Shown piece after piece: positions 1 to 36,196 of a stretch of DNA of 36,196 nucleotides. Position 1 is the first letter of the stretch. Each line of letters opens with the position of its first letter. The notes beneath the pieces are model-generated. The model did no database searches and had not been told where the DNA came from. It saw only the letters and a list, made by a program, of their open reading frames with translations. The DNA comes from an uncultured Rhodospirillales bacterium (GTDB lineage: Bacteria > Pseudomonadota > Alphaproteobacteria > ATCC43930 > CGMCC-115725): assembly GCA_903923205.1 (NCBI GenBank), contig CAIXXC010000244.1, positions 1 through 36,196 on the forward strand, given 5' to 3'. The position numbers and the translations under genes were made by a program.

Positions 1-108
1 GCGCATTCACAGTGTCTCCAATGAAAAGACATCGTAGCGCGTCGCATTACGCCATAACACCCATAATTCTCAAGCCATCGGGCGAATTAGTCGCAGCTTT
101 TATACCCG

Positions 109-2148
109 TTACACTGGCTTGCGGGCGCTCATCGTCAACAACTCATAGACGGCAACAGTCTCATCATTCTGATTGAAGACCTCGACGTCCCAACGAACCT
201 CCCCATATTGCGGCTGCCGTGCCGCGCGCTTGTGCTTGACGGTCAGGCGGACGCGAATCGTGTCTCCGGGCGACACCGGCTTCAGAAAACGAAGATTATC
301 GAGGCCGTAATTGGCCAGCAGCGGCCCGGGCGCCGGGTCGACGAACAAACCGGCCGCGAAGGAGAGGATCAGGTAGCCATGGGCAACGCGACCGGGGAAG
401 AACGGGTTCGCCCTGGCCGCCGCCTCGTCCATATGGGCATAGAAGGTATCGCCGGTGAAATGGGCGAAATGTTCGATATCCTCCAGGCTGATGACTCGCG
501 ATGGCGTCTCGATCGTCTCACCGGGGTGAAGATCTTCGTAGCCGCGGGTGAAGGGATGCGTCGGCGTCGCGGGTGTCGGCGCGCCCTTGACATATTGCCG
601 GGTGAGGGCAGCAAGCCGCCCCGGTCCGCCCTGCACCGCTGTGCGCTGCATGAAATGGTAAACCCCGCGCAGGCCACCGAGTTCCTCACCGCCGCCGGCA
701 CGACCGGGGCCGCCATGAACGAGTCCCGGCAGCGGCGAGCCGTGCCCCGTCGACCCCGACGCGCTGTCGCGGTCGATCACCAGAAGTCGACCATGATAGG
801 AGGCAATCCCGAAGATCACCTTGTCGGCGACCTCCGGGTCGTAGGTGAACAGGGACGCAACCAGACTGCCCTCACCCTTGGCAACCAGAGTGATGACCTC
901 ATCCAGGCTATCATAGGGCATGAGGGTCGCAACGGGACCAAACGCTTCGGCGCTGTGGACGACACTGGCCTCCAGCGGCCGCCCGCAGCGCAGCAGGATC
1001 GGCTGGATAAAAGCCCCGCTTGCGACATCGCCGCCGATGACCTCGGCCGTCATCGGATCGCCGAAGATGATTTCGGCCTCGGTCGCGATTAGGGCAATGG
1101 TCTCGCGCACGGAGGCCCGCTGCGCCTGGCTGACAAGCGCCCCCATGCGGACACCCTCGATGCGCGGATCGCCGATCTTGATCGTGGCAAGCCGGGCTTT
1201 CAAAGCCTCGGCAATAGCGGCTTCCTGCTCTCGGGGCACAAAGATCCGACGGATGGCCGTGCATTTCTGCCCCGCCTTGACCGTCATCTCCTGAACGACT
1301 TCCCGCACGAACAGCTCGAATTCGGGCGTGCTCGCGACCGCATCAGGCCCCAGCACGGCAGAATTGAGGGAATCCCGCTCAGCGACAAAGCGCACCGCAT
1401 TGCGCGAGATCGCCGGATGATTGCGCAGCTTGCCCGAGGTCTCGATCGAGCCGGTGAAGCCAACGACGTCCTGGCCCGTCAGGTGGTCGAGCAGATCGCC
1501 CGTGCCGCCGCAGATCAACTGCAGGGAGCCCGGCGGCAGCAATCCCGATTCGATCATCAGATCGACCAAAGCCTCGGTGACGTAGGCTGTCGCGGAGGCA
1601 GGCTTGGTGATGACGGGGACACCCGCGAGGAAGGCCGGTGCGAATTTCTCCAGGGTACCCCAACAGGGGAAGTTAAAGGCATTGATCTGGACGGCGACGC
1701 CCTGCAGCGGCGTAAGGATATGGATGGCGGCGAAATTCCCGGTCTTGGAGAGCGATTCGGCAAGCCCTTCGACAATGAATTTCTCGCTCGGCAATTCCTT
1801 GCGACCACGCGAGGCATAGGCGAAAACGGTCCCCAAACCACCGTCGATATCGACCATGTTGTCGCGCTTTGTGGCACCCGTATCCGCCGCCAGCGCGTAG
1901 AGCCGTTCCTTGCGCTCGCCGACATAGCTGGCAACCGCCTTCAGGATATCGGCGCGCTCATGGAATGTCAGGGCGCGAAGGGCCGGGCCGCCGGTATTTC
2001 GGGCGTAATCGACCATGGCGGCAAAATCGAGCCCGGCGCTCGATACCCGTGCCACTACACGCCCATCGATGGCGCTGGCGATATCGGCAAGGCCGGTTGT
2101 CGGCGTTACCCAGTGACCGAGGACGTAGCTCTTCAGGATATTGGTCAT
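109..2148 (-). CDS. paaZ: PaaZ, bifunctional oxepin-CoA hydrolase / 3-oxo-5,6-dehydrosuberyl-CoA semialdehyde dehydrogenase
   Basis: This 679-residue protein should open the oxepin-CoA ring and oxidise the resulting semialdehyde in aerobic phenylacetate degradation. Residues 1 to about 510 are an aldehyde dehydrogenase domain with Glu257 (FVAERDS) and the nucleophile Cys296 (KAGQKCTAIR). Residues about 535-679 are a MaoC-type hot-dog hydratase with Asp567 and His572 (FTGDTFYAHMDE). These positions closely match the known E. coli PaaZ catalytic residues. I chose the ATG at 2148 because homology begins at MTNILKSY and a GAGAAGAG ribosome site precedes it; the frame stays open further upstream but that part overlaps the paaH-like gene and looks non-coding. 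It is the last gene of the paaJ-paaFH-paaZ unit, 25 bases behind its neighbour. No clear terminator is visible in bases 1-108. Confidence 0.96.
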   Translation of the reverse strand: MTNILKSYVLGHWVTPTTGLADIASAIDGRVVARVSSAGLDFAAMVDYARNTGGPALRALTFHERADILKAVASYVGERKERLYALAADTGATKRDNMVDIDGGLGTVFAYASRGRKELPSEKFIVEGLAESLSKTGNFAAIHILTPLQGVAVQINAFNFPCWGTLEKFAPAFLAGVPVITKPASATAYVTEALVDLMIESGLLPPGSLQLICGGTGDLLDHLTGQDVVGFTGSIETSGKLRNHPAISRNAVRFVAERDSLNSAVLGPDAVASTPEFELFVREVVQEMTVKAGQKCTAIRRIFVPREQEAAIAEALKARLATIKIGDPRIEGVRMGALVSQAQRASVRETIALIATEAEIIFGDPMTAEVIGGDVASGAFIQPILLRCGRPLEASVVHSAEAFGPVATLMPYDSLDEVITLVAKGEGSLVASLFTYDPEVADKVIFGIASYHGRLLVIDRDSASGSTGHGSPLPGLVHGGPGRAGGGEELGGLRGVYHFMQRTAVQGGPGRLAALTRQYVKGAPTPATPTHPFTRGYEDLHPGETIETPSRVISLEDIEHFAHFTGDTFYAHMDEAAARANPFFPGRVAHGYLILSFAAGLFVDPAPGPLLANYGLDNLRFLKPVSPGDTIRVRLTVKHKRAARQPQYGEVRWDVEVFNQNDETVAVYELLTMSARKPV

Positions 2149-2173
2149 CGTCTCTTCTCTCCAGGCCGCCCGC

Positions 2174-4258
2174 TCAATCCTTGCGCCAGGCGGTGAATGT
2201 CTTGCCCGAACGGGCGAGTTCGACCAACAGCGGTGCCGGTTCCGAACCCTCGCCACCAACGCCATGGGCGGCCTCGACCTCGGCCAGAATCGCATCCAGG
2301 CCGATGCGATCTGCGGCCCACATCGGTCCGCCCTTGAGGCGCGGAAAGCCATAGCCGTTGACGAAGGCGAGATCGATGTCCGAGGCGCGATAGGCGATGC
2401 CCTCGCTCAGGACCTTCGCACCCTCATTGACCATGGCGGCAAGAATGCGGCGCTGGATCTCTTCTACCGTAAAGTCGCGCGGCCTGATCTGATGGTCGCG
2501 CCGATATTCCTCGATCACCCCGGCAACGAAGGGGTCCGGGCTCTTCTTCCCGGCGACATCATAGGCGTACCAGCCTGCCCCGGTCTTGCGACCGAAACGG
2601 CCCGCCTCGCACAGCACGTCGGCGATCGGGATATAGCGCTCGCCCGCCGGGCGGGTGGCAGCCCGCCGCTTGCGCATCGCCCAGCCGATATCCAGCCCGG
2701 ACATGTCGGAGACAGCAAAGACGCCCATGGCAAAACCATAGGCTTCCAATGCGCTGTCGATCTGCTCGGGCGAGGCACCCTCGGCGATCAGGTACTCGGC
2801 GTGGCGGCGATAAACGGCATAGATGCGGTTGCCGATAAAGCCGTCGCAGACACCAGCCACGACCGGCTGTTTGCCAAGCTTGCGGGCAAGCGCGACCCCG
2901 GTCGCCAGCACATCCGGCGCGATCCGCGCAGGCCGCACAATTTCCAGCAGTTTCATGACATTGGCAGGGGCAAAGAAATGCAGCCCGATCACGTCCTGCG
3001 GCCGCGATGTGACGTCCGCCATCGCGTCGATATCGAGATAGGAGGTGTTGGTGGCCAGGATCGCTCCCGGCGCCGCAACCGCATCGAGACGCCTGAAAAT
3101 ATCCTGCTTGACCGCCATAACCTCAAACGCCGCCTCGATCACCAGATCGACATGCGCCAGGGTTGCCCAGTCTGTCGTCAAGGTGAAGCGGGCAAGCCGC
3201 TCATTCATCGCGGCTTCGGTCAGGCGACCGCTTTCGAGCTGCCGCTGATAGACGGCGCGAATGCGGGCAAGCCCTGCGGTGGCGGATTCATCGTCCCGCT
3301 CGACGACAGTGACATAGAGCCCGGCATCGGCCATCGACACGGCGATCCCGGCGCCCATCGTGCCCGCGCCAATAACGCCGCAGCGGGCATAGGCGCGGGC
3401 AATAACGTCATCCAGGCCGGGAATCTTCGCGGCCTCGCGCTCGGCAAGGAACAGATGACGCAATGACCGCGCCTCCTCGCTCTCGCGCAGGGTCAGGAAG
3501 GCGGCGCGCTCACGCGCTTGACCTTCGACGAAACTGCCATCGCGGCAGGCCAGTATCACGCGGATGGCCTCCGATATGGCGGGAACGCCCTTGGCGGATT
3601 TGAGCGCTGCCTTGGCGGCGGCCTCCTCGGCTGAAATATCGATTGGCGGGATCGGCAGGGCCGAAACGACACGCTTGGAGGCGGTAGATGCAGCGGCGAG
3701 CGCGGCTTCCAGCACGTCACCGTCGGCAACATCGTCGAGCAAGCCTAACGACTTCGCTTCCGCAGCCTTGACGATCCTACCCTCGCAGATCAGGGCGATG
3801 GCCTTGGTAATACCGACAAGCCGGGGCAGGCGCTGGGTGCCGCCGGCACCGGGGATGATGCCAAGCTTGGTCTCAGGCAGGCCAAGACTGGAGCGGATTG
3901 AGCCGAGGCGCAGATCACAGGCGAGCGCGATTTCCAGCCCGCCGCCGAGCGCCGCGCCGTCGATTGCCGCGATCACGGGCTTGGGCGATGCCTCTATCGC
4001 CGCGATCAAATCGGGCAGGAACGGCGCGTCGGGGGGCAGATCCATCTCGCGCAGATCGGCCCCGGCGATGAACCGGCGCGGACCACCGCTGATGACGATC
4101 GCGCTCACCGCGTGATCGGTGCCGAGTTCGTGCATCGCCGCGACCAGTCCGCGCCGGACAGGGCGTGACAGCGCGTTCACCGGCGCATAATCGATCGTGA
4201 TGATCGCGACCGGCCCCTGACGGCTGATCGCGACCGGGCTGATCCCCGCCTCCGCCAT
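2174..4258 (-). CDS. Fused enoyl-CoA hydratase / 3-hydroxyacyl-CoA dehydrogenase (PaaF+PaaH functions)
   Basis: This 694-residue two-domain protein is of FadB/FadJ type. The N-terminal crotonase domain (residues about 5-190) keeps both catalytic glutamates, Glu109 (GGGLEIALACD) and Glu129 (GLPETKLGI). A Rossmann fold follows (GVIGAGTMGAG, about 294-304), then the dehydrogenase catalytic His427 (GLHFFAPANV) and a C-terminal dehydrogenase domain. In E. coli the 2,3-dehydroadipyl-CoA hydratase (PaaF) and the 3-hydroxyadipyl-CoA dehydrogenase (PaaH) are separate proteins. No separate paaF is present here, so I infer this fusion does both steps. The start at 4258 (MAEAGISPV) leaves only two bases after the thiolase stop codon, which suggests translational coupling. 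A role in general beta-oxidation is the alternative, but its position between paaJ and paaZ favours phenylacetate. Confidence 0.93.
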   Translation of the reverse strand: MAEAGISPVAISRQGPVAIITIDYAPVNALSRPVRRGLVAAMHELGTDHAVSAIVISGGPRRFIAGADLREMDLPPDAPFLPDLIAAIEASPKPVIAAIDGAALGGGLEIALACDLRLGSIRSSLGLPETKLGIIPGAGGTQRLPRLVGITKAIALICEGRIVKAAEAKSLGLLDDVADGDVLEAALAAASTASKRVVSALPIPPIDISAEEAAAKAALKSAKGVPAISEAIRVILACRDGSFVEGQARERAAFLTLRESEEARSLRHLFLAEREAAKIPGLDDVIARAYARCGVIGAGTMGAGIAVSMADAGLYVTVVERDDESATAGLARIRAVYQRQLESGRLTEAAMNERLARFTLTTDWATLAHVDLVIEAAFEVMAVKQDIFRRLDAVAAPGAILATNTSYLDIDAMADVTSRPQDVIGLHFFAPANVMKLLEIVRPARIAPDVLATGVALARKLGKQPVVAGVCDGFIGNRIYAVYRRHAEYLIAEGASPEQIDSALEAYGFAMGVFAVSDMSGLDIGWAMRKRRAATRPAGERYIPIADVLCEAGRFGRKTGAGWYAYDVAGKKSPDPFVAGVIEEYRRDHQIRPRDFTVEEIQRRILAAMVNEGAKVLSEGIAYRASDIDLAFVNGYGFPRLKGGPMWAADRIGLDAILAEVEAAHGVGGEGSEPAPLLVELARSGKTFTAWRKD

Positions 4259-4260
4259 CC

Positions 4261-5469
4261 TCAGACCCGCTCGATCAAGGCGGAGATACCCTGACCAACG
4301 CCGATACACATGGTCACCACGGCCCTCTTGCCGCCGCGGACCTCAAGTGCGTTGACGGCCGTCATCGCAAGGCGGGAACCGGAAGCGCCGAGCGGGTGGC
4401 CAATCGCGATGGCACCGCCATGCGGATTGACATGCGCGGCATCATCCGGGAGCCCAAGTTCACGCATCACCGCAAGCCCCTGCGCGGCGAAGGCTTCGTT
4501 CAGTTCGATGACGTCGATCTCGGACAATTTGAGGCCGTTCTTCTCCAGCAGCTTGCGAGTCGCCGGGAAGGGTCCGATGCCCATGATCCGGGGCGGCACA
4601 CCCGCTGACACCATCGAAACGACGCGCGCCCGCACGGTCAGACCGTATTTCCGGACCGCATCTTCCGAGGCGATGATCAGCGCCGCACTGCCGTCATTCA
4701 CACCGGAGGCATTGCCCGCCGTGACCGTCCCACCGACCTTCTTGAACGGGGCCTTGAGCGCCGCGAGTTGTTCAAGGGTCGTGTCACCACGGGGATGCTC
4801 ATCGACTGAGACCAGAGTCGTCGTCCCCTTCTTGCCCGGGACGCTGATCGGCGAAATCTCGCGCTCGAAAAATCCTTCGGCCTGCGCGGCCTTGGTGCGC
4901 TGCTGGGAGCGCCAGGCGAACAAATCCTGGTCCTCACGCGAAATCTTGTAGTCCTCTGCGACGTTCTCCGCCGTTTCCGGCATGGAATCGACACCGTATT
5001 GCGCCTTCATCAGCGGGTTGATGAAACGCCAGCCGATCGTGGTGTCGAAGATATCCGTCTGGCGGGCGAACGCCTCGGTCGCCTTGCCCATCACAAAGGG
5101 CGCGCGCGTCATGCTCTCGACACCCCCGGCGATGACCAGATCAGCATCACCAGAACGGATCGCCCGTGCCGCGAGGCCCACAGCCTCCAGACCCGAGCCG
5201 CAGAGGCGGTTGACAGTCACACCGGGGATCGTCGTTGGCAGGCCCGCCAGCAGCAACGCCATCCTGGCGACGTTGCGATTATCTTCGCCGGCCTGATTGG
5301 CCCCACCGAAGATGACGTCATCGACGGCGTCCCAGTCGATCCCGGTATTACGATCCTTCAGGACACGCAGACAATGGGCGCCGAGATCGTCAGGCCGAAC
5401 ATCCTTGAGCACGCCGCCGTAACGACCAATCGGGCTCCGGGTGAAATCGCAGATATAGGCCTGCCGCAT
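4261..5469 (-). CDS. paaJ: PaaJ-type thiolase (3-oxoadipyl-CoA / 3-oxo-5,6-dehydrosuberyl-CoA thiolase)
   Basis: This 402-residue type II thiolase should cleave 3-oxo-5,6-dehydrosuberyl-CoA and 3-oxoadipyl-CoA, giving acetyl-CoA and finally succinyl-CoA. The family residues are visible: nucleophile Cys90 (NRLCGSGLEA), His358 (IGHPLGASG) and Cys388 (MCIGVGQG). The length matches the PaaJ/PcaF family, about 400 residues. The start at 5469 (MRQAYICDF) is preceded by AAGGACGGAG; an extension of 33 residues upstream has no thiolase similarity. It is the first gene of the minus-strand unit and is divergent from paaG across a regulated promoter region. Sequence alone cannot tell PaaJ from the beta-ketoadipate enzyme PcaF; the paa context decides it. 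Confidence 0.94.
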   Translation of the reverse strand: MRQAYICDFTRSPIGRYGGVLKDVRPDDLGAHCLRVLKDRNTGIDWDAVDDVIFGGANQAGEDNRNVARMALLLAGLPTTIPGVTVNRLCGSGLEAVGLAARAIRSGDADLVIAGGVESMTRAPFVMGKATEAFARQTDIFDTTIGWRFINPLMKAQYGVDSMPETAENVAEDYKISREDQDLFAWRSQQRTKAAQAEGFFEREISPISVPGKKGTTTLVSVDEHPRGDTTLEQLAALKAPFKKVGGTVTAGNASGVNDGSAALIIASEDAVRKYGLTVRARVVSMVSAGVPPRIMGIGPFPATRKLLEKNGLKLSEIDVIELNEAFAAQGLAVMRELGLPDDAAHVNPHGGAIAIGHPLGASGSRLAMTAVNALEVRGGKRAVVTMCIGVGQGISALIERV

Positions 5470-5585
5470 CGTCGTCTCCGTCCTTTGAATCGTTGAGCCA
5501 GGCGACATGCCGTAAACGACGTCGTACCGGGCCGAATGGATGATCCACTCCATACTCCCTTTACACACGCGCTTCAGCTTGCTTC

Positions 5586-5638
5586 TTGACAGGATCGCCT
5601 GTTGAATTAATTATTGACCGATCATTCGGTGAATTCAA
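5586..5638. promoter_or_regulatory. Divergent paaG / paaJ promoters with shared operator-like palindrome
   Basis: On the plus strand TTGACA (5586-5591) is followed after 17 bases by AATTAT (5609-5614), a possible paaG promoter. On the minus strand TTGAAT (5638-5633) and AATAAT (5615-5610) are also 17 bases apart and would drive paaJ. A perfect inverted repeat, ACCGA-TCAT-TCGGT (5617-5630), lies exactly in the paaJ spacer and just downstream of the paaG -10. One bound repressor could therefore silence both units. The GACCGATC core recurs upstream of the tetR gene. The assignment to that regulator is inferred. Confidence 0.6.
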
Positions 5639-5670
5639 GAGGCTTGTTCAAGCCCTTTCGGGAGGAAAGA

Positions 5671-6459
5671 ATGGAAGACGTATTACTCGTGGAACGCCAT
5701 GACGGCTGGACCACCCTGACATTGAATCGCCCGGACCGCCTGAATTCCTTCAATATCGAGCTGCACAAGCTTCTGGCGGCCGCCTTCAACGATATCGCCG
5801 ATGATGAGACATGCCGGGCCGTCATCCTTACCGGGGCAGGCCGTGGCTTCTGTGCCGGACAGGATCTGTCTGATCGCGCCGGCCGCGAAGGGCCGTTCGA
5901 CCTCGGTGCCACGCTTGACGCCTGGTACAACCCGCTGGTGCGGCGAATCCGCTCGCTGCGCAAGCCGGTGATCTGCGCCGTCAATGGCGTTGCCGCCGGT
6001 GCGGGAGCCAATCTCGCGCTCGCCTGCGACATCGTCATTGCCGCACGCTCTGCCAAATTCCTTCAAGCCTTCGCCAAAATCGGGCTGGTGCCTGATTGCG
6101 GCGGCACCTACTTCCTCCCCCGTCTGATCGGCGATGCCCGCGCCCGCGCGCTGATGATGCTGGCCGAGCCTATTACGGCTGAGACTGCGGAATCCTGGGG
6201 TCTGATCTGGAAGGTTGTCGACGACGCGGTGCTGATGGAGCAGGCCGGCGCGATGGCCGCGCATCTCGCGACCCAGCCGACAGCCGCCTTCGCCCTGATC
6301 AAGGATGCCCTCAATATCGGCGGCACCAATGATCTGAGCACGCAGCTCGATCTCGAACGCGATCTCCAGCGCAAGGCGGGTTTGAGCCCGGATTTCAAGG
6401 AAGGAGTTGCAGCCTTCATGGAAAAGCGCCCCGCGCGGTTCACCGGGCGGGCCTCGTGA
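5671..6459 (+). CDS. paaG: PaaG, ring-1,2-epoxyphenylacetyl-CoA isomerase
   Basis: This 262-residue crotonase-fold protein has exactly the length of E. coli PaaG. It should isomerise the ring 1,2-epoxide of phenylacetyl-CoA to the oxepin and shift double bonds later in the pathway. It has the oxyanion-hole segments FCAGQDL (about 60-66) and NGVAAGAGANLALACD (about 105-120). The two usual hydratase glutamates are absent, and Asp142 (GLVPDCGGT) is present, as expected for PaaG isomerases. The start at 5671 follows a strong GGAGGAAAGA ribosome site; the in-frame extension to 5614 runs through the operator and is rejected. It heads the plus-strand paaG-paaI-paaK unit, and its stop overlaps the paaI start. 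Confidence 0.95.
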   Translation: MEDVLLVERHDGWTTLTLNRPDRLNSFNIELHKLLAAAFNDIADDETCRAVILTGAGRGFCAGQDLSDRAGREGPFDLGATLDAWYNPLVRRIRSLRKPVICAVNGVAAGAGANLALACDIVIAARSAKFLQAFAKIGLVPDCGGTYFLPRLIGDARARALMMLAEPITAETAESWGLIWKVVDDAVLMEQAGAMAAHLATQPTAAFALIKDALNIGGTNDLSTQLDLERDLQRKAGLSPDFKEGVAAFMEKRPARFTGRAS

Positions 6460-6905
6460 GCGATCTTACTTCGGAAGAGATCGCGCGACGGGCAGGCGAC
6501 GCGCTCTGGGTCAGGGATAAGGCGGCCCAGAGCCTCGGGATGGAGCTGATCGCCATCGGTCCAGGGACCGCAACCCTGGCGATGACGGTGGCGGAAACCA
6601 TGACCAATGGCCACGAGACGGCCCATGGCGGCTTCATCTTTACCCTGGCCGATACCGCCTTCGCCTTCGCCTGCAACTCCCATGGGCTGGTGACGGTGGC
6701 GGCGCAATGCAGCATCACCTATATCCGCCCAGGCCGTGCCGGCGACAGGCTGACAGCAACCGCGCGGGAGATATCGCGCTCCGGTCGCTCTGGAATCTAT
6801 GACATCCAGGTCACCGCACGGGACAAGGTCATTGCCGAGTTCCGCGGCCATTCCCGCACCATCGGCGGCAGTTTCGTCGAGGGACTGGCAGATCCGAAGC
6901 CTTAA
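6456..6905 (+). CDS. paaI: PaaI, hydroxyphenylacetyl-CoA thioesterase
   Basis: This 149-residue hot-dog thioesterase is thought to release CoA from dead-end phenylacetate intermediates and so prevent CoA depletion. The signature NGHETAHGGFIFTLAD places Asn51, His57-Gly58 and Asp66 at the family's active-site positions. The following YIRPGRAGD is also typical of PaaI. It starts with GTG in a GTGA overlap with the paaG stop codon, so the two are translationally coupled. It ends 54 bases before the preferred paaK start. Confidence 0.94.
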   Translation: MSDLTSEEIARRAGDALWVRDKAAQSLGMELIAIGPGTATLAMTVAETMTNGHETAHGGFIFTLADTAFAFACNSHGLVTVAAQCSITYIRPGRAGDRLTATAREISRSGRSGIYDIQVTARDKVIAEFRGHSRTIGGSFVEGLADPKP

Positions 6906-6959
6906 CGGGCCCCCGTGCCCGATCCAACAGCAAACCAAACCCCATCGAGGCCGACAGAA

Positions 6960-8291
6960 ATGGCAACCACATCCTCCGCCGCCCCGGACGTCATCAAGAA
7001 CGGCCTCGATGCCGCGGAACGCGCTTCACGGGATGAGATCCAGGCCCTGCAGTTGCAGCGCCTGTCCTGGACGCTGAACCATGTCTACGCCAATGTGCCG
7101 TTCTATAAGGCGAAATTCGACGCCGCCGGGGTCCACCCGCGCGATCTCAAGACCCTGGCCGATATCGCGAAGTTCCCCTTCACAGTAAAGACGGATCTGC
7201 GCGACACCTATCCCTTCGGCCTGTTCGCCGTGCCGCGTGAGAAGATCGCCCGCATTCACGGCTCGTCAGGGACGACCGGCAAGCCCGTCGTCGTCGCCTA
7301 CACCCAGGCCGATATCGACATGTGGGCAGGGCTCGTCGCCCGCTCCCTGCGCGCTGCCGGCATCCGCCCCGGCATGATGGTCCATGTCGCCTATGGCTAC
7401 GGCCTCTTTACCGGCGGATTGGGTGCCCATTACGGTGCCGAGCGGCTTGGCTGCACCGTGGTGCCGATCTCGGGCGGCATGACCGACCGCCAGGTCCAGC
7501 TGATCGAGGATTTCCGGCCAGACGCCATTCTGGTGACACCAAGCTACATGCTCACCATTCTCGACGGCTTCACCAAGGCCGGGATCGATCCGCGCAAAAG
7601 CTCGCTACGCTTCGGTGTGTTCGGTGCCGAGCCCTGGACCAACGCCATGCGCGCCGAAATCGAGCGCAGCTTTGCCATGGACGCGACCGATATTTATGGC
7701 CTCTCGGAAGTCATGGGCCCCGGCGTTGCCCAGGAATGCGTTGAGACGAAGGACGGCCTCCACATCTGGGAAGATCATTTCCTGGCCGAGGTTATCGATC
7801 CTGAAACAGGCGCGGTGCTGCCCGATGGCGAGAAGGGGGAACTGGTCTTCACCTCGCTGACCAAGGAAGCTTTCCCGATCATCCGCTACCGCACCCGCGA
7901 CCTGACGCGGCTGCTGGCCGGCACCGCGCGCCCGGGCATGCGGCGGATGGAGAAGGTGACCGGCCGCTCCGACGACATGATCATCCTGCGCGGGGTCAAC
8001 GTGTTCCCGACCCAGATCGAGGAAATCCTGCTCAAGACCGAGTGGAGTGCTGGTCATTTCGTGATCGAGTTGATCCGCGATGGCCGCATGGATGAAATGG
8101 TCGTCAAGGCCGAGGCCCGCCCCGATCACTGGGACGGCGAGGGCCTTCGCCATCACGCCGACCGGGTGATGATCCACGTCAAGGAAACGATCGGCATCAC
8201 CACCCACGTGGAAATCCACCCCCACGGAACGCTCGAGCGCTCGGAGGGCAAAAGCCGCCGGGTGATCGACAAGCGACCGAAGACGGAGTAA
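6960..8291 (+). CDS. paaK: PaaK, phenylacetate-CoA ligase
   Basis: This 443-residue AMP-forming ligase activates phenylacetate to phenylacetyl-CoA, the entry step of the pathway. The ATP-binding motif is HGSSGTTGKPVVV (residues about 100-112). Downstream are the family segments GLSEVMGPGV and YRTRDLTRLL and a C-terminal domain with GRSDDMIILRGVNVFP. I prefer the ATG at 6960, with a GAGG about nine bases upstream and a length close to E. coli PaaK (437). A GTG at 6915 in the same frame has no ribosome site and lies in the loop of a small hairpin (CGGGC 6906-6910, GCCCG 6917-6921). It ends the paaGIK unit and runs convergently into higA. No clear terminator is visible. Confidence 0.95.
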   Translation: MATTSSAAPDVIKNGLDAAERASRDEIQALQLQRLSWTLNHVYANVPFYKAKFDAAGVHPRDLKTLADIAKFPFTVKTDLRDTYPFGLFAVPREKIARIHGSSGTTGKPVVVAYTQADIDMWAGLVARSLRAAGIRPGMMVHVAYGYGLFTGGLGAHYGAERLGCTVVPISGGMTDRQVQLIEDFRPDAILVTPSYMLTILDGFTKAGIDPRKSSLRFGVFGAEPWTNAMRAEIERSFAMDATDIYGLSEVMGPGVAQECVETKDGLHIWEDHFLAEVIDPETGAVLPDGEKGELVFTSLTKEAFPIIRYRTRDLTRLLAGTARPGMRRMEKVTGRSDDMIILRGVNVFPTQIEEILLKTEWSAGHFVIELIRDGRMDEMVVKAEARPDHWDGEGLRHHADRVMIHVKETIGITTHVEIHPHGTLERSEGKSRRVIDKRPKTE

Positions 8292-8301
8292 GGGGTAAGC
8301 A

Positions 8302-8586
8302 TCACGCCGCGGGTGGCACGCGGACCTCAGCGGCAACACGTGCCCCTGTATCCCTCTCGGCCACACCGAGGTCGTAGATGGTTTGAAGAGTCGCCCAGAA
8401 ACGCGCGCTATTGCCGAAATACAGGCCTAGCCGCAGTGCAGTGTCGGGCGAAATTGCCCTGTGCGCGTTGAGGATCTCTGTGATCCGGCCCGAAGGAACG
8501 CCGAGTGCCAGTGCCAGACCATTGGCGCTGAGACCTCGCGCAAGCAACTCCCGTTTCAAAACGCGACCAGGATGAACCGGAATCAT
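8302..8586 (-). CDS. higA: HigA-family antitoxin (XRE-type helix-turn-helix)
   Basis: This 94-residue DNA-binding antitoxin of the HigA/VapI type probably neutralises the adjacent HigB toxin and represses the module. MIPVHPGRVLKREL is the characteristic N terminus, followed by a helix-turn-helix at about residues 17-50 (LSANGLALALGVPSGRITEI) and the family segment LRLGLYFGNSARFW. An excellent ribosome site, AGGAGGAG, lies six bases before the ATG. Normal higBA pairs are closely spaced, but here about 124 bases with two palindromic repeats separate the genes. It stops 10 bases from the convergent paaK stop. Confidence 0.92.
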   Translation of the reverse strand: MIPVHPGRVLKRELLARGLSANGLALALGVPSGRITEILNAHRAISPDTALRLGLYFGNSARFWATLQTIYDLGVAERDTGARVAAEVRVPPAA

Positions 8587-8598
8587 CGCAACTCCTCC

Positions 8599-8649
8599 TA
8601 GAGCAAAATGTGATTTGATGGAATCATAAAATCACATAAATTTGCTCTA
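8599..8649. repeat. Palindromic intergenic repeat 1 (TAGAGC...GCTCTA)
   Basis: The outer arms are TAGAGCAAA (8599-8607) and TTTGCTCTA (8641-8649). Inside, ATGTGATTT pairs with AAATCACAT, separated from the outer arm by a three-base AAA bulge on one side. The hairpin spans about 51 bases. It abuts the higA ribosome site. This is a direct sequence observation; that it belongs to a dispersed repeat family is inferred. Confidence 0.85.
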
Positions 8650-8663
8650 AAATCATATAGTTA

Positions 8664-8713
8664 TAGAGCGGATTCACGCGTTCGACGCTTCCGTCGAAAC
8701 GCGACCCGCTCTA
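8664..8713. repeat. Palindromic intergenic repeat 2 (TAGAGCGG...CCGCTCTA)
   Basis: The outer arms are TAGAGCGG (8664-8671) and CCGCTCTA (8706-8713). The inner arms are nearly complementary (CGCGTTCGACG against CGTCGAAACGCG) around a CTTC loop. The last three bases (8711-8713) are the TAG stop codon of higB, so the element begins exactly where the toxin gene ends. Repeats 1 and 2 share the TAGAGC termini but differ in their cores. Confidence 0.85.
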
Positions 8714-8989
8714 GTGACAATCAACGATCTCGACATCGTAGGCATTACCATCCTCGAGCCGAAAGCAAAGCCGCCAGGGCCCGTTGATCGTCATGGCCCA
8801 TTTGCCCTTTCTGTCCCCGTCGAGCTTGTACAGTCCTACAGACTTGAGGGGGCTCAGATCCTTAAGCGATGTCGCGGCCTCCAGAACCGCCAAGAGATCC
8901 TGAGCTGCCTCGACATCCATCCCGGTGAGTTTGCTCTCGCCGGTCTCAGCGAAGCGTCTTGTCCCGCCGTTCGCCCACGTTTCGATCAT
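8711..8989 (-). CDS. higB: HigB-family toxin (RelE superfamily)
   Basis: This 92-residue protein is a probable ribosome-dependent mRNA interferase. It matches the HigB pattern: an N-terminal MIETWANGGTRRFAETG, then LSPLKSVGLYKLDGDRKGKWAM, and the C-terminal TINGPWRLCFRLEDGNAYDVEIVDCH region shared by RelE/HigB toxins. It precedes the antitoxin gene, the order usual for higBA. Its stop codon is the outermost triplet of palindromic repeat 2. The ATG at 8989 lies directly downstream of a good promoter, so the mRNA may be almost leaderless. The gene appears intact. Confidence 0.92.
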   Translation of the reverse strand: MIETWANGGTRRFAETGESKLTGMDVEAAQDLLAVLEAATSLKDLSPLKSVGLYKLDGDRKGKWAMTINGPWRLCFRLEDGNAYDVEIVDCH

Positions 8990-8995
8990 ACGCTT

Positions 8996-9024
8996 TATGT
9001 ACTACGCGGCACATATAATGACAA
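8996..9024 (-). promoter_or_regulatory. Predicted higB promoter
   Basis: Reading the minus strand, TTGTCA (9024-9019) and TACATA (9001-8996) are separated by exactly 17 bases. The -10 ends seven bases before the higB ATG at 8989, so transcription would start at or next to the start codon. Predicted by pattern only. Confidence 0.5.
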
Positions 9025-9030
9025 TATTGG

Positions 9031-9061
9031 AGGAGCCCACAGCGTATCGCCGCGGGCTCCT
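9031..9061 (-). terminator. Stem-loop downstream of the SDR gene
   Basis: Perfect eight-base arms AGGAGCCC (9031-9038) and GGGCTCCT (9054-9061) enclose a 15-base loop, beginning 14 bases after the SDR stop codon. There is no U tract in the minus direction, so termination would be weak or factor-assisted. Confidence 0.5.
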
Positions 9062-9075
9062 GCGGATTCGCCGCC

Positions 9076-9831
9076 TTACACGGCCTTAGTCAACGCCCCG
9101 TCGATGATCAGGTTGGTGCCCGAGATCCGGCCTGCAGCCGGGCTGGCGAGGAAGACGATGCCGTTGGCGATTTCCTCGGCCGTGCCCATGCGGCCGGTCG
9201 GGTTGGCGGCAATCATCGAAGCGAAGAAGGCCGGGTCGCCCTGTTCGATCTGCTGCCAGATGCCGCCGTCGAAATAGACATTGCCGGGCGAGACCACATT
9301 GGTGCGGATACCCTTGCCGATGAGCTGGTTGCTGAGCGCCTTCGAGTAATGGATCAGCGCCGCCTTGATGGCGCCATAGGAGCCGCCGGTGAAATCGACC
9401 TCGACGCCGGAAACGCTCGATACGATCACGATCGCTGCGGCTTTGGATTGTTCGAGATAGGGTTGTGCTGCGGCAACCGCGTGGACCGTATGCATGACGT
9501 CAATGCGGAAGGAAGCTTCCCAGGTCTCGGGCGTATTGCCGACGGCGAGCGCGCTGACATTGGCGACCAGCACGTCGATCCCGCCCAATGCGGCAGCAGC
9601 AGCCTCGACCCAGGACTTCAACGCGGCGGGATCGGCGACATCGACCGCCTGCCCCCAGGCCTTCACACCGGTTTTGGAGAGATCGGCGACGGTGGCCGCC
9701 ACTTCATCGGCGTTGCGCGCGCAGATCGCGACATTGGCGCCCTCGGCGGCGAACAGATTGGCCGCAGCGCGACCGATACCCTTGCTGCCGCCCGTGATCA
9801 GCACGTTGCGGCCCTTCAATCCCAATTCCAT
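9076..9831 (-). CDS. Short-chain dehydrogenase/reductase (classical SDR)
   Basis: This 251-residue cytoplasmic NAD(P)-dependent oxidoreductase of unknown substrate has the cofactor motif TGGSKGIG (residues 13-20), the NVS variant of the usual NAG motif (about 91-93) and the full triad Ser139, Tyr152 and Lys156 (SYGAIKAAL). The C-terminal NLIIDGALTKAV is also typical. I chose the start at 9831 (MELGLKGRN) because it follows AGAGGAAG; an 18-residue upstream extension is unlikely. It lies 91 bases downstream of paaE on the same strand, so it could be co-transcribed with paaABCDE, but it is not a known paa component and its role is open. Confidence 0.9.
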   Translation of the reverse strand: MELGLKGRNVLITGGSKGIGRAAANLFAAEGANVAICARNADEVAATVADLSKTGVKAWGQAVDVADPAALKSWVEAAAAALGGIDVLVANVSALAVGNTPETWEASFRIDVMHTVHAVAAAQPYLEQSKAAAIVIVSSVSGVEVDFTGGSYGAIKAALIHYSKALSNQLIGKGIRTNVVSPGNVYFDGGIWQQIEQGDPAFFASMIAANPTGRMGTAEEIANGIVFLASPAAGRISGTNLIIDGALTKAV

Positions 9832-9922
9832 CTCGATCTTCCTCTCTGGACCCCACGCCGTCATTGCGACGCGTTCGCGGCGCAAGATAGGCGAAGGCAG
9901 CGAGGGAGAGAAGCGCGATTAG

Positions 9923-11008
9923 CTACATCTGGTCGAAATCGACCACCAGATGCGCCGATGTCGGGTGAGACTGGCAGGTCAGGACGAAGCCTGCCTTGAG
10001 TTCCCAAGGCTCGAGCGAGTAGTTCACCTCCATCGCGACCGCGCCCTCGACAATCTTCGCCCGGCAGGTCGAACACATCCCGCCCTTGCAGGCAAAGGGC
10101 AGGTCCATCCCGGCGCGCAGGGCGGCGTCGAGCACTGCCTCACCCTCGGCGATCGGAACCTCGCGGCGTTTGCCATCGACGATAACCGTGGCATGGGCCT
10201 TGGCGGGCGCGTCAGCTGCGACCGCGACGGGCTTTGCCCGAGGCTTGCCATCGAAGGCGGAGACAAAGCGCTCGGTGTGGATTTTCTCCTGATCGACACC
10301 AAGCCCGCGCAGCGTCGCCTCGGCGTCGTCGATCATGCCGGTCGGGCCGCAGATGAAGAACTGACTGACCTTTGACGCCGGCACCATCACCGTCAGCAGC
10401 CGCGTAATCTTCTCGGCATCAAGATGGCCGGTCAGGATCGGCACGTCCTGCTCTTCGCGGGAAAGCACATGGAACACCGAAAGCCGATCGAGGAACCTGT
10501 CCTTCAGCTCTTCAAGAGCCTCACGGAACAGAATATCGGCCGTTGAGCGGTTGCCGTAAAACAGCATGAAGCGGCTGTGCGGCTCGCCGACGAGCACACC
10601 ACGAATGATCGACAGGATGGGCGTGATGCCCGATCCCGCCGCGAAGCCGACATGGATACGTCCATCGCCGGGGCTATGCTGGAGGCCGAAGCGGCCCGTC
10701 GGCGTCATCACGTCAATCATATCGCCGACGGCGACATCGTGGTTGATCCAGGTCGAGAACAACCCGGAATCGACCTGCTTGACCGCGACCCGAAGCTCAC
10801 CATCATCGGGTCCCGAGCAGATCGAGTAGGAGCGACGAACATCCTCGCCCTCAAGCGTCGTGCGCAGTGTCAGGTATTGACCGGGCGAGAACGCGTAGTC
10901 CCGCGCCAGATCGGGTGGCACGGCGAAGGCCACCGAGACGGCGTCCTTGGTCTCGTGGGTGAGGTCGCTTACGATGAGACGGTGAAATTTCGGCGTTGCT
11001 GTCGTCAT
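9923..11008 (-). CDS. paaE: PaaE, reductase of the phenylacetyl-CoA 1,2-epoxidase complex
   Basis: This 361-residue protein passes electrons from NADPH to the PaaAC oxygenase. The N-terminal ferredoxin-reductase FAD domain has the RRSYSICS motif near residues 58-65. The NAD(P) domain carries GFAAGSGITPILSII (about 121-135). A C-terminal plant-type [2Fe-2S] domain has ligands Cys307, Cys312, Cys315 and Cys345 (CKGGMCSTC ... LTCQS). E. coli PaaE has 356 residues. The start at 11008 (MTTATPKFH) lies 23 bases after the paaD stop; a longer frame extends upstream into paaD but is unlikely. The ribosome site is weak. It is the last canonical gene of the paaABCDE operon. Confidence 0.95.
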   Translation of the reverse strand: MTTATPKFHRLIVSDLTHETKDAVSVAFAVPPDLARDYAFSPGQYLTLRTTLEGEDVRRSYSICSGPDDGELRVAVKQVDSGLFSTWINHDVAVGDMIDVMTPTGRFGLQHSPGDGRIHVGFAAGSGITPILSIIRGVLVGEPHSRFMLFYGNRSTADILFREALEELKDRFLDRLSVFHVLSREEQDVPILTGHLDAEKITRLLTVMVPASKVSQFFICGPTGMIDDAEATLRGLGVDQEKIHTERFVSAFDGKPRAKPVAVAADAPAKAHATVIVDGKRREVPIAEGEAVLDAALRAGMDLPFACKGGMCSTCRAKIVEGAVAMEVNYSLEPWELKAGFVLTCQSHPTSAHLVVDFDQM

Positions 11009-11031
11009 GGGCTCACGCGATCCGCTTGGGT

Positions 11032-11535
11032 TCAGTGGCATTTGAAATAATCGAAAGGCTCGCGGCAGGCATTGCAGCGCCACAAGGATTTGCACGAGGT
11101 CGAGCCGAAAGCCGCAATCTCACTGGTTTGGGTCGAGCCGCATTGCGGGCAGGCGACCGTGTCTTCGCCGAACAGCGCACGGCGGCCCCCGCCCTTGGCC
11201 GGGGGCGCGATGCCATAGGCGCGCAGCTTGTCGCGCCCCTCCTGCGTCATCCAGTCGGTCGTCCAGGCGGGAGACAGAACCGTTGTCACGAAAACCGGGG
11301 CGATCCCGGCCTTGGCAAGCGCCGTCTCGATTTCGAGCGTGATCATATTCATGGCCGGGCAGCCGGAATAGGTCGGCGTGATCGCAACCTCAACGCCCGC
11401 CGCCGTAACGCGAACCTCGCGCAGGACACCAAGATCGGAAATCGACAGGACCGGGATTTCAGGATCGACGACCGTCGCTGCAATCGCCCAGGCGCGGGCA
11501 CGCAGGGCCTCCGTCGCGGCAGGGTCGGGAGTCAT
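11032..11535 (-). CDS. paaD: PaaD, Fe-S assembly factor for phenylacetyl-CoA epoxidase
   Basis: This 167-residue MIP18/DUF59-family protein is needed for maturation of the epoxidase complex. The DUF59 segment is visible as DPEIPVLSISDLGVLR (about residues 24-39), with Cys59 in TYSGCPAMN. The C terminus carries a cysteine cluster, Cys129, Cys132, Cys148, Cys154, Cys157 and Cys166, likely binding zinc or iron-sulphur. E. coli PaaD is of nearly the same length. Its ATG shares one base with the paaC stop (TAATG), indicating tight coupling. Confidence 0.94.
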   Translation of the reverse strand: MTPDPAATEALRARAWAIAATVVDPEIPVLSISDLGVLREVRVTAAGVEVAITPTYSGCPAMNMITLEIETALAKAGIAPVFVTTVLSPAWTTDWMTQEGRDKLRAYGIAPPAKGGGRRALFGEDTVACPQCGSTQTSEIAAFGSTSCKSLWRCNACREPFDYFKCH

Positions 11536-12311
11536 TACCAGGTTGCCCCCGGATAGGCACGCTGGACATATTGAAGCTCGGACAGCAAATGCCCGAAAGC
11601 CTCGGTATGCCGGCCCTCACGGCCACCCTGCTGCATCCAGCCGTCCGCGGGCATTTCCAATGTCGCGCGCTGCAGGATTGCCGCAACGTCGTGCTTCCAG
11701 CCCTCGCGCAGGCCCGCCGTGTCGGGGACAACCCCGGCGTCGATCAGACCCCGCTCGCCGGCATCGACCTCGAACATTTCCCCTGTGAAGGGCCACAGCC
11801 GGACCAATGCTTCGGCGATGCGGCGATGGCTTTCGGCGGTGCCGTCGCCGAGTCGGATCACCCATTCGGCGGAATGGCGGACGTGGTAGGCGGCTTCTTT
11901 CTCGGCCTTGGCGGCAATAGCGGCGAGCGTAGTATCAGGGGAACCCATGAGCGCCAGCCAATAGGGGTGAATGAAGGCGGAATAGAGATATTGGCGCAGC
12001 ATCGTCGCCGCGAAATCGCCATTGCTCTGCTCGACCAGCAGCAGGTTCAGGTAGCCACGCTCATCGCGAAGATAGGCGTAGGTGTTCTCGTCATTGCCGG
12101 CGCCTTCGATCTCGGCGGCATAGCCATAGAGCGAGCGCGCCTGCCCGATCAGGTCGAGGCCCATATTGGCCAGCGCCATCTCCTCTTCCATGATCGGGGC
12201 GTGGCCGCACCATTCCGAAACACGGTGTCCGAGGATCAGCGCGTCATCAGCCCGGCGCAACAGGTAGCGCAGGAGCGGCGTATCGGCGACGGTTACAGAA
12301 CCGGTGGCCAT
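11535..12311 (-). CDS. paaC: PaaC, structural subunit of phenylacetyl-CoA epoxidase
   Basis: This 258-residue ferritin-like helical protein forms the heterodimeric core with PaaA; in the characterised family PaaC is the non-catalytic scaffold. The conserved segments are ADDALILGHRVSEWCGHAP near the N terminus, GQARSLYGYA, and YHVRHSAEWVIRLGDGT in the middle. The start at 12311 (MATGSVT) follows GGAGGA by a suitable distance; a nine-residue extension is possible but unsupported. It lies 60 bases after paaB and overlaps paaD by one base. Confidence 0.95.
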   Translation of the reverse strand: MATGSVTVADTPLLRYLLRRADDALILGHRVSEWCGHAPIMEEEMALANMGLDLIGQARSLYGYAAEIEGAGNDENTYAYLRDERGYLNLLLVEQSNGDFAATMLRQYLYSAFIHPYWLALMGSPDTTLAAIAAKAEKEAAYHVRHSAEWVIRLGDGTAESHRRIAEALVRLWPFTGEMFEVDAGERGLIDAGVVPDTAGLREGWKHDVAAILQRATLEMPADGWMQQGGREGRHTEAFGHLLSELQYVQRAYPGATW

Positions 12312-12371
12312 GGGGTCTATCCTCCGAAATCCGGGCAAAGCCGGTGAACTATCGACGAAACCTCGCCTGCC

Positions 12372-12659
12372 TCACATATGCCCGACTTCGTCCGGCACGT
12401 CGTAGAAGGTCGGGTGACGATAGATCTTGGACGCCGTCGGCTCGAACATCATGCCCTTGTCGGCGGGATCGGAGGCCACGATCGCGTTCGACGGCACGAC
12501 CCAAACGGAGAGGCCCTCGCCCCGGCGCGTGTAGAGATCGCGCGCCGCCTGCAACGCCAAGGTCGCATCGACAGCGTGAAGCGAGCCAACATGCTTATGC
12601 GCCAGGCCGTTACGGCTGCGGATGAAGACTTCCCAAAGCGGGATCATGGTTTCGGTCAT
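12372..12659 (-). CDS. paaB: PaaB, small subunit of phenylacetyl-CoA epoxidase
   Basis: This 95-residue protein is the length of E. coli PaaB and very similar along its whole length (PLWEVFIRSRNGLAHKHVGS at the N terminus, SKIYRHPTFYDVP near the C terminus). PaaB bridges the PaaAC heterodimers in the complex. The ATG at 12659 (MTETMIPLW) has an AGGAGAA ribosome site. A 12-residue upstream extension to 12695 would reach to the paaA stop and is rejected. It is the second gene of the operon, 42 bases after paaA. Confidence 0.95.
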   Translation of the reverse strand: MTETMIPLWEVFIRSRNGLAHKHVGSLHAVDATLALQAARDLYTRRGEGLSVWVVPSNAIVASDPADKGMMFEPTASKIYRHPTFYDVPDEVGHM

Positions 12660-12701
12660 CTCAGGTTCTCCTGCCCACCGCTCTTGCGCGGTCATGGCTT
12701 T

Positions 12702-13694
12702 CTATTGCGCGGCGATGGCGTTCTGGCGCTGCTTTTCGGCATAGGCGATCGCGGCTTCGCGGACCCAGGCGCCGTCATCATGGGCCTTGCGCCGGGCGGC
12801 CAGCCGTTCCCGGTTGCACGGTCCATTGCCGGCGACAACGCGCTTGAACTCGGCCCAGTCAATCGGGCCATGGTGCCAATGTCCCGTCGCATCGTCGAAG
12901 CGCAATGCCGGATCGGGCAGGGTCAGGCCGAGGAAATGAGCTTGCGGGACTGTCGCATCGATGAATTTCTGGCGCAGCTCGTCATTCGAGAAACGCTTTA
13001 TCTTCCAACGTGTGGACTGGTCGCTGTGCTGGCTTTCGGTATCGGGCGGGCCGAACATCATCAGGCAGGGCCACCACCAGCGGTTCAGCGCATCCTGCGC
13101 CATGTCCTTCTGCGCCGCCGTGCCCCGCGCCAAGGTGAGCATGATCTCGTAGCCTTGGCGCTGATGAAAACTCTCCTCCTTGCAAACCCTGATCATGGCA
13201 CGGGCGTAGGGACCGTAGGAGCACCGACACAGCGGGATCTGGTTCATAATGGCCGCGCCATCGACGAGCCAGCCGATCGCCCCCATATCGGCCCATGTCA
13301 GGGTCGGATAATTGAAGATCGAGGAGTATTTTGCCTTCTCTGTCAGAAGCTGTTCGACCAGCTCCTCCCGCGAGGTGCCGAGCGTTTCGGCGGCAGCATA
13401 AAGATAGAGACCGTGGCCGCATTCGTCCTGAACCTTGGCGAGCAGTGCCGCCTTCCGCCGCAGACTTGGCGCGCGGGTAATCCAGTTGCCTTCAGGAAGC
13501 ATGCCGACGATTTCGGAATGCGCATGTTGCGAGATCTGGCGCACCAGGGTCTTGCGATAGGCCTGAGGCATCCAGTCGTTCGGCTCGATCCGTTCTTCTG
13601 CGTCAACCCGCTCCTGAAAGCGCGCCGCGAGGGTCGCATCTTCAAGGGTCGTCTTATCGCCGTCCGGGGCGCTGTTCAGGGCCTGCGTGTACAT
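12702..13694 (-). CDS. paaA: PaaA, catalytic subunit of phenylacetyl-CoA 1,2-epoxidase
   Basis: This 330-residue di-iron monooxygenase subunit inserts oxygen across carbons 1 and 2 of phenylacetyl-CoA. The carboxylate-bridged di-iron ligands are visible in two ExxH motifs, Glu91-His94 ([11 protein letters not shown]) and Glu174-His177 ([12 protein letters not shown]). The C-terminal region contains WKIKRFSND and [15 protein letters not shown], both typical. The ATG at 13694 follows AAGGAGC. It is the first gene of paaABCDE, behind a predicted promoter overlapped by a long inverted repeat. Confidence 0.96.
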
Positions 13695-13722
13695 GCACTG
13701 CTCCTTATTTTCGTTCTCAAGA

Positions 13723-13764
13723 CCTATATATCACAAAAAATATTTACTCAATAATTTTTCGTAA
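13723..13764 (-). promoter_or_regulatory. Predicted paaA promoter with overlapping inverted repeat (candidate PaaX operator)
   Basis: On the minus strand TTGAGT (13751-13746) and TATAGG (13728-13723) are 17 bases apart. An imperfect AT-rich inverted repeat overlaps them: TCACAAAAAATATT (13731-13744) against AATAATTTTTCGTAA (13750-13764), with arms of the form T(C/T)AC(A/G)AAAAA. It stands out from the GC-rich surroundings. Assignment to PaaX is inferred from position, since paaX is the neighbouring gene. Confidence 0.5.
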
Positions 13765-13827
13765 CATATCGAACTACAGACGGCGCCTGCTGCTGTCACC
13801 GCACCACCCGAAAGGAGGCAGCAGTCG

Positions 13828-14712
13828 TCACGGTTTCAGGCAGTCTTCGAAGCGATCGAAAACCTCCTGCCCGGGGCCTAGCGCGGCACCGCTATCGTCG
13901 ATTGCGTTATCGTCGAGCCACCGTTCGGAGGGGACGACGAGGTTTCGATAGAGGTTTCCGCAAAGCGCGCGAGCGGCATCTCCAGGCCAATCCGCCGGCA
14001 GCAATTCTGCCGGCAGCAGCGGGTCGCGCAGGACGATCCGGCGATATTCGTGGATCAGCAACACGCGCGAGACCAATGCCTCTAGATCATCCAACGGCGA
14101 CCCGGCGTCGAGCGCCGCCCGTAACGGCGCAAAAGTCTCAATGAAGTGGAGATAGGCTTCCGCCGTGGCCGCCAAAGGCCAACTCCGGGCCGCAAGATCG
14201 CGCAGGCCCTCCGGCGCTGCGGTTGCCTGCAGAATTAGGGCTCCCGCCGGCGCGCCGCCTCGACCACCCGGTGCCACGAAGAGGCCGGGCCCAGGACTGC
14301 CAAAACCTGCCCGCTGCAGCGTGTCGCGGGCCTGATCCTTGTCCGGTCCATTGGAGAGCAGTGCGAGATCGACATGGCCAAGCCAGACCGGCGGACGCGC
14401 CGCGTAAATATGCCGGGTCGCCTCGCTGAAAGTGGCGCGGCCCTTCGCGGCGAGCCGATAAAAACTGTTGCGACCGACCTTGCTGCGCTCGAGCCAGCCA
14501 TCTGCGGCGAGCCGTGACATCGCCGTGCGGACGACGCCATCGCCGATCTCCAACGATTTGAAAATGCTTAGCAATGTCCCAAGCCAGACACAGCCACCGC
14601 GCGGGACAATGGCATCACCATAAATGGTAATGATGATCGACCAGGTCCGCGACGGCTCACCTCGAAGCTGATCGAGAATCTGGACAACGGCAACCCTCGA
14701 CGCGCCGGTCAT
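13828..14712 (-). CDS. paaX: PaaX-family transcriptional repressor
   Basis: This 294-residue protein belongs to the PaaX family, which represses phenylacetate genes and is relieved by phenylacetyl-CoA. The N-terminal winged helix (about residues 15-95) includes the segments PSRTWSIIITIYGDAIVPRG and GVVRTAMSRLAADGWL and the wing SKVGRNSFYRL. The C-terminal half resembles the PaaX ligand-binding region, with PLRAALDAGSPLDDLEALVSR near the end. It begins in an ATGA overlap with the stop of the upstream tetR gene, so both regulators come from one mRNA. It lies 133 bases upstream of paaA on the same strand. Confidence 0.93.
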   Translation of the reverse strand: MTGASRVAVVQILDQLRGEPSRTWSIIITIYGDAIVPRGGCVWLGTLLSIFKSLEIGDGVVRTAMSRLAADGWLERSKVGRNSFYRLAAKGRATFSEATRHIYAARPPVWLGHVDLALLSNGPDKDQARDTLQRAGFGSPGPGLFVAPGGRGGAPAGALILQATAAPEGLRDLAARSWPLAATAEAYLHFIETFAPLRAALDAGSPLDDLEALVSRVLLIHEYRRIVLRDPLLPAELLPADWPGDAARALCGNLYRNLVVPSERWLDDNAIDDSGAALGPGQEVFDRFEDCLKP

Positions 14713-15341
14713 CCAACGGCCAGGGCGCAGCCCGACTGGGCAAGCGCGGCAACCGCATCGGGCGCGCCTGCGAGAATCAGATGGGTCACAAGGCGGGCGT
14801 AATCATCGCGATTTAACCCTTTACCTTCGCGAAACCAGAGGTAATGCCAGTTGAGCATCCCAAAGGCTGACATCGTGAAGGGCTTGAGCAAGGGGCCACG
14901 TCCGATCGATGGAATCGCCTCGGCAAGCGCGTCCGACATCACGCTGACCAGTCGACGTTCCATGGTCCGCAAAACCTCCTGCTGTGCGCGCGGCAGCAGT
15001 TTGAGATTGGCAATCTGTACCTGGTGTTCCGAATCCGCGTCGCGGTAGGATTCCAGCAGCGCTGCCGCGATGGCCTGGACCCGATCGCGTGGCTCTTTGG
15101 TCGACGTCGCTGCAGCCTCAACCACTGTCACCAATTCCTGGAGATGGGCCGAGATGATGTCGAACAGCACCTCTTCCTTGTCGGCGTAATAGTGGTAAAG
15201 CAGCGCCTTGGACACACCGCAGGCCGTCGCGATCATCGTGATCGAGGTGCCGGCAAAGCCGTAACGCGCGAACAGCTCCGCCGCGTGGCGCAAGATCATA
15301 CGGCGCTTTTCCTGATAATCCAGGGCACGGGTGCGGGCCAT
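14709..15341 (-). CDS. TetR-family regulator of the phenylacetate cluster (PaaR-like)
   Basis: This 210-residue TetR repressor has an N-terminal helix-turn-helix (about residues 27-50, TSITMIATACGVSKALLYHY, then the typical YADKEEVLFD) and a helical ligand-binding domain. TetR-type PaaR repressors of other bacteria respond to phenylacetyl-CoA. Here the gene is translationally coupled to paaX, and a GACCGATC motif occurs both upstream of it and in the paaG/paaJ promoter region, so I infer that it controls that unit and itself. The start at 15341 follows AAGGA. Control of fatty-acid or acyl-CoA genes is the main alternative. Confidence 0.85.
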   Translation of the reverse strand: MARTRALDYQEKRRMILRHAAELFARYGFAGTSITMIATACGVSKALLYHYYADKEEVLFDIISAHLQELVTVVEAAATSTKEPRDRVQAIAAALLESYRDADSEHQVQIANLKLLPRAQQEVLRTMERRLVSVMSDALAEAIPSIGRGPLLKPFTMSAFGMLNWHYLWFREGKGLNRDDYARLVTHLILAGAPDAVAALAQSGCALAVG

Positions 15342-15410
15342 CTGAGCGAGCCGATCCTTGTGCTGCGGGTGAATCTGCCACCCTGAGCCATGCAGACTAC
15401 CAAAAATTCT

Positions 15411-15429
15411 CCGATCGGTCGATTAATCG
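15411..15429. promoter_or_regulatory. Candidate TetR operator upstream of tetR
   Basis: CCGATCGG (15411-15418) and CGATTAATCG (15420-15429) are adjacent perfect palindromes about 70 bases upstream of the tetR start. Read on the minus strand, ATTAATCGACCGATC here resembles ATTAATTATTGACCGATC in the paaG/paaJ region, and both are followed by a GAATT. It could be an autoregulatory site; binding is not shown. Confidence 0.45.
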
Positions 15430-15448
15430 TAATGTCGCAGCCGGGAGT

Positions 15449-15949
15449 TCAGCCGATATCCTGCAAAGTGCCGCCACGTGCCAACGCCTTGCGTTCGGCG
15501 AGCGCGGTCGGTGATTGCTCGATCACGACGTCGGTCGGCCCCATCTCTTCGCCGCAGGCGGCGCAGTGGATTTCTGTCGCGGTGACCTCACCACAGCTTC
15601 GATGCCTCAGCGTTGTCGGCGGGCCCGCGGGCCATTCCTCCCAACGATCGCCCCAAGCCCGCAGTGCCATGATCACCGGCCAGAGGTCGAGACCCTTTTG
15701 GGTTAAACGGTATTCATAGCGCTTGGGGCGTTCCTGGTAGAGCGAGCGGACGACGACGCCCTCGGCCACCAGCGACCGGATTCGGGCACTGAGCAGACGC
15801 GGGGAAAGACCGAGACAGGACTCGAACTGATCGAAGCGCCGACTGCCCAGGAACAGTTCGCGAATGATCATCAACGTCCAGGGATCGCCCACGACGTTGA
15901 CGGCACGGGCGACGGGACAGATCATCTTGCCTATTTCGGATATACGCAT
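15449..15949 (-). CDS. HxlR-family transcriptional regulator
   Basis: This 166-residue winged-helix regulator has the HxlR signature near its N terminus (CPVARAVNVVGDPWTLMIIR), then FDQFESCLGLSPRLLSARI as the recognition region and YRLTQKGLDLWPV in the wing. The core is about 115 residues; an unusual extra C-terminal part carries four cysteines in HRSCGEVTATEIHCAACGE, a probable small metal-binding knuckle. HxlR proteins often sense redox or electrophile stress and repress adjacent oxidoreductase genes. It is divergent from an SDR gene with about 108 bases between. The ATG at 15949 follows AAGGAAGG. Confidence 0.9.
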   Translation of the reverse strand: MRISEIGKMICPVARAVNVVGDPWTLMIIRELFLGSRRFDQFESCLGLSPRLLSARIRSLVAEGVVVRSLYQERPKRYEYRLTQKGLDLWPVIMALRAWGDRWEEWPAGPPTTLRHRSCGEVTATEIHCAACGEEMGPTDVVIEQSPTALAERKALARGGTLQDIG

Positions 15950-15959
15950 TTGCCTTCCT

Positions 15960-15975
15960 TCACTTTGGGAAGTAA
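15960..15975. promoter_or_regulatory. Candidate HxlR operator
   Basis: ACTT-TGGG-AAGT (15962-15973) is a perfect inverted repeat within a wider TnACTT-N4-AAGTnA symmetry, 13 bases upstream of the hxlR start in the divergent hxlR/SDR intergenic region. Position and symmetry suggest autoregulation; not demonstrated. Confidence 0.4.
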
Positions 15976-16057
15976 CGTTTCTCCCGAGCGCCGTCGAGTG
16001 ACCCTACCCAGTTTGCACCGAACCGGCGGATAGAAAAAGTTCAACGAGGAGACTCTG

Positions 16058-16798
16058 ATGGATCAACCAACTGCTGTTGTTGTCGGCGTCGGCGCGGAAA
16101 TGGGGGTCGGCGCGGCCGTCTGCCGTCGTTTTGCCCGCGAAGGCTATCATGTTCTTGTCGCCGGTCACACCGCAGCCAAGATTGCACAGGTGGTTGCGGC
16201 AATCATCGCCAGCGGCGGCAGCGCCGAGGCGGTGACGACCGATACGACCGATGAATCCCAGGTCATCGCCCTTCTCGACCGCGCCATGGCACCCGGCCCC
16301 GGCAAAGCCCCGGCGGACGTTGTCGTCTTCAATGCCGGCAACAACCAGATCATCAAGTTCCGCGACATCACCGCAGAGCAGTTCGAGCATTTCTGGCGGG
16401 TCGGTTGTTATGGCGGCTTTCTGGTCGGGCGCGAGGCGGCACGGCGCTTTGTTCCATTGGGTCGCGGCACGATCCTCTTCACCGGAGCCTCGGGGTCATT
16501 GCGCGGCAAGGCGGGGTTCGCCCATTTCGCCGCCGCGAAGGCCGGCCTGCGCATGCTGGCACAGAGCATGTCGCGCGAATTCGGGCCGGAAGGTATCCAC
16601 GTTGCCCACATCGTCATCGATGGCCTGATCAATGGCGATCGTCTACGACGGATCTTCCCTGGCGCGCTCGACCAGCGCGGGGTTGGCGGTTCACTTGAGG
16701 TCGATGCAATCGCCGATAACTACTGGTATCTGCACCGTCAGCATCCAAGCGCCTGGACCCAGGAACTCGACCTTCGCCCCTTCAAGGAGCCGCATTGA
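16058..16798 (+). CDS. Atypical SDR-family protein lacking the catalytic tyrosine
   Basis: This 246-residue Rossmann-fold protein is related to short-chain dehydrogenases. The cofactor loop is GVGAEMGVG (residues 10-18), a variant of TGxxxGxG, followed by FNAGNN (91-96). The active-site serine is probably Ser145 (TGASGS) and the lysine Lys161, but the usual tyrosine is Phe157 (HFAAAK). Either the activity is altered or another residue, such as His156, takes part. The ATG at 16058 has GAGGAG upstream. It is divergent from hxlR and 52 bases ahead of a GST-like gene, probably in one operon. The substrate is unknown. Confidence 0.87.
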   Translation: MDQPTAVVVGVGAEMGVGAAVCRRFAREGYHVLVAGHTAAKIAQVVAAIIASGGSAEAVTTDTTDESQVIALLDRAMAPGPGKAPADVVVFNAGNNQIIKFRDITAEQFEHFWRVGCYGGFLVGREAARRFVPLGRGTILFTGASGSLRGKAGFAHFAAAKAGLRMLAQSMSREFGPEGIHVAHIVIDGLINGDRLRRIFPGALDQRGVGGSLEVDAIADNYWYLHRQHPSAWTQELDLRPFKEPH

Positions 16799-16850
16799 AG
16801 CGGCGCCGCGACAGAAGAAGGCCTAAGGAAGATACAGCGCGAGCATAGCC

Positions 16851-17654
16851 ATGACAGATTTGTCGATCTTCTCCTATCTCCCAAATCCGAGGCTTTGGAA
16901 GGCGTCCATCGTCGCACGGCTCTGCGGTGTCGATCTGGAGATACGAGGCACTTCGCCCGGACAATTGGCGGATTGGCTATGGGACATCGAGGCAAGACCG
17001 CTGGAGCCGGGTGAGAAATCCGAGTTGTCGGCAATCGCCCGGAATGGTCGGGTTGGCCTCACGACGACGCTCTACAAGACCGAGGCTTTCATGGCCGCCC
17101 ATCCGTTCGGAAACGTTCCCGCAGGATTTGCGCCAGACGGCACCGGGATATTCGAATCCAACAGCATCATGCGCGCCGTCGCCCGGTTGGGCGGCGGGCG
17201 CTGCCAGCTTTATGGCGATGATCCCTACATCGCCTCGCGGATCGACAGTTTTCTTGACGTCACGCTGATGTTCGCCCGAGAGATTCAGATTTATGTCCTG
17301 GCCCTATGGGGCAATCGTCTCGATGCGACATTGCATGACAATGCGATCCAGGGTTTTACGGCCTATTTCGGCGGGATCGAGCAGGCACTCGCGGCAGATC
17401 GCAAGTTCCTTGTCGGCGACGGCCTGACGCTTGCCGATATCGCGTTCTTCGCGGAGCTGGCATTGCTTCATAATGAATATCGCCATGCCGACCAAATCAC
17501 CCGGCTCGGGCTTCAGCCCTTTTTGTGCGACGAGACGGCCTCGGCCTATCCGCGCAGCGTCGCCCACTTCGAAAAACTGAGACGTCACGAAGCATTCGTC
17601 CCGGATGCCGAAGACTATCTCGGCCAATTTCCCGAAATCACAAAAACTCGATGA
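16851..17654 (+). CDS. Glutathione S-transferase-like protein
   Basis: This 267-residue protein resembles the GST superfamily, possibly the branch related to elongation factor 1B-gamma. The N-terminal thioredoxin-like half is about residues 3-100 and ends in the substrate-like segment DGTGIFESNSIMRAVAR. The helical C-terminal half carries FLVGDGLTLADIAFFAELAL (about 184-203), the conserved GST core motif. The N terminus lacks an obvious active-site cysteine. The ribosome site at 16851 is weak. It follows the atypical SDR and may be co-expressed with it. Substrate and glutathione dependence are not predictable. Confidence 0.83.
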   Translation: MTDLSIFSYLPNPRLWKASIVARLCGVDLEIRGTSPGQLADWLWDIEARPLEPGEKSELSAIARNGRVGLTTTLYKTEAFMAAHPFGNVPAGFAPDGTGIFESNSIMRAVARLGGGRCQLYGDDPYIASRIDSFLDVTLMFAREIQIYVLALWGNRLDATLHDNAIQGFTAYFGGIEQALAADRKFLVGDGLTLADIAFFAELALLHNEYRHADQITRLGLQPFLCDETASAYPRSVAHFEKLRRHEAFVPDAEDYLGQFPEITKTR

Positions 17655-17707
17655 CGGCGTGTCGGCTCCTCGTCTATGTTGCGACCGCAGTCTTGTAGCG
17701 ATCGATA

Positions 17708-17724
17708 ATAAATCGTCGATTTAT
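17708..17724. promoter_or_regulatory. Perfect palindrome upstream of a GST gene
   Basis: ATAAATCG-T-CGATTTAT is a perfect eight-base inverted repeat in an AT-rich patch 43 bases before the GST start at 17768. A TATACA at 17722-17727 overlaps its edge and could be the -10. It is a plausible operator; no regulator is assigned. Confidence 0.45.
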
Positions 17725-17767
17725 ACAAAATAACGTCTTTCAACAAAATGATTGAGGAACCACGCCA

Positions 17768-18418
17768 ATGAAGATGCTCAATTCCTTTGGACCGAATCCG
17801 CGGATGGTCCGCATGTTCCTGGCCGAGAAGGGCCTCGAACTCCCGATGGAGCAGCTCGACCTGCTCGGCGGTGAAAACCGTGGTGCGGCCTACACCAAGA
17901 AGAACCCTGGCGGTCAGACACCGGCGCTCGAGCTTGACGACGGCACCGTGATCGGCGAGACGGTCGCGATCTGCGAATATCTCGAAGAACTGCACCCGAC
18001 CCCGGCCCTGGTTGGCGCCACTCCGCAGGAGCGGGCCGTAACCCGCATGAACACCCGCCGGGTCGAGCTCAACGTGACCGAAAACATGTATAACGGCTTT
18101 CGCTTCTCAGAAGGCCTCGGCCTGTTCAAGGACCGCATGCTCTGCCTCCCCGAGGCCGCTCCTGGTCTCAAGAACAAGGCGAAGGAAGGTCTCGCGCTGA
18201 TCGATAAGCTGCTCGAAGGCAAGCAGTTCATCTGCGGCGACAAGATCACGGTTGCCGATCTCGTCCTCTATTGCTGCACCGACTTCGCTGCCGGCGTCGG
18301 CCAGACGATCGACCCGTCGTTCAAGAACGTCACGGCTTGGTTCGCCCGCGTCAACGCTCGCCCGAGCGCGACCGCGTCGCTGTCCCCGGGCTGGGATCAG
18401 GTCGGCATGCGCGGCTAA
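17768..18418 (+). CDS. Glutathione S-transferase family protein
   Basis: This 216-residue cytosolic GST has an N-terminal thioredoxin fold (about 1-80) with FGPNPRMVRMFLAEKGLE, then NPGGQTPALELDDG and GETVAICEYLEE for glutathione binding. The helical domain carries FICGDKITVADLVLY (about 155-169). Glutathione conjugation or a related detoxification is likely; the substrate is unknown. GAGGA lies about nine bases upstream of the ATG. The gene has its own AT-rich promoter region with a palindrome and a strong terminator, so it is probably transcribed alone. Confidence 0.92.
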   Translation: MKMLNSFGPNPRMVRMFLAEKGLELPMEQLDLLGGENRGAAYTKKNPGGQTPALELDDGTVIGETVAICEYLEELHPTPALVGATPQERAVTRMNTRRVELNVTENMYNGFRFSEGLGLFKDRMLCLPEAAPGLKNKAKEGLALIDKLLEGKQFICGDKITVADLVLYCCTDFAAGVGQTIDPSFKNVTAWFARVNARPSATASLSPGWDQVGMRG

Positions 18419-18448
18419 ACGCGCTCGCCGCCTCTCTTGCGTCAGATC

Positions 18449-18480
18449 CCCCGGGCCGGCACGCTGGCCCGGGGTTTTTT
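18449..18480 (+). terminator. Rho-independent terminator of the GST gene
   Basis: CCCCGGGCC (18449-18457) and GGCCCGGGG (18466-18474) form a perfect nine-base-pair stem with an eight-base loop, followed by six T residues (18475-18480), 30 bases after the GST stop. The last two T residues belong to the TAA stop codon of the convergent thioesterase gene. Confidence 0.95.
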
Positions 18481-18925
18481 ATGCCTGAGCAACAGGTAAT
18501 TTATAGGCCATGGACATCAGCATCTCGCGCTTTCCGTCATCCAGAGGTGACGGCCCGGCGGCGTCGCAGTGGACATAAGTTGTATCGCACAGCCCCACGC
18601 AAACACCCCCGCGGAACAGGCCCTGAAACAACTCAAACGAGCTGCGCCCGATGCGGGAGACCGCCGTCGCCACGGTCAGCGGTGATGGATGATGAATTTC
18701 CTCGATATATCGCAGATTGGTCTGCGCCATGACACTGCGCGCACCCCTGCTGCGTTCGAGATCCGGCAGGACCCGCATCAGAACATCATAGCGGGCATCG
18801 TCATAGATGCCGGCGATCGCCGTATTCGAGACATGGCGCGCCGCGTTGACGTCACCGAGCCGGGTCGGAATGATCTTTGTAAGACGATAGCTGTCGATTT
18901 CGAGACGATGCGGTGCAGGCTTCAT
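18479..18925 (-). CDS. Hot-dog fold acyl-CoA thioesterase
   Basis: This 148-residue protein resembles the 4-hydroxybenzoyl-CoA thioesterase group. The family start motif is seen in altered form as TRLGDVNAARHVSNTAIAGI (about 21-40), with Asp25, His31 and Asn34 at the usual positions. LRYIEEIHHPSPLTVATAVSRIGRSSF follows, matching the second half of the fold. It lies 32 bases downstream of the anti-sigma HATPase gene on the same strand, so they are probably co-transcribed, although no functional link is known. Its stop codon sits in the T run of the convergent GST terminator. Confidence 0.82.
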   Translation of the reverse strand: MKPAPHRLEIDSYRLTKIIPTRLGDVNAARHVSNTAIAGIYDDARYDVLMRVLPDLERSRGARSVMAQTNLRYIEEIHHPSPLTVATAVSRIGRSSFELFQGLFRGGVCVGLCDTTYVHCDAAGPSPLDDGKREMLMSMAYKLPVAQA

Positions 18926-18957
18926 GGCGGTCTCGGAATAAAGACGTCAAGACTTCC

Positions 18958-19407
18958 TCAGGTGGTAAAACTCATCACCAGCCGATTGCCTTGGGGCAGC
19001 GCCTGATAGCGCACCCTCGGCACCAAGCCAAGAACCATCGCTATGCCGCGCTGTCCTACCGCCTCTGCGTCATGCTCCCGCGCCAGCCAGCCCTCGTGCC
19101 AGGCAACCGGGTCGAAGGGCGTGGCCGCATCTTCATAAACGAGCTCGACCGGCGGCCCGGGACGCAGATGGATCGATATGATGCCAGGCTCCGGCGTCTC
19201 CCGGTAACCGTATTTCTCGGCATTGGTGACCAGCTCCTCTATCACCAAGTTCAGGCGGGCGCGCAGGCCATCATCAAGGTTACGCCGGATCGCGTATTGT
19301 TCTACAGTATCGAGGGCTTCCACGAGATTAGATGTCGTGGCCGCGAAGCTCACAACAAGATCGACCGCGCGCGCGGTGTCGGTCTCTGACGGGGTACTTT
19401 CATGCAT
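18958..19407 (-). CDS. RsbW/SpoIIAB-like anti-sigma factor serine kinase (HATPase_c)
   Basis: This 149-residue GHKL-type ATPase is of the partner-switching kinase group. The N box is NLVIEELVTNAEKYGY, with Glu58 and Asn62 as the expected catalytic and magnesium residues. The G1 box is EDAATPFDP (92-100), where the usual glycine after Asp-x is Ala95. The G2 region is GQRGIAMVLG (118-127). Such kinases bind a target and phosphorylate a STAS antagonist; a STAS gene and a PP2C phosphatase lie nearby. The ATG at 19407 is the only good start and overlaps the FecR start codon on the other strand within ATGCAT. Confidence 0.88.
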   Translation of the reverse strand: MHESTPSETDTARAVDLVVSFAATTSNLVEALDTVEQYAIRRNLDDGLRARLNLVIEELVTNAEKYGYRETPEPGIISIHLRPGPPVELVYEDAATPFDPVAWHEGWLAREHDAEAVGQRGIAMVLGLVPRVRYQALPQGNRLVMSFTT

Positions 19408-19863
19408 CGCCTGAATCTTGCCTGCCTGTTGACCGTTCTGCTCTCTCTCGGCGCCACCCCTTCATCGGTATTCGCCGATGATCCGATCGGCCAGATCAAA
19501 ACACTGTCTGGTTCGGTCACGGTGACACGCGGCGGCGCCTCGATCAAGGCGGCGATCGGCGATCACGTCCTGCAGGCCGATGAGATTCTCACAGGCGGTG
19601 ATGGAGCGATCGGCATCACCTTTGCCGATAACAGCATGATGTCGCTCGGCCCGTCGAGCAAGCTCGATCTCGATCAATTTCAGTTCGATACAACAACCCA
19701 CGCGGGTGTCTTCAACACGTCGCTCAAGGCCGGCACCTTGGCCGTCAAGTCTGGACAGATCGTCCAGCAGACGCCCTTTGCCATGCATGTCCAGACGCCT
19801 GCGGCTCTGCTCGGGGTCCGGGGAACCGAATTCGTCGTTCGCGCTGATGGAGCCGCAAATTGA
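19402..19863 (+). CDS. Secreted FecR-domain protein
   Basis: This 153-residue protein has a signal peptide (positively charged start, hydrophobic LACLLTVLLSLGATPSSVFA, probable cleavage after Ala25). A FecR domain follows (about 28-150), with IKTLSGSVTVTRGG, the segment GDHVLQADEILTGGDGAIGI and the terminal motif QTPAALLGVRGTEFVV. It lacks the helix-turn-helix-sensing N terminus of the classical inner-membrane FecR, so it is a free periplasmic domain. Standalone FecR proteins are often encoded beside CHASE2 receptors, which is the case here, suggesting a periplasmic ligand or partner. Its TGA overlaps the TTG start of the next gene. Confidence 0.9.
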   Translation: MHRLNLACLLTVLLSLGATPSSVFADDPIGQIKTLSGSVTVTRGGASIKAAIGDHVLQADEILTGGDGAIGITFADNSMMSLGPSSKLDLDQFQFDTTTHAGVFNTSLKAGTLAVKSGQIVQQTPFAMHVQTPAALLGVRGTEFVVRADGAAN

Positions 19864-20459
19864 CCAACGCCTCGCGCCTCGCCGCTCTTTGTGCATTGTC
19901 CCTGCTTGGGGCCTGCGCGTCCAAGGCCAATCTGGTCGTCGTCATCCCCGAGGAGAACGGTCATATCGGCGCCGTTCAGGTCGAATCCGGGGGTTCAACC
20001 ACCCTGCTGACAGGCGCCTATGCGGCGCTCGGGGGCGGCTCGGGCTCCAGCCATATGAAGCCGGTCCAGCTTGCCTCGACAGAGGTCGGGCAGATCTTCG
20101 GCACGGCATTGTCAGCCCAGCCCATTCCGCCCAAGACTTACACGCTTTACTTCATCAATGATTCAGAAGACCTCAGACCCGACTCGAAACTGGCATTCGA
20201 GCAAGTATTCGGCGAAATCGCCCGACGCAAGGCGGCGGAATTGGTCGTGACCGGCTTTACCGACACGATGGGCGACCCCGGATATAATGATCAGTTATCG
20301 CTGAAACGGGCCAAGGTCGTGCGTGACCTCTTCATCGCACGCGGCCTAAAGGGCGAAGATATCGTTGCTGCCGGCCGGGGAGAACGTGACCTCCTGATCC
20401 CTACCCCTGATCACAAGGCTGAACCCGGCAATCGACGCGTCGAAATCACCGTTCGCTAG
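19860..20459 (+). CDS. OmpA-family peptidoglycan-binding lipoprotein
   Basis: This 199-residue protein begins with TTG in a TTGA overlap with the FecR stop; no ATG is available upstream. The signal peptide ends in a lipobox LLGAC, with Cys19 as the lipidation site. The C-terminal OmpA domain (about 95-199) has VTGFTDTMGDPGYNDQLSLK and RRVEITVR, the typical peptidoglycan-binding pattern. It should be anchored in the outer membrane and hold on to the cell wall. Coupled to the FecR gene, it may form part of an envelope sensor with the CHASE2 phosphatase, whose convergent gene begins only 12 bases away. Confidence 0.9.
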   Translation: MTNASRLAALCALSLLGACASKANLVVVIPEENGHIGAVQVESGGSTTLLTGAYAALGGGSGSSHMKPVQLASTEVGQIFGTALSAQPIPPKTYTLYFINDSEDLRPDSKLAFEQVFGEIARRKAAELVVTGFTDTMGDPGYNDQLSLKRAKVVRDLFIARGLKGEDIVAAGRGERDLLIPTPDHKAEPGNRRVEITVR

Positions 20460-20471
20460 GCGGCACCGCAG

Positions 20472-22565
20472 CTACACCCCGATCCACTGGACGGCAAGAA
20501 GCGTCAGGTCGTCCGACGGCGGCGCACCATCGACGAAAGCAGCCACCGCTCCGCGCAGAAGATGCGCGAGTGATCGTGCATCGCCATCGACGGGCTGCTG
20601 CACGAAAGCGGCTTCGACCCGCTCATGTCCCATCAGGTCTCCAGCCGAATTCATCGCTTCGGTCACGCCGTCGGTCACAAGGCAGAGAATCTCTCCCGGC
20701 GCGAGTTGATATTCCTCGCTCATGTAGGGGAAGTCATCCATGACGCAGAGCGGTGGCCCGCCGATCGAGGCCATCTGTCGGGGCGGCTGTCCAGGGACTG
20801 CCAGAAACGGCGGGTCATGGCCGGCGTTGCAGAAACTTAGGCTGCCCGTCCGCAAATCAAGGATGCCGGCGAACAACGTGATGAACAGCATCTCGGTATT
20901 GTCGCGGGAGATCTCTGTGTTCGCGCGCAGAATGATCTCGCCAATGTCAAACTCCTCGCGCAGGGCGCAGCTCTTACATAGTGCCTTGCCCACCGCCATG
21001 AAGAGGCTGGCCGGCACGCCCTTGCCTGAGACATCGCCGATAAGAATGAAGAGGTGATCGTCGTCGATCTTGAAGAAGTCGTAGAGATCGCCGCCGACAT
21101 GCTTGGCCGGGACAATTTGGGCTTCGAGATTAAAGCGCGGGTCGGGCAAGAGATCCTCCGCTTTCGGCAAAATCCCCATCTGAATCCGGAAGGCTGCGGC
21201 CAACTCGCCCTCCATCGTCGCCGCCAGCAGCTTCTGCTTTTCCAGGGCGCTGCGGAGCAATTTGCGCTGCCGGTCAGCCTCGGCGAGGCCACCACCAAGC
21301 AGCGCAACGAAGACGGCCGCGTCGGCGACTACGGGCGTCGCCACGTCGATCAACCAGCGCTCATACGCCCAGCCCGCAATACCAGCAGCACAGGGCGCGA
21401 TCAGCAGGCCGGTTGCGGCGAGCGCCTGCCAGCGCAGGCGCAATGGCGGCAGGCCAACGATCATCAGCAAGCCAAGCCCGAGCGTAATCGCTTCTTCGGC
21501 CCATAAGGCCCAGTCCGGACGGCTCGCGTAGCGACCGTCGAGCACGTTCTCCATGACCTGCGCGTGGACCTCGACCCCCGGCATGACCCCGAGCGGCGTA
21601 TTGAAGTGGTCGATCAGGCCAAGGCCGGTGACGCCAATCAGCACAAGGCGCTGATCGAATACGTCGGCGGGCAATCTGCCGGACAGGACGTCACCAGCCG
21701 AGACAAACCGGCGCTCATCAGTGCCAGTAAAATCGACCCAGATCCGGCCATCCGCCTGCGTTGGGATCGACAGGGGGCCAAGCTCGATACCACGCATCTC
21801 ACCGCCATTCAGCCGGATAGTGAGCCACGGACTGCGGGCGGCGAGCCGCAGCGCTTCGATACTGAAACCCGGTGCGATTCGTCCGCCCAGAAGCGACACT
21901 GACGGCACACGACGAACCATGCCGTCCGCATCGAGATCGATAGAGAGCATGCCATGGCCCGCGGCCGCGAAATCAAGAATCGGCAAGCTGCGCAAGGTCG
22001 AACGAAAATCTGGCAAACCCCTCGGCGCGCCTCCGATCAACCGCGTCGGCGCGAGGGGGCCCGGATGATCGGGACGATCATCACGCTGACCAGCGATGCC
22101 GATCGTGACTGGCCCTTGGGCAAGCGTGGCGGCCAATTCAGCGTCGTGATCAGGCAATTCCAGCAACGCCCGGTGCAATGCCGGCGTCAGCCCATGCTGC
22201 TGCGCGGCCCAGCGCGCCGGCGACGAGGCATCGAACTCGGGCCAGATGATATCGATCCCAAGCGACATCGGATGCCCACCCAAGATCCGATGGACCAATT
22301 CCGCCACGCGCTGGCGCGGCCAGGGCCATTGACCATAGGCGGCAAGGCTTGCCTCATCGATCGCCACGATCACGACAGGGCCCGATTTTCGCACCCGTGG
22401 AACAAGACGCTCGTATGCATCGAAAAGAGCGAGACGCGGACCCGAAAAAAGGGCCTCGCCGACACTCGCCTGCAGCAGCACGAAGACCAGCAATACGGCG
22501 ATCGCAGCAATACGCCCGCGACCGGCCATCATCAGGTCCACCCCCCGCTTTGCCAGGGAGTTCAT
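20472..22565 (-). CDS. CHASE2-transmembrane-SpoIIE/PP2C serine phosphatase
   Basis: This 697-residue membrane receptor has a first transmembrane helix at about 19-37, a periplasmic CHASE2 sensor domain (about 40-345, including VVIVAIDEASLAAYGQWPWP and DQRLVLIGVTGLGLIDHF), three further transmembrane helices (about 356-374, 381-400 and 408-428), a short coiled linker, and a cytoplasmic PP2C domain (about 455-697). The metal-binding aspartates are visible as Asp493 (VGGDLYDFF), Asp511 (IGDVSGKG) and the C-terminal PPSDDLTLL. This kind of phosphatase activates a phosphorylated STAS antagonist in response to an extracytoplasmic signal. It is the last gene of the STAS-MBL-phosphatase operon. Confidence 0.94.
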   Translation of the reverse strand: MNSLAKRGVDLMMAGRGRIAAIAVLLVFVLLQASVGEALFSGPRLALFDAYERLVPRVRKSGPVVIVAIDEASLAAYGQWPWPRQRVAELVHRILGGHPMSLGIDIIWPEFDASSPARWAAQQHGLTPALHRALLELPDHDAELAATLAQGPVTIGIAGQRDDRPDHPGPLAPTRLIGGAPRGLPDFRSTLRSLPILDFAAAGHGMLSIDLDADGMVRRVPSVSLLGGRIAPGFSIEALRLAARSPWLTIRLNGGEMRGIELGPLSIPTQADGRIWVDFTGTDERRFVSAGDVLSGRLPADVFDQRLVLIGVTGLGLIDHFNTPLGVMPGVEVHAQVMENVLDGRYASRPDWALWAEEAITLGLGLLMIVGLPPLRLRWQALAATGLLIAPCAAGIAGWAYERWLIDVATPVVADAAVFVALLGGGLAEADRQRKLLRSALEKQKLLAATMEGELAAAFRIQMGILPKAEDLLPDPRFNLEAQIVPAKHVGGDLYDFFKIDDDHLFILIGDVSGKGVPASLFMAVGKALCKSCALREEFDIGEIILRANTEISRDNTEMLFITLFAGILDLRTGSLSFCNAGHDPPFLAVPGQPPRQMASIGGPPLCVMDDFPYMSEEYQLAPGEILCLVTDGVTEAMNSAGDLMGHERVEAAFVQQPVDGDARSLAHLLRGAVAAFVDGAPPSDDLTLLAVQWIGV

Positions 22566-22588
22566 TGCTCCAGCCCTCGTCGTTGCCG

Positions 22589-23548
22589 CTATACCTCGAT
22601 CACGAGCCCATCATAGGCGGACGAGACCGTGAGCTGCTCCCCCGTTCGGGTAATCTCTTCGAAGCGCAGCGTCTCCTGATAGATCGACTCGATCTTGGCA
22701 TCATCATGAATCGGCTCATGGTGAAAAAGACAAAGGTGCTTGACCCCTGCCATCTGGCTCAATTCGACGCCGGTAATATTGCTCGAGTGACCCCAGTCCT
22801 CTTTCACGGAACTTGCCTCCGCCAGCGAGTACATCGCATCGAAGATGACAAGGTCCGCATCGCGAAAAAGCCCGACAACCTTCTTGGTATCGTCAAGATT
22901 CTCAAGCTTGTGCTCGGAATCCGTCGAATACACCACGGTTTTGCCATCCTTTTCGATCCGATAGCCGTAGGAATCATTGCCGTGAACCTGCGCGGTCCCC
23001 GTGACCATCGCCCCTGCGATCTCGTAGGCTACGCCGGGTTCCATATGAACAAATTCGATCGACGCCGCGAGGTAGGAGTATTCAACCGGGAAGCATGGTG
23101 CCGAATTCTGACCACGGATGGCTCGTTCCACCATCGGATGACAACTGTGCATGCGGATGCGATTGCCCGGAATGAACGCGGGGACGAAGAAAGGAAATCC
23201 CATGATGTGGTCCCAATGCACATGGGACAATAGGATATTGTAGACTTGAGGCTGGGCCGGTCCATGCTTGGCCAGCGCCGCGAGAGAGAATTCCCGAACG
23301 CCAGACCCCAGATCACACAGCAGATATTCCGCCCCGCCAGTATCGATTTGAACGCAGGAAGAGTTTCCGCCGAACGTGCTCGACTCGGCGAAACTCAATG
23401 CCTCATCGCAGAATCTGGACGCCTTCTCGATCGAATCGAGGCCCTTGTCGGCACCCTTAACCAGGGCATTGACGATTTTCTCTCGAACCCTGCGCCCAGA
23501 GAGCGGTGCCGGCAGCGAGCCGCGGGTTCCCCAAAAGGTTACTTTCAT
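22589..23548 (-). CDS. Metallo-beta-lactamase-fold hydrolase
   Basis: This 319-residue hydrolase of the beta-lactamase-fold superfamily begins with MKVTFWGTRGSLPAPL and has the zinc motif SHVHWDH (His109, His111, Asp113, His114), then VHGNDSYGYRIEKDG, STDSEH and FHHEP as later ligand regions. Proteins with the N-terminal GTRGS motif are often annotated as possible phosphodiesterases acting on nucleotides; that is suggestive only. I chose the start at 23548 because it has a GAGA-type site and lies 10 bases after the STAS stop; the upstream extension of 13 residues overlaps STAS. It is the middle gene of a partner-switching operon, where its role is unclear. Confidence 0.9.
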   Translation of the reverse strand: MKVTFWGTRGSLPAPLSGRRVREKIVNALVKGADKGLDSIEKASRFCDEALSFAESSTFGGNSSCVQIDTGGAEYLLCDLGSGVREFSLAALAKHGPAQPQVYNILLSHVHWDHIMGFPFFVPAFIPGNRIRMHSCHPMVERAIRGQNSAPCFPVEYSYLAASIEFVHMEPGVAYEIAGAMVTGTAQVHGNDSYGYRIEKDGKTVVYSTDSEHKLENLDDTKKVVGLFRDADLVIFDAMYSLAEASSVKEDWGHSSNITGVELSQMAGVKHLCLFHHEPIHDDAKIESIYQETLRFEEITRTGEQLTVSSAYDGLVIEV

Positions 23549-23558
23549 CGTTTCTCTT

Positions 23559-23924
23559 TCAGGCGGAACCGAAGGCCTCCAGGGCATCGGGTGCTAATTT
23601 GGCTAGCGCATCGCGAGTCGACTCGAAACAGGGGAAAACAAGGTCAAAACGGCTGATCGCGAAAATCTCTCGCACCACCGGTCGCATCGCAGCAATCCCA
23701 ACAGTGACACCATTGGGCTTACCGGCCTTGGACGCGATCATTACGGAACGCAAGCCCGCACTACTGATATAATCAACCTCAGATAGGTCCAAAATCAACG
23801 CCGAGCGTGCCACCCCAACCAACCGAAGGAGGATGGCTTTGAATGCTTCCGCATTGGTCAGGTCGATACGGCCGGACGGGGACAACACAATGCTGCCGCC
23901 AAATTGCGTCTCCAGCACTTCCAT
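23559..23924 (-). CDS. STAS-domain anti-sigma factor antagonist (SpoIIAA/RsbV-like)
   Basis: This 121-residue single STAS domain has the conserved LILDLSEVDYISSAGLRSV, where Ser55 aligns with the phosphorylated serine of SpoIIAA; the preceding aspartate is replaced by Ser54. In the known mechanism an unphosphorylated antagonist binds the HATPase kinase and frees its target; the phosphatase resets it. It is the first gene of the STAS-MBL-CHASE2/PP2C operon. The ATG at 23924 follows a run of G residues. A hairpin-like sequence GCTGA...TCAGC (23945-23966) lies in its leader. Confidence 0.92.
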   Translation of the reverse strand: MEVLETQFGGSIVLSPSGRIDLTNAEAFKAILLRLVGVARSALILDLSEVDYISSAGLRSVMIASKAGKPNGVTVGIAAMRPVVREIFAISRFDLVFPCFESTRDALAKLAPDALEAFGSA

Positions 23925-24054
23925 AGGTAAGAACCCCCCGTCCCGCTGACCCCTTTAAAGATCAGCCTAACGTATACCGAACATTCTGATAACTTCAATC
24001 CACAGAAGACCATTTGGTTATCAATTATTAATCATATCTCGATCAGTGTTCCGT

Positions 24055-24468
24055 TCAGGAAAGATCGATCGCGTGGCGTTTCAGATCGTCCAGATCACAA
24101 TGCTCCAAAGCTCCTTCGTGAGTTGCTCGCAAGACGACCTGCGGTGGTGCTCCAGCCGCCAAAGCCTCGGCCCAGCGTGGCGCGCACAGGCACCAGCGAT
24201 CCCCAGGCACCAGTCCGGGGAAGCCATACTCTGGCATCGGCGTCGAAAGATCATTCCCGGCCGCCTTCGAGAAGGCCAGGAAAGGTGCCGTCATGACCGC
24301 ACAAACTGTGTGACTGCCGAAATCCTGACGGCTGGTATCGCAGCAGCCATTGCGGAAGAATCCCGTCATCGGCTTAAGTGAACAAACCTCGAGGCGCTCA
24401 CCCAGAACGTTACGACTGGGCTGGCCACCGGGACCACCGGAGGGGCGGTCGCTATTTTCCACGAACAT
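24055..24468 (-). CDS. DUF2237 family protein
   Basis: This 137-residue protein belongs to the DUF2237 family of unknown function. The match covers nearly all of it: RNVLGERLEVCSLKPMTGFF, DFGSHTVCAVMTAPFLAFSK, GNDLSTPMPEYGFPGLVPGD and RWCLCAPRWAEAL. There are several conserved cysteines (GCCDTS, TVCAVM, WCLC). It is cytoplasmic by appearance. The ATG at 24468 follows GGAG. It is 41 bases downstream of the haem monooxygenase gene on the same strand, probably one operon. Confidence 0.9.
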   Translation of the reverse strand: MFVENSDRPSGGPGGQPSRNVLGERLEVCSLKPMTGFFRNGCCDTSRQDFGSHTVCAVMTAPFLAFSKAAGNDLSTPMPEYGFPGLVPGDRWCLCAPRWAEALAAGAPPQVVLRATHEGALEHCDLDDLKRHAIDLS

Positions 24469-24509
24469 CTAAGCAGCTCCTGCCGCAAGAGACCCTGGAT
24501 TGGGGCGGA

Positions 24510-24824
24510 TCATGGGGTCACCGTCTGGATCGCCTCGAAGCCCTCGAATTCCGGGTGCCCGATCGTCAGGCTACGGCCACTACCGGCATCGCGATGGGCG
24601 GCCCGAAAAGCCTCCGAACGGGTCCAATCTTCGAAATGGGCAAACGAATCCCAGATCGTATGGGAGGCATAAAGCCGATGATCCTCGCGCTCCGGCCCCT
24701 TCAGCAGGTGGAATTCGACGAAACCGGGAACCGTCCGAATATGAATCTCACGCTGCTGCCAGCGCCCCTCGAACTCGGCTTCATCCCCTTTTCTGACGCG
24801 AAAGCGATTCATTGCTATAAACAT
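24510..24824 (-). CDS. IsdG/HmoA-like haem-degrading monooxygenase
   Basis: This 104-residue antibiotic biosynthesis monooxygenase (ABM) fold protein has the N terminus MFIAMNRFRVRKGDEAEFE and the central segment PGFVEFHLLKG. Asn6, Trp67 and His77 fall at or next to the positions of the catalytic triad Asn-Trp-His of haem-degrading IsdG. It therefore probably opens haem to release iron, though some ABM proteins act on other aromatic substrates. An AGGA lies upstream of the ATG at 24824; an internal ATG at 24812 is less likely because the conserved residues start earlier. It is divergent from the aldo/keto reductase gene by 64 bases. Confidence 0.87.
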   Translation of the reverse strand: MFIAMNRFRVRKGDEAEFEGRWQQREIHIRTVPGFVEFHLLKGPEREDHRLYASHTIWDSFAHFEDWTRSEAFRAAHRDAGSGRSLTIGHPEFEGFEAIQTVTP

Positions 24825-24888
24825 CTGCGTTCCTATCTCTTGATCCAGTCTTTACGACGCCCCCCGGCCTGCTGAGAGGATACCCGAA

Positions 24889-25935
24889 ATGCGCTACAAT
24901 CAATTGGGCAAAACCGGTCTGTTTGTCTCGGAGATATGTCTGGGCACCATGACTTTCCATGGTGGCACGGATCGCTGGCAGGCGATTGGCCGGGTCGAGC
25001 AGGGCGACGCCGACAGGTTGATCGAAACCGCGCTCGCGGCTGGGGTCAATTTCATCGATACTGCGGACGTCTATTCGGAAGGCAATTCCGAACGGATGCT
25101 GGGTCAGTCCCTTAAAAATCTGGGCGTGCGGCGGGAAAGCGTCGTGATTGCCACAAAGGCGTTCGGGGTGATGGGGGCAGGCCCGAATGATCGCGGCGCC
25201 TCGCGCGGCCATCTGATGGATGCTGTCAAGGCGAGCCTGGACAGGTTGGGTACAGACCACATCGATCTTTATCAGGTCCATGGCTTCGATGCGGTGACCC
25301 CGATCGATGAGACCCTGCGCGCGCTGGACGATCTCGTTTCCGAAGGCCTCATTCGCTACATCGGATGTTCGAACTGGCCTGCCTGGCACATCATGAAGGG
25401 GGTTGGCATCGCCGAGCGCCAGGGATGGAACCGGATCGCGAGCCTTCAGGCCTATTACTCTATCGCGGGACGCGATATCGAGCGCGAGATTGTCCCGCTG
25501 CTGAAAGATCAAGGGCTTGGCCTCATGGTCTGGAGCCCTCTTGCCGGCGGACTACTCTCGGGCAAATTCTCGCGTCATGGCGGCCCGAATGACTCTCGCA
25601 GAACCGTATTCGATTTCCCGCCCGTCAATCTTGACCGGGCGTGGAACGTTGTCGATGCGATGCGCGGGATCGCTGACCGCCACGGTGTCTCCGTGGCCCG
25701 AGTGGCCCTCGCATGGGTTCTCGGTAAACCTCACGTTACCACTCTGATTGTCGGCGCTAAGACAGTCGAACAGCTTGAAGACAATCTCGCCGCGACGACA
25801 TTGGCTTTGACCGGCGACGATATCGCGGCACTCGACGCCGTCAGCGCATTAGCGCCGGAATACCCAGGCTGGATGTTGGCTTTTCAGGGTGCCGCCCGCG
25901 TGCCGCAACCCTTTACCCCCAGGGTCGGGAGCTAA
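24889..25935 (+). CDS. Aldo/keto reductase
   Basis: This 348-residue NADPH-dependent oxidoreductase has an (alpha/beta)8 barrel. The catalytic tetrad is Asp57, Tyr62 (FIDTADVYSEG), Lys90 (ATKAFG) and His131 (YQVHGFD). The later motifs IRYIGCSNWPAW, WSPLAGGLLSGK and LIVGAKTVEQLEDNL match the family cofactor region. It is of the general aldehyde or ketone reductase type, so a substrate cannot be named. The ATG at 24889 is preceded by GAGAGGA. A small membrane protein gene follows eight bases after its stop. Confidence 0.93.
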   Translation: MRYNQLGKTGLFVSEICLGTMTFHGGTDRWQAIGRVEQGDADRLIETALAAGVNFIDTADVYSEGNSERMLGQSLKNLGVRRESVVIATKAFGVMGAGPNDRGASRGHLMDAVKASLDRLGTDHIDLYQVHGFDAVTPIDETLRALDDLVSEGLIRYIGCSNWPAWHIMKGVGIAERQGWNRIASLQAYYSIAGRDIEREIVPLLKDQGLGLMVWSPLAGGLLSGKFSRHGGPNDSRRTVFDFPPVNLDRAWNVVDAMRGIADRHGVSVARVALAWVLGKPHVTTLIVGAKTVEQLEDNLAATTLALTGDDIAALDAVSALAPEYPGWMLAFQGAARVPQPFTPRVGS

Positions 25936-25943
25936 AGATCTCG

Positions 25944-26345
25944 ATGCTGGCCTGGATCGGTCGGACCTGGCGCGGAGAACTCGGTGTCGCACGATCAACG
26001 CTCCTGCTTTCCGGATTGGGGGCGTTTCTCCTAGGATCGCTTGCAGATTCCGGCATGGAGGTCGGAATTTCGGCGCGGGGGTTCGGCTATCTCCTTTATG
26101 CCGTCTCGGCACTGGCGATGACCGGTTTCGCAATCCTGGCGATGGTCGCAGTCTTACGCGCAGCACGCCGTCATCCCGGCATTGGCGCCAATCTCGCTAT
26201 TGTCTTCGCCCTTTTTCAATCCATCCTGATGCTGGGCGATGTCGGCCTTTACAGCCTGGCCGCGCTCGGCCTCACGCCGTCGCCGGCGGACTTTATTGCA
26301 GGCAAACTAACGCAATTGAATGCGATCGTGAAGGAAGGCGGTTAG
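25944..26345 (+). CDS. Small integral membrane protein of unknown function
   Basis: I do not recognise this 133-residue protein. It has three hydrophobic segments predicted to cross the membrane, about residues 18-33, 49-70 and 83-105, with basic residues (RAARRHP) between the second and third. The N terminus carries two tryptophans and arginines. It follows the aldo/keto reductase by eight bases and is probably translated from the same mRNA. The ribosome site is weak, so expression is likely to depend on coupling. Confidence 0.7.
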   Translation: MLAWIGRTWRGELGVARSTLLLSGLGAFLLGSLADSGMEVGISARGFGYLLYAVSALAMTGFAILAMVAVLRAARRHPGIGANLAIVFALFQSILMLGDVGLYSLAALGLTPSPADFIAGKLTQLNAIVKEGG

Positions 26346-26410
26346 GACGAAGCCCCATCGAGCCGTAGGCCTGCGGATGTCCCATCGCAACGCCCCGGCA
26401 GCAAAAACGA

Positions 26411-29400
26411 TCATTGCCGCGTGCTGTTTAGCCGGTTCCGCGAAGATCTGAAAATCGCGCCTGTTCGCGCCAGGGACTGGCCGAAACGTGGATCATCAAT
26501 CGCGATGCCAAGGCGACGCCGCCAATTGGGATATTCGGTCGACGTTCCCGGCATGTTGACCGCCTCGGTCTCGGCCAGGATATCGTCGATCTGCGCAAGA
26601 GCGAGCGCCGAGCCGGCACCGCCGATCGCGGCATGGAGCGCATCGATCAGGCCCGGCGGTGTTGACGAACCGTCGCACGGATCGATTCTCCCAGGCGGGA
26701 TGAGACCCAACGCTTCGAGCATCTTGAGGTAGTCGGCGCGCTCGGTAATCCGGGCGATCATCGCGGCATCGCGCTGCTCGGCATCCATCAGGCCGATGCG
26801 ATAGCGCGCGGCAATGTCGCGACCCAGCCAGAAGCCGGCAAGCGTTGGCAAATCATGGGTGGCCGCCATCGCGACAGATAGATAGGGATATCGGGCCGGA
26901 TCAACGATCGCCCCATCCCCGGTTCGCTCAAAAGGCAGAACCTTGTAGGAGAGCACTTGGCGTGCTGCCATCGCCGCACGGAAACCATCCGGAACGACAC
27001 CCAGATCTTCGCCGATAACCAGGCAACCCTGTACCTCGCTCTGGGTGGCCAGGATCTCCACCAGGGTGTCAAAGGGGTACGAAAGATAGGTTCCGGCATT
27101 AATCGAGCGGTCGGGAGGGATCACGAATAGCCGCTGCAAAGACATTGCGTGGTCGATGCGCAACGCCCCGGCGTGTCGCATATTTGCGGCAATCAGATCG
27201 CCGAAGGGCTGGAACCCGGCAGCAGCCAGGGCTTTTGGATCGGGGGCCGGCATGCCCCAGTTCTGGCCTTCCGGGCCCATTGGGTCGGGCGGTGCGCCGA
27301 CGTTCAGGCCCGAGGCAAGTGCCGGAATAGCCCAGGCTTCGGCGCTGTCCCGCGCGGAGGCGACGGCGAGATCGCGATAAAGACCGATCCGCATCCCCGC
27401 GACCTTCGCCCGCGCTTCGGCTGCGGCGAGTTGTCCATCGGCCAGGAATTGCAGATAAAGCTGAAACTCGGTTTCACGTGACAGTTTTGCACCTTGATCT
27501 GGCCGCTCCGGCCATTGCCACCAGGGCGGAATACCTTTGCCTTGTTCATGCAAGACCGCTCGCATAGCCTCGAATTCTGCGTAGCGCCGGATCGCCGCGC
27601 CCTCTCGCGTGACGAATGTGACGAAATCGGCACGTCGTCCGGCATCGGCGCCCGTCAAGAATTGCTCGAATAGCAGCGAGAGCATGGCGCGTTTTAGCGC
27701 CGCGACGCCTGCATAATCGACATCAGCAGACGCGCGCAGCCGAGCCAGTTCCGCCTGAAACGCCTCGTCTGCGAGCATCTCCTGTGCCGGCCGACAGACG
27801 GCCAGTTCAGGGACGTCGATCACTGCAATCGCAAGCGTATCAAGGCATAGTCGGCTTACCGGGGAATAGGGACTACAGTCGAGCGGTCGGGTAAGCGATC
27901 TCGCGTGCAGGGGATTGAGCCCGATCAAATCGGCCCCCTCTGCCGCTGCCATCTCAGCCATCAGGCCAAGGTCACGATAGTCGCCGATTCCCCAATTGGT
28001 TGCCGAGCGCAAGGTATAGAGCTGGACTGCAATTCCCCAGAGACGCTCGCCGCGGCGAAGGGGCTCCGGCAAGAAGCATCGGGTCACGCCGGCAACGGGC
28101 TCGGCGATGGCCTGTCCGACCTGATCAATGTCTCTGATCGCCGCCTCGACGGCGGGGTTGTCGGGCAATTCGTAGCCGAGTCCGCGCAACAGGGCTTCGC
28201 GATCTTCTGGCGAGGGCGTGGCCCAACGCCCGAAGGCATCGCGATAGCCGGGCGCAAACCCGACCAGGGCCGCCAGTCGCTCAACTCGCTCAGAATCAAG
28301 CATCGGCCCTACCGCGCGCAACACGACGACGCCACGCCCTGCAAGTCGGTAGCAGCTCTCGGCGGTTAGCCCGGAAATACGCTCGGCAACAGTATCGACC
28401 TCGACTCGCCACCGGCCCGACGGCAATTTCACGTCGACGGGGCCGGGGTCACCGTTCATCAGCACGACCAGGCGATCACTATCTTCCGGGATGACCGGTT
28501 CAAGCAGCATGACCAGTTGAGCCCCGTGCCAGTCATCCTGCGCCATAAATTGGCCGTCAGGGCGAAGCCATTGCACGTTTGCAGGCTCCAACCAATCGGT
28601 GCGGCTCAGCTGCGGGCAGGCGCGGCGCAATGCTGTCAGAGTGCCGACAAACGCGCTCAGGGCGCTATCGGCGTTGTACCAGTCGAGCCAGGTTATCTCG
28701 TTATCCTGGCACCACGCATTATTGTTGCCCTGCTGGCTATGTCCGAGTTCATCCCCCGCCCTCAGCATCGGCACGCCCTGCGCGAGCAATAGGCTTGCCA
28801 GCAGGGCACGCTGTGCCCGAGATCTCTCGGTGATCACGTCAAGGTCGTCGCTCGTCCCTTCGATACCGAAGTTCCGGCTGTAATTCGCATTGAGGCCATC
28901 ACGATTCTGCTCGCCGTTGATCTCGTTGTGCTTGTCCTGAAACGAGACCAGATCGGCGAGCGTGAAACCATCATGCGCCGTGATGAAGTTAATCCCTGCC
29001 TGCGGTCGTCGACGACTATGGCGGAACTGTCGGCTTGAGCCGGCGAGCCGGTCCGCCAGGGACCCAGCGCTGGCCGATCCGCCTAGCCAGAAGCGGCGAA
29101 GATCGTCACGGAAGCCGTCATTCCACTCACTCCAACCGGGCGGGAAACCACCGACATGGTAACCGTTGGCGCCCACATCCCAGGGCTCGGCGATCAGCTT
29201 TACGTCCTGAAGAAGGGGGTCCTGACGGATAGCGTCCAGCAACCCCGCGCCCGCATTGAAATCGTCGGGTTCCCGCGCGAGGACAGTCGCGAGGTCAAAG
29301 CGAAAGCCATCGACATGATATTCGCGACGCCACCAGCGCAATGAATCCATAATCAGCTGGACCACACGTGGATGGCGGCAGTCGAGCGCGTTGCCGGTTC

Positions 29401-30334
29401 CGGTCGGGTTCTCGTACTGACTTGGGTCGCCAGGATGGAGACGGTAATAGCTGGCATTGTCGATGCCGCGAAAACTCAAGGTAGGACCGGCGCGATCGCC
29501 TTCGCCGGTATGATTGAAGACGACGTCGAGAATGACCTCGATCCCGGCGGCGTGGAGTGCTTTGATCGCGGTCTTGAGCTCACGCCTCGGATCGGCGGCG
29601 CCATAGCGGGGATCGGGCAGGAAAAAGCCGAGGCTGTTATAGCCCCAATAGTTCGTCTGGCCCCGTTGGCGCAGGAAAGGCTCGTCGACCAGCCCCATCA
29701 ATGGCAACAGTTCGATTGCGGTAACGCCGAGCCTGTTCAGATGATCGGTGAGCGCAGCCGCGCCCAAGCCAAGGTAGCCCCCGCGATCAGCCCGCGCTAT
29801 TGCCGGATGACGGCAAGTCAGGCCCTTGAGATGGGCTTCGTACAGGATCGTTTCCGACCAGGGCGTGCGCGGCGGGTGATCGCTGCCCCAGTCGAAATCG
29901 TCCGACCCGATCACCACCGCCTTGACCATCGATGGGCCGGTATCACGGGAGTCAAAACCCGGTTCTTCGCCATCTACCCCAAGCTGATGACCGTCGCGGG
30001 GGTCGATCGGGCCGAAAGCTTTCGACCAGGCTTTGGCATAAGGGTCGAGCAGCAGCTTGTTTGCGTTGAAGCGCATCCCACGGCGCGGATCGTAGGGCCC
30101 ATGGACGCGATAGCCGTAAAGCTGACCCAGCGCCAGGCCGGGAAAATAGCCGTGCCAGACCTGATCGGTGCAACCCGACAAGGGCCGGCGCAGGGTCTCC
30201 GTCACGCCATCCTCAGCGTATAAACAAAGGTCAACCGCCTCCGCATGAGCCGAAAACAGGGCGAAATTCACACCCTCTCCGTCCCAGGTCGCGCCCAGCG
30301 GATAAGGCTTGCCCGGCCCGGCTCGACCGTTCAC
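26411..30334 (-). CDS. GlgX-MalQ fusion: glycogen debranching enzyme / 4-alpha-glucanotransferase
   Basis: This 1307-residue protein joins two enzymes of glycogen breakdown. Residues 1 to about 675 are a GlgX-type debranching enzyme with catalytic Asp347 (GFRFDLA), Glu383 (LIAEPWDV) and Asp455 (TAHDGFTL). Residues about 680-1307 are an amylomaltase (MalQ) with nucleophile Asp1061 (ALRIDHAM), Glu1109 (VIGEDLGVVP) and Asp1161 (ATHDLPTLAG). The two modules are intact. A GTG start at 30334 is used; the N terminus (KPYPLGATWDGEGVNFALFS) matches GlgX. It lies 21 bases after glgP in a glgA-glgP-glgX/malQ operon. Bifunctional GlgX/MalQ proteins are known in several proteobacteria. Confidence 0.95.
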   Translation of the reverse strand: MNGRAGPGKPYPLGATWDGEGVNFALFSAHAEAVDLCLYAEDGVTETLRRPLSGCTDQVWHGYFPGLALGQLYGYRVHGPYDPRRGMRFNANKLLLDPYAKAWSKAFGPIDPRDGHQLGVDGEEPGFDSRDTGPSMVKAVVIGSDDFDWGSDHPPRTPWSETILYEAHLKGLTCRHPAIARADRGGYLGLGAAALTDHLNRLGVTAIELLPLMGLVDEPFLRQRGQTNYWGYNSLGFFLPDPRYGAADPRRELKTAIKALHAAGIEVILDVVFNHTGEGDRAGPTLSFRGIDNASYYRLHPGDPSQYENPTGTGNALDCRHPRVVQLIMDSLRWWRREYHVDGFRFDLATVLAREPDDFNAGAGLLDAIRQDPLLQDVKLIAEPWDVGANGYHVGGFPPGWSEWNDGFRDDLRRFWLGGSASAGSLADRLAGSSRQFRHSRRRPQAGINFITAHDGFTLADLVSFQDKHNEINGEQNRDGLNANYSRNFGIEGTSDDLDVITERSRAQRALLASLLLAQGVPMLRAGDELGHSQQGNNNAWCQDNEITWLDWYNADSALSAFVGTLTALRRACPQLSRTDWLEPANVQWLRPDGQFMAQDDWHGAQLVMLLEPVIPEDSDRLVVLMNGDPGPVDVKLPSGRWRVEVDTVAERISGLTAESCYRLAGRGVVVLRAVGPMLDSERVERLAALVGFAPGYRDAFGRWATPSPEDREALLRGLGYELPDNPAVEAAIRDIDQVGQAIAEPVAGVTRCFLPEPLRRGERLWGIAVQLYTLRSATNWGIGDYRDLGLMAEMAAAEGADLIGLNPLHARSLTRPLDCSPYSPVSRLCLDTLAIAVIDVPELAVCRPAQEMLADEAFQAELARLRASADVDYAGVAALKRAMLSLLFEQFLTGADAGRRADFVTFVTREGAAIRRYAEFEAMRAVLHEQGKGIPPWWQWPERPDQGAKLSRETEFQLYLQFLADGQLAAAEARAKVAGMRIGLYRDLAVASARDSAEAWAIPALASGLNVGAPPDPMGPEGQNWGMPAPDPKALAAAGFQPFGDLIAANMRHAGALRIDHAMSLQRLFVIPPDRSINAGTYLSYPFDTLVEILATQSEVQGCLVIGEDLGVVPDGFRAAMAARQVLSYKVLPFERTGDGAIVDPARYPYLSVAMAATHDLPTLAGFWLGRDIAARYRIGLMDAEQRDAAMIARITERADYLKMLEALGLIPPGRIDPCDGSSTPPGLIDALHAAIGGAGSALALAQIDDILAETEAVNMPGTSTEYPNWRRRLGIAIDDPRFGQSLARTGAIFRSSRNRLNSTRQ

Positions 30335-30355
30335 GAGGGGTTTTCCACTCTTAGC

Positions 30356-32827
30356 CTAGAGCGGGACTGGATGGACGTTCCAGATCTCCTTGGCATATTC
30401 GGCAATCGCCCGATCGCTTGAGAAGGTGCCCATGGACGCCACGTTCAGGATTGCTCGTCGCGCCCATTTATCGGGCTGACGGTAAAGGCTGTCGACCTGA
30501 TCCTGCGCCTTCACATAGGACGCGAAATCCGCGAGCAACATATAGTGATCACCATGGCGCAACAGCCCATCGATGATCGGCTGAAACCGACTCGGGTCAT
30601 CTGCGTTGTAAAAATTCGAGCCGATCTGGTTAAGCACGCGGCGCAGCTCAAGATTTTCCTCGTAGATCCGATGCGGGTCATAGCCGCCCGCGCGCATCGC
30701 CCGCACCTCGTCCGTCTTGAGGCCGAAGATGAAGATATTCTCAGGCCCGACTTCATCTCGGATCTCGATATTGGCGCCGTCTTCCGTCCCGATCGTGAGT
30801 GCCCCGTTGAGCGCCAGCTTCATGTTGCCCGTCCCTGATGCCTCGGTCCCGGCTGTCGAGATTTGCTCGGACAGATCGGCGGCGGGGATCACGATCTCGG
30901 CGACGGAGACGTTATAATTTGGCAGGAACACCACCTTGAGCTTGTCGCCGACGCGGGTATCGGCATTGATCTTGGCTGCCACGGAATTGATCAAGTGGAT
31001 GATCAGCTTCGCCATGAAATAACCCGACGCCGCCTTGCCCGCGAAGATGACCGTGCGCGGCACATGGTTGCCCGTCGGGTCGGCAAGGATTCGCTGATAG
31101 CGGGCGATCACGTTGAGCAGGTTGAGCAGCTGTCGCTTGTATTCGTGAATCCGCTTGATCTGCACATCAAACAGCGAGGCAGGATCGACGTTGATCCCGG
31201 TTTCGCGGAGAATTCTATTGGCCAGAACCTCCTTGTTCTTGAGTTTGGCAGCGCGGAAGGCGGCGCGGAAATCGGTATCCTCGGCAAACGGCTTCAAGCC
31301 TTGCAGTGCATCCAGGTTGCTGCGCCAGTCGAGCCCGATCTTGGTGTCGATCAGGGCCGAGAGCGGGCGGTTGGCCTGATTGAGCCAGCGTCTCGGGGTC
31401 ACGCCATTCGTCTTGTTGACGAAGCGATCGGGATACATGCGATAGAAATCGGCAAAGATGGTGTCGCACATCAACTGGCTGTGGAGCTTGGATACGCCGT
31501 TGATTTTGTGGCTGGCCAGGATAGAGAGATAGGCCATACGGACCCGCCGCTCGCCGCCTTCATCGATGAGCGAGACCCGGCGCGGCAGATCCTGATCATC
31601 GGGGAAGTCGCTGCGGACCTTCGCCAGAAAGCGCTCGTTCAACTGCAGGATAATCTCAAGATGGCGCGGCAGGACGCCGCCGAACAGCGGCAGCGGCCAC
31701 GTCTCCAGCGCCTCGGGCATGAGGGTATGGTTGGTATAGGAGAATATCCGGCTGCACAGGCCCCAGGCGACATCCCAGTCTTGGCCATGAACGTCGATCA
31801 GCAACCGCATCAGCTCCGGGACCGCGAGCGCCGGATGGGTGTCGTTCAGGTGGATCGCGACCTTGTCGGCAAGCCCGTTCAAGCCTTCGTGGGTACGAAA
31901 GTAGCGGCGAAGGATGTCCTGAAGCGAGGCCGAGCAGAAGAAATATTCCTGACGCAGGCGCAACTCCAGCCCGGCACGCGACGAATCATCGGGATAGAGC
32001 ACGCGGCTGACGTTTTCAGAGCGGTTCTTGTCTTCGACGGCGCGGGAATAATCGCCCTGATTAAACAGCGACATTTCCATTTCCTGGGTCGCCTTGGCCG
32101 ACCACAGGCGAAGCGTGTTCACACCCTTGGTATTGAAGCCTGGGATCAGCATGTCGTAGGCCATCGCCTTGACGTCATCGGTATCGACCCAGAGCACACG
32201 CTCACCGACATGCTCGACCCGGCCGCCGAATTTGACCGTATAGATGACCTCCGGGCGTGGAAGCTCCCACGGGAAACCCTCGATCAGCCAGTTATCCGGT
32301 TGCTCGATCTGGCGGCCATCGACGATACGCTGCGCAAACATCCCGTATTCATAGCGAATGCCATAGCCGAAACCCGGCAGGTCGAGGGTTGCCATGCTGT
32401 CGAGAAAGCAGGCGGCAAGACGACCAAGGCCGCCATTGCCCAACGCCGGATCATGCTCGTGGCGGCCAAGCTCATCCAGATCAAGTTTGCCATCGACGGC
32501 ACCAAGCGCCGCCTTGAAGGAATCGTAGTGACCGGTGGCAAGCAACGAATTGGTCAACGCGCGACCAATCAGGAACTCCATCGACATATAGTAAACGCGT
32601 TTGACGTCGGCCTCGTAGGCGCTGCTTCTCATGCTGATCCAGCGATCGAGAAGCTTGTCGCGTGCGACCGAACACAGCGCGCTCAACCACTCGCGTTGGC
32701 TCGCCCTGGCGACATCGGAGCCGACACCATAGAGAAGCCGGCGAATGAGTTGATCCTCGAGCGGGCTATCGTCAACCGGAACCGGCGTGCCGGCGATCTT
32801 CTTGCGCTCTACAGGAGAATTAGACAT
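30356..32827 (-). CDS. glgP: Glycogen phosphorylase
   Basis: This 823-residue phosphorylase releases glucose 1-phosphate from glycogen or maltodextrin. It has the family core from IRRLLYGVG onward, NGGLGRLAACFLDSMATLDL in the middle, and the pyridoxal-phosphate lysine in EASGTGNMKLALNGALTIGT near residue 665. The length is normal. I chose the ATG at 32827 (MSNSPVERK); the longer frame to 32887 looks non-coding. The gene is second in the glycogen operon, 99 bases downstream of glgA. Confidence 0.96.
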   Translation of the reverse strand: MSNSPVERKKIAGTPVPVDDSPLEDQLIRRLLYGVGSDVARASQREWLSALCSVARDKLLDRWISMRSSAYEADVKRVYYMSMEFLIGRALTNSLLATGHYDSFKAALGAVDGKLDLDELGRHEHDPALGNGGLGRLAACFLDSMATLDLPGFGYGIRYEYGMFAQRIVDGRQIEQPDNWLIEGFPWELPRPEVIYTVKFGGRVEHVGERVLWVDTDDVKAMAYDMLIPGFNTKGVNTLRLWSAKATQEMEMSLFNQGDYSRAVEDKNRSENVSRVLYPDDSSRAGLELRLRQEYFFCSASLQDILRRYFRTHEGLNGLADKVAIHLNDTHPALAVPELMRLLIDVHGQDWDVAWGLCSRIFSYTNHTLMPEALETWPLPLFGGVLPRHLEIILQLNERFLAKVRSDFPDDQDLPRRVSLIDEGGERRVRMAYLSILASHKINGVSKLHSQLMCDTIFADFYRMYPDRFVNKTNGVTPRRWLNQANRPLSALIDTKIGLDWRSNLDALQGLKPFAEDTDFRAAFRAAKLKNKEVLANRILRETGINVDPASLFDVQIKRIHEYKRQLLNLLNVIARYQRILADPTGNHVPRTVIFAGKAASGYFMAKLIIHLINSVAAKINADTRVGDKLKVVFLPNYNVSVAEIVIPAADLSEQISTAGTEASGTGNMKLALNGALTIGTEDGANIEIRDEVGPENIFIFGLKTDEVRAMRAGGYDPHRIYEENLELRRVLNQIGSNFYNADDPSRFQPIIDGLLRHGDHYMLLADFASYVKAQDQVDSLYRQPDKWARRAILNVASMGTFSSDRAIAEYAKEIWNVHPVPL

Positions 32828-32926
32828 GCAGGATCTCGTCGGTAAGAGGACGGCACCGGGTTTCGAAATATAGATGCCATATGGCACTCAGGAAGTCTTC
32901 CAGTCTGCACCTGCAACCCTTTGCGA

Positions 32927-34393
32927 TTAGCTGTTCTTGCGTGTAGCGATCGATTGGTAGAGTTCATGATATTTCTCCGCCGCGCGCGACCAGAGAAAAT
33001 GAGTGGCCATGGCATTACGCTGGACCTGACGCCAGCGGCGTTGATCCCCAAACAACGCCGCCGCACGGCCGATCGCGGCGGTGAGCGCCTCTGTCGTCGA
33101 AGGCAGATAGGCAAATCCGGTGCCGAGCGTCAGTCCAGCACTGTCGACGTCAATCACCGTATCCACCAACCCGCCGGTCTGATGGACCACTGGCGGCGTG
33201 CCGTAATGCAGCGCATAAAGCTGTGTCAGTCCGCAGGGCTCGAAGCGTGACGGCATCAGCAAGGCGTCGGCACCGGCGATCACGCGATGTGCCTGTGCCT
33301 CGCTGAAGACGAAATGGGCACCGACCTTGCCAGGATTGGCGTCGACCGCGGCGCGAAAGGCAGATTCAAGACTCCTATCCCCCTCGCCGAGAACGATCAG
33401 GCGGCCATCAAGGGCGACGATGTCCGGAATCGCCTCAAGCACCAGATCGAGTCCCTTTTGGTGCGTAAGACGGCTGACCACGCAGAAGAGCGGGCCATCG
33501 CCCAGGGTGACGCCATATTCGCTGGCAACCGCCTTTCGGCATTCGGTCTTGCCCGAAAGCCTATTGCGATTGTAGGGAGCAGCGAGGTGGGGATCGTGTG
33601 AGGGATCCCATTCCTTCTCATCGACCCCGTTGAGGATCCCCACGAGATCGTTCCCGCGCGCCATCACCACACCTTCGAGACCGTAACCGTAGTCGTATGT
33701 CGTGATATCGCGGGCGTAAGTGGGGCTAACGGTGGTGACCCGGTCGGCAAGGACCAGCCCCGCTTTCATGAACGAAACCAGCCCCCAGAATTCAAGACCA
33801 TCCTGAGTAAAGGCTTCCGGCGGTAGGCATAGTGATGCAAAGACATCCGCTGGAAAAAGGCCCTGGTAGGCAAGATTGTGAATCGTGAAGACGGTGCGCG
33901 GTGGCGGAAGGCTGTCTCCGGCGAAGCGCACATAGGCCGGGGCAAGTGCCGTATGCCAGTCATGGGCATGAAGGATATCGGCGTGCCATCGTCGGTCGAG
34001 GACACCGCGCGCCAGTTGCGCCGCCACCCAGCTGAGCAGGGCGAAGCGCGACGCATTGTCGGGCCAATTACGCCCCTCGGCATCGACATAGGGACTGCCC
34101 GGTCGATCGAAGCGGTCAGGAGCATCAACGACGTAGACCCAAATACCCCGCTCCGAGAACCTTCCCTTCAAAATCCGGACCCCCGCTGACCCCACAATGG
34201 GGCCGACCCAGATCGAGTCGATCGGTTCTATCAGGGCGGCCCGCACGGCGGGAAAACCGGGAAGCACGAGACGGACATCCATGCCGGCACGTCGTTGCGC
34301 CAGGGGCAAAGCCGCCATAACGTCGCCCAGCCCACCAGTCTTGACCTGGGGAAAATGTTCGGCCGCCACATGAAGAACGCGCAACGGCAACAT
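32927..34393 (-). CDS. glgA: Glycogen synthase (ADP-glucose)
   Basis: This 488-residue glycosyltransferase family 5 enzyme extends glycogen from ADP-glucose. The N-terminal ADP-glucose site is KTGGLGDV (residues 18-25). Later segments include FTIHNLAYQGLFP and the catalytic-site region SRFEPCGLTQLYALHYGTPP, then the ADP-binding HQTGGLVDTV. E. coli GlgA has 477 residues. I chose the ATG at 34393 (MLPLRVLHV); a TTG-started frame extends 26 residues upstream without similarity. It heads the minus-strand glycogen operon. glgB and glgC are not in the window, so the rest of the synthesis pathway is elsewhere. Confidence 0.96.
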   Translation of the reverse strand: MLPLRVLHVAAEHFPQVKTGGLGDVMAALPLAQRRAGMDVRLVLPGFPAVRAALIEPIDSIWVGPIVGSAGVRILKGRFSERGIWVYVVDAPDRFDRPGSPYVDAEGRNWPDNASRFALLSWVAAQLARGVLDRRWHADILHAHDWHTALAPAYVRFAGDSLPPPRTVFTIHNLAYQGLFPADVFASLCLPPEAFTQDGLEFWGLVSFMKAGLVLADRVTTVSPTYARDITTYDYGYGLEGVVMARGNDLVGILNGVDEKEWDPSHDPHLAAPYNRNRLSGKTECRKAVASEYGVTLGDGPLFCVVSRLTHQKGLDLVLEAIPDIVALDGRLIVLGEGDRSLESAFRAAVDANPGKVGAHFVFSEAQAHRVIAGADALLMPSRFEPCGLTQLYALHYGTPPVVHQTGGLVDTVIDVDSAGLTLGTGFAYLPSTTEALTAAIGRAAALFGDQRRWRQVQRNAMATHFLWSRAAEKYHELYQSIATRKNS

Positions 34394-34545
34394 GCCGGAT
34401 CGAACCCCTGTCTTCGAGTTTCTTTGTCCGCGCCGTTCAGCGACGACATTCCTCGTGAGATTAGACCCCAATCAGATCAGGGACGTAAGTCCATTTTGCC
34501 GCAGCGCGAGGGTATATCGCAATAAAATGCTGCAACCGCGAAGGA

Positions 34546-35355
34546 TCAATCTGGGCGCCAGCTCGGCTTTCGCTTTTCCAGGAATGCCTGAACACCCTCT
34601 ACAGCACACTCTGCCATCATGTTGGTGGCAATCGTCTGCGTCGCGTCCTGATAGGCAGGCTCGATTGCCGTTTCGATCTGCCGATAGAACAGACCCTTGC
34701 CCATGGCGATCGCCTGGCGCGGTTTGACAACGATGCTGGCGATCAGACGATCTACCTCGGCCTCGAGATTCGCCGGTTCGGCGATTCGGTTGATCAAGCC
34801 CTTTTCCAAGGCTTGCGCCGCCGAGACAAAATCACCGGTGACCAGCATCTCGAAAGCAGCCTTGCGGGGGACATTGCGCGACAGCGCCACGCCTGGGGTG
34901 CTGCAGAACAGGCCGAAATTGACGCCGCTGACGGCAAAGCGGGCGTCGCTGGCTGCCACGGCAAGGTCGCACATCGCCACCAACTGACATCCGGCCGCCG
35001 TGGCGATGCCATGTACCTGCGCAATCACCGGCACGGGAAGACGCTGGATGCTCATCATCATCCGCGAGCACTGTGCGAACAATGATTGATAATAATCGAG
35101 CGAGGGCGTCGCCCGCATCTCGCGCAAGTCATGCCCGGCGCAAAAGGCACGCCCCGCAGCCCGGATCACGACAACCCGAGCCGATTCATCGAGGGCAATC
35201 TCGTCGAACGCCGTCTGCAACGCGGTCAGCATCGCCTCGGACAAGGCGTTGAAGGCGTTTGGGCGGTTAAGAGTCAAGGTGACGACGCCGCGCGCATCGC
35301 GGTCGATGAGCAGGATTGCGTCCTCTTCAGCGATGGCGAGATTGGTTTGGGTCAT
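34546..35355 (-). CDS. Crotonase-fold protein lacking catalytic glutamates (ECHDC3-like)
   Basis: This 269-residue enoyl-CoA hydratase/isomerase family member has the normal fold: LTLNRPNAFNALSEAM, FCAGHDLREM and the oxyanion-hole region GIATAAGCQLVAMCD. The first catalytic glutamate of true hydratases is Gln124 (GCQLVAMCD) and the second is Gly144 (FAVSGVNFG), so normal hydratase chemistry is unlikely. The FCSTPGVALSR segment and this substitution pattern resemble the mammalian ECHDC3 group, whose activity is uncertain. AAGGGAG precedes the ATG at 35355. It stands alone between the glycogen operon and groESL. Confidence 0.88.
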   Translation of the reverse strand: MTQTNLAIAEEDAILLIDRDARGVVTLTLNRPNAFNALSEAMLTALQTAFDEIALDESARVVVIRAAGRAFCAGHDLREMRATPSLDYYQSLFAQCSRMMMSIQRLPVPVIAQVHGIATAAGCQLVAMCDLAVAASDARFAVSGVNFGLFCSTPGVALSRNVPRKAAFEMLVTGDFVSAAQALEKGLINRIAEPANLEAEVDRLIASIVVKPRQAIAMGKGLFYRQIETAIEPAYQDATQTIATNMMAECAVEGVQAFLEKRKPSWRPD

Positions 35356-35480
35356 GTCATTGGCTCCCTTTAGGGGCGATCTTGCCGCGCATTGCTGCTG
35401 CGGGGGACGACGAGGCTGAAATCATCATAGCGCAAATCAGGATGGAACAGAATCGATCAAATTCTCGGCGCCCCCCACCC

Positions 35481-35509
35481 TTGACACAGTCCAACCTCAC
35501 CCCTATGTC
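35481..35509 (+). promoter_or_regulatory. groESL promoter
   Basis: TTGACA (35481-35486) and TATGTC (35504-35509) are separated by exactly 17 bases, just upstream of the CIRCE repeat. This is a housekeeping-type promoter of the groESL operon. Confidence 0.8.
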
Positions 35510-35510
35510 T

Positions 35511-35537
35511 CTGGCACTCGTCGGAGGCGAGTGCTAA
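35511..35537. promoter_or_regulatory. CIRCE element (HrcA operator)
   Basis: CTGGCACTC (35511-35519), a nine-base spacer and GAGTGCTAA (35529-35537). The consensus is TTAGCACTC-N9-GAGTGCTAA: the right arm is perfect and the left arm differs only in its first and third bases. HrcA should repress groESL here at normal temperature. It lies next to the -10 of the promoter. Confidence 0.95.
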
Positions 35538-35585
35538 CAGTGCCGTCTCCACGGCAATTTTTGACCAATTTTTAGGGAGCGAACC

Positions 35586-35876
35586 ATGCAGTTCCGTCCT
35601 TTGCATGACCGCGTCGTTGTACGTCGCATCGAGCAGGAAGAGAAGACCAAGGGGGGCATCATCATCCCCGACACCGCCAAGGAAAAGCCGCAGGAAGGCG
35701 AGATCCTCGCTGTCGGTCCGGGCGTCCGTGACGATCAGGGCCGCGTCCACGCGCTCGACGTCAAGGTCGGCGACCGCGTTCTTTTCGGCAAGTGGTCGGG
35801 CACCGAAATCAAGCTCGATGGCTCCGAGTTCCTGGTCATGAAGGAAAGCGACATCGTCGGCGTCATCACCAAGTAG
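35586..35876 (+). CDS. groES: GroES co-chaperonin
   Basis: This 96-residue protein has the full GroES pattern: [20 protein letters not shown] at the N terminus, the mobile loop [20 protein letters not shown] (about 19-38), and [20 protein letters not shown]. It forms the lid of the GroEL folding chamber. GGGAGCG lies before the ATG. It is 71 bases ahead of groEL and expressed from the CIRCE-regulated promoter. Confidence 0.98.
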
Positions 35877-35914
35877 TGGTGACGGCTAAGGACGATTTCG
35901 GCGTGTTCCGCTGA

Positions 35915-36196
<282 letters not shown>

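Follow-up and report, generated by a model that had tools for sequence, protein, structure and literature searches.

Architecture of the locus

The window, a stretch of 36,196 nucleotides from an uncultured Rhodospirillales bacterium, carries between positions 18479 and 23924 what a first-pass annotation had described as an envelope-sensing partner-switch locus of six genes. All six domains, among them those of the membrane CHASE2 phosphatase, the FecR protein and the OmpA lipoprotein, were found by Pfam at the places given for them, with scores far above the cut-offs (Table 1). The start of the proposed range did not hold: it is occupied by a 4HBT thioesterase, which was considered as a seventh part and rejected. 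The thioesterase was found only in the window and its own genus, and the limits of the cassette are therefore drawn without it.

Table 1. Features of the predicted partner-switch cassette and its surroundings in the window
Feature	Position	Strand	Evidence or remark
4HBT thioesterase	18479-18925		absent from the first-pass gene list though inside its range
Cassette proper	18958-23924	both	thioesterase left out
HATPase_c_2 protein, 149 aa, predicted STAS Ser kinase (RsbW/SpoIIAB type)	18958..19407	-	PF13581 4.7e-15
FecR-domain protein, 153 aa, predicted periplasmic CHASE2 partner	19402..19863	+	PF04773 2e-11
OmpA-family lipoprotein, 199 aa	19860..20459	+	PF00691 1.4e-14
CHASE2-(3 TM)-PP2C/SpoIIE membrane phosphatase, 697 aa	20472..22565	-	PF05226 1.9e-52, PF07228 1.2e-41
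MBL metallohydrolase of the long type, 319 aa, predicted effector	22589..23548	-	Lactamase_B_2 (PF12706) 6.2e-19
MBL metal-binding motif SHVHWDH (H109 to H114)	23207..23224	-	H109, H111, H114 invariant; D113 98%
STAS protein, 121 aa, predicted phospho-switch	23559..23924	-	PF01740 7e-17
STAS Ser55 codon, predicted phosphoacceptor	23760..23762	-	Ser in 65/65 STAS rows

The CHASE2-PP2C protein possesses hydrophobic segments near residues 22-40, 354-377, 381-399 and 405-430, and the metal site of its PP2C domain is intact (D493, D511, D632, D685 and D686 conserved in 100%, D496 in 98%). The FecR protein has an N-terminal signal peptide, and its sole hydrophobic segment (residues 6-24) is followed by no further membrane segment. 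Translation of the lipoprotein begins at a TTG codon (19860) that overlaps the FecR stop codon; the protein carries the lipobox LLGAC, with C19 conserved in 86%, and its peptidoglycan-binding residues D135 and R150 are conserved in 100%. The MBL gene most likely starts at 23548 (MKVTFWGTRG...), since its homologues begin there, and not at the first ATG of the reading frame (23587), which falls inside the STAS gene.

The annotation had called the HATPase an RsbW-like kinase, and this assignment is supported by the Pfam match and by a profile built from 23 cassette kinases, whose best match among solved structures is RsbW (6m36, 1.3e-14) and which also finds SpoIIAB. E58 (97%), N62 (100%) and D93 (100%) are conserved and the N box of RsbW-type kinases is intact; the G1 box of the window protein lacks the usual Gly (EDAATPFDP). 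The STAS protein has mycobacterial anti-sigma factor antagonists as its nearest solved structures, and the candidate phosphoacceptor named in the annotation, the second Ser within its YISSAGLR segment, is invariant.

A conserved six-gene cassette

A search for the six genes in relatives, proposed as a check in the first-pass annotation, yielded 39 complete sets. The alphaproteobacterial scope foreseen there proved too narrow: 13 sets are alphaproteobacterial, 13 betaproteobacterial, 3 gammaproteobacterial and 4 Rokubacterial, the class of the remainder being unresolved. Gene order and orientation (STAS, MBL and CHASE2-PP2C in one direction, OmpA and FecR facing them, and the HATPase again in the first direction) are identical in 35 of the 39. 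Since this arrangement is the same across several classes, the clustering goes beyond chance, and the six genes are a conserved cassette. The catalytic residues of kinase, phosphatase and hydrolase are near-invariant across cassettes.

Some genomes carry the cassette in split form. The FecR-HATPase half is located elsewhere but kept in G235 (a complete genome), G121, G327 and G268; among 16 control HATPases, a single one has FecR beside it, and this is a cassette remnant. In G034, the CHASE2-PP2C and STAS genes have no adjoining MBL gene, and a STAS-MBL fusion is kept elsewhere in the genome. The Rokubacterial copies cluster with betaproteobacterial ones, a grouping that suggests horizontal transfer and would fit a chance or selfish assembly of genes that share no function. 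We find such an explanation hardly credible in the face of the shared order across classes, the STAS-MBL fusions described below and the invariant catalytic residues, and the retention of both halves of split cassettes contradicts it.

FecR and OmpA as probable parts of the CHASE2 sensor

Where CHASE2 has another output, FecR is its neighbour at about 21 of 39 loci, and at three loci (L132, L146, L152) FecR and OmpA stand together alongside CHASE2 cyclases or histidine kinases. Because both are also found with CHASE2 proteins that have a cyclase or histidine kinase output, FecR and OmpA probably belong to the CHASE2 sensor, and the association noted in the first-pass annotation extends to CHASE2 proteins whatever their output. 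A transmembrane anti-sigma protein of the FecR/FecI type, which crosses the inner membrane, carries an anti-sigma domain in the cytoplasm and has an ECF sigma gene beside it, was considered for the FecR protein and rejected, given its 153 residues, its one N-terminal hydrophobic segment and the absence of a sigma gene nearby.

Linkage and fusion of STAS and MBL

The annotation had found no place for the MBL hydrolase in known schemes; it has turned out to be the most constant partner of STAS. Among 385 alphaproteobacterial genomes, 16 hold the long, cassette-type MBL, and STAS lies directly upstream of it in all 16; it does so in none of five loci of the short MBL paralogue. CHASE2-linked MBL loci have STAS adjacent in 54 of 54 cases. 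In five loci from at least three lineages the two are fused into a single protein, a distribution that takes three or more changes on the tree to explain. The fused STAS domains read YxSSAGL (4/5) or YASSMGL (1/5), so the phosphoacceptor is kept. An AlphaFold model of one natural fusion (L070; pTM 0.68) gave no firm domain arrangement. Mirror-tree partial correlations were dropped from the argument: the value for STAS-MBL is 0.35, yet adjacent pairs are generally high (FecR-HATPase, 0.37).

At some loci, of Desulfobacterota among others, the same MBL has a dCache-HAMP or other PP2C protein as its neighbour, in part with STAS/HATPase; here the sensor changes while the MBL stays. Against the relay proposed below count two genomes (G363, G165) that possess STAS-MBL with no CHASE2-PP2C beside it, and some 20 long MBLs, in Verrucomicrobia, Desulfobacterota and others, that lack a STAS in their vicinity. 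From the latter it follows that the enzyme can function without the switch.

The output of the switch

On the strength of the STAS-MBL linkage (16/16) and the fusions, and by analogy with SiaC-SiaD, we favour control of the MBL enzyme by STAS phosphorylation over the release of a sigma factor. The classical alternative, which RsbW and SpoIIAB, both anti-sigma factors, exemplify, is that dephosphorylated STAS binds the HATPase and thereby frees a sigma factor or another protein encoded elsewhere, the MBL being an accessory; it corresponds to the release of a HATPase target proposed in the annotation. The resemblance of the HATPase profile to RsbW and SpoIIAB and of STAS to anti-sigma antagonists would suit this reading, and its output genes may lie in trans. 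We nonetheless consider it rather unlikely, as several lineages have STAS and MBL in one protein and every CHASE2-linked MBL locus has the two side by side. Furthermore, none of 53 cassette neighbourhoods revealed a conserved sigma gene, as the annotation had observed for this locus, and no conserved GGDEF or other output gene stands beside the cassette, in which the MBL occupies the effector position; the recurring neighbour families reflect synteny of close relatives or are generic. In the RbaVWY system of Rhodobacter capsulatus, for which no sigma factor was found, the STAS protein itself was judged to be the output (PMC3999984).

The MBL might also act upstream, by making or destroying a small molecule that tunes the CHASE2-PP2C protein or the kinase. 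Its position between STAS and PP2C within one unit and the separate loci of CHASE2-PP2C and MBL in some genomes (G034) could be read in this way. A feedback role of this kind appears quite improbable, however, as the fusion partner is STAS and neither PP2C nor the kinase, and as the MBL is cytoplasmic while the sensor faces the periplasm.

Likely substrate of the MBL enzyme

The MBL protein, the favoured target of STAS, has no signal peptide and is thus cytoplasmic. Its AlphaFold model (pLDDT 92.7) has 1zkp, YhfI (6kns; Foldseek E 2.7e-15) and RNase Z (1y44) as nearest folds, the first two ranking above RNase Z. Atypical class-II phosphodiesterases carry the motif [T/S]HXHXDH (PMC9293780), and the SHVHWDH segment of the cassette MBL fits it. 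Motif and modelled fold make a phosphodiesterase probable, with cyclic nucleotides as the likeliest substrate. Against this stands its score with the NCBIfam model of a known cNMP phosphodiesterase (NF041851), which at 59.7 bits is far below the cut-off of 400. The presence of cyclases does not discriminate as a clue to a cNMP substrate (16/16 cassette genomes versus 29/30 controls); in Erythrobacter longus (L107), a CHASE2-cyclase adjoins the cassette.

The same relay could instead end in an RNase Z-like nuclease, so that an envelope signal would alter the processing of tRNA or other RNA and not a cyclic nucleotide. RNase Z is indeed among the nearest folds and sequences, and in two verrucomicrobial loci (L104, L127) the long MBL adjoins a 3'-5' exonuclease of the RNase D/DNA_pol_A_exo1 family. 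We regard a nuclease as improbable, as 1zkp and YhfI are the better fold matches, the NCBIfam RNase Z models score 57.7 bits against a cut-off of 292.95, and the one cyclic-nucleotide partner found close by, that of E. longus, points the other way.

The cassette MBL shares the PF12706 fold and the motif with the atypical class-II phosphodiesterases Rv1339, YhfI and CpdA (PMC9293780). These stand alone, whereas the cassette enzyme is STAS-linked; it is about 18% identical to YhfI and differs by a 40-residue helical insert (residues 14-56) after FWGTRGSLP. A STAS-docking function of this insert was considered and rejected: it is missing in the short paralogues, but long MBLs without a nearby STAS also have it, and it is therefore not STAS-specific.

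A proposed envelope-to-enzyme relay

We propose that the cassette might encode a self-contained relay from envelope to enzyme, a reading that we regard as evenly balanced and that draws on sequence conservation, gene linkage, fusions and analogy. The membrane phosphatase, through its CHASE2 domain, would read the state of the envelope together with the periplasmic FecR protein and the peptidoglycan-binding OmpA lipoprotein of the outer membrane. To judge from homology and from the residues that are conserved, the RsbW-like HATPase would phosphorylate Ser55 of STAS, and the PP2C domain would take the phosphate off again. The phosphorylation state of STAS would then decide its binding to the MBL, as linkage and fusions suggest, and thereby activate or inhibit the enzyme, much as in SiaABCD with a hydrolase replacing the diguanylate cyclase. 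Of the overall relay drawn in the first-pass annotation, the co-occurrence, the kinase type, the conserved residues and the tie of FecR/OmpA to CHASE2 stand; the placeless MBL does not, and the release of a HATPase target looks less likely than an action of STAS on the MBL. It is possible, and we advance this tentatively, that a widespread and undescribed system is at hand in which CHASE2/FecR/OmpA act through a partner switch on an MBL cyclic-nucleotide phosphodiesterase, so that the state of the wall or envelope would set the level of a second messenger by way of its degradation.

To our knowledge, the signal sensed by CHASE2 domains is not known, and most Gram-negative partner switches have no known output; the cassette joins these two questions in one compact, transferable set, in which FecR/OmpA are tied to the sensor through CHASE2 proteins of other outputs, and the MBL to the switch through fusion. 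If the proposal is true, a hydrolase would join sigma factors and a diguanylate cyclase among the outputs known so far for STAS switches; on the input side peptidoglycan/FecR would then offer a ligand open to direct test, and on the output side an enzyme activity could be measured. We know of no earlier partner switch with an MBL hydrolase as effector.

Comparison with known systems

The type of relay is known already; for the complete set with its enzyme output no description seems to exist. In agreement with the annotation, which knew of no such system, no matching paper on CHASE2-PP2C with an MBL was found in the library of open-access papers that was searched. The RsbU/RsbV/RsbW and SpoIIE/SpoIIAA/SpoIIAB systems share the logic and the residues of PP2C, STAS protein and kinase with the cassette. 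Their cognate sigma factor is usually encoded alongside, whereas the cassette has no sigma factor gene in or beside it and possesses a membrane CHASE2 sensor and an MBL enzyme in addition.

Periplasmic FecR-domain proteins accompany CHASE2 sensors also in the CHASE2/FecR operon of Burkholderia BiofilmReg (PMC5192318) and in Campylobacterota clusters of a CHASE2-adenylate cyclase with FecR, a TPR protein and a cAMP phosphodiesterase (PMC9239204), the latter a neighbour that may be likened to the cassette MBL. The peptidoglycan-binding partner is a LysM protein in such operons and an OmpA protein in the cassette; their outputs are histidine kinases or cyclases, and no PP2C/STAS switch has been described with CHASE2.

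RbaV/RbaW/RbaY of R. capsulatus (PMC3999984) is, like the cassette, an alphaproteobacterial STAS and HATPase system for which no sigma factor was found. It lacks CHASE2, FecR, OmpA and MBL, all present in the cassette, and its PP2C receives input through a receiver domain (RsbY type) instead of CHASE2. The window genome has, apart from the cassette, a STAS-HATPase pair (C383) and a REC-PP2C protein (C465), seemingly of the RbaVWY type.

The proposed relay would resemble SiaABCD of Pseudomonas aeruginosa, in which dephosphorylated SiaC binds and activates SiaD, a GGDEF diguanylate cyclase (PMC7647112, PMC8457831). Both comprise a membrane PP2C phosphatase, a HATPase-type kinase and a STAS-like switch protein, and SiaABCD combines these in one operon with an effector enzyme to which the switch protein binds when dephosphorylated. 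The SiaABCD sensor is not CHASE2 and is without FecR/OmpA, whereas the cassette has all three; the switch and kinase of the cassette differ in matching PF01740 and PF13581, and the effector position is held by an MBL-fold hydrolase where SiaABCD has its diguanylate cyclase.

Architecture and Conservation of the Cassette

The cassette spans positions 18958-23924 of the window, where a Pfam search combined with a reading of the open reading frames places six genes in three units. The intergenic gaps of the minus-strand STAS/MBL/CHASE2-PP2C unit are 10 and 23 bases, the TTG start of the OmpA lipoprotein gene overlaps the FecR stop codon, and the divergent HATPase and FecR genes overlap at their 5' ends. 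The first-pass annotation had begun the locus at 18479, a range that takes in a thioesterase gene (18479-18925) not conserved with the six-gene set.

Genes of the cassette in the window (each above its Pfam cut-off)
Gene	Positions	Strand
STAS	23559-23924	minus
MBL	22589-23548	minus
CHASE2-PP2C	20472-22565	minus
OmpA lipoprotein	19860-20459	plus
FecR	19402-19863	plus
HATPase	18958-19407	minus

Elsewhere in the window (26411-30334), a single 1307-amino-acid protein combines a GlgX-like debranching part (CBM48, alpha-amylase) with a GH77 4-alpha-glucanotransferase; glycogen phosphorylase and synthase genes adjoin it.

Named species genomes were scanned with an alignment of the MBL-fold metallohydrolase, and profiles for finding the partner genes were made for each component from the resulting 80 loci. 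The co-occurrence expected from the window was borne out: the same six genes recur across these loci, and 39 complete sets were counted after recognised duplicates had been discarded. Order and orientation are identical in 35 of them (STAS+ MBL+ PP2C+ OmpA- FecR- HATPase+); in two the difference lies in how the overlapping frames of FecR and HATPase were called, and another two place the HATPase upstream of STAS. Thirteen sets are alphaproteobacterial, 13 betaproteobacterial, three gammaproteobacterial and four from Rokubacteria, the remainder lacking a resolved class; Erythrobacter longus, Novosphingobium lentum and Sphingomonas alba are among the carriers. In the MBL tree, the CHASE2-linked copies fall into one 62-row group (99% support), apart from a few losses and one exception.

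The cassette can also be split. In G235 (a complete genome), G121, G327 and G268 it stops after CHASE2-PP2C, and the FecR-HATPase half is kept elsewhere in the genome, together with OmpA in G268. FecR adjoins only one of 16 related control HATPases from genomes without the cassette-type (long) MBL; this locus (L285 of G202, 6317-8535) retains a truncated PP2C, OmpA, FecR and HATPase, lacks CHASE2, MBL and STAS, and looks like a cassette remnant. In five genomes (G119, G233, G284, G318, G351), the stretch fetched around the detached HATPase contains no FecR, but contig ends truncate several of these stretches.

The MBL Protein as a Proposed Partner of STAS

The MBL hydrolase had initially been regarded as having no place in known schemes, a view contradicted by its neighborhood. 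Among 385 evenly drawn alphaproteobacterial genomes, 16 contain the long MBL, whose scores (353-512 bits) are clearly set off from those of a short paralogue (at most 241 bits). STAS lies directly upstream of the long MBL on the same strand in all 16, and of the short paralogue at none of five loci. Two of these five (L216, 4160-5713; L214, 294-1795) adjoin a gene for a MotB-plug/OmpA protein. In five loci (L043, L044, L070, L081, L287), STAS and MBL are joined through a short linker into a single open frame; the starred tree branches force at least three changes in fusion state. G034, whose CHASE2-PP2C and STAS genes have no adjoining MBL, carries such a fusion at another place in the genome, and in other groups the cassette MBL family adjoins PP2C proteins with different sensors, e.g., dCache-HAMP. 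The simplest reading of these arrangements is that STAS would act on MBL.

At one dCache-HAMP-PP2C locus (L100), an NMT1/THI5-like periplasmic binding protein gene (1836-2825) directly precedes the PP2C gene and possibly encodes an alternative sensor partner; an open reading frame of similar size precedes PP2C in L126 and L114.

FecR and OmpA as Companions of CHASE2

Related genomes also yielded 39 CHASE2 genes with different outputs, which, where typed, are histidine kinases or adenylate/guanylate cyclases. FecR lies inside the fetched region of about 21 of these genes, and both FecR and OmpA in that of three. FecR and OmpA are therefore companions of CHASE2 rather than of the switch. The literature agrees on the FecR pairing: a FecR-LysM protein accompanies a CHASE2 kinase in Burkholderia (PMC5192318), and in Campylobacterota FecR, a CHASE2 cyclase and a cAMP phosphodiesterase occur together (PMC9239204). 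A gene for a ShlB/POTRA two-partner-secretion outer membrane protein also recurs beside cassette genes (L042, 5463-7175; L117, 7284-9209; L102; L112), between FecR and CHASE2-PP2C in G034 and beside STAS in Erythrobacter.

Possible Enzyme Activity of the MBL Protein

The metal ligands of MBL (H109, H111, D113, H114, H189, D210 and H276; numbering begins at the likely start) show 98-100% conservation. The AlphaFold model of the window's protein is confident (pLDDT 92.7), and among solved structures it most resembles 1zkp, YhfI (6kns) and RNase Z. YhfI is an atypical class-II cyclic-nucleotide phosphodiesterase with the motif [T/S]HXHXDH, and Rv1339 of the same family hydrolyses cAMP, cGMP and 2',3'-cNMPs (PMC9293780). 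The window's protein carries SHVHWDH; since it scores well under the curated cut-offs of both this family and RNase Z, any substrate can only be inferred. Two class-III cyclases and five cNMP-binding proteins are encoded in the window's genome, and a CHASE2-cyclase gene adjoins the E. longus cassette; cyclases are near-universal in the control genomes too, so their presence does not decide the substrate. The substrate may instead be RNA, as a 3'-5' exonuclease gene (DNA_pol_A_exo1/RNase D family) follows the long MBL in Verrucomicrobia (L104, L127, and likely L111, L116, L124 and L128), at loci with no STAS nearby.

Proposed Relay and Related Systems

The residues expected of a partner switch are largely retained: Ser55 of STAS is invariant in 65 aligned rows, N62 and D93 of the HATPase kinase show no variation, and the PP2C acidic residues are conserved at 98-100%; the G1 box of the window's kinase is without the usual Gly. 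The peptidoglycan-binding Asp and Arg of the OmpA protein are invariant as well. We propose that CHASE2, FecR and the wall-binding lipoprotein would read the state of the envelope and thereby alter PP2C activity. Judging from family membership and residues, the HATPase would phosphorylate Ser55 and PP2C would dephosphorylate it; because of the gene linkage and fusion, STAS would then change the activity of MBL. The first-pass annotation had envisioned the release of a HATPase target, a less probable alternative. The study of RbaW in Rhodobacter capsulatus found no sigma factor, and the output seemed to be the STAS protein (PMC3999984). Another STAS-HATPase pair (contig C383; L045, 8016-8808) and a separate REC-PP2C (contig C465; L046, 6530-7831) in the window's genome resemble the RbaVWY type, and cross-talk with the cassette is possible. 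Searches of an open-access library found no described system with this gene set; the parts and logic of the cassette are already known, and SiaABCD (PMC8457831) is the closest working analogue of the proposed relay.
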